NCBI GenBank assembly: GCA_020847635.1
Contig: JADLBQ010000093.1
Location: forward strand, 1 to 32,086
Length of the DNA stretch: 32,086 nucleotides
Direction of reading: 5' to 3'
From: Bacteroidia bacterium
GTDB lineage: Bacteria; Bacteroidota; Bacteroidia; AKYH767-A; OLB10
Position numbers and translations under genes: made by a program. The notes under the pieces were generated by a model, which saw only the letters and a program-made list of their open reading frames with translations, did not search any database and had not been told where the DNA came from. Of this stretch, positions 1 through 32,086 are shown in pieces. Numbering within the stretch: the first letter of the stretch is position 1; each line of letters starts with the position of its first letter.

Positions 1-705
1 AATACCCAGTTCAGCCTTGCCGGAATAATAATCAAGGAAATAAAATGAAATCCGGTAATTAACTAACTGAATCATATTTCCAAGCTGAACAACAAACCCA
101 TAGCGAAGAGCCTGAATTAGGGTTTCTTTAAAATTAATTACCGGAATAAGAACCTTATCATTGCGCATCATCCACAAGCCGGCTATAACAGATACCAATG
201 ATCCGACAATCATTGCCATCATAAACGCTCCTGGTGTTGTGTTATGAAATCTCTCAAACAGAAGCAGTGCTAACCCGATGGTTATAATCGGATAAAGCAA
301 GGAAAGTTTATTAAAATCTGCAATCCTCTCAGCTGCAATAAAATAATTTGCTATAATCCGGTAGACTGCCTGCAGCCATACAATTGCCAACAATTCAGGG
401 AAATAATCCATAGCATCTTTGCTGAAGATACTCAGAACAGGAGTAAGCACAACGGAGCAGGCTGTTCCCCAGACAAGCGAAGCATAAAATAATTTATTCA
501 CCTCAGATCTGGGGAAGAGGTAAATCAGGCCAGGGCCACCTACAAAAAAGGAAAAGACAACAATGATATTCATATTCAGCGTAAACAAGCTGATGATACC
601 CTTTCCCTCTGCTCCAAGATATCTTGCGCTCAGTATAGCCGTCAGAAAATTTACAACTACAATCAATCCTCTTGTGCCAATGGTCAGAAATGCATTTTTA
701 AGCAT
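1..705 (-). CDS. polysaccharide flippase (Wzx/MATE-like), partial
   Basis: This is the N-terminal 235 residues of an integral membrane protein that runs off the left edge, so its C-terminus is missing. Translation from the ATG at 705 stays open to base 1 and begins MLKNAFLTIGTRGLIVVVNF, followed by ARYLGAEGKGIISLF. That N-terminal helix and a conserved RxLGxEGxG-type loop are typical of polysaccharide biosynthesis flippases of the MOP superfamily, which move undecaprenyl-linked sugar units across the inner membrane. At least six hydrophobic segments are visible, separated by short charged loops. It follows hemD on the same strand after 52 bases, so it may be cotranscribed with it, although its role would fit better with a polysaccharide locus beyond the window. 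The family call is strong; the exact substrate cannot be told. Confidence 0.8.
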   Translation of the reverse strand, partial: MLKNAFLTIGTRGLIVVVNFLTAILSARYLGAEGKGIISLFTLNMNIIVVFSFFVGGPGLIYLFPRSEVNKLFYASLVWGTACSVVLTPVLSIFSKDAMDYFPELLAIVWLQAVYRIIANYFIAAERIADFNKLSLLYPIITIGLALLLFERFHNTTPGAFMMAMIVGSLVSVIAGLWMMRNDKVLIPVINFKETLIQALRYGFVVQLGNMIQLVNYRISFYFLDYYSGKAELGI

Positions 706-757
706 AAGAAGTTTAAAGTAAAAGAAATGTAAGTAGGTTAAAACAGCACATAGCTGC

Positions 758-1501
758 TCATTTATTCACCTTCTTCAGGTATTGTTCAATTGCCATTGTC
801 ATACTGGGAGCTTCCGGAACGGGTGCCTGGACGTCTAATCGTAAACCCGCATCCAGAACAGCCTGGCTGGTAGTCTGGCCAAAAGCGGCTATCCGGGTGT
901 TGCCTTGCCTGAATTTCGGAAAGTTTTTAAATAATGAGGTAATTCCTGACGGGCTGAAAAACACCAGCATATCATAATTTACATTTTCCAAATCACTTAA
1001 ATCGCTGCATACAGTCCGGTAAATAACAGCTTTGGTAAATTCAATACCGTGACGGGCAAGCGTATCGGGGATTTCCTGCTTGTGAATATCCGAACAGGGA
1101 AGCAAAAATTTATCTTTACTGTGCTTTTTGATTACATCAATCAAATCATCAATAGTCTGACGGCCGATAAAAACTTTTCGTTTGCGGTACTGCATAAACT
1201 TCTGAAGGTAGTATGCTGTACTTTCAGACATGCAGAAATACTTAAACTCATCCAGCCTGGTCACCCTCATTTCCTTGGCAATTCTGAAGAAATTATCAGC
1301 AGCATGACGGCTGGTTAATATGATGGATGAAAACGAAGGAATATTGATTCTGGTTTTTCGGAAATCATGAACAGATACACCTTCAATATGAATAAACGGA
1401 CGAAAATCTAATTTAACATTAAACTTACCTGTAATGTTATAGTACGGTGATTTTTCTGATTCAGGTTTTGGTTGAGTAACCAGGATTGTTTTTACTTTCA
1501 A
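758..1501 (-). CDS. hemD: uroporphyrinogen-III synthase (HemD)
   Basis: This 247-residue soluble protein matches uroporphyrinogen-III synthase, which cyclises hydroxymethylbilane with D-ring inversion in heme/siroheme biosynthesis. Visible hallmarks are the two-lobed pattern with IILTSRHAADNFF near residue 60, a middle stretch with LLPCSDIHKQEIPDTL near 133, then YRT followed by DMLVFFSPSGITSLF near 180, and the C-terminal IAAFGQTTSQAVLDAGLRLD. Length is normal for the family. The start codon is TTG at 1501; an in-frame stop lies about 20 bases further upstream and there is no nearby in-frame ATG, so this non-ATG start is the best choice. HemD next to a DUF4271 protein is a recurring Bacteroidota arrangement, and here the DUF4271 gene ends 52 bases upstream on the same strand. 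HemD sequences diverge fast, so the call rests on motif order and context. Confidence 0.88.
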   Translation of the reverse strand: MKVKTILVTQPKPESEKSPYYNITGKFNVKLDFRPFIHIEGVSVHDFRKTRINIPSFSSIILTSRHAADNFFRIAKEMRVTRLDEFKYFCMSESTAYYLQKFMQYRKRKVFIGRQTIDDLIDVIKKHSKDKFLLPCSDIHKQEIPDTLARHGIEFTKAVIYRTVCSDLSDLENVNYDMLVFFSPSGITSLFKNFPKFRQGNTRIAAFGQTTSQAVLDAGLRLDVQAPVPEAPSMTMAIEQYLKKVNK

Positions 1502-1553
1502 ACTTTTCTTGTTTTTGATTCAGCCAGTTTTTTAAAGTAAAACAGCCCGCCTG

Positions 1554-2360
1554 TCACAAAATTTTTATCACTATGAGCAAAGGAGCTATTTCAAGGATGC
1601 AAATGTAGAAAAATAAATAGTGCAGCGAATAGGTTGAATATGAAAACCAGGCTAATGAACCCCTGACCAAACGATACAGCCAGCAGGATAATGCAATGAC
1701 AAAAGTAATTTTCAGAAAAATTCCGGAATTGATAGAAATCGCATATACCTGAAAAAATAAAAATGGGAGCAATGTCATTCCGGCTATATTATTAATCAGC
1801 AAAATATTAAAAATGTAATTATCCGCTATACGCGGTGCATTAAAAACATAGCCTAAAAATCGAACTAAAATAATTTTTAGAAAATAAAGGATTGCCAAAA
1901 CAGCAGCAATGAGAAAGAACCAGAAGAAATCCTGAATGTTCTCAAACCCCGAATAATAATTTTTACCTGCCAGGTAAAGCAACAATCCGGCAACTGCATA
2001 AAAACCAACTGAGAGTAGTACAGAAGTTCGCTGAATGACCAGGTTCTCATCACGAACTAATTGATTACTCACTGAAATATTAAAAAAAGCTTTTATCAGC
2101 CGTGCCATTGCTTTGCCATTTAATAAAAACAAGGTTGTATAATAAACAACCACCAGGATTGCTGTTAATGTAAACCAGTCAGCAACCGGTTTTTCTCTTG
2201 GAACCGGCTTAATTGTTTCCACCCGATACTCTTTACCGGAAAAAAGATTGTGCTTTTCTACCGATCTGGCTGTTTTAATAACAGTATCAATTTCAGCATC
2301 TCCAAAAACGAATTCCGAAGAATCTCTAAGTACGAAATTGACACTGTCAGGTTGTAACAT
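1554..2360 (-). CDS. DUF4271 family membrane protein
   Basis: This is a roughly 268-residue protein of unknown function in the DUF4271 family, which in Bacteroidota commonly sits beside hemD, as here. A soluble N-terminal region of about 70 residues (with EYRVETIKPVPREKPVADWF) leads into several hydrophobic helices. A short amphipathic segment, ARLIKAFFNISVSNQLVRDE, follows the first helix and is the recognisable family signature. The ATG at 2360 is chosen over an upstream TTG at 2390, because the TTG falls inside a good TAnnTTTG promoter box (2395 to 2388) and so would not be transcribed from it. The function is unknown; a link to heme or to envelope biology would be guesswork. Confidence 0.78.
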   Translation of the reverse strand: MLQPDSVNFVLRDSSEFVFGDAEIDTVIKTARSVEKHNLFSGKEYRVETIKPVPREKPVADWFTLTAILVVVYYTTLFLLNGKAMARLIKAFFNISVSNQLVRDENLVIQRTSVLLSVGFYAVAGLLLYLAGKNYYSGFENIQDFFWFFLIAAVLAILYFLKIILVRFLGYVFNAPRIADNYIFNILLINNIAGMTLLPFLFFQVYAISINSGIFLKITFVIALSCWLYRLVRGSLAWFSYSTYSLHYLFFYICILEIAPLLIVIKIL

Positions 2361-2387
2361 CCAGCAAATGATGCTTAATTGTGAATG

Positions 2388-2395
2388 CAAAAGTA
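2388..2395 (-). promoter_or_regulatory. -7 promoter box for DUF4271-hemD
   Basis: On the minus strand this reads TACTTTTG, an exact match to the Bacteroidota -7 consensus TAnnTTTG. It would start transcription near 2381, about 20 bases before the ATG at 2360. No TTG -33 element is found at the ideal distance. Confidence 0.5.
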
Positions 2396-2413
2396 TTCTT
2401 TACCTGCGTTTGT

Positions 2414-2421
2414 TTTCTTTG
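2414..2421 (+). promoter_or_regulatory. possible -7 box for the M1 peptidase gene
   Basis: TTTCTTTG differs by one base from TAnnTTTG. Its position mirrors the minus-strand box at 2395-2388, and it lies 20 bases before the chosen ATG at 2442. Weak on sequence alone; the symmetry raises it slightly. Confidence 0.3.
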
Positions 2422-2441
2422 TACTCACAATTTTAAAAATT

Positions 2442-4307
2442 ATGAAATACCAATGGCTGATGATATTAATCTTAGCATTAACCGGTTCAGGTTGTAAATC
2501 TAATCTTGAGAAACCAAAAGAAACGGTTGTAACCGATCCACACTCTTTTTCAAGACCTGAAGAAGTTGCTGTCAGGCACTTATCTCTTCACCTGAAAACC
2601 GATTTTGAAAATAAAAGACTATCGGGCAAGGTCATTCTGACTATTGAAAATAAAACCGGAGCAAATCAGCTGATACTCGACACCCAAAAGCTTACCATTG
2701 AGAAAACAAAAGCTGACAATTCAGAGACTTCATTCAGCCTGGGAGATAATGACCCCTACCTGGGACAACCGCTTTCAATTGCAATCAATCCGAATACAAA
2801 AACAGTTACTGTTTATTATCAAACTGCTCCGGATGCAGAAGCATTGCAATGGCTCAGTCCTGAACAAACCTCTGGCAGAAGGTCTCCTTTTTTATTCACC
2901 CAGTCTGAAGCCACGCTTGCCCGTTCCTGGATTCCTTTGCAGGACTCTCCGGGTATCCGTTTTACCTATGATGCAGAGATTGAATGCCCTCGCTCGCTCA
3001 TGGCAGTCATGAGTGCTGAAAATGACACCGTTCTCCATCGAAACGGAATTTATCATTTTAATATGCCTCAGCCCGTTCCATCTTATCTGATGGCACTTGC
3101 AGTAGGCAATTTACGGTATCAGGCTTATGATCACCGCTGCGGAGTTTATGCGGAACCTCAAATACTTGATCAAGCTTACTATGAATTTGCAGACATGCCG
3201 GCAATGATTGATTCTGCTTCTATGCTTTATGGTGATTATCGCTGGGGTCGTTATGATGTTTTGGTACTCCCGCCCAGTTTCCCTTTTGGAGGAATGGAAA
3301 ATCCAAGACTGACTTTTGCTACTCCTACAGTAATTGCCGGTGACCGTTCATTGACTGCCTTGATTGCTCATGAACTGGCTCATTCCTGGAGTGGCAATCT
3401 GGTTACTAATGCTACATGGAATGACTTCTGGCTAAATGAAGGTTTTACCACCTACTTTGAATCCCGGATTATGGAGAAGATCTACGGAAAACCCTACGCT
3501 GACATGCTGGCAGCAATTGCTGATGATGACCTGCTGACAACCTTGAAAGATTTAGGGTCTTCTAGTCCGGACACCCGACTGAAGATGGATCTGAAGGGCC
3601 GAAACCCGGATGATGGCATGTCGGATATCGCTTATGAAAAAGGAAGACTTTTTCTAACCCTGATTGAACAAACAGTTGGGCGCAAGCGTTGGGATCATTT
3701 TTTGAAAAATTATTTTAATACCTATGCATTTCAGAGTATGACAACCGAAAAGTTCAGAGATTATCTCTATACAAACCTGCTGAGTAAAGAAGATCAGGAT
3801 AAAATCAGAACCGAACAATGGATGTTTGAACCGGGGCTTCCAGACAATCGCCCGCTGACAAAATCTGCAGAGTTGGATAAAGCTGCTGCCCTTGCCCGGG
3901 ATTTTAGTGACGGAAAACCAATCCATACACAGAATCTTTCAAACTGGACTACCCATCATTACTTGTACTTTTTACGCAGCCTTCCTGAGAATCTTACTTT
4001 AGAACAAATGATAAAGTTAGACAACTTGTTTCATTTCAACTCCAGTCGTAATGCTGAAATCAGAAACCAGTGGCTGCTGCTTTGCATTTCAAATCATTAT
4101 GAGCCTGCCTATTCAAATCTTGAAGAGTTTCTGACAACGGTTGGAAGAAGAAAATTTCTACGCCCACTCTATTCAGCGCTGGCAAAAACCGATAGCGGAA
4201 AAGCCCTGGCATTAAAGATTTATAAGCATGCCCGTAATGGATATCATGCAGTAAGTATTACTACTATTGACCAGATTCTGAATTACAAGTCAGCAACACC
4301 GGATTAA
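2442..4307 (+). CDS. M1 family metallopeptidase, lipoprotein
   Basis: This zinc aminopeptidase belongs to the M1 family, on the leukotriene A4 hydrolase-like branch. The exopeptidase motif GGMEN begins at about residue 283. The zinc site HELAH is at 310-314, and the third ligand E333 follows 18 residues later in NEGFTTYFE, so all catalytic ligands are present. The C-terminal roughly 150 residues are helical and look like the LTA4-hydrolase C-terminal domain. The ATG at 2442 is chosen because it gives a lipoprotein signal, MKYQWLMILILALTGSGC, with a clear lipobox ending in Cys; an ATG at 2385 would add 19 residues and fall in the promoter region. The protein is therefore probably anchored in the envelope and trims peptides in the periplasm or at the surface. 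murI begins only two bases after its stop codon, so the two are likely cotranscribed. Confidence 0.92.
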   Translation: MKYQWLMILILALTGSGCKSNLEKPKETVVTDPHSFSRPEEVAVRHLSLHLKTDFENKRLSGKVILTIENKTGANQLILDTQKLTIEKTKADNSETSFSLGDNDPYLGQPLSIAINPNTKTVTVYYQTAPDAEALQWLSPEQTSGRRSPFLFTQSEATLARSWIPLQDSPGIRFTYDAEIECPRSLMAVMSAENDTVLHRNGIYHFNMPQPVPSYLMALAVGNLRYQAYDHRCGVYAEPQILDQAYYEFADMPAMIDSASMLYGDYRWGRYDVLVLPPSFPFGGMENPRLTFATPTVIAGDRSLTALIAHELAHSWSGNLVTNATWNDFWLNEGFTTYFESRIMEKIYGKPYADMLAAIADDDLLTTLKDLGSSSPDTRLKMDLKGRNPDDGMSDIAYEKGRLFLTLIEQTVGRKRWDHFLKNYFNTYAFQSMTTEKFRDYLYTNLLSKEDQDKIRTEQWMFEPGLPDNRPLTKSAELDKAAALARDFSDGKPIHTQNLSNWTTHHYLYFLRSLPENLTLEQMIKLDNLFHFNSSRNAEIRNQWLLLCISNHYEPAYSNLEEFLTTVGRRKFLRPLYSALAKTDSGKALALKIYKHARNGYHAVSITTIDQILNYKSATPD

Positions 4308-4309
4308 CA

Positions 4310-5131
4310 ATGCAATTCCTTCAACGTAATTCACAGGCTCCTATCGGTATTTTTGACTCCGGCATAGGAGGATTAACTGTGGCACATGCCATAGCAGGCT
4401 TACTCCCGGATGAACAACTGGTATATTATGGCGATACTGCCCGAATGCCTTATGGCAATAAATCAACCGGACTGGTAAGCCAGTACGCAGACTCCATTAC
4501 CCGGTTCCTACTGAATGACATTCATTGCAAGGCCGTTGTTATTGCCTGCAATACTGCTTCAGCAGCTGCTTACACCATGTTGCGTGATCGATATGAAGGT
4601 CATATACCGGTAATCAATGTAATCGATCCGATGGTCGAGGCTGTTATCTCAGACAGCTCGATTAATAAAGTCGGTATTATTGCCACGCAGACTACTATCA
4701 ACTCAGGAGTTTACCAGGAAAAATTTTCACGCAGAAAACCAACACTCCAATATGCAGTTGTAGCTGCTCCGTTACTAGCTGTGATCATTGAAGAAGAATT
4801 TCATAATAAGAGTGCCATTACTTCGGCTTTGCATCAATACTTGTCTCATCCCGGATTTGAGCATATTGATGCGCTGGTTCTGGCTTGCACCCATTATCCG
4901 CTGATTAAAAATGAGATTTCAGCTTTCTTTCAGCATAAAGTTAAAATTTTTGATTCTGCTCAGCAAGTTGCCCGAAGACTCAAAGAAATCCTCAAAATTG
5001 AAAACCTGCTTAGTCAATTGCGAACAAGTGATGATATTTTCTATGTTTCTGATCTGACAACTTCTTTTGAGAAGAGTACCCGTCTTTTCTTTGGCAAGGA
5101 AGTCAAATTAAAATTGAAAGTCATCGGCTAA
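4310..5131 (+). CDS. murI: glutamate racemase
   Basis: MurI interconverts L- and D-glutamate in the cytoplasm and supplies D-Glu for peptidoglycan stems. The 273-residue protein has the full family signature: GIFDSGIGGLTV with D16/S17, the YYGDTARMPYG segment near 40-49, the first catalytic cysteine C80 in ACNTAS, and the second catalytic cysteine C193 with H195 in ACTHYP. Length is normal. It starts two bases after the stop of the M1 peptidase lipoprotein, which implies translational linkage. Downstream, 71 bases separate it from the aminotransferase, which has its own -7 box. No unusual residues or frameshifts were seen. Confidence 0.96.
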   Translation: MQFLQRNSQAPIGIFDSGIGGLTVAHAIAGLLPDEQLVYYGDTARMPYGNKSTGLVSQYADSITRFLLNDIHCKAVVIACNTASAAAYTMLRDRYEGHIPVINVIDPMVEAVISDSSINKVGIIATQTTINSGVYQEKFSRRKPTLQYAVVAAPLLAVIIEEEFHNKSAITSALHQYLSHPGFEHIDALVLACTHYPLIKNEISAFFQHKVKIFDSAQQVARRLKEILKIENLLSQLRTSDDIFYVSDLTTSFEKSTRLFFGKEVKLKLKVIG

Positions 5132-5171
5132 TACTGATGATATCCAGGCCCGGATTTTAAAAAAAAATCAG

Positions 5172-5179
5172 TAGGTTTG
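5172..5179 (+). promoter_or_regulatory. -7 promoter box for the aminotransferase gene
   Basis: TAGGTTTG exactly matches TAnnTTTG and lies 23 bases before the ATG at 5203, leaving a leader of roughly 17 bases. No TTG is seen at the expected -33 distance; an A-tract occupies that region. Confidence 0.45.
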
Positions 5180-5202
5180 AAGGTTGAAAATATCTACACA
5201 CT

Positions 5203-6486
5203 ATGCTAACTGCTGAAGCCAATACCTTGCGGATCTCAACAATGGCAGAAAGTCTGATTGGATCAGAAATAATCAAACTTGCAAATGAAGTTAATGAGTT
5301 GATTCGAAGAGGTGAAAAAATTTACAACTTCACAATTGGAGATTTTGACCCTGCTGTTTTCCCGATTCCGCATCTGCTGACCGATCTGATTATTAAAGCG
5401 TATAAAGATGAGCAGACGAATTACCCTGCTGCTAACGGTATGCCGGTATTACGTACAGCTGTAAGCCACTTCGTTAGCCGAACTAAACAGCTTGATTATT
5501 TGCCCGAAGAGGTTCTGATTACTTCCGGATCACGGCCTGCTATCTATGCAACATTCAAGACCTTACTAGATCCGGAAGATGTAGTGATCTATCCATCGCC
5601 ATCGTGGAACAATAACCATTATTGTCACCTGTCACTGGCAAAAGGAGTAATGATTGAAACTCAGCCAGAACAGTTTTTTATGCCCGATGCCTCGCTCTTG
5701 GAACCTCATCTGAAAAATGCCAGAATGATTGCCTTTTGTTCACCATTAAATCCGACCGGAACTGTTTTCAGCAAAAAGCAATTAGAAAGTATTTGCGACC
5801 TGGTGTTACAGGAAAATGAAAGACGCAAGGGAACAGAAAAACCACTCTATGTGATGTATGACCAGGTTTATTCGTCATTGCTGTTTGAAGGTACCAAACA
5901 CTACAATCCCGTTTCACTAAGGTCGGCAATGCGCGATTATACTATCTTTATAAACGGAATCTCAAAATCATTTGCAGCAACCGGGGTGCGAGTTGGCTGG
6001 GCCTACGGCCCAAAATATATTATTAACCGGATGGCAGCTATTCTCTCTCATGTTGGTGCATGGGCACCTAAAGCAGAGCAGATTGCCGTGGCTTCTTTTC
6101 TTGAAAATACCAAATCAGTTGATACCTACCTTGAGCAGTTTAAAGATGAAATTTACAAGCGGCTTAAGGCATTTCATGATGCTTTTGTTAATCTGAAATT
6201 AAAAGGTTATAATGTAGATTGCATTGCACCTCAAGGTGCGATTTACCTGACTGTTAAGTTTGATCTGACAGGCAAGAAAACAGCTGAAGGGAAAACACTA
6301 CAAAACCAGGGTGAAGTTACCTCTTACCTGCTCAAAAAGGCAACACTGGCTGTTGTTCCCTTTTCAGCTTTTGGGGCATCCCAGAACTCCCCCTGGTACC
6401 GTATTTCAGTTGGAACTTGTACAGGAGAAAACCAGATTAAAGAGGTGATGGTTAAACTTGAGGCCGCGCTCAGTGAATTAAGTTAA
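5203..6486 (+). CDS. PLP-dependent aminotransferase, class I/II
   Basis: This 427-residue fold-type I aminotransferase resembles aspartate aminotransferases. The N-terminal part has YNFTIGDFDP near residue 42 and YPAANGMPVLR near 76. SGSRPAIYATF near 107 contacts the PLP phosphate, SPLNPTG near 180 carries the conserved Asn, and YDQVYSSL near 222 the conserved Asp/Tyr. The Schiff-base lysine is K255 in GISKSFAATGVRVGW, and the C-terminal RISVGTC holds the substrate-carboxylate arginine. The reaction is transfer of an amino group between an amino acid and a 2-oxo acid, probably aspartate/2-oxoglutarate, but specificity cannot be fixed from sequence. A -7 box just upstream suggests independent expression from murI. 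Confidence 0.88.
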   Translation: MLTAEANTLRISTMAESLIGSEIIKLANEVNELIRRGEKIYNFTIGDFDPAVFPIPHLLTDLIIKAYKDEQTNYPAANGMPVLRTAVSHFVSRTKQLDYLPEEVLITSGSRPAIYATFKTLLDPEDVVIYPSPSWNNNHYCHLSLAKGVMIETQPEQFFMPDASLLEPHLKNARMIAFCSPLNPTGTVFSKKQLESICDLVLQENERRKGTEKPLYVMYDQVYSSLLFEGTKHYNPVSLRSAMRDYTIFINGISKSFAATGVRVGWAYGPKYIINRMAAILSHVGAWAPKAEQIAVASFLENTKSVDTYLEQFKDEIYKRLKAFHDAFVNLKLKGYNVDCIAPQGAIYLTVKFDLTGKKTAEGKTLQNQGEVTSYLLKKATLAVVPFSAFGASQNSPWYRISVGTCTGENQIKEVMVKLEAALSELS

Positions 6487-6539
6487 GAATCACTCTAAAT
6501 AGACAATTTGTTATTATTTACTTGGTAACTGATTTTTTT

Positions 6540-6547
6540 TACTTTTG
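6540..6547 (+). promoter_or_regulatory. -7 promoter box for the DUF3276 gene
   Basis: TACTTTTG matches TAnnTTTG exactly. A TTG at 6522-6524 lies 15 bases upstream, a little close for a -33 element. The box is 24 bases before the ATG at 6572. Confidence 0.5.
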
Positions 6548-6571
6548 GCCAAGATCTAAAGAAAGCCGTTT

Positions 6572-6940
6572 ATGAATGAGCATGAACACCACGATCAGTC
6601 TGAGTCGTTTTCAAAAGCAGTAAGAGCAGGAAAAAGAACTTATTTCTTTGATGTGAAATCAACTCGGTCAAATGATTTCTACCTGACCATCACTGAAAGC
6701 AAAAGGATGATGACCAATGAAGGAGAAAAGCCTGTATTCCGAAAGCATAAAATTTTCCTATATCGTGAAGACTTTCAGAAATTTATTGATGGACTGAGTG
6801 AAGCGATTGACTATATCAATCAGCATCCTAAGCCTGAAAACCAAGGTGACCAGGGGAAGCCATTAGACAGCCGTTTTTCTGATATTGACTATGACGATCT
6901 TGCAGAGCCAGGAGCGGAAGGCAATGATCCTCAGCATTAA
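6572..6940 (+). CDS. DUF3276 / PUR-alpha-like nucleic-acid-binding protein
   Basis: This 122-residue protein matches DUF3276, a family of small single-domain proteins related to PUR-alpha, whose characterised relatives (for example Borrelia BpuR) bind single-stranded DNA and RNA. The core, about residues 10-85, has alternating beta strands with KRTYFFDVKST, DFYLTITESKR and RKHKIFLYREDFQKFIDGL, followed by a helix with EAIDYI. The last 35 residues are acidic and low complexity (DIDYDDLAEPGAEG) and probably disordered. It is a single gene with its own promoter box and 109 bases of downstream spacing before the next candidate ORF. The family is near-universal in Bacteroidota. The target nucleic acids in this organism are unknown. 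Confidence 0.85.
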   Translation: MNEHEHHDQSESFSKAVRAGKRTYFFDVKSTRSNDFYLTITESKRMMTNEGEKPVFRKHKIFLYREDFQKFIDGLSEAIDYINQHPKPENQGDQGKPLDSRFSDIDYDDLAEPGAEGNDPQH

Positions 6941-6989
6941 TGGTTCAATTGTTGAAAACTTACCTGGATAATTTTTAAGAAAAAAGATT

Positions 6990-7009
6990 TGCAATTCCCA
7001 AAAATTGCA
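6990..7009 (+). terminator. weak hairpin after the DUF3276 gene
   Basis: TGCAATT (6990-6996) pairs with AATTGCA (7003-7009) around a six-base loop, followed by TATTTT. The stem is AT-rich and the U-tract is short, so termination is uncertain. Confidence 0.3.
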
Positions 7010-7049
7010 TATTTTCACCTCCGCATTCCCTTTTTATTAATTTGTTTCT

Positions 7050-7241
7050 ATGGTTCCGGACTATCAGAACAGCTATATTGTTACTCTTAAAGAGATTTCA
7101 AGACTTCTCGTGAAGCTTGAAAAACTTCAGTTAGAGCATCAAAATGAAGTTATAGTTGTTTGCCATGAAACAAAAAAACTAAGTCAACTGCCAGCTGAAA
7201 CCTTAGTCTCAACTCAGATCAGGTGGTGGCAGTTGAATTAA
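7050..7241 (+). CDS. small hypothetical protein, 63 aa
   Basis: I do not recognise this ORF. It encodes MVPDYQNSYIVTLKEISRLL and then a charged heptad-like stretch with LVKLEKLQLEHQNE that could form a short amphipathic helix or coiled coil, ending in a Trp-Trp pair. There is no signal peptide or membrane segment. It occupies the middle of a 383-base gap between the DUF3276 gene and the T9SS type B protein, in the same direction as both. Upstream is TTAATTTG (7037-7044), one base from the -7 consensus, but so close to the ATG that transcription from it would be nearly leaderless. It could equally be a chance ORF. Confidence 0.4.
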   Translation: MVPDYQNSYIVTLKEISRLLVKLEKLQLEHQNEVIVVCHETKKLSQLPAETLVSTQIRWWQLN

Positions 7242-7323
7242 AAATTTTCAATCTTGCAACTTTTTTGCCCTGGTAAGTATCCTAATATATAAGTATATAA
7301 TACTGCCTCAAATAACCTATCCA

Positions 7324-9576
7324 ATGAAAAAATATCTATTCGCTGTTTACTTATGCCTCTTAATTACTTCTTATTTACAGGCACAAAATTGTATTGGTAG
7401 TTCAACGATTTCCATTACCCCCCCTCCTAATCCATTAACCGGATGCTATGAGGCAGGTTCTACCATTACAGTTTGTGTTTCGATTACCAATTATTCTCAG
7501 GGAGGAATTAACTGGTTACATGGAATAGTTCCATTATTGGGATCTGGATGGGATTCTACAACGTTAGCTGCTGTCTCAGCTTCACCCAGTTGCGATGGTA
7601 TGGGTGTTTGGGGCTGGTTTACTTCCTGCACCAGTACGAATACCGGTTTATCTTTTGGACCCGGATTCTATTATGATACGCCTTCTGGTTCCTCTACCGG
7701 TATCATTGATGGCATTCCTGGAAATAACTATGGTGATAACTGCATTTCGTTTACTTGGAATTTTTGCTTTTCTGTTGCAACAATCTCAGGAATCTCTGCT
7801 CAGTTAAGCGGCAATATTGGCGTTACCGTTTATGGAGATCAGGTCTCTGGAAGTTGGACGGTTGTTGGCTGTACTCCTGAAACGATTCTTCTTCCATATT
7901 GTATCCAGGAGAATTGTACTGTTCAGTTACCTACACTGATTACAACAAATCCTGCCTGTCATGGTGATTCAACCGGCACTGCTTATGCTGCTGGTGCCAG
8001 CGGACAGCCGCCTTATACCTATCTCTGGAGTACAGGCGACACAACACAAACCCTGACTAACTTGGGAGCCGGTATCTATTCAGTTACTGTTTTTGATGTA
8101 TATAATTGTAGTAAGATTGTATTCTTTCAGATTACTGAACCGGATGAGATATTGGATAATGCAACTGTTCTGGGGCCTGGATGTGTTCCAAATTCAGGAT
8201 CCATTACAACTGCTGTAACCGGGGGAACTCAACCCTATACTTTTTTATGGAATGACGGAAGTATAACTTCATCTTTATCCAGCCTTACTACCGGTGCCTA
8301 TACTTTAACAGTTACTGATTCAGCAGGGTGTAGTGCAGTTTTTAATTATACCCTTACCGGTTATACTCCGATGTCGTTAAGCGTAAATTCTTCCAATGCC
8401 CAGTGTGATGATCTTGTAACCGGATCAGCCTCGGTTAATGTTACAGGAGGAAATCCTCCATTCGCATATCAGTGGTCAAACGGTAATACCGACTCGCTCA
8501 ATATGAATATATCACCAGGAATCTACACTGTAACTGTCACAGATGCATCAGGATGTACAGAAACCCAAACTGTTACAGTCGGTCAAAACCCACAAATATT
8601 TGTTACCCTTTCAGGCAATAGCAATTTATGCGAAGGTGATTCAACAACCTTAACAGCAAATGCTTCCGGAGGTTCCGGGGGTAGTCAGTTTTTATGGAGC
8701 AACGGCTCTAACAATTCTTACATAACTGTCTTGCCTCCTACCGGTACATCATCCTATACAGTTACTGTAACAGACAACACGGGTTGTTCAGCTTCTTCGG
8801 TATTAGCTGTTAATGTAGGACCAATCCCTGCAATCTCAATCTCTGACGATGTTACTATTTGTCATGGTGAAAGCACACCGTTATCCGTCTCAGGAGCAAC
8901 AACTTATCAATGGGTTCCGGTAACAGGCCTTTCAAATCCCAATGTTCCCAATCCTGTTGCCAGTCCTTCAGTAACCACTTCTTATATTGTAACAGCAACC
9001 GAAGGAGGCTGTTCAGTAACCGATTCGGTTACTGTAACCGTTTCACCGGAAGTAACAGCAGCAGCAACTCCCGATGTCTCATCCGGAACTGCACCGCTGA
9101 CTGTCAACTTTACTAACCAAAGTAATGGTGCAACAACCTATTCCTGGAATTTTGGAGATAATAGTACTTCCGGCTCTGCCAATCCTCAACATGTCTTTAC
9201 CAGTAATGGTACTTATGATGTTACATTAATTGCAACCAACACAGACGGATGTAGTGATACGCTGATTATCAGAATTACGGTTGAAAACGGCTCGTCTTTC
9301 AGTGTTCCGAATGTCTTTACACCAAACCATGACGGTTTTAATGATCTGTTTATGTTTAATGAAGATGGAATAACAGAAGTAAAAGCTGAAATTTACAACC
9401 GTTGGGGTGAGAAAATAATTAGCTGGGATAAACCCGGATTCGGATGGGATGGAACTGCTTCCAATGGGAAAGAGGCTCCGGACGGAACTTACTTTGTTGT
9501 GGTAAATGCAACCGGGCAGGATGGAACCAAATATGAACTTGCAAAAAGTTTTCAGCTAATCCGATCAGCTAAATAA
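7324..9576 (+). CDS. SprB-repeat / PKD protein with T9SS type B sorting domain
   Basis: This is a secreted 750-residue surface protein. A signal peptide (MKKYLFAVYLCLLITSYLQA) is followed by a Cys-containing N-terminal region of about 170 residues of no recognised family. Next come several tandem beta-rich repeats of the SprB type, each with a core like PPYTYLWSTGDTTQTL...GIYSVTVxDxxxC (about residues 200-490), then a PKD domain with YSWNFGDNS (about 575-655). The C-terminus is the CHU_C / gliding-motility-associated domain: VPNVFTPNHDGFNDLF, then YNRWGEKI, WDG and APDGTYFVV. That domain directs export and surface attachment by the type IX secretion system. Known relatives include the gliding adhesin SprB, which is far larger, so this may be a smaller adhesin. 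No PorP/SprF gene is adjacent, although many type B clients have one. Confidence 0.88.
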   Translation: MKKYLFAVYLCLLITSYLQAQNCIGSSTISITPPPNPLTGCYEAGSTITVCVSITNYSQGGINWLHGIVPLLGSGWDSTTLAAVSASPSCDGMGVWGWFTSCTSTNTGLSFGPGFYYDTPSGSSTGIIDGIPGNNYGDNCISFTWNFCFSVATISGISAQLSGNIGVTVYGDQVSGSWTVVGCTPETILLPYCIQENCTVQLPTLITTNPACHGDSTGTAYAAGASGQPPYTYLWSTGDTTQTLTNLGAGIYSVTVFDVYNCSKIVFFQITEPDEILDNATVLGPGCVPNSGSITTAVTGGTQPYTFLWNDGSITSSLSSLTTGAYTLTVTDSAGCSAVFNYTLTGYTPMSLSVNSSNAQCDDLVTGSASVNVTGGNPPFAYQWSNGNTDSLNMNISPGIYTVTVTDASGCTETQTVTVGQNPQIFVTLSGNSNLCEGDSTTLTANASGGSGGSQFLWSNGSNNSYITVLPPTGTSSYTVTVTDNTGCSASSVLAVNVGPIPAISISDDVTICHGESTPLSVSGATTYQWVPVTGLSNPNVPNPVASPSVTTSYIVTATEGGCSVTDSVTVTVSPEVTAAATPDVSSGTAPLTVNFTNQSNGATTYSWNFGDNSTSGSANPQHVFTSNGTYDVTLIATNTDGCSDTLIIRITVENGSSFSVPNVFTPNHDGFNDLFMFNEDGITEVKAEIYNRWGEKIISWDKPGFGWDGTASNGKEAPDGTYFVVVNATGQDGTKYELAKSFQLIRSAK

Positions 9577-9612
9577 AAAGCGAAACCACCGGAATAATTT
9601 ATTAACGACAAC

Positions 9613-9642
9613 TTGTTTTTCAACGGTTATTTTACACCTTTG
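9613..9642 (+). promoter_or_regulatory. recA promoter
   Basis: A TTG at 9613-9615 and CACCTTTG at 9635-9642 (one base from TAnnTTTG) are separated by 19 bases, the normal -33/-7 spacing of Bacteroidota. Transcription would start near 9649, giving a leader of about 45 bases before the ATG at 9694. I see no LexA-like palindrome here. Confidence 0.5.
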
Positions 9643-9693
9643 TCACTATTGTATTGGTGGTAAAACAATCATTCTGTAAAACAAAAAAATATC

Positions 9694-10701
9694 ATGGCAA
9701 CAACATCCGAAAATAAAGAGAAATTGAAAGTGCTTCAGCTTGCAATTGACAAGCTGGAAAAAACCTATGGAAAAGGAACCATTATGCGGTTAGGTGATTC
9801 AGCAATTGAACCGCTGGAATCCATTTCAACCGGTTCCATCTCGCTGGATCTGGCCCTGGGAATTGGTGGTTTGCCAAAGGGTAGAATCATTGAAATTTTC
9901 GGACCTGAATCATCCGGTAAAACTACCCTGGCCATTCATGCCATTGCAAACGTTCAGCATAACGGAGGCATTGCTGCTTTTATTGATGCTGAACATGCAT
10001 TCGACCGTTTTTATGCTCAGAAACTGGGTGTAGATATTGAAAATCTGCTCATTTCTCAACCTGATAATGGCGAACAGGCACTTGAGATTGCCGATAACCT
10101 AATCCGTTCCGGAGCCATTGATATTCTAGTCATTGATTCTGTTGCTGCTTTAACTCCTAAAAGTGAAATTGAAGGTGAAATGGGCGACTCTAAAATGGGA
10201 GTTCATGCACGGCTGATGTCACAAGCCTTACGTAAGCTCACTGCTACCATAAGCCGGACAGGTTGCTGTTGTATTTTCATTAATCAGTTACGTGAGAAAA
10301 TCGGAGTAATGTTTGGTAACCCCGAAACAACTACCGGTGGAAATGCTTTAAAATTTTATGCTTCCGTCCGGCTGGATATCCGCAGAACAGGACAAATAAA
10401 AGAAGGTGAACATGTAGTAGGTAACCGTACCCGTGTTAAAGTAATTAAAAACAAAGTTGCCCCTCCTTTTAAAACTGCCGAATTTGATATTATGTACGGT
10501 GAAGGAATTAGTAAAGCCGGTGAAATTATTGATCTGGGGGTGGACCATAATATTGTAAAGAAAAGTGGTTCCTGGTTCAGCTACGGAGACACTAAACTTG
10601 GCCAGGGCAGGGATGCTGTCAAGCAATTACTGATTGACAATCCGGAACTGGCTGAAGAACTGGAACAAAAAATAAAAGACTCTATCGCTGCCGGAAAATA
10701 A
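9694..10701 (+). CDS. recA: recombinase RecA
   Basis: RecA forms ATP-dependent filaments on single-stranded DNA and drives homologous pairing and strand exchange. The 335-residue protein has Walker [10 protein letters not shown] at 70-78, DAEHA at 98-102, Walker [11 protein letters not shown] near 144-153, the conserved loop around [20 protein letters not shown], and the L2 region [20 protein letters not shown] near 197-216. Length is normal and no intein is present. The C-terminal acidic tail is short ([17 protein letters not shown]). It is monocistronic with its own promoter and faces mgtE convergently, with only 54 bases between the two stop codons. Confidence 0.98.
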
Positions 10702-10727
10702 GATTAATCTGGCAGCAAGTTAGCTTA

Positions 10728-10768
10728 TTCCCTGTGATGACACCTCATCCGGATCTTATAACAGGGAA
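10728..10768. terminator. inverted repeat between convergent recA and mgtE
   Basis: TTCCCTGT (10728-10735) and ACAGGGAA (10761-10768) are perfect inverted arms. Inside, GATGA (10736-10740) pairs with TCATC (10745-10749) around CACC, extending the left arm without a break. The right arm overlaps the last codons of mgtE. There is no U-tract on either strand, so a bidirectional terminator is only a possibility. Confidence 0.35.
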
Positions 10769-12135
10769 CCTCTCATCAAGATTGCCGCAACACTGAAATA
10801 AATAATCAGACCTGTTACATCAACAGCTGTTGCTACAAAAGGTGCTGATGCTGTAGCAGGGTCAACACCAAACCGTTTCAGAATAATCGGAAACATAGAC
10901 CCAATTAAAGTTCCCCACATTACTACACCAACCAGTGTAATTCCGATTGTAACAGCAAGAATCAGCCAATGCTCACCATAAGTTGAATTAACTAGTTGCC
11001 AGATTGCAATTCTGAGAAAACCAATTACACCCAAAATCAATCCTAACAACAGTCCTGATATGACTTCTCTTCTCATAATTTTCCACCAGTCGCGTAGGGT
11101 TACTTCACCCAAGGCTAGAGCCCGGATAATCAGCGTTGCTGCCTGAGATCCTGAATTGCCTCCACTTGAAACAATCAGAGGAATAAATAAAGCAAGAACA
11201 ACAGCACGAGCAATTTCATGTTCAAAATGGGCCATTGCTGTTGCTGTCAGCATTTCCCCGATAAACAGAACAATCAGCCAGGTTGACCGTTTCTGCACCA
11301 TTGTAGCTAAGGTAGTTTGCATATAAGGCATATCCAATGCTTCCACAGCACCCAGTTTCTGAATATCTTCCGTGTTTTCCTCTTCAGCCACTTGTAACAC
11401 ATCATCAATCGTCACAATCCCCAATAATGCACCGGCAGCATCGGTTACTGGAAGGGTTGACTTGTTATGGGTTTTAAATTCTTCAATGGCTACTTCCTGA
11501 TCATCTGCAACATTCAATGAAATAAATTTTCCGTCAGCTATTTCTTTGATAATAGCTGCAGGTGATGATAAGAGTAACTGCCGGGCTGTTATGTCATCCA
11601 CCAGTCGTCCTTTTTCATCAACAATAAAGAATGTATCCAGTGACCCGATTGCCTGACCGTTTTCACGGATATTATCGAATGCCTGCTGAACGGTCCAGTC
11701 AGTTTTCAACGCAACATAATCAGGTGTCATGAGCCGGCCGATCGAATTCTCAGGATAGCCCAGTAATTTGAGCGCAATCAATCGCTCGCTTTGAGTTAAT
11801 ACTTTCAGGTGTTTATTAATCAGATCTGCAGGAAGTGATTCAAGAATTGAGGTACGTACATCGGCAGCAATATCATTCAGTAATAAAGCGACTTGCCGGT
11901 GAGGTAATACGTCAAGCAGCCTTTTTTGAATTTCAAGTTCTATTAATTCAAATACGCGGGCGGCCTTATCGCGACTCATACAACGAAAAGCGAAGACCTG
12001 TTGATCTTCGGGGATTTCACTAACGATTTCAGCTAATTCAGAAGTCAGCATATTTTCAGTATGCTCTTTAACAGGATCTCTGTTACCGTAACTGAGCAAT
12101 TGAATAAATTCCTCTTTTTGCAAGGTGTGCTCCAT
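10756..12135 (-). CDS. mgtE: magnesium transporter MgtE
   Basis: MgtE is an inner-membrane Mg2+ channel gated by its own cytoplasmic domains. From the ATG at 12135 it is 459 residues, normal for the family. Residues 1-130 form the helical MgtE_N domain. A pair of CBS domains covers about 135-255 (SIGRLMTPDYVALKTDWTVQ, then TLPVTD and GIVTIDDVLQV). A transmembrane domain of about five helices runs from 285 to the end. It carries SSGGNSGSQAATLIIRALA (about 323-341) and DPATASAPFVATAVDVTG, where D439 matches the pore aspartate. A TTG at 12219 would give a longer frame, but it lies at the end of the riboswitch and adds an atypical Cys-rich peptide, so it was rejected. An M-box riboswitch and a -7 box lie upstream, so expression should fall when Mg2+ is plentiful. 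Confidence 0.96.
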   Translation of the reverse strand: MEHTLQKEEFIQLLSYGNRDPVKEHTENMLTSELAEIVSEIPEDQQVFAFRCMSRDKAARVFELIELEIQKRLLDVLPHRQVALLLNDIAADVRTSILESLPADLINKHLKVLTQSERLIALKLLGYPENSIGRLMTPDYVALKTDWTVQQAFDNIRENGQAIGSLDTFFIVDEKGRLVDDITARQLLLSSPAAIIKEIADGKFISLNVADDQEVAIEEFKTHNKSTLPVTDAAGALLGIVTIDDVLQVAEEENTEDIQKLGAVEALDMPYMQTTLATMVQKRSTWLIVLFIGEMLTATAMAHFEHEIARAVVLALFIPLIVSSGGNSGSQAATLIIRALALGEVTLRDWWKIMRREVISGLLLGLILGVIGFLRIAIWQLVNSTYGEHWLILAVTIGITLVGVVMWGTLIGSMFPIILKRFGVDPATASAPFVATAVDVTGLIIYFSVAAILMRGSLL

Positions 12136-12227
12136 CTTCAGAAGATTTAAACCCGGATTAACTGTAGCGTGAGGTGGATTACACCAGCAACAGCAAATGA
12201 ATGACAATTCATTGCCCAATGCTCCGA

Positions 12228-12391
12228 TGCTCCTCGTTTAGCTTTAGTTTCGGAAGACTTATCCGGATTTTATCATCCGGAAGCTGCATTATGCCAAGCC
12301 TTATCCCGGCCAAGCCTGTTCAACCCATTGGCGTGTCTCCACATTTCCGGGCAGCAGCATTTTTTCATCCGGTAACCTCACCTAACAAGCA
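12228..12391 (-). promoter_or_regulatory. M-box (ykoK leader) Mg2+ riboswitch
   Basis: Read on the minus strand, this leader follows the M-box consensus nearly block by block. GTTAGGTGAGG begins at 12386, then come GCTGCTGCCC, AGACACGCCAATGGGT, GAACAG, GATAAGG and AATGCAGC, and it ends with ACTAAAGCTAAACGAGG. P1 can form between TGCT (12391-12388) and AGCA (12231-12228), and a P2-like pairing between CCGGAT and ATCCGG. A perfect 7-base local hairpin (arms 12275-12281 and 12262-12268) could compete with P2. M-boxes bind several Mg2+ ions and switch off Mg2+ transporter genes, and mgtE is the gene 93 bases downstream. No U-rich terminator was found between the aptamer and the ATG, so control of translation is possible. 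It was recognised by eye from remembered M-box sequences, not by a covariance search. Confidence 0.9.
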
Positions 12392-12410
12392 CAGAACCGA
12401 ATTCTCTTGG

Positions 12411-12418
12411 CAAAGATA
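12411..12418 (-). promoter_or_regulatory. -7 promoter box for the M-box/mgtE transcript
   Basis: On the minus strand this reads TATCTTTG, an exact TAnnTTTG match. It would start transcription near 12404, about 13 bases before the first paired base of the M-box. A TTG lies 15 bases further upstream, slightly close for -33. Confidence 0.6.
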
Positions 12419-12448
12419 ACCTCCTCAGTTGTACAATGTGGTCTATTT

Positions 12449-12478
12449 AAAAAAAAAGTCCTGATTATTCATCAGGAC
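12449..12478 (-). terminator. intrinsic terminator after the T9SS type A gene
   Basis: On the minus strand, a perfect 8-base stem (GTCCTGAT / ATCAGGAC, 12478-12458) with a five-base loop is followed at once by nine T residues. It lies 24 bases after the stop codon at 12503 and insulates the mgtE promoter. Confidence 0.88.
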
Positions 12479-12502
12479 CTTTTCTAACAAATGCTTCTTT
12501 AA

Positions 12503-14425
12503 TTACTCTTTAATAAATTTTGAAACATAGTTTTTGTCGGCTGTCTGAACCGCCATAAAATAAACTCCTGACGGAATTGATGACAGATCCAGGTTCAGGT
12601 GATTCTCTCCGCTGATCATCTGTTTTGATTCGGAAATTACTACCCGACCCAGATTATCTTTAATCTGAATTTCAGCTGTTGATGAAGTGCTCAGGTTCAG
12701 TGTAAAATAAGCAATGTCCTTAACCGGGACTGGATAAACGGTAAATCCGGCAGGTTGACTGCCAATCTCATTAACACCAAGCCCGCAGGGCTGACTTTGT
12801 GCTTTTAACTCAACCATGATGGATGTTCCTGTAGTGGTGCAGTTCGGATCAAGAATCAATTGAAAGATATACTGCGGCTGGCCCGGGACATTCGGGTTAG
12901 GCTGAGCATTACCAAATACTACAGGAGTAAAATAATAGATTCCTGCTGCAAATGGAGTTCCGTTATTAATCAATGAGACTCCTGAAGGTAAGGACATAAT
13001 TGGACCACCTCCAACTACTGAAGGATCATTCAACGGGTCGTTATTCCCGCTGATTGAGCTGGTCGAAATGACCCATCCAAAACCACTGTAAGGACCTTGA
13101 GTCGGAGCAACAGCTCCAGCAATTGTTCCTATCAGGGTATCTCCATAATTTACACAATTCTTATTTACAGCACCCGTTCCTGCTGAAATATTAGGAGCAC
13201 CACAGGCAACTCCCTGCAGCTTGGTCACACTAATGCAGAAATTACCGGTTGAGAGCGTTCCGTTGTAATTAAACCCGTCAACAATCATGACATAATTCAC
13301 TCCAGCCTGAGTTTGCAAATTAAATCCAGCTGGATAATGAGTAGAGGTTGCCTGAGGACCGTCTTCATTACAAAGAACGGGTGTCAGATTTCCGCAGCTT
13401 CCGGTATAGAGTGCAATTTGGGTATCGCCATCATCAATATAATTTGCAACAGGCGGAGTACCGCAGTTGTCTGTTTCAATAAAATACAAATCTCCTGTTC
13501 CGGTAAATGAGTACCAGAGTGTATTGTCCAGAGTTGGTGCAGCACCACCTCCGTCAGGTTCGCCAAAACACTCAAATCCGGTTGCAGGATCATCAATATC
13601 TGTGGTTGCCAATGAATTATCATAAGGCCCAACAGTAACCTTCGTTCCAACAGCCCCTGCAAATGCTGAATTTATATCAGCCGCATCTGAACAACAATCG
13701 TGTGGTACCGGACAGGGGGTAGATCCACCGGCTCCTTCAATCACATCAATCTGGTCAATTCCGATATAATCACCTGCTGTACCTGTGGGGCCACTATTAG
13801 CCACTTTATACCGGATTGCAAATCGAGCATTGGCTCCATCTGAAGATGCCAAAAACCATTTTCTTTCCCACATACCTGCCACGTTTACTTTAAATCTGCC
13901 AAGTTCAGTCCAGTTTGCATCTTCTGGAACAGTTGCCCCTGTCGGATTAAACATAACAACAATTGAATCAGGATAAGTTGATCCGGCAGGTGATCGAGAA
14001 TAAAAAGAAAGGGTATCACCAGTCTGAATATTCAGATCGGGCAGAACAAGCCAGTTATCAATATTATTCGTTCCGGTAACTGTGTTAAAGTTTGATCCGA
14101 CATACCCATCCTGCTGAATCCCATTAAAATCCGTAAACACGCTTGGGTTTCCCTGAAACCAATAAGGAGCAGCTCCCTGAGGTCCCGTTCCGCGATAATA
14201 TGTGAAATAGCCCCGGCCTTGAAGCGATGTCGTATCATTCAGATCATCCATGTCATCAGTAAATAAAACTGCTACAGGGGCCGGAACATATCCTCCGAAA
14301 GCATCGGGGTTATTGGATTGAACCACCGGATTCCGGCTTGAATTGCTCAGATTTCCTTGTGGAAATTGAGCTATTGCCGCTGTAATCATACATACACTGG
14401 CAATCAGAAATGTAATTTTTTTCAT
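12503..14425 (-). CDS. T9SS type A sorting domain protein with choice-of-anchor J domain
   Basis: This 640-residue secreted protein starts with a signal peptide (MKKITFLIASVCMITAAIAQ). Residues of about 55-230 look like a choice-of-anchor J / cleaved-adhesin beta-sandwich: LFTDDMDD, then DNWLVLPDLNIQTGDTLSFY, and near its end DYIGIDQIDV. A second Cys-rich beta domain (about 238-405) has DNTLWYSFTGTGD and QIALYTGSCGNLTPVLCNED, resembling pre-peptidase C-terminal-type or adhesin domains. A further beta region leads to the C-terminal T9SS type A domain, with FTVYPVPVKD, LGRVV and IPSGVYFMAVQT, ending VSKFIKE. It should be exported through T9SS and attached to the surface. A strong terminator follows it, and two short AT-rich hairpins separate it from queG upstream. 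No enzymatic motif is visible, so adhesion or binding is the best guess. Confidence 0.85.
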   Translation of the reverse strand: MKKITFLIASVCMITAAIAQFPQGNLSNSSRNPVVQSNNPDAFGGYVPAPVAVLFTDDMDDLNDTTSLQGRGYFTYYRGTGPQGAAPYWFQGNPSVFTDFNGIQQDGYVGSNFNTVTGTNNIDNWLVLPDLNIQTGDTLSFYSRSPAGSTYPDSIVVMFNPTGATVPEDANWTELGRFKVNVAGMWERKWFLASSDGANARFAIRYKVANSGPTGTAGDYIGIDQIDVIEGAGGSTPCPVPHDCCSDAADINSAFAGAVGTKVTVGPYDNSLATTDIDDPATGFECFGEPDGGGAAPTLDNTLWYSFTGTGDLYFIETDNCGTPPVANYIDDGDTQIALYTGSCGNLTPVLCNEDGPQATSTHYPAGFNLQTQAGVNYVMIVDGFNYNGTLSTGNFCISVTKLQGVACGAPNISAGTGAVNKNCVNYGDTLIGTIAGAVAPTQGPYSGFGWVISTSSISGNNDPLNDPSVVGGGPIMSLPSGVSLINNGTPFAAGIYYFTPVVFGNAQPNPNVPGQPQYIFQLILDPNCTTTGTSIMVELKAQSQPCGLGVNEIGSQPAGFTVYPVPVKDIAYFTLNLSTSSTAEIQIKDNLGRVVISESKQMISGENHLNLDLSSIPSGVYFMAVQTADKNYVSKFIKE

Positions 14426-14444
14426 AATTTTCGTTACCTTTAAA

Positions 14445-14479
14445 TTTTAGCGGGCTAAAATAAAAAGATTTATCTTTTT
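14445..14479 (-). terminator. tandem AT-rich hairpins at the queG stop codon
   Basis: Two inverted repeats lie end to end. AAAAAGAT/ATCTTTTT (14462-14479) spans the queG stop codon and is followed on the minus strand by ATTTT. TTTTAGC/GCTAAAA (14445-14460) comes next. Both stems are AT-rich with tiny loops, so they may be a weak terminator, an operator or an RNA-stability element. Confidence 0.35.
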
Positions 14480-15426
14480 TCATCATTCCCGGATAAAATT
14501 TCAGGCTGAATATTTTCCTTCAGAAACCGGATATTTCTCTGCATCCCTTTAAATCCTGTACGTTTTAACGGAGAGTCACGAAATAATTTATTAAATACAT
14601 CTTCGGTTATTTCAATCCATTGAGATTCTGTCATACTTAACAGATTTTTATCTGGCATTAATCCTGCTTCATTATGAGGAGTAGAGAATCTGTTCCAGGG
14701 ACAAACCTGTTGGCAGATATCGCATCCAAAAGCCCAGTTTTTAAACTTTCCTTTATATTCCTCAGGCAATTCATCTTTCAGCTCAATAGTGAAATACGAA
14801 ATGCACTTACTACCATCTACCACATAAGGATCTACAATTGCTCCGGTTGGGCAGGCTTCAACACAACGATTGCAGGTTCCACAGTAATCATGCATTGGAG
14901 TATCTGTTTCCAGTTCAAGATCAAGAATTAGTTCAGCAAGAAAAAAAAGGGAACCGGCTTTTGGGTTAATCAGGATTGTATTTTTCCCAATCCACCCTAA
15001 TCCGCTTTTTGCTGCCCATGAATGCTCAAGAACCGGTGCAGAATCGACAAAAGCTCTTCCATTGACTTCACCAATATGTTGCTTAATAAAATCCATCAGT
15101 TGCCACAGCTTTTCCTTGATTACAAAATGATAATCTTTACCCAGTGCATACATTGAAATCCTGGGAGCTGTGGGACTCTTTTGTGTTTCAGGTGTATAAT
15201 AATTCTGCATCAGACTGATTACAGATTTTGCACCGGGAACCAGAATGGTTGGATCGAGCCGTTTATCAAAATGATTTTCCATGTATTGCATTTTTCCATG
15301 CATCCCATTAAGCAGCCATTTTTCAAGTCGCAGGGCTTCTTCTTCGAGAAAGCCCGCCTTTGAAATACCACAAAAATCAAATCCAAGTCTTTTCGCTTCA
15401 GCTTTAATTTTTTCTGAAGTTGTCAT
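14470..15426 (-). CDS. queG: epoxyqueuosine reductase QueG
   Basis: QueG is a cobalamin- and iron-sulfur-dependent cytoplasmic enzyme that reduces epoxyqueuosine to queuosine in the wobble position of GUN tRNAs. The 318-residue protein contains the cobalamin/substrate domain with [20 protein letters not shown], including the conserved Asp, and [13 protein letters not shown]. Two 4Fe-4S clusters follow: [12 protein letters not shown] and [10 protein letters not shown] single C-terminal helical tail follows, shorter than in forms with HEAT repeats. The ATG at 15426 is preferred over a TTG at 15453 that would overlap ruvB; with it, 19 bases separate the two genes and they are likely cotranscribed. 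QueG beside ruvB has no obvious functional reason. Confidence 0.95.
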
Positions 15427-15445
15427 AATTTTTTCTTTTATTAAC

Positions 15446-16477
15446 TCAATCAAACAGATTACCGCCAGCTGAACGGTGAGGCTTCTTTCTGTTCAAATGC
15501 CTGAAGGCTTTCTCGGTTACTTCTCTTCCTCGCGGAGTTCGTAACAGGAAACCTTCCATAATTAAAAAAGGTTCATAAACTTCTTCAATGGTACCAGCCT
15601 CTTCACCCACAGCAGTAGCAATAGTATTCAGGCCAACCGGACCACCTTTGAATTTATCAATTACAGTTGTCAGAATCAGGTTATCCATCCGGTCTAATCC
15701 ATAAGCATCTACATTTAATGCTTCAAGTGCATACTTTGTAATCTTCAGATCAATCATTCCGTTACCTTTAACCTGAGAAAAGTCACGCACTCTTCTCAGT
15801 AAGGCATTGGCAATCCGGGGTGTGCCCCGGCTTCTGCGGGCAATTTCTTCAGAGGCATCTCTATCCATTTCCGTTCTCAGAATTGAAGCCGATCGTCTGA
15901 TAATATTGCCAAGCTGAGAAGCATCATAATATTCAAGCCGGGAAGTAATTCCAAAACGGTCGCGCAAGGGAGCCGTTAGTAGCCCGCTGCGGGTTGTTGC
16001 TCCAATCAGTGTAAAGGGATTAATTTTAATCTGGACTGACCGGGCATTGGGGCCGCTGTCAATCATAATATCAATCCTGAAATCCTCCATTGCTGAATAG
16101 AGGTATTCTTCTACCATCGGGCTCAGTCTGTGAATTTCATCAATAAATAAAACGTCATTAGTACCAAGCCCGGTAAGGAGACCGGCCAGATCTCCGGGCT
16201 TGTCTATTACCGGCCCTGAGGTAATTTTAATGCTGACTCCAAGTTCATTTGCAATAATATGAGCTAAGGTTGTTTTGCCCAAGCCGGGAGGACCGTGAAG
16301 TAAGACATGATCCAGTGAGTCGCCACGCTGACGGGCAGCCTGAACAAATACCTGTAGGTTGTCAACAACACTAAACTGACCCTTGAAATCATGAAAAGCA
16401 AGTGGCCTAAGTGTTTTCTCAGCTTCACGTTCATCAGGTGTCAGTCGGCCGGCTTCAGGATCAAGATGAGGATTCAC
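15446..16477 (-). CDS. ruvB: Holliday junction branch migration helicase RuvB
   Basis: RuvB is the AAA+ motor that, with RuvA, drives branch migration of Holliday junctions. In 343 residues the expected elements appear in order: [11 protein letters not shown] near 24-34, Walker [10 protein letters not shown] at 62-70, Walker [11 protein letters not shown] at 111-120, sensor 1 [19 protein letters not shown], the arginine motif [18 protein letters not shown], and the C-terminal winged helix with [14 protein letters not shown]. The start codon is GTG at 16477; an in-frame TGA two codons upstream rules out a longer form. An exact -7 box lies close upstream, giving a leader of only about 12 bases. 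queG follows on the same transcript. Confidence 0.97.
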
Positions 16478-16495
16478 AATTCAAATCTGTTCTGG

Positions 16496-16503
16496 CAAAG
16501 GTA
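16496..16503 (-). promoter_or_regulatory. -7 promoter box for ruvB
   Basis: The minus strand reads TACCTTTG, an exact match to TAnnTTTG. Transcription would begin near 16489, about 12 bases before the GTG start. No TTG is visible at the -33 distance. Confidence 0.5.
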
Positions 16504-16521
16504 ATCAGTCATTTACTGATT
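16503..16521. repeat. inverted repeat abutting the ruvB -7 box
   Basis: AATCAGT (16503-16509) and ACTGATT (16515-16521) form a perfect 7-base inverted repeat with a 5-base spacer. It overlaps the first base of the ruvB -7 box and extends upstream of it, where an operator could act. It also lies downstream of the hexosaminidase stop, so a weak terminator is the alternative. Confidence 0.4.
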
Positions 16522-16551
16522 TTGATTTAAAAAGGAGGCTTACTCTGTGAT

Positions 16552-18879
16552 TTATTCAACCACAATTTCATCTGCAAACAACCAGGCTTTTTGACCCTCA
16601 CAAACTGAACCGGGCGGACAGATTCCTATATTTTTAGCCCTGATTCTGAGAAAGCGCATTTTCTGATCCGGCAGAATAAAAGTAGAATTGATAATTGAGT
16701 TGGGTTCTTCATTGCTGATAATTTCTTGTCTGGCAACCGGATAAAAATCCATTCCATCATCTGAAACTGAAATCTCAAGATATTGAGGAAGGAATATCCA
16801 GGCTCTGTTCTTATTGTAAAAATTAACAGATACTTTTCTGACTTCTGTATTTTCCCTTAAATCAAGAGTTGCTTCCAGGTCATTTCCTGAAAATCCAACC
16901 CAGGTGTTATACTGACTCACCTTACCGGTAATGCCATCAGTCAATCCAAAGGCAGTTCCTGCGTCATACTGTTTTAAAGGGAAAGTTAATTCGTAAGGAA
17001 GTCCGGTTGCCTTATGTAGTCTGAAATTTCTTGAAAGTGTCTTTGTCGGGCCCAAGCCAGAGATAAGTTTTGCTTTTAGCTGACTGGTTTTAACCGGTAC
17101 AGGCTCTGAATAGACAAATGAAGTAGAATCAGGGTCTGAACCGTTTGTTGTAAAATATATCCTTCCGTCTTTAATTTGTTTGGACAGACTGATAAAGAGC
17201 TGGTGAGAAACGGAATCTGCAAAAATGGCCGATGTTACATTAAACAAATCATTTGAATAATTCACACCTTGCAATTGCAGTCTTCTGAAATGCTGAATCA
17301 GCCTTGAAGAAAAGCTGTCCCAGTTGCGGTGTTCGGGGTTTGACCAGAGGACTTCTGCAAGAGCCAATGCCCTCGGATAGGCCATGTACTGAACGTGTGA
17401 AAAATCAATTATGTATTCAGTCCAGAGGTTTCCCTGTGCTCCAATGATATAAACCTTTTGTTCCGGAGTGAGAGAATCATCTGGCACCGGGCTAAAATGA
17501 TAAACCTTGTCAACGGGTGTATAGCCACCGAAAGCCAGCGGACTGAGTTCGGGGCTTGCCTGGTAATGGTCAAAATAGCAATGGGAGCCGGGTGTCATGA
17601 TGACATCATGATGCTGCCTGGCTGCTGCAATACCACCCTCTGTTCCTCTCCAGCTCATAATGGTTGCCTTCCCATCCAGGCCACCTTCCAGAATTTCATC
17701 CCAGCCGATGACCTGCTTTCCTTTCTGCTCTAGGAATTTTTCAATTCGCTGAACAAACCAGCTTTGCAGTTCGTTTTCATCTTTCAAACCCTCGGTTTTG
17801 ATTCGGGTCTGACACAGGCTGCAGGTTTTCCATCTTGTTTTCGGGCATTCATCTCCTCCAATGTGAATGTACCTGCCCGGAAATAATTCACAGACTTCTT
17901 CCAGTACACTTTCCAGGAAGCGGAATACCGGTTCGGTGGTGCAGAAAACATCATCAAACACACCCCAGGAGGTTGCAACCTCAAAAGGACCACCATTACA
18001 AGACAATTCGGGATAGGCTGCCAAAGCTGCCATAGCATGACCGGGCATTTCAATCTCGGGAATCACTTCAACAGAACGTTCAGCAGCATAGGAAACCACC
18101 TCCCGAATATCCTCCTGAGTATAATATCCCCCGTAAGGAGTATTATCAAACTGCTGATCATCATAAGCACCAGTCATGGATTCACTGCGATTAGATCCTA
18201 TTTCTATAAGCTTAGGATATTTTTTGATTTCAATTCTCCATCCCTGGTCATCAGTCAGATGCCAGTGAAACCGGTTTAGTTTATACTGAGCCATGACATC
18301 AATGTATTTTTTAACTTCACTCACAGAAAAGAAATGTCGAACTACATCCAGGTGCAACCCACGGTATTCAAGGTACGGATAATCCTCCATTTCAAGACAA
18401 GGTAACTCAAGAATACTCCATTCCGGCATTTCGGGATTGAGAAACTCCACCGGAATGAGCTGAAGCAACGTCTGCACAGCATAAAAGAATCCTGCTTGTG
18501 AGCCTGCTTCAATCCGGATCACCTTTGGCTGAACCAACAGGTTATACTGCTCATTTCTGAAAAAATCTTTCTTTGTCTTTTCAAAAATCATAACGGGAAC
18601 CGGTGATGCCAGAGCCTGAATATTTACTTTAATATCCGGCTTTATAGAATACCTGATTTTGGAAGGGAGAGCGGAAGTAAAATAACGAATAGCCGGCAGG
18701 ATCAGTATGGAGTCTGCATTCTGATAATGAATAGTGAGCTTACCTTTAATGATACAATTTCCGCGTTGGGGTGAAACCAGCTGGGGTTCAGGAATGATGG
18801 TTAACGGCTGAGCTGTTGTAACTGCCGGAAGCCAGAGCAATACAGGTAAAAGAAGAATACCGATGGTTTCTGTTTTCAT
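16552..18879 (-). CDS. GH20 family beta-N-acetylhexosaminidase
   Basis: This exported exo-glycosidase removes terminal N-acetylhexosamine residues from glycans such as chitin or peptidoglycan fragments. After a signal peptide (residues 1-23) comes the small GH20 N-terminal domain (to about 165). The catalytic TIM barrel then begins with YRGLHLDVVRHF and has NRFHWHLTDDQGWRIEIKKY (202-221), EIEMPGHAMAAL, and the catalytic pair D343-E344 in HIGGDEC. The barrel ends near residue 535. It is followed by a chitobiase C-terminal-like segment (IYFTTNGSDPDST) and a beta domain with the look of an F5/8 type C module (LDLRENTEVRKVSVNFY). The 775-residue length fits this architecture. Its ATG overlaps the deoC stop codon by one base (TGATG), so translation should be coupled. 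Substrate is not determined. Confidence 0.93.
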   Translation of the reverse strand: MKTETIGILLLPVLLWLPAVTTAQPLTIIPEPQLVSPQRGNCIIKGKLTIHYQNADSILILPAIRYFTSALPSKIRYSIKPDIKVNIQALASPVPVMIFEKTKKDFFRNEQYNLLVQPKVIRIEAGSQAGFFYAVQTLLQLIPVEFLNPEMPEWSILELPCLEMEDYPYLEYRGLHLDVVRHFFSVSEVKKYIDVMAQYKLNRFHWHLTDDQGWRIEIKKYPKLIEIGSNRSESMTGAYDDQQFDNTPYGGYYTQEDIREVVSYAAERSVEVIPEIEMPGHAMAALAAYPELSCNGGPFEVATSWGVFDDVFCTTEPVFRFLESVLEEVCELFPGRYIHIGGDECPKTRWKTCSLCQTRIKTEGLKDENELQSWFVQRIEKFLEQKGKQVIGWDEILEGGLDGKATIMSWRGTEGGIAAARQHHDVIMTPGSHCYFDHYQASPELSPLAFGGYTPVDKVYHFSPVPDDSLTPEQKVYIIGAQGNLWTEYIIDFSHVQYMAYPRALALAEVLWSNPEHRNWDSFSSRLIQHFRRLQLQGVNYSNDLFNVTSAIFADSVSHQLFISLSKQIKDGRIYFTTNGSDPDSTSFVYSEPVPVKTSQLKAKLISGLGPTKTLSRNFRLHKATGLPYELTFPLKQYDAGTAFGLTDGITGKVSQYNTWVGFSGNDLEATLDLRENTEVRKVSVNFYNKNRAWIFLPQYLEISVSDDGMDFYPVARQEIISNEEPNSIINSTFILPDQKMRFLRIRAKNIGICPPGSVCEGQKAWLFADEIVVE

Positions 18880-19793
18880 CAGTCCTTCGAAAAATAATCC
18901 GCACTCTGATAAACACCGGTCATCTCTTTAACGATCTGCATCAGTAAATCATTAGCAAGTGAGCTTGCTCCAAAGCGGAAATACCCGGGCGACAGCCAGG
19001 CAGCCCCTAGTGTTTCTTTTACCATCACCAGATACTGTAAAGCCAGTTTGGCAGTAGAAATTCCTCCGGCAGGTTTCATTCCTGCCATTCGGCCGGTCCG
19101 GTAATAAAAATCGCGGATTGCTTCCAGCATGACCAGTGTAACGGGGAGTGTTGCTGCAGGTTGAATTTTACCTGTTGATGTCTTTATAAAATCAGCTCCG
19201 GCATACAGTGCCAGGTCACTGGCAAGCCTAACATGATCAAGTGTACTTAGCTCACCGGTTTCAAGAATAACCTTAAGTAATGCCGTTCCGCAGGCTTCTT
19301 TAACAGCTGCAATTTCATCAAACACATAATCATACTCACCTTCCAGGAACTTTCCGCGGGAAATAACCATATCAATTTCATCAGCACCTTGCCCGACTGC
19401 AAATTTCGTTTCTGTAATTTTCACTTTCAGGCTGCTCATCCCGCCCGGGAATGCAGTTGCCACAGCTGCAACTTTGACCGGTGACCCTGCAAGTGTCTTT
19501 TTTGCTTCACTGACCAAATTAGGATAAACACAAACTGCAGCAGCAGAAGGTAATCCCGGAATGGCCTCATGAGGGCGAACTGCTTTAGCACAGAGTTGCC
19601 TGACCCGTGCTGGTGTATCGCGGGCATCAAGTGTAGTCAGATCCATCAAACTGATTGCCAGTTTCAGACCCTCCAATTTTGAATCTTTTTTAATACTACG
19701 TTTATTCAGCCTTGCAACACGCTCCTCAATTCCTGTCTGGTCAATTAAAACACGGCTAAACAAATGAAGTGCCTTTTGATGGTTTTCTGCCAT
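18879..19793 (-). CDS. deoC: deoxyribose-phosphate aldolase
   Basis: DeoC cleaves 2-deoxyribose-5-phosphate to glyceraldehyde-3-phosphate and acetaldehyde in deoxynucleoside catabolism. In the 304-residue protein the Schiff-base lysine is K204 in GADFIKTSTGK, the second active-site lysine is K240 in MKPAGGIST, and KVILETGEL precedes them. VCVYPNLV and FPGG near 88-118 are also family-typical. It is longer than the roughly 220-260-residue short forms, with an extra N-terminal region of about 45 residues. The ATG at 19793 (MAENHQKAL) is preferred; an ATG at 19826 would add 11 residues (MLIYYFRG...). Its stop overlaps the start of the GH20 gene. The roughly 286 bases between its start and the DUF5916 stop show no clear promoter box, RNA or hairpin. 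Confidence 0.94.
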   Translation of the reverse strand: MAENHQKALHLFSRVLIDQTGIEERVARLNKRSIKKDSKLEGLKLAISLMDLTTLDARDTPARVRQLCAKAVRPHEAIPGLPSAAAVCVYPNLVSEAKKTLAGSPVKVAAVATAFPGGMSSLKVKITETKFAVGQGADEIDMVISRGKFLEGEYDYVFDEIAAVKEACGTALLKVILETGELSTLDHVRLASDLALYAGADFIKTSTGKIQPAATLPVTLVMLEAIRDFYYRTGRMAGMKPAGGISTAKLALQYLVMVKETLGAAWLSPGYFRFGASSLANDLLMQIVKEMTGVYQSADYFSKD

Positions 19794-20079
19794 AGATTTT
19801 AAACCACGAAAATAATAAATCAGCATAAGTTAGCAGAACAAAGCCGTTGGTATGTAATCATCCATTAAGCTGATTTTTTTAAGAACCTGGCTTTAACAAA
19901 AAGTTTACTATTCCGCAATCAAGCAATCTGATCTCCTTAATTTTCATTTTCCCAAGTCAGAAAAGGGTTTTGACAAGATAGTTGTAAGAAAGCAATTAGA
20001 GTTTAACACCGGTTTATGTCAACAGCAGCCCGGCCATTAAGGCGTTTATGCCGATTTACTGAATAAGATCAAATCCATA

Positions 20080-22623
20080 TTACTGATCAGATTTGCTTTT
20101 CTTTTTGTTTAGAACAGCATAATCAAGATAGTACAAGAGCTTAATTGAAAAACTGTTTAGCTGAGGTAAATCTAACGTAGATTTCAGGTTGTTCATATAG
20201 TTACGGGTTTCAAAAGGTCCGTCATACTCAATGGAGTTCTTATAAGAAACAGTCAAGATACTTCCCGGGGCAAACCGCCATGAATAGATCAGGTCAATGT
20301 TAAAAGCATTATAGCTAAAATCATTTTCGGTTCCCTTTCCCAGAATCGCGGTTAGGCTGCCGTCATCTTCAAGATTAAAATACATCCGATATTCACCAGT
20401 AAGCCAGTAATGCCTGAAAGCGGCACTCACATACATATCATTTATAAAGATATATCTTGCTGAAAAAGTATTTGTATAATTAAAAAGTCTGCGTAATCCA
20501 AACAGATAGTTACTGTTGCTATAACCGGCAAATCCAAAATCATACGGATCCGTTTCGGATACTGCCTTATAGTTTATAGTCAGCTTGTTGTTAATTCTGA
20601 AACGTAATGCCAGAGACATACTATATTTTTCACTTCGGTAGTTATCCAGAAAATTCCGCATCTGGAACTCAGCATCTACTGCCAATCTCTTGCGATAATC
20701 GCTGCTCAATCCGGCAGAAGCATACCAATAGCGCATGGTGTTCACAAATTGGCCGCTAATTCTTGGGTCATATTCATGAGATGAAACCGGAGTTACTCCT
20801 GCTCCGGTAAAAATTGAATTGTAGCTTCTAAGGTCCAGAAACGAATTATACGTAATTTCAAAGTGGGTTCGGTCAGGGTTTTCATAGGTTGTAACATAAT
20901 CAGACTGAATACTGATATTCCCCTCACGGATAAAACCGCGCGGCTGAAACTGAAATGCATTGAGGTAAGCATAATAATTAATCCGGTTTGAAGTGAGGTA
21001 GTAACCTAAATCCTGTTGGTTGTAGGACGGGCTTACTCCGCTTCTCCCGGCTCCTCCCTGAAGCCATCCGCTCACTTTTCTTATTTCTGCATGGTAACGA
21101 TATCCCAACATATTGGAGTATGTATGTGGTGTATCATCATTCTTGGTAAAGTTCTGGCTGAGAATCATATTCCCGACTACAGCCCAGCTGTTGGCATGAT
21201 TAGCAAAGGTAAAGCCAGTAGCTGATACGTTTGAGTCGTCATAATCCCTGCTCCGGATGGTACTTGTATTAATCAGGTAAACATTTGAAGAAGATCCGAT
21301 TTGCTGATCAAATACCAGAACATTATAATTGGTAAGCGGATCTGTGAGAATTTTTCTTTCTCGGCCAACTGCATTTTTAATTATTGCATACGTATCACCG
21401 GTAATAGCATTAAAAAATCCAATTCCCATTCCACTGTTATTTCTACCAGAAATTTTTACTGCATTCAGTAACCTGGCTTGTGCAGGATTGGTTTTTATGG
21501 TTTCACCCTCCTGAAGCTGGCTTTCGACCGAAAAAAATCCGGAAGGCAGCTGCCCGATTCTTCTTGAATAGAAAAGGTTAATTTTATTAAATAAATCGGT
21601 ACCTTCTTTAAAAAAGTATCTGTTCTCATCATAATTTATTTCTTCATAGCCAAGTGTTTTGATTTTATTATCCGACTGAGTCTGGCCAAAATCAGGAAGC
21701 AGGGTCATATCAAGAGTAAATCGTTCATCAATGCCGTATTTAATGTCGGCACCTACATGCCAGGATAAGGTATTTGAATAAGAGAACGAACCATCCCGAT
21801 TAAAAGCAGGTCCCCGATCAATGTATCCTGATAAATAAGGAGTGAGTGAAAGCCTCACAGGTGGAGTGATATCCTCCAGGTTATTCAGAACTCCAAAATA
21901 AAGCATTTCATTAAATGCTTTGGAAGGAGTCAGGCACCATTGTGAAGTTTCACGCCTGCGCCTGATACTTCGGGTGATCTGAAAAGCCCATACCGGGTTT
22001 TTAACATTACTAAAGCGGATTGCTGAATAAGGAATTTTTAACTCAACACTCCAGCCCCGATCGTGAATCTGAACGGCACTTTGCCAAACTCCATCCCAGG
22101 TATCATCAGAAGATTTGTGATCTGCCTGAACTCCTGATGCATAAACAATAAATTCAAAAGCATCCTGGCGGGTATTGTAAGGGTCTAATGAGAAGGCAAA
22201 ATAATCAGCATTCAATGAGGAGCCAAACAATCCCGTGTAGGGATCTTCAACATCCCGCAAGCCCAGCTCCCTGAATATACTGTCAGGATAGTCATCAAAC
22301 AGATCGGCACATACGTATAGTGCAGCGTTATCATAAAGAATTCTGAATGTTGTTTTAAAAGACGGCTTCGAACCTTCTATCGGGCGGAACATGGTAAAAT
22401 CAGAATCGGGTAACACTTTCTGCCATACCTGATCAGTTGTTATGCCGTCAATAACAGGAGGTGTATGTGTAAATGCAGTCAGATAACTTTTAGTTGAATC
22501 AGGCAAAGGAGCTTCCTGAGCCATTAATACCGGAGCAGCCATCAGCCATCCACAAAAAAGAACACTAGCCGCTTTCATTTTTCTTGAAAGACCAATAACC
22601 AGCTGGTTCAGAAATGTAAACAT
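20080..22623 (-). CDS. DUF5916 family protein with N-terminal CBM9-like domain
   Basis: This is an 847-residue envelope protein. A signal peptide ends near LMAAPVLMAQ. Residues of about 45-230 form a CBM9-like carbohydrate-binding sandwich (PPVIDGITTDQVWQKV, ILYDNAALYVCADLFDD, WSVELKIPYSAIRF). The remaining roughly 600 residues match DUF5916, an outer-membrane beta-barrel-like region of alternating strands rich in Tyr, Asn and Arg, including FTLDMTLLPDFGQTQSDN and FFKEGTDLF. Ending in many strands, it is probably inserted in the outer membrane; its substrate is unknown. An ATG at 22578 would give a more conventional signal peptide (MKAASVLFCGWLMAA) and is an alternative start. Only six bases separate the chosen start from the preceding gene's stop, so it is the last gene of a three-gene operon. 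Confidence 0.82.
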   Translation of the reverse strand: MFTFLNQLVIGLSRKMKAASVLFCGWLMAAPVLMAQEAPLPDSTKSYLTAFTHTPPVIDGITTDQVWQKVLPDSDFTMFRPIEGSKPSFKTTFRILYDNAALYVCADLFDDYPDSIFRELGLRDVEDPYTGLFGSSLNADYFAFSLDPYNTRQDAFEFIVYASGVQADHKSSDDTWDGVWQSAVQIHDRGWSVELKIPYSAIRFSNVKNPVWAFQITRSIRRRRETSQWCLTPSKAFNEMLYFGVLNNLEDITPPVRLSLTPYLSGYIDRGPAFNRDGSFSYSNTLSWHVGADIKYGIDERFTLDMTLLPDFGQTQSDNKIKTLGYEEINYDENRYFFKEGTDLFNKINLFYSRRIGQLPSGFFSVESQLQEGETIKTNPAQARLLNAVKISGRNNSGMGIGFFNAITGDTYAIIKNAVGRERKILTDPLTNYNVLVFDQQIGSSSNVYLINTSTIRSRDYDDSNVSATGFTFANHANSWAVVGNMILSQNFTKNDDTPHTYSNMLGYRYHAEIRKVSGWLQGGAGRSGVSPSYNQQDLGYYLTSNRINYYAYLNAFQFQPRGFIREGNISIQSDYVTTYENPDRTHFEITYNSFLDLRSYNSIFTGAGVTPVSSHEYDPRISGQFVNTMRYWYASAGLSSDYRKRLAVDAEFQMRNFLDNYRSEKYSMSLALRFRINNKLTINYKAVSETDPYDFGFAGYSNSNYLFGLRRLFNYTNTFSARYIFINDMYVSAAFRHYWLTGEYRMYFNLEDDGSLTAILGKGTENDFSYNAFNIDLIYSWRFAPGSILTVSYKNSIEYDGPFETRNYMNNLKSTLDLPQLNSFSIKLLYYLDYAVLNKKKSKSDQ

Positions 22624-22629
22624 GACAGG

Positions 22630-24039
22630 CTATTCTATAATTACTTTAGAGCAAAGCTTGCTGTCTGCAGTAATTAATTGTAACACATAGATACCTTTTG
22701 AAATACTTTCCGGAATCTCAATAAGATTCCTGACTGATGAAAAAGATTCTCTGAGAACAGGCCGGCACAACAGATCACGGATCTCAATAACTGAACCTGC
22801 AGCAAGAGAACGAACGTATAATGGTTCACCTGCTTTTACCGGGTTCGGATAAAGTACTAATCTTTCCGGTTCAGGAACATCCATTCCCGTAATCAGCGTG
22901 AGTGAGTCATAGGCCAATGTAAATTGATTGATTGCTGAAATGCTGGTTCCGGCAATATAAAATCCGTTGTTAACTGGAATAATCTGGTAACCAACATCAA
23001 TCGAAGGCATGAAATTATAGACTCTGAAATCGAGCAGCATTCCGGATGAATCACAATGAGCCATGTACTGAGCTGTATTATTACTTGGCAGGTCATAATG
23101 ATAGCCGGTTAGCAGGTAGTGCCCGGGTAAGAATTCTGAAATTGAAAATCCGGCATCACCTTTATCACTGCCGGTAAGGGACTTATTCCAGAGCAGATTG
23201 CCCTGGCTATCAACTTTAATTATCAGAATATCAAAATCGGGGCTTGTAGGTGTTTCTGTTTCACCCGAAATCACATAATCTCCAAAGGCATCTTTTATCA
23301 TTGCTTTACATCCGCTATTAAACGGGCTTGTAATATTCAGTACCCATTCATCACTACCGCCATCATCCAGTTTCAATACCAGTACATTGTAATATGAGTT
23401 AAGACCCTGCTGGCTGTCGCCTGAAATCAGATAACCTCCGTTATCAGCCGTGACAATGTTTACACCAACATCAATGTACTGGTACCCAAAATTATTTTGC
23501 CATTGAATAGCCCCGGCAGAATCAGCTTTGGCAACATAAAAGTTACTATAACTTCCGGGATAGGACTGAAAGCCAATAACGGCAAAACCACCATCTGCAG
23601 ACAGACAAATCCCATTAAGTGACTCATTAGCTTGTTGATTTCCGAAAATAATAGTATCCAGCCAGGTTCCGTTTGTATCTGACTTGATTACAATTCCGTC
23701 CATTAATGAGTTAACAACGGTCTGACCGGCAAGATAAACAACCGACTGAAGTGAATCTATGATGATCCTTGTAAGTGCTAATGCCTCACCGGGTTTTGAA
23801 AAGGTTGTTGACCAGATTTCATTGCCTTCAGTATCCAGTTTCTTTAATACAATTCTTGAGTCCACAAAAGGAGCATATTCAGTTCCGGCATAGAGCAGGT
23901 TTCCGCTGTTCAAGACAACTGCCCCTGTACCATTGCTTACCATTCCTGAATCTCCAAACGAAATAAAAAACGGGTTGATCTGAGCAGAACCACCCGAAAA
24001 AATTAAACAAAGAAGAATCAATACTAAAATCCGGTTCAT
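22630..24039 (-). CDS. T9SS type A sorting domain protein, beta-propeller-like
   Basis: This secreted protein of about 469 residues starts at an ATG that yields a clean signal peptide (MNRILVLILLCLIFSGGSAQ); a more distant ATG at 24087 would overlap the upstream gene. The body is made of about six repeated units with patterns such as SADGGFAVIGFQS, TADNGGYLISGDSQ and LPGHYLLTGYHYD alternating with hydrophobic strands (VLKLDDGGSDEWV, IIKVDSQGNLLWNKSL). These are typical of delta-60-type or kelch-like beta-propellers in Bacteroidota secreted proteins. The C-terminus is a T9SS type A domain: LVLYPNPVKAGE, IEIRDLLCRPV and SKGIYVLQLITAD. It lies 25 bases after the membrane protein gene and six bases before the DUF5916 gene. 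No enzyme motif is visible. Confidence 0.83.
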   Translation of the reverse strand: MNRILVLILLCLIFSGGSAQINPFFISFGDSGMVSNGTGAVVLNSGNLLYAGTEYAPFVDSRIVLKKLDTEGNEIWSTTFSKPGEALALTRIIIDSLQSVVYLAGQTVVNSLMDGIVIKSDTNGTWLDTIIFGNQQANESLNGICLSADGGFAVIGFQSYPGSYSNFYVAKADSAGAIQWQNNFGYQYIDVGVNIVTADNGGYLISGDSQQGLNSYYNVLVLKLDDGGSDEWVLNITSPFNSGCKAMIKDAFGDYVISGETETPTSPDFDILIIKVDSQGNLLWNKSLTGSDKGDAGFSISEFLPGHYLLTGYHYDLPSNNTAQYMAHCDSSGMLLDFRVYNFMPSIDVGYQIIPVNNGFYIAGTSISAINQFTLAYDSLTLITGMDVPEPERLVLYPNPVKAGEPLYVRSLAAGSVIEIRDLLCRPVLRESFSSVRNLIEIPESISKGIYVLQLITADSKLCSKVIIE

Positions 24040-24064
24040 ATTAATTGATTTTTCTCGATCCTGG

Positions 24065-24772
24065 TTAAACTGGCAATGTCGAAGCATCCTTCAACCGGGC
24101 TTTTATTTTTCGGATACTGACAAGATGTGCAAATAAAGCCAACGGACTTAAAAAAGCCGGAATCCAGCTAAAGGGAAAGTAGATTATTGCATTATTTGGC
24201 TGATTAGAACCAAATATCTGTAAGCCTGAAGGAAAGGAAAGAGCTGATATTAGCATCATATTGATTAATAAGAGAATCCCGAGAATATTCCAACCCATTA
24301 AGATCCTCAGCCCACGAACATGCTGATTAAACCATTTCAAACTCATCGGCAGGGCTGTAATACCAATAAGCACATCCACATTCAGGTTAAAAAAGGTCAT
24401 CTCAACTGGAATCTGTTTATCATAATAAAGAGACAAAAGGATCAGTGCCAGAAGCAACCGCAAAGTTTGAACAACAGTCAACATCCGGAGATTAAAAAAC
24501 GGAAGCATGTTTTTTCTCAGACTAAGCAGAAGAGCGGCTGCTAAAGCCGAGAGCGAAGCCAATCCAATGCGGGGAATAATTGAAGTCAGATTTTTGTAGA
24601 ATCCAGAATAGGAAATGAATGCCTGAAGCATCAGCCAGGCTAACATTCCGGTAATTATAAACAAAATCTGTTTGTGTTTAAGGTTTCTTAGAGAGAAAAA
24701 AAACAACAGCAATGCAATGACAACAACAAAAATCAATCCGGCTGATACGTCCGGTTCATACGATTCGGTCAT
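24065..24772 (-). CDS. hypothetical 7-TM membrane protein
   Basis: I do not recognise this 235-residue protein. It has about seven hydrophobic segments (roughly residues 11-28, 37-53, 63-85, 96-115, 127-146, 158-178 and 200-219) with short loops. Its N-terminus, MTESYEPDVSAG, precedes a long hydrophobic helix, and the C-terminal tail is basic (RKIKARLKDA). It has no catalytic or transporter motif that I can identify. The ATG at 24772 lies right after one -7-like box and about 50 bases after a second. It is the first gene of the operon with the T9SS propeller protein and the DUF5916 protein, so it could assist in assembly or secretion of these envelope proteins, but that is only a neighbourhood argument. 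Confidence 0.7.
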   Translation of the reverse strand: MTESYEPDVSAGLIFVVVIALLLFFFSLRNLKHKQILFIITGMLAWLMLQAFISYSGFYKNLTSIIPRIGLASLSALAAALLLSLRKNMLPFFNLRMLTVVQTLRLLLALILLSLYYDKQIPVEMTFFNLNVDVLIGITALPMSLKWFNQHVRGLRILMGWNILGILLLINMMLISALSFPSGLQIFGSNQPNNAIIYFPFSWIPAFLSPLALFAHLVSIRKIKARLKDASTLPV

Positions 24773-24776
24773 CCGG

Positions 24777-24784
24777 CAAAAGTA
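24777..24784 (-). promoter_or_regulatory. -7-like box close to the 7-TM gene start
   Basis: The minus strand reads TACTTTTG, exact to TAnnTTTG. It ends only five bases before the ATG at 24772, so transcription from it would be leaderless or would miss the start. Confidence 0.3.
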
Positions 24785-24822
24785 GACAGAGAATGCGTTC
24801 AGCCGGAATAGTAATGATTAAG

Positions 24823-24830
24823 CAAAGGTA
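24823..24830 (-). promoter_or_regulatory. -7 promoter box upstream of the 7-TM/T9SS/DUF5916 operon
   Basis: The minus strand reads TACCTTTG, exact to TAnnTTTG, placing a start near 24816 and leaving a leader of about 44 bases. No -33 TTG is apparent. Confidence 0.45.
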
Positions 24831-24871
24831 ACATGAGCCAGGCAGGTGACCATCGGGCTAAATTAAAGCTA

Positions 24872-26497
24872 TTACGGTTTATTGAGAATTAGCTCTCGGG
24901 AAACAGAAAATGATTCCACTGCCTTTTGAACTGCTTTATCATTCTCAAAAATAACAGGGTAGAATCCGTTATTTCTGAAAAGCTGTCGGCCGATAAATGC
25001 TTTGATCTGTTCACGAATAAACCGGCCGGAGATCTGAATTCCTTTCTCATCATGTTTGACACCCTTTTCAGCAGCATAATCAACAAAGTCATGCATGATG
25101 GATTCAGTAATTTTAAAATTTCTGATAAAATCATTTACCGTTTTATAAGCTGAAAGTGCGGTGCGGTTTTTATCAGTAAAGTCATAAGAAAACTGGCTGA
25201 TGACAGCCTCTGAACTCAGTTTAGACCAGTAAACAGAATAACCGGTTGTATCAACCGGAATAAAAATATCAGGAACAATTCCACCACCGCCATAGACAGT
25301 TCTGCCACCCGGAGTGATAAACTTCAGTGAATCAGGCATGTGAATGCTGTCAGCAGATTCAAACTCACCGTGAATCATCCGTTTATAAATTTCCCGTTCA
25401 TAATCTTCGTATCCGTCCTGATATGGTTTTTGAATACTGCGCCCGGTTGGTGTGTAATACCTAGCAATAGTAAGCCGGATGGCTGAACCATCGGCAAAAA
25501 CAGTTTGTTCCTGTACAAGTCCTTTTCCGAATGATCTTCGCCCGATAATAGTAGCCCGGTCCCAGTCCTGAAGAGCACCAGCTACAATCTCCGAGGCCGA
25601 TGCTGAGCCCTCATCAATCAGAACAGCTACCGGACCATTTTCAAAATCTCCCCGGGCTGTGGCAAAGTTTGAAGTCCGTGGGCGGGCTTTACCCTGCATG
25701 TAAACGATCAGTTTTTTATCCGGCAGAAATTCATCACAAAGCTGGACTGCTGTTCCCAAATATCCTCCCGGATTATTTCTCAGATCCAGGATCAGTTGTT
25801 TCATTCCGACCAACTTCAGCGAATCCAGTGCTGCATGAAACTCATCAAAGGTGGTTGCAGCAAACCGGCCTATTTTAATCAGCCCGGTCGAGTCATTAAC
25901 CATGTAAGCCACATCCACCGAATAGAGCGGAATCTTGCCTCTGATAATTTTAAACGGAATCGGTTTTTCACGACCATGTCTAATCACTTCAATATCAACT
26001 TCTGTTCCTTCACGCCCTCTGAGTTTCTGAAATACGTCATTGTTGGTGATCCCGATTCCTGCCACATTTTCATTGTTAACCTTCACAATCCGGTCACCTG
26101 ACAGAACACCCGCCTGTTCACTGGGGCCTCCGCTTAGTGCACTGACGACCATTATCGTGTCGTCAAGGATATAAAATTCAACTCCGATTCCTTCAAAGTT
26201 ACCCTCCAGAGATTCATTTACAGCTTTCAAATCTTCAGCTGGTATGTAAGAACTGTGTGGATCCAGTTGCTGAAGAATTTTTTCAATGCTGTTATCAACC
26301 AACGTTTTCTGATTGATGGTATCAACATATTCGTTTGAGATGTAACTGATTACTTCAGACAACTTATTAAACTGGGTTGCCCTTGAAGTAAAGAATGTTT
26401 TGCTTTGAATAAACGATGGATTGAGTCTTCCGCCAATGAAAACACCCGCTGCCAGCATTCCAAAGATAATCAACGGCAGAATTTTTTTATTAACCAT
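24872..26497 (-). CDS. S41 family C-terminal processing peptidase (CtpA-like)
   Basis: This 541-residue periplasmic or envelope protease has an N-terminal membrane or signal segment (residues 1-25). A helical domain with LDPHSSYIPAEDL follows (about 45-95). A PDZ domain at about 100-175 includes GIGVEF and ALSGGPSEQAGVLSGDRIVKVN. The S41 catalytic domain contains LILDLRNNPGGYL (235-247), the nucleophile S300 in GSASASE, and the general base K325 in SFGKGLVQ, spaced 25 residues apart as in CtpA/Prc. RLTIARYYTPTGRSIQ follows. The C-terminal region is longer than the minimal core. It trims the C-termini of proteins; natural substrates here are not known. The ATG overlaps the end of the dCMP deaminase gene by eight bases, implying coupled translation. 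Confidence 0.95.
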   Translation of the reverse strand: MVNKKILPLIIFGMLAAGVFIGGRLNPSFIQSKTFFTSRATQFNKLSEVISYISNEYVDTINQKTLVDNSIEKILQQLDPHSSYIPAEDLKAVNESLEGNFEGIGVEFYILDDTIMVVSALSGGPSEQAGVLSGDRIVKVNNENVAGIGITNNDVFQKLRGREGTEVDIEVIRHGREKPIPFKIIRGKIPLYSVDVAYMVNDSTGLIKIGRFAATTFDEFHAALDSLKLVGMKQLILDLRNNPGGYLGTAVQLCDEFLPDKKLIVYMQGKARPRTSNFATARGDFENGPVAVLIDEGSASASEIVAGALQDWDRATIIGRRSFGKGLVQEQTVFADGSAIRLTIARYYTPTGRSIQKPYQDGYEDYEREIYKRMIHGEFESADSIHMPDSLKFITPGGRTVYGGGGIVPDIFIPVDTTGYSVYWSKLSSEAVISQFSYDFTDKNRTALSAYKTVNDFIRNFKITESIMHDFVDYAAEKGVKHDEKGIQISGRFIREQIKAFIGRQLFRNNGFYPVIFENDKAVQKAVESFSVSRELILNKP

Positions 26498-26987
26498 GTG
26501 TGTGAAAATGTTCTAATTCATGATGCAATTTTTCAGGAACAAATTGCTCAACCTCCACTCCGAACTTTCGGAGAAAGTCAACACCCTCGTCCGAAGCAAT
26601 TCCTTTATATTTTGCATAGGACTGGAAGTAAAACACCTTTTTTATTCCAGCTGTAAAAATGATTCGTGCACATGCCAGGCAGGGTGAAAGGGTCACATAC
26701 AAAACCGAGCCTTCGATTGTAGCCTTATTTTTAGCAGCATACAGAATAGCATTCTGTTCTGCATGAATGGCAAGAGAACAACCGCCTTTACTATCTCGCG
26801 GACAACCTGTTTCGGGCCATTCTTCATCACAGTTATGGGTTCCGGCAGGAGGCCCGTTGTAACCCAGTGAAATAATCCGGGTATCACGGGTTAAAACAGC
26901 TCCCACTTTAATCTTAACACAATGAGCTTTACGGGAAAGATTCCAGGCCAGCTCCATATAAATCTCATCAAAAGAAGGGGTAGACAT
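26490..26987 (-). CDS. deoxycytidylate deaminase family protein
   Basis: This zinc-dependent deaminase of 165 residues belongs to the dCMP deaminase / ComEB family, which converts dCMP to dUMP for thymidylate synthesis. H75 and catalytic E77 lie in HAEQNAILYA, and the zinc-binding C103 and C106 are in SPCLACAR. An additional Cys/His-rich loop (HNCDEEWPETGCPRDSKGGC, 51-70) is typical of the family's second zinc or structural site. SLGYNGPPAGT is the nucleotide loop. The ATG at 26987 is used; the longer alternative would need a TTG at 27005. An exact -7 box (TACCTTTG) lies just upstream. Downstream, its end overlaps the CtpA gene by eight bases. Confidence 0.92.
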   Translation of the reverse strand: MSTPSFDEIYMELAWNLSRKAHCVKIKVGAVLTRDTRIISLGYNGPPAGTHNCDEEWPETGCPRDSKGGCSLAIHAEQNAILYAAKNKATIEGSVLYVTLSPCLACARIIFTAGIKKVFYFQSYAKYKGIASDEGVDFLRKFGVEVEQFVPEKLHHELEHFHTHG

Positions 26988-27002
26988 AATCGGGTAGAAC
27001 TG

Positions 27003-27010
27003 CAAAGGTA
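27003..27010 (-). promoter_or_regulatory. -7 promoter box for the deaminase-CtpA operon
   Basis: The minus strand reads TACCTTTG followed by CA, an exact and common form of the Bacteroidota -7 element. Transcription would start near 26996, about nine bases before the ATG at 26987. Confidence 0.5.
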
Positions 27011-27042
27011 ACTATGCAGTTATTTACATCTGAAGAGAAGTA

Positions 27043-27798
27043 TCAGCTCCATTTCAGGTATTGCCTGAGCTTTTTTAATGGTTTCTTAATAATGGTCAGC
27101 ACACCCGGCTTCATTCCATTGAGTTTCCAGGCTAATTGATCTTCAAGATTTGCCTTTATTTTTACAAAAATACTGACATTGCTGGTTCCTCCCATCCGCA
27201 TCCGGATTAAGGTTTCGGGGATGTAGTGAATCTTGATTTTATTCTTATGAATCATCCGCAGCATCAGCTCATAGTCTGCTGAAAGTTTCAGTGAAGTATT
27301 AAATCCTCCGAACTTTTCATAACATTCCCGTTTTACATAAAAAGTCGGATGCGGAGGCATCCATCCCTGGGTAAATGCATCTTCCCGATATTCTCCGGCA
27401 GTCCATCTGCGCATGATTTTATTGACATCATTGCGATTTACAAAGACCAGGTCTCCATAAATTCCCTCAATTGCCGGATCACTGTTAAATGCACCGGCTA
27501 CAAGGCTCAGAATATTTTCAGCAGCATATACATCATCTGAATGAAGCATTCCAACCACATCACCAGTTGCCAGGCTGATCCCCTTATTCAACGCGTCATA
27601 AAGCCCTTTATCCTTTTCAGATACAATCCTGTGAATCCGTTCTTTATACTTGTTGACAATATCCATTGTACCGTCTTTTGAGAGACCATCTACAATGATG
27701 TATTCAACATCTTTATAATCCTGAGACAGTACTGAATGGATGGTATCTTCAATTGTGTACCGGCTGTTATAGGTTATAGTAATGACTGAAATTTTCAA
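27043..27798 (-). CDS. glycosyltransferase family 2
   Basis: This 251-residue enzyme has the GT-A fold of family 2, transferring a sugar from a nucleotide donor to a lipid-linked or polysaccharide acceptor on the cytoplasmic face. The start, KISVITITYNSRYTIEDTI, contains the donor-binding strand. VEYIIVDGLSKDGT (31-44) is the second conserved motif and LHSDDVY (about 85-91) the metal-binding DxD-like site. FTQGWMPPHPTFYVKRE and LSADYELMLRM are typical acceptor-side motifs of WcaA-like GT2 enzymes. The start codon is TTG at 27798; the upstream frame has no ATG before a stop at 27826. It is the last gene of the polysaccharide cluster, 93 bases after the GT4 gene. The sugar specificity is unknown. 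Confidence 0.9.
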   Translation of the reverse strand: MKISVITITYNSRYTIEDTIHSVLSQDYKDVEYIIVDGLSKDGTMDIVNKYKERIHRIVSEKDKGLYDALNKGISLATGDVVGMLHSDDVYAAENILSLVAGAFNSDPAIEGIYGDLVFVNRNDVNKIMRRWTAGEYREDAFTQGWMPPHPTFYVKRECYEKFGGFNTSLKLSADYELMLRMIHKNKIKIHYIPETLIRMRMGGTSNVSIFVKIKANLEDQLAWKLNGMKPGVLTIIKKPLKKLRQYLKWS

Positions 27799-27825
27799 GA
27801 TAACAAATTTTTGAGTTGTAAATGA

Positions 27826-27850
27826 TTATCACTTATACGGAAGGTGATAA
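27826..27850. repeat. inverted repeat between GT4 and GT2 genes
   Basis: TTATCAC (27826-27832) and GTGATAA (27844-27850) are perfect inverted arms around an 11-base loop. It lies in the 93-base gap between two glycosyltransferase genes on the minus strand. No U-tract follows, so it may be an mRNA structure or operator instead of a terminator. Confidence 0.35.
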
Positions 27851-27891
27851 CAGTGGTTTTTATAGGATGTAAAAATAATCGTTGCATTCCA

Positions 27892-28983
27892 TTAATTATT
27901 GAAACGAAATACAGGCCAATTTGCTGCATCGGCAAATTCCCATGCAATTCCGGCCCAGATATCCGGCTTCATAACGGCAGCCAGCCGAGCACTGCGATCT
28001 CCCATTAATGCCAGCTGCGACTGATCCAGATCAATTATCTGATTCAAAACAGATTTCAGTGATTCTTTATCATCAGGCTGATGAATGAACCCGTTATACC
28101 CGTCTTTCAGGAAGGCAGAAACAGCATAAACTCCCGAACTGCAGACCAGCGGAAACCCCGATGCTGCATATTCATGGACGGCAACTCCCCAATGGTCCCG
28201 GACCGAAGGCATGATAAAGATTCCTGTCTGTTCAATAAACTTACCCATTTCGGAAGGCTGAACAAAACCAAAATCTTTTATTGCTGGGTGCTCAGGCATC
28301 TGCGGCCGAAGCTCACCCTTTCCCAGGCACCACAACTCCCACTCGTTAGGCCTCTCCTGCTGAAACTCATAAAAGGCCTGCCACAACCTGTCCACTCCTT
28401 TAATCGGAATATAACGGCCGACATAGATGAATCTTTTTGGAAATGAGTGGTGCTTATTCTCTTTGTTTCTGAGATACTCGGAATGGAAATATTCAAAATC
28501 ACATGAATAGCCTCCTTCACTGATTTGATGGTCTTTAAATCCGATTCTCAGTGCATATTGACGCTGCGGATTCCCGGAAACCCAACAGGCATCAAAGTGG
28601 CTTCGCAGATAAACTGGCCCGATAAGGCGCATCAGGTTTTGTTTGAATGTATTTTGCCAGGGATTATCAAATTTTAAGACTCTCCGGCTTTTACCCTTCA
28701 TGTTTTTACATACATATTTATACTCGGCATCTCCCCAGCCGCTGCAGAAAATCACATCCGGTGATACCGATTTGACCTGTGCCAGCAGCTCTTCTTTATT
28801 GAAATGTGATTTATCAAGGAATTTCAGTTTCGGGCTTGAAAGATTCATCTTAAAAGGAGCATCCGGATCCAGCGGATAATGAACAACCGTAATAGCTGCA
28901 TCATAATGCCGGAGTATTCGTTCAATGCAGGTAAACAAATAACCTGATGGTGCATATGCAAGAAAAACCAATTTACGACTCAT
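27892..28983 (-). CDS. glycosyltransferase family 4
   Basis: This 363-residue GT-B fold enzyme begins with LVFLAYAPSGYLFTCIERIL. The C-terminal nucleotide-sugar domain contains RFIYVGRYIPIKGVDRLWQAF (about 186-206), ELWCLGKGEL, and FIMPSVRDHWGVAVHEYAASGFPLV (about 255-279). The last holds the expected Glu of the E-x7-E region, although the second Glu position is changed (HEYAASGFP), a common variant. It is probably cytoplasmic or membrane-associated and adds a sugar during surface polysaccharide assembly. Its ATG overlaps the stop of the upstream O-antigen ligase gene by four bases (ATGA), so the two are translated together. Confidence 0.9.
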   Translation of the reverse strand: MSRKLVFLAYAPSGYLFTCIERILRHYDAAITVVHYPLDPDAPFKMNLSSPKLKFLDKSHFNKEELLAQVKSVSPDVIFCSGWGDAEYKYVCKNMKGKSRRVLKFDNPWQNTFKQNLMRLIGPVYLRSHFDACWVSGNPQRQYALRIGFKDHQISEGGYSCDFEYFHSEYLRNKENKHHSFPKRFIYVGRYIPIKGVDRLWQAFYEFQQERPNEWELWCLGKGELRPQMPEHPAIKDFGFVQPSEMGKFIEQTGIFIMPSVRDHWGVAVHEYAASGFPLVCSSGVYAVSAFLKDGYNGFIHQPDDKESLKSVLNQIIDLDQSQLALMGDRSARLAAVMKPDIWAGIAWEFADAANWPVFRFNN

Positions 28984-30311
28984 ACAATAGGCTTAGGAGA
29001 TCCGTCTAATGGCAGGCTTTCGGCTTTCAGATCTTCCGGTTCCGGACTAAGCTGACCAATTATTGACATTACAATGAGCAACTGCAGAATAAAAGGACTT
29101 AATGCACCGGCCAGCCATGATTCGAAAGTAGCAGAAAACATAACACTGTAAAGCATGGGCAAAGCATAAACCGTTTTGGAAGAGTAAGAAACAAACCGGT
29201 AGATCAATCCTCCGGCATACAGAATCAACCCAATAATACCCGAATTAAGCCAGAGTGCTAACCAACTGTTATGAGTATTTCCAACATGAAGCCTGACGAA
29301 TAAATCATAACCGAAGGTTCTGAACATATAAACTTCATAACCGACTCCATGGCCGATTAAATAATCATTTTTCAGGTGATCAAGCGAAAACTTCCAGGCA
29401 ATCAGGCGGCCTGAGCCATCATCAATATTTTCAACCCGCATATATTCCTGCAGTCCTAATGAATCAAGTATATAAGGCAGGTTGGCTATCAACAAATGGT
29501 AACTGACAGCAATCACAATCAATGCTGTAAATCCAAACAAGTAAGATTGTTTAAAGAAATATGAAAAACCCCAGAAGATTAGAATTGAGACAATTGTATT
29601 TCGTGAGCCAGATAAAATCACCGATATAAGAACTACTGCATAAATAAAAATTATTTCATTCCGGGTAAAATAGTTCCGGTAATGTGTAATGATAATTGTA
29701 AACATCCCGAAGAACACAGTGCATAAAATTCCAAGAGCATTCGGATTGCCGGTTACTCCCTGGAAACGACCCATGATAAAAGCCGAACCGGGAAGTATCA
29801 CCGCCATGAATAAGCCATATATAAACAGTGATACCATGGTGAGAACGGCTCCTTTAATAAAATGTTCCTTCTCTTCTTCGAGGCATTTACTCATAAAAAC
29901 CGGAATAATGGCATACAATAAGAAGGTACTGACTGTTTTCTGGAAAGACAGAAAAGCTTCCGGACTTCTTAGCAAGGGAATAAACATCCAGACCAGATAT
30001 AACAAGAAAGGGCCAATCACCATATTCCGGTACTTGAATTCTTTACTATTGAACATAAAGAAAACCACCATCATCAGCATATAAATATCTTTGATCTTAC
30101 TGGCCCAGAGTAATTGTTCTTTCCAGTGATCTGATAAAACAGCAATGATCATAAATCCAAACAGCATTTCAGAATGCATGTTTCTCATTCTCATCAGCAG
30201 CAGGCTTCCCGGAATAATGACATAAAATGAAGGACCGCCATACATACCGGATAAAATCCAGACTGAAACCATAATGACAAACTGGATATTTCTCTTATAA
30301 TAATCAATCAT
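28980..30311 (-). CDS. O-antigen ligase / polymerase family membrane protein
   Basis: This is a roughly 443-residue polytopic membrane protein with about 11-12 hydrophobic segments and a large periplasmic loop. It matches the Wzy_C / O-antigen ligase superfamily. RFQGVTGNPNALGILCTVFF (about residue 187) is the family motif, followed by ISVILSGSRNTIVSIL (about 234), and the periplasmic loop near 310-345 contains LIGHGVGYEVY and NTHNSWLALWLNSG, with the conserved His. The enzyme either polymerises repeat units (Wzy) or ligates the polymer to a lipid acceptor (WaaL); sequence alone does not separate the two. It overlaps its neighbours by 8 bases upstream and 4 bases downstream, a tight operon arrangement. 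Confidence 0.87.
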   Translation of the reverse strand: MIDYYKRNIQFVIMVSVWILSGMYGGPSFYVIIPGSLLLMRMRNMHSEMLFGFMIIAVLSDHWKEQLLWASKIKDIYMLMMVVFFMFNSKEFKYRNMVIGPFLLYLVWMFIPLLRSPEAFLSFQKTVSTFLLYAIIPVFMSKCLEEEKEHFIKGAVLTMVSLFIYGLFMAVILPGSAFIMGRFQGVTGNPNALGILCTVFFGMFTIIITHYRNYFTRNEIIFIYAVVLISVILSGSRNTIVSILIFWGFSYFFKQSYLFGFTALIVIAVSYHLLIANLPYILDSLGLQEYMRVENIDDGSGRLIAWKFSLDHLKNDYLIGHGVGYEVYMFRTFGYDLFVRLHVGNTHNSWLALWLNSGIIGLILYAGGLIYRFVSYSSKTVYALPMLYSVMFSATFESWLAGALSPFILQLLIVMSIIGQLSPEPEDLKAESLPLDGSPKPIV

Positions 30312-31437
30312 GCTGAAATTCTCTGAATAGCTTTACATGTTGCCGGGCAACAACTTCCCATGTAAAATTACGACTGACTTTCTTAAAAGAGGCATCTGCC
30401 ATTTTCCTTCTTTCTCCGGGAGTCAGTTCTGCAAACTTCCGGATTGCCTGCTTAAGAGATTCAACACTGCGCTTTTCAATTACAATTGCATTTTCGTTGC
30501 CGGCCAGATCAAGTGTAGCACCGGTATCAGTAATAATCACCGGCAGTGAATAACTCATTGCTTCTAATGCTACGGTTGGCATCCCTTCAAACAGAGTCGG
30601 AAGTATAAATGCATCACTTTCCCGGTACAACCTGAAAAGTGTATCATCATCTGCTCCTCCCTTTAACTCAATATTTTCATCGGTTACTTTTGATTTAAAT
30701 TCATCATACAATGGGCCTTTCCCGACCAGTACATAGCGGAGCTGCTTATTCCAGCCTTCGTTGTTTAATTGCTGAGCTGCCCTGATCAGCACATCAATAC
30801 CTTTATTAAATGCAAATCTTCCTACAAAAATGAATTGAATAAAACCCCTTTGTGGTTTTTCCTGGGCTGATCTTTCCGGCAGATTAACCGCATTGGGAAG
30901 CTCTACAATTCTTTCCTTGCAGACTTTACACTGACTTTCAAGAATTCCGGTTAGCCTTCCGCCAAGTGACACAACCCGTGCCGGGTAACGAAACAAATAC
31001 TGATGCACCCAGCGGAAAAGTGTAGTAATCAATTTTTCCTTAACTGTCAGTACCTGGAAAGGCTCCAGCCCGTGAGGATTCAAAATTAACCGGTGTGCAA
31101 CCTTTTTTATATTAAACCACACAGCCAGGCCCTGAGAATAAATGACTGCTTGCGGAAACTGAATCAGGATTTTGTAAACCTCTTTTGAATAGCGGTAATG
31201 CGATCTCAGGTATTCAATCTGGCCTGTCGGCTTTTTAAACGGCAATACAATTTCTGTAACTGAATCAAACTTCTTAAAAATCTGCTGTTCGGTATGGGGA
31301 TGAATCACAATCAGATCAACTTCATCTGTTTTTGCCAAGGCTTCAATCAGCAAACGGCTGTGGCGCTGCATTCCCCCGACCGAAAACGGGAAAATACCAT
31401 CCGTTACAAAAATAATCTGTTGCCTTACTGAGCTCAT
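30304..31437 (-). CDS. glycosyltransferase family 4
   Basis: This 377-residue GT-B enzyme starts with IIFVTDGIFPFSVGGMQRHSRLLIEAL, the glycine-rich N-terminal loop of GT4 enzymes. The C-terminal donor domain shows FIQFIFVGRFAFNKGIDVLIRAAQ (about 204-226), YVLVGKGPLYDEFKSKV and the E-x7-E region in FILPTLFEGMPTVALEAMSYSLPVI, with both Glu residues present. It is likely cytoplasmic or peripheral to the inner membrane. It lies 22 bases after the epimerase and overlaps the O-antigen ligase gene by eight bases, so it belongs to the same polysaccharide transcript. The exact sugar and acceptor cannot be predicted. Confidence 0.93.
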   Translation of the reverse strand: MSSVRQQIIFVTDGIFPFSVGGMQRHSRLLIEALAKTDEVDLIVIHPHTEQQIFKKFDSVTEIVLPFKKPTGQIEYLRSHYRYSKEVYKILIQFPQAVIYSQGLAVWFNIKKVAHRLILNPHGLEPFQVLTVKEKLITTLFRWVHQYLFRYPARVVSLGGRLTGILESQCKVCKERIVELPNAVNLPERSAQEKPQRGFIQFIFVGRFAFNKGIDVLIRAAQQLNNEGWNKQLRYVLVGKGPLYDEFKSKVTDENIELKGGADDDTLFRLYRESDAFILPTLFEGMPTVALEAMSYSLPVIITDTGATLDLAGNENAIVIEKRSVESLKQAIRKFAELTPGERRKMADASFKKVSRNFTWEVVARQHVKLFREFQHD

Positions 31438-31459
31438 TCAGAATGCGAAAATCGGAATC

Positions 31460-32086
31460 TTATTTCATCACCGAGTTATTTACCAGTGTACGGATTCCTT
31501 CATCAATGCCGATTTTAGGCTGCCATCCTAAGGATTTGAGTTTAGCAACATCGGCCAACAGATGCATCCGTTCCACCTTCCGGACCCTTGCCGGATCAAC
31601 CTCAATTTCAATTTTTTCTCCAAGCTGCCGTTCAAAAGCTTCCACAATTTCAGTCACTGAATATTCAATACCTCTTCCCAGATTAAAAATGTCAATTCCT
31701 TTGTTTGATTTTTGCAAGAGTGTTTCAATAGCTGCTGCCATATCATAGGTATGAATGAAATCCCGCTTAGGAGTAAGATTCCCAAGTTTGATCTTTCGCA
31801 ATCCATTATTCACCTGTTTCTGAATCTCGGGGATTAAATGAGGGTTAGTTTCATTTGGCCCGAATGCATTAAAAAACCGGCAGATGATGGTATTGATTCC
31901 TGAACGAAGAAAGAATTCATTGCATAAATGTTCACCTGTAAGTTTTGACAATCCATAAATATCCATCGGACCAACCGGATGAGTTTCACTGACTGAATCA
32001 TCATAAATGGGATAAACAGCAGCAGTAGATGCAAACAGCAGTTGTTCAACTTTATTGACAGCGGCAGCATCCAGGATATGAATGGT
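31460..32086 (-). CDS. NAD-dependent sugar-nucleotide epimerase/dehydratase, partial
   Basis: This is the C-terminal 208 residues of an extended short-chain dehydrogenase that continues past the right edge. The visible part starts TIHILDAAAVNKVEQLLFAS, with the catalytic Ser/Thr region FASTAAVY, then the active-site pair in IYGLSKLTGE (Tyr and Lys four apart). CRFFNAFGPNETNPHLIPE and LTPKRDFIHTYDMAAAI are typical of UDP-glucose/UDP-GlcNAc 4-epimerase-type enzymes. FNLGRGIEYSVTEIVEAF and LGWQPKIGIDEGIRTLV close the fold. The N-terminal Rossmann motif lies outside the window, so the cofactor and reaction are inferred. It supplies a nucleotide sugar to the adjacent glycosyltransferase cluster. 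The open frame has no stop up to base 32086. Confidence 0.92.
   Translation of the reverse strand, partial: TIHILDAAAVNKVEQLLFASTAAVYPIYDDSVSETHPVGPMDIYGLSKLTGEHLCNEFFLRSGINTIICRFFNAFGPNETNPHLIPEIQKQVNNGLRKIKLGNLTPKRDFIHTYDMAAAIETLLQKSNKGIDIFNLGRGIEYSVTEIVEAFERQLGEKIEIEVDPARVRKVERMHLLADVAKLKSLGWQPKIGIDEGIRTLVNNSVMK

Follow-up and report, generated by a model that had tools for sequence, protein, structure and literature searches.

The DNA analysed here, called the window throughout, is a stretch of 32,086 nucleotides from a Bacteroidia bacterium, and its minus strand carries a complete M-box (ykoK) riboswitch aptamer in the leader of the Mg2+ transport gene mgtE. The aptamer is ordinary; it is the expression platform that is unusual. 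It is proposed that this M-box turns mgtE off at high Mg2+ and that its readout is most likely translational, a model that we hold to be probable because no intrinsic terminator follows the aptamer. The computed basis of the proposal consists of the aptamer, its position before mgtE, a conserved promoter element, a terminator-free spacer and, at the level of the group, a bias in the accessibility of the start codon.

The aptamer, its gene and its promoter

The transcription unit and its upstream boundary comprise the following features:
10756..12135, minus strand: mgtE, encoding a 459-aa MgtE-type Mg2+ channel/transporter, with an ATG start and no Shine-Dalgarno sequence (Pfam MgtE_N, CBS, MgtE)
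12223..12396, minus strand: M-box (ykoK) Mg2+ aptamer, full length (RF00380, 131.5 bits, E 1.4e-29, model 1-169)
12262..12281, minus strand: the M-box's small 3′ hairpin, lengthened to 7 bp (TCCGGAT/ATCCGGA; aligned to the RF00380 consensus hairpin, 7 bp in the predicted fold)
12411..12418, minus strand: -7 promoter element TATCTTTG of the Bacteroidota TANNTTTG type (from sequence; same element in eight family members and locus L073)
12449..12478, minus strand: intrinsic terminator at the end of the upstream gene, GTCCTGAT-gaata-ATCAGGAC-T9 (from sequence; stem listed on the opposite strand in the terminator scan)

The Rfam M-box model (RF00380; Infernal, Rfam 15) matches positions 12396-12223 of the minus strand over its entire length (1-169 of 169), and a chance match is excluded because the score is 131.5 bits (E = 1.4e-29), where the gathering score is 44. 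That this RNA is an M-box is beyond reasonable doubt. RF00380 is the sole Rfam family above threshold in the entire 32-kb window (Infernal, Rfam 15), the 2.58-Mb genome holds a single copy, and a control search of 14 genomes gave matches in two, B. subtilis and L. lactis. The core blocks are conserved and non-standard pairs are few in the RF00380 alignment, while aptamers across the genera of the window's family are 76-89% identical; by analogy with its class, the aptamer would be expected to bind Mg2+. A sequence-only reading of the window had recognised an M-box by five conserved blocks on the minus strand, all of which were located there, and the covariance search that it called for returned the full-length match. 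It had also pointed to a 7-base hairpin at 12262-12281 that could compete with helix P2. The hairpin exists, but its role as a competitor does not hold, because the covariance model aligns it as the small 3′ consensus hairpin of the M-box itself, longer than usual.

As that reading also had it, the leader lies directly before mgtE: the aptamer occupies the 5′ leader, and the ATG at 12135 follows it after 87 nt and opens a protein that matches Pfam MgtE_N, CBS and MgtE. The same arrangement, an M-box directly preceding mgtE, is found in all eight M-box-bearing members of the family. Shine-Dalgarno sequences are rarely used in Bacteroidota. The exact -7 box reported just upstream was recovered at 12411-12418 on the minus strand, where TATCTTTG fits the Bacteroidota consensus. 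It lies 14 nt upstream of the window aptamer, and its distance is given as 19-25 nt before the aptamer across all eight family members and L073. On its own TANNTTTG is uninformative in the window, where it is not enriched (23 found vs 33.6 expected); its evidential weight derives from the position before the aptamer, conserved in all eight family members and L073. No good match to a -33 TTTG was found upstream of the window's -7 box, and transcription would be expected to start near 12404. Upstream again, the terminator at 12449-12478 separates the M-box unit from the preceding gene, and since that gene ends with a normal U9 terminator, the window's lineage employs intrinsic terminators.

Expression platform and start-codon accessibility

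Three features of the region between aptamer and start codon bear on the mechanism:
12136..12222, minus strand: 87-nt expression platform without an intrinsic terminator (no terminator-like site; comparative opening-energy test)
12193..12215, minus strand: local hairpin GCAATGAAT-TGTC-ATTCATTTGC, no U-tract (from sequence; in predicted folds)
12170..12178, minus strand: TCCACCTCA, whose predicted OFF partner is the start region TGAAGATGGA; it is also complementary to the aptamer 5′ strand GTGAGGT, a putative ON pairing (from predicted folds)

The consensus scan of the window found no terminator-like site between aptamer and ATG (12136-12222), in line with the earlier observation that no U-tract terminator separates them. 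Comparison with the leaders of related mgtE genes carries this further: a hairpin followed by a U-tract is absent from seven of the eight leaders in the window's family, and the eighth, L007, has one weak candidate in which the middle of the stem pairs poorly.

Under the proposed mechanism, plentiful intracellular Mg2+ would stabilise the aptamer and its closing helix P1, and with P1 formed the 87-nt spacer would be available to fold over the region of the start codon; in the window leader the OFF contacts would be TCCACCTCA on TGAAGATGGA and GGTGT on ACACC. When Mg2+ is absent, P1 would open and the freed aptamer strands would pair with parts of the spacer, the start codon would be accessible and MgtE would be made. 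OFF-switching of mgtE by Mg2+ would follow from the behaviour of the class, and we infer both this polarity and the exact switching helices.

Accessibility was measured as the free energy needed to open positions -12..+12 around the ATG in two states, the spacer plus ORF alone (P1 formed) and the same preceded by the final 24 nt of the aptamer (P1 3′ strand freed), and compared with 100 dinucleotide-shuffled spacers. In seven of the eight leaders of the family, and likewise in L073, the start region is harder to open by 0.8-4.4 kcal/mol when P1 is formed:
Window leader: 2.5 kcal/mol; as high in 6/100 shuffles (about p = 0.06)
L002 (sister species): 0.8 kcal/mol; 43/100, no accessibility effect
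L003: 3.5 kcal/mol; 3/100
L004: 2.3 kcal/mol; 7/100
L005: 1.3 kcal/mol; 14/100
L006: -1.2 kcal/mol, the wrong direction; 88/100
L007: 3.4 kcal/mol; 9/100
L008: 4.4 kcal/mol; 4/100
L073: 3.6 kcal/mol; 1/100

In a test fixed after the minimum-energy folds of the family leaders had been viewed, and with folding models that leave out Mg2+, tertiary contacts and co-transcriptional kinetics, the genus-averaged Stouffer p was 0.009 for the family, falling to 0.0006 when L073 was added. Eleven control leaders (nine Bacteroidales, two Firmicutes) gave a mean z of about 0, and family and control leaders differ (Mann-Whitney p about 0.01). In a linker variant that adds the aptamer 5′ strand, the effect was gone for the window leader. 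The suggestion that switching may act on translation is thus favoured at the level of the group; for the window leader alone the support is marginal (6/100 shuffles) and falls short of proof.

The pairings themselves vary between species. Predicted OFF pairs in the window (12178-12175/12134-12131, 12172-12170/12140-12138 and 12185-12181/12128-12124) are not conserved in the sister species L002. The window spacer has ACCTCAC complementary to GTGAGGT of the aptamer (spacer vs 5′ strand duplex z -1.5) and the sister species sets GTAACCT against AGGTTAC (z -2.7), a likeness which suggests that the spacer may invade the aptamer 5′ strand in the window's genus. RNAduplex z-scores for pairing of the spacer with the P1 strands or with the start region were significant in genera g1 (5′ strand) and g4 (start region) and weak overall. 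Spacers of the family are too diverged to align, and no shared sequestering helix was seen across genera or in L002. It can be put forward tentatively, at somewhat less than even confidence, that in a clade of Bacteroidota the M-box acts on translation alone, occluding a start codon that has no Shine-Dalgarno sequence, with switching helices that each genus has built anew from other sequence around a constant aptamer.

The main rival to a translational output, which we judge unlikely, is Rho: the Mg2+-bound, untranslated leader would be terminated by Rho, alone or after translation has been blocked. The window leader, lacking an intrinsic terminator, would suit such a model, repression of translation could itself bring Rho into play, and a published precedent joins an M-box to Rho in M. 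tuberculosis pe20 (PMC12810186). Composition does not support it, however: over the whole window spacer C stands at 0.22 and G at 0.21, with no C>G bias and, by this measure, no C-rich, G-poor rut-like segment, and in most family spacers the bias is slight, L006 excepted.

An intrinsic terminator that escaped recognition, for example the hairpin at 12193-12215 lacking a U-tract, is distinctly improbable. Termination is the canonical mechanism of the class and of Bacteroidales M-boxes, most complete leaders of which have a canonical terminator (CCCTTC...GAAGGG-U5-9) in a layout where the P1 3′ strand AAGGGGCA leads into TGCCCCTTC...GAAGGGG-U5-9. The window hairpin, by contrast, is AT-rich, is followed by CTGTTGCTGG rather than U and is not conserved in the sister species; moreover, the normal U-tract terminator just upstream (12449-12478) indicates that the lineage uses the usual kind. 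A shade less probable still is a decayed or non-switching M-box, with mgtE no longer regulated. The M-box is missing from several family members and the expression platform is not conserved, but the aptamer is intact and full length, its core blocks and few non-standard pairs tell against decay, and so does its 76-89% identity across genera. Control through a short uORF, for which there is a parallel in the uORF that follows the M-box in M. tuberculosis (PMC12810186) and an open frame of 21 codons (MNCHSFAVAGVIHLTLQLIRV, 12212-12147, minus strand) in the window leader, is rejected as very improbable on the finding that no ORF is conserved across the family leaders: the frames vary in length, start and sequence, and L006 lacks one altogether. 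The spacer of the sister species (L002) has a longer open frame that overlaps the mgtE start.

Distribution and history of the M-box

M-boxes in Bacteroidota are rare and patchy, which answers the question of frequency that the first reading had left while confirming the setting it described. They were found in 8/24 genomes of the window's family and in none of 18 genomes from the order's other families; among 395 genomes sampled in the class and 395 in the phylum there were five and two, respectively, and these are lower bounds, since few candidates were scored per genome. A pattern scan of GTDB contigs gave 36 loci, about 30 of them additional, with several being window-family contigs already found by the genome search. 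These loci are mostly Bacteroidales from soda-lake sediments, a habitat read from isolate names such as CSSed, together with a few other Bacteroidota, one Ignavibacteria, three MAGs labelled Firmicutes and two archaeal MAGs. Most of the Bacteroidota M-boxes found belong to MAGs with names (CSSed, T1Sed, B1Sed) that point to such sediments, and life in soda lakes, where free Mg2+ is expected to be scarce, may explain the patchy distribution. The presence of M-boxes in the phylum is not new, because a metagenome survey of 2007 had already assigned one YKOK element to Bacteroidetes/Chlorobi (PMC2211319).

The window MgtE shares 54-77% identity with orthologues in its own family, 49-55% with family f2 and 41-45% with families further away in the order, irrespective of an M-box, and only about 30% with the MgtE of M-box Bacteroidales. 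Joint transfer of mgtE and M-box into the family is rejected on two grounds: the family's MgtE clusters with MgtEs of the same order that have no M-box, and its identity to other M-box MgtEs is about 30%. In M-box-less relatives an orthologous mgtE lies behind a short leader without an aptamer. From these relationships it follows that mgtE is native and that the riboswitch came or went around it. On the MgtE tree, genes with and without an M-box are intermingled within the family, and M-box presence needs four changes over all rows, which makes for a patchy history of losses or repeated gain; the tree would be compatible both with a single ancestral gain followed by losses and with several separate gains.

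Beyond the phylum, M-boxes occur in Methanomassiliicoccales archaea, at L025 (PUJZ01000080.1), L032 (SKGM01000014.1) and L085-L090. Strong matches (104-155 bits) are present in 6/147 genomes from the archaeal order to which L025, a Methanomassiliicoccaceae MAG, belongs, with L085-L090 among the loci. At L025 and L032 the M-box sits between an SHMT gene and mgtE; L025 looks truly archaeal because genes for the RFC small subunit and Cdc6 are found there too and its aptamer is preceded by a TTTATATA-like box A. By eye, the ORF downstream of other archaeal M-boxes resembles an NRAMP-type transporter gene at L089 and a P-type ATPase gene at L090. A limited literature search found no report of archaeal M-boxes. 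At L040 (4636-8000), L009 and L016 an M-box with an intrinsic terminator precedes an OprB-family porin gene (Pfam match for L040 only), which suggests an outer-membrane Mg2+ route under M-box control; in L040, an Ignavibacteriae MAG, a gene for a binding-protein-dependent ABC permease follows the porin gene.

Comparison with known systems

The range of a well-studied metal sensor now takes in an uncultured family of Bacteroidota, and this phylum would couple one and the same aptamer to two outputs, a terminator in Bacteroidales and probably start-codon occlusion in the window's family. With one translational M-box reported and Shine-Dalgarno sequences rarely used in Bacteroidota, this leader could be a convenient system for asking how a riboswitch blocks initiation without masking a Shine-Dalgarno sequence.

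By early 2026 only that one translational M-box had been reported, M. tuberculosis pe20, which D'Halluin et al. present as the first (PMC12810186); if the translational model is true, the window would hold a second, independent and Shine-Dalgarno-free example. Like the window, pe20 lacks an intrinsic terminator and occlusion of the translation start has been proposed for it, but its control is through a Shine-Dalgarno sequence and a uORF with Rho involved, whereas the window has no Shine-Dalgarno sequence, no conserved uORF and mgtE as its direct target (PMC12810186). The B. subtilis ykoK/mgtE M-box (RF00380) resembles the window along the full length of the model, in the sequence as well as the structure of the aptamer, and in its mgtE target, and differs in its intrinsic terminator, which is not present in the window's 87-nt, U-tract-free platform. 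Closer to home, the M-box-less genera g2, g5, g9 and g10 of the window's family have an orthologous, vertically inherited MgtE behind a short leader without an aptamer. The soda-lake Bacteroidales (L010, L014, L021, L042 and others) belong to the same phylum and have an M-box before mgtE whose aptamer is 69-83% identical to that of the window's family, but there it is coupled to a canonical terminator and mostly to a Shine-Dalgarno-like GGAGG, and their MgtE is about 30% identical.
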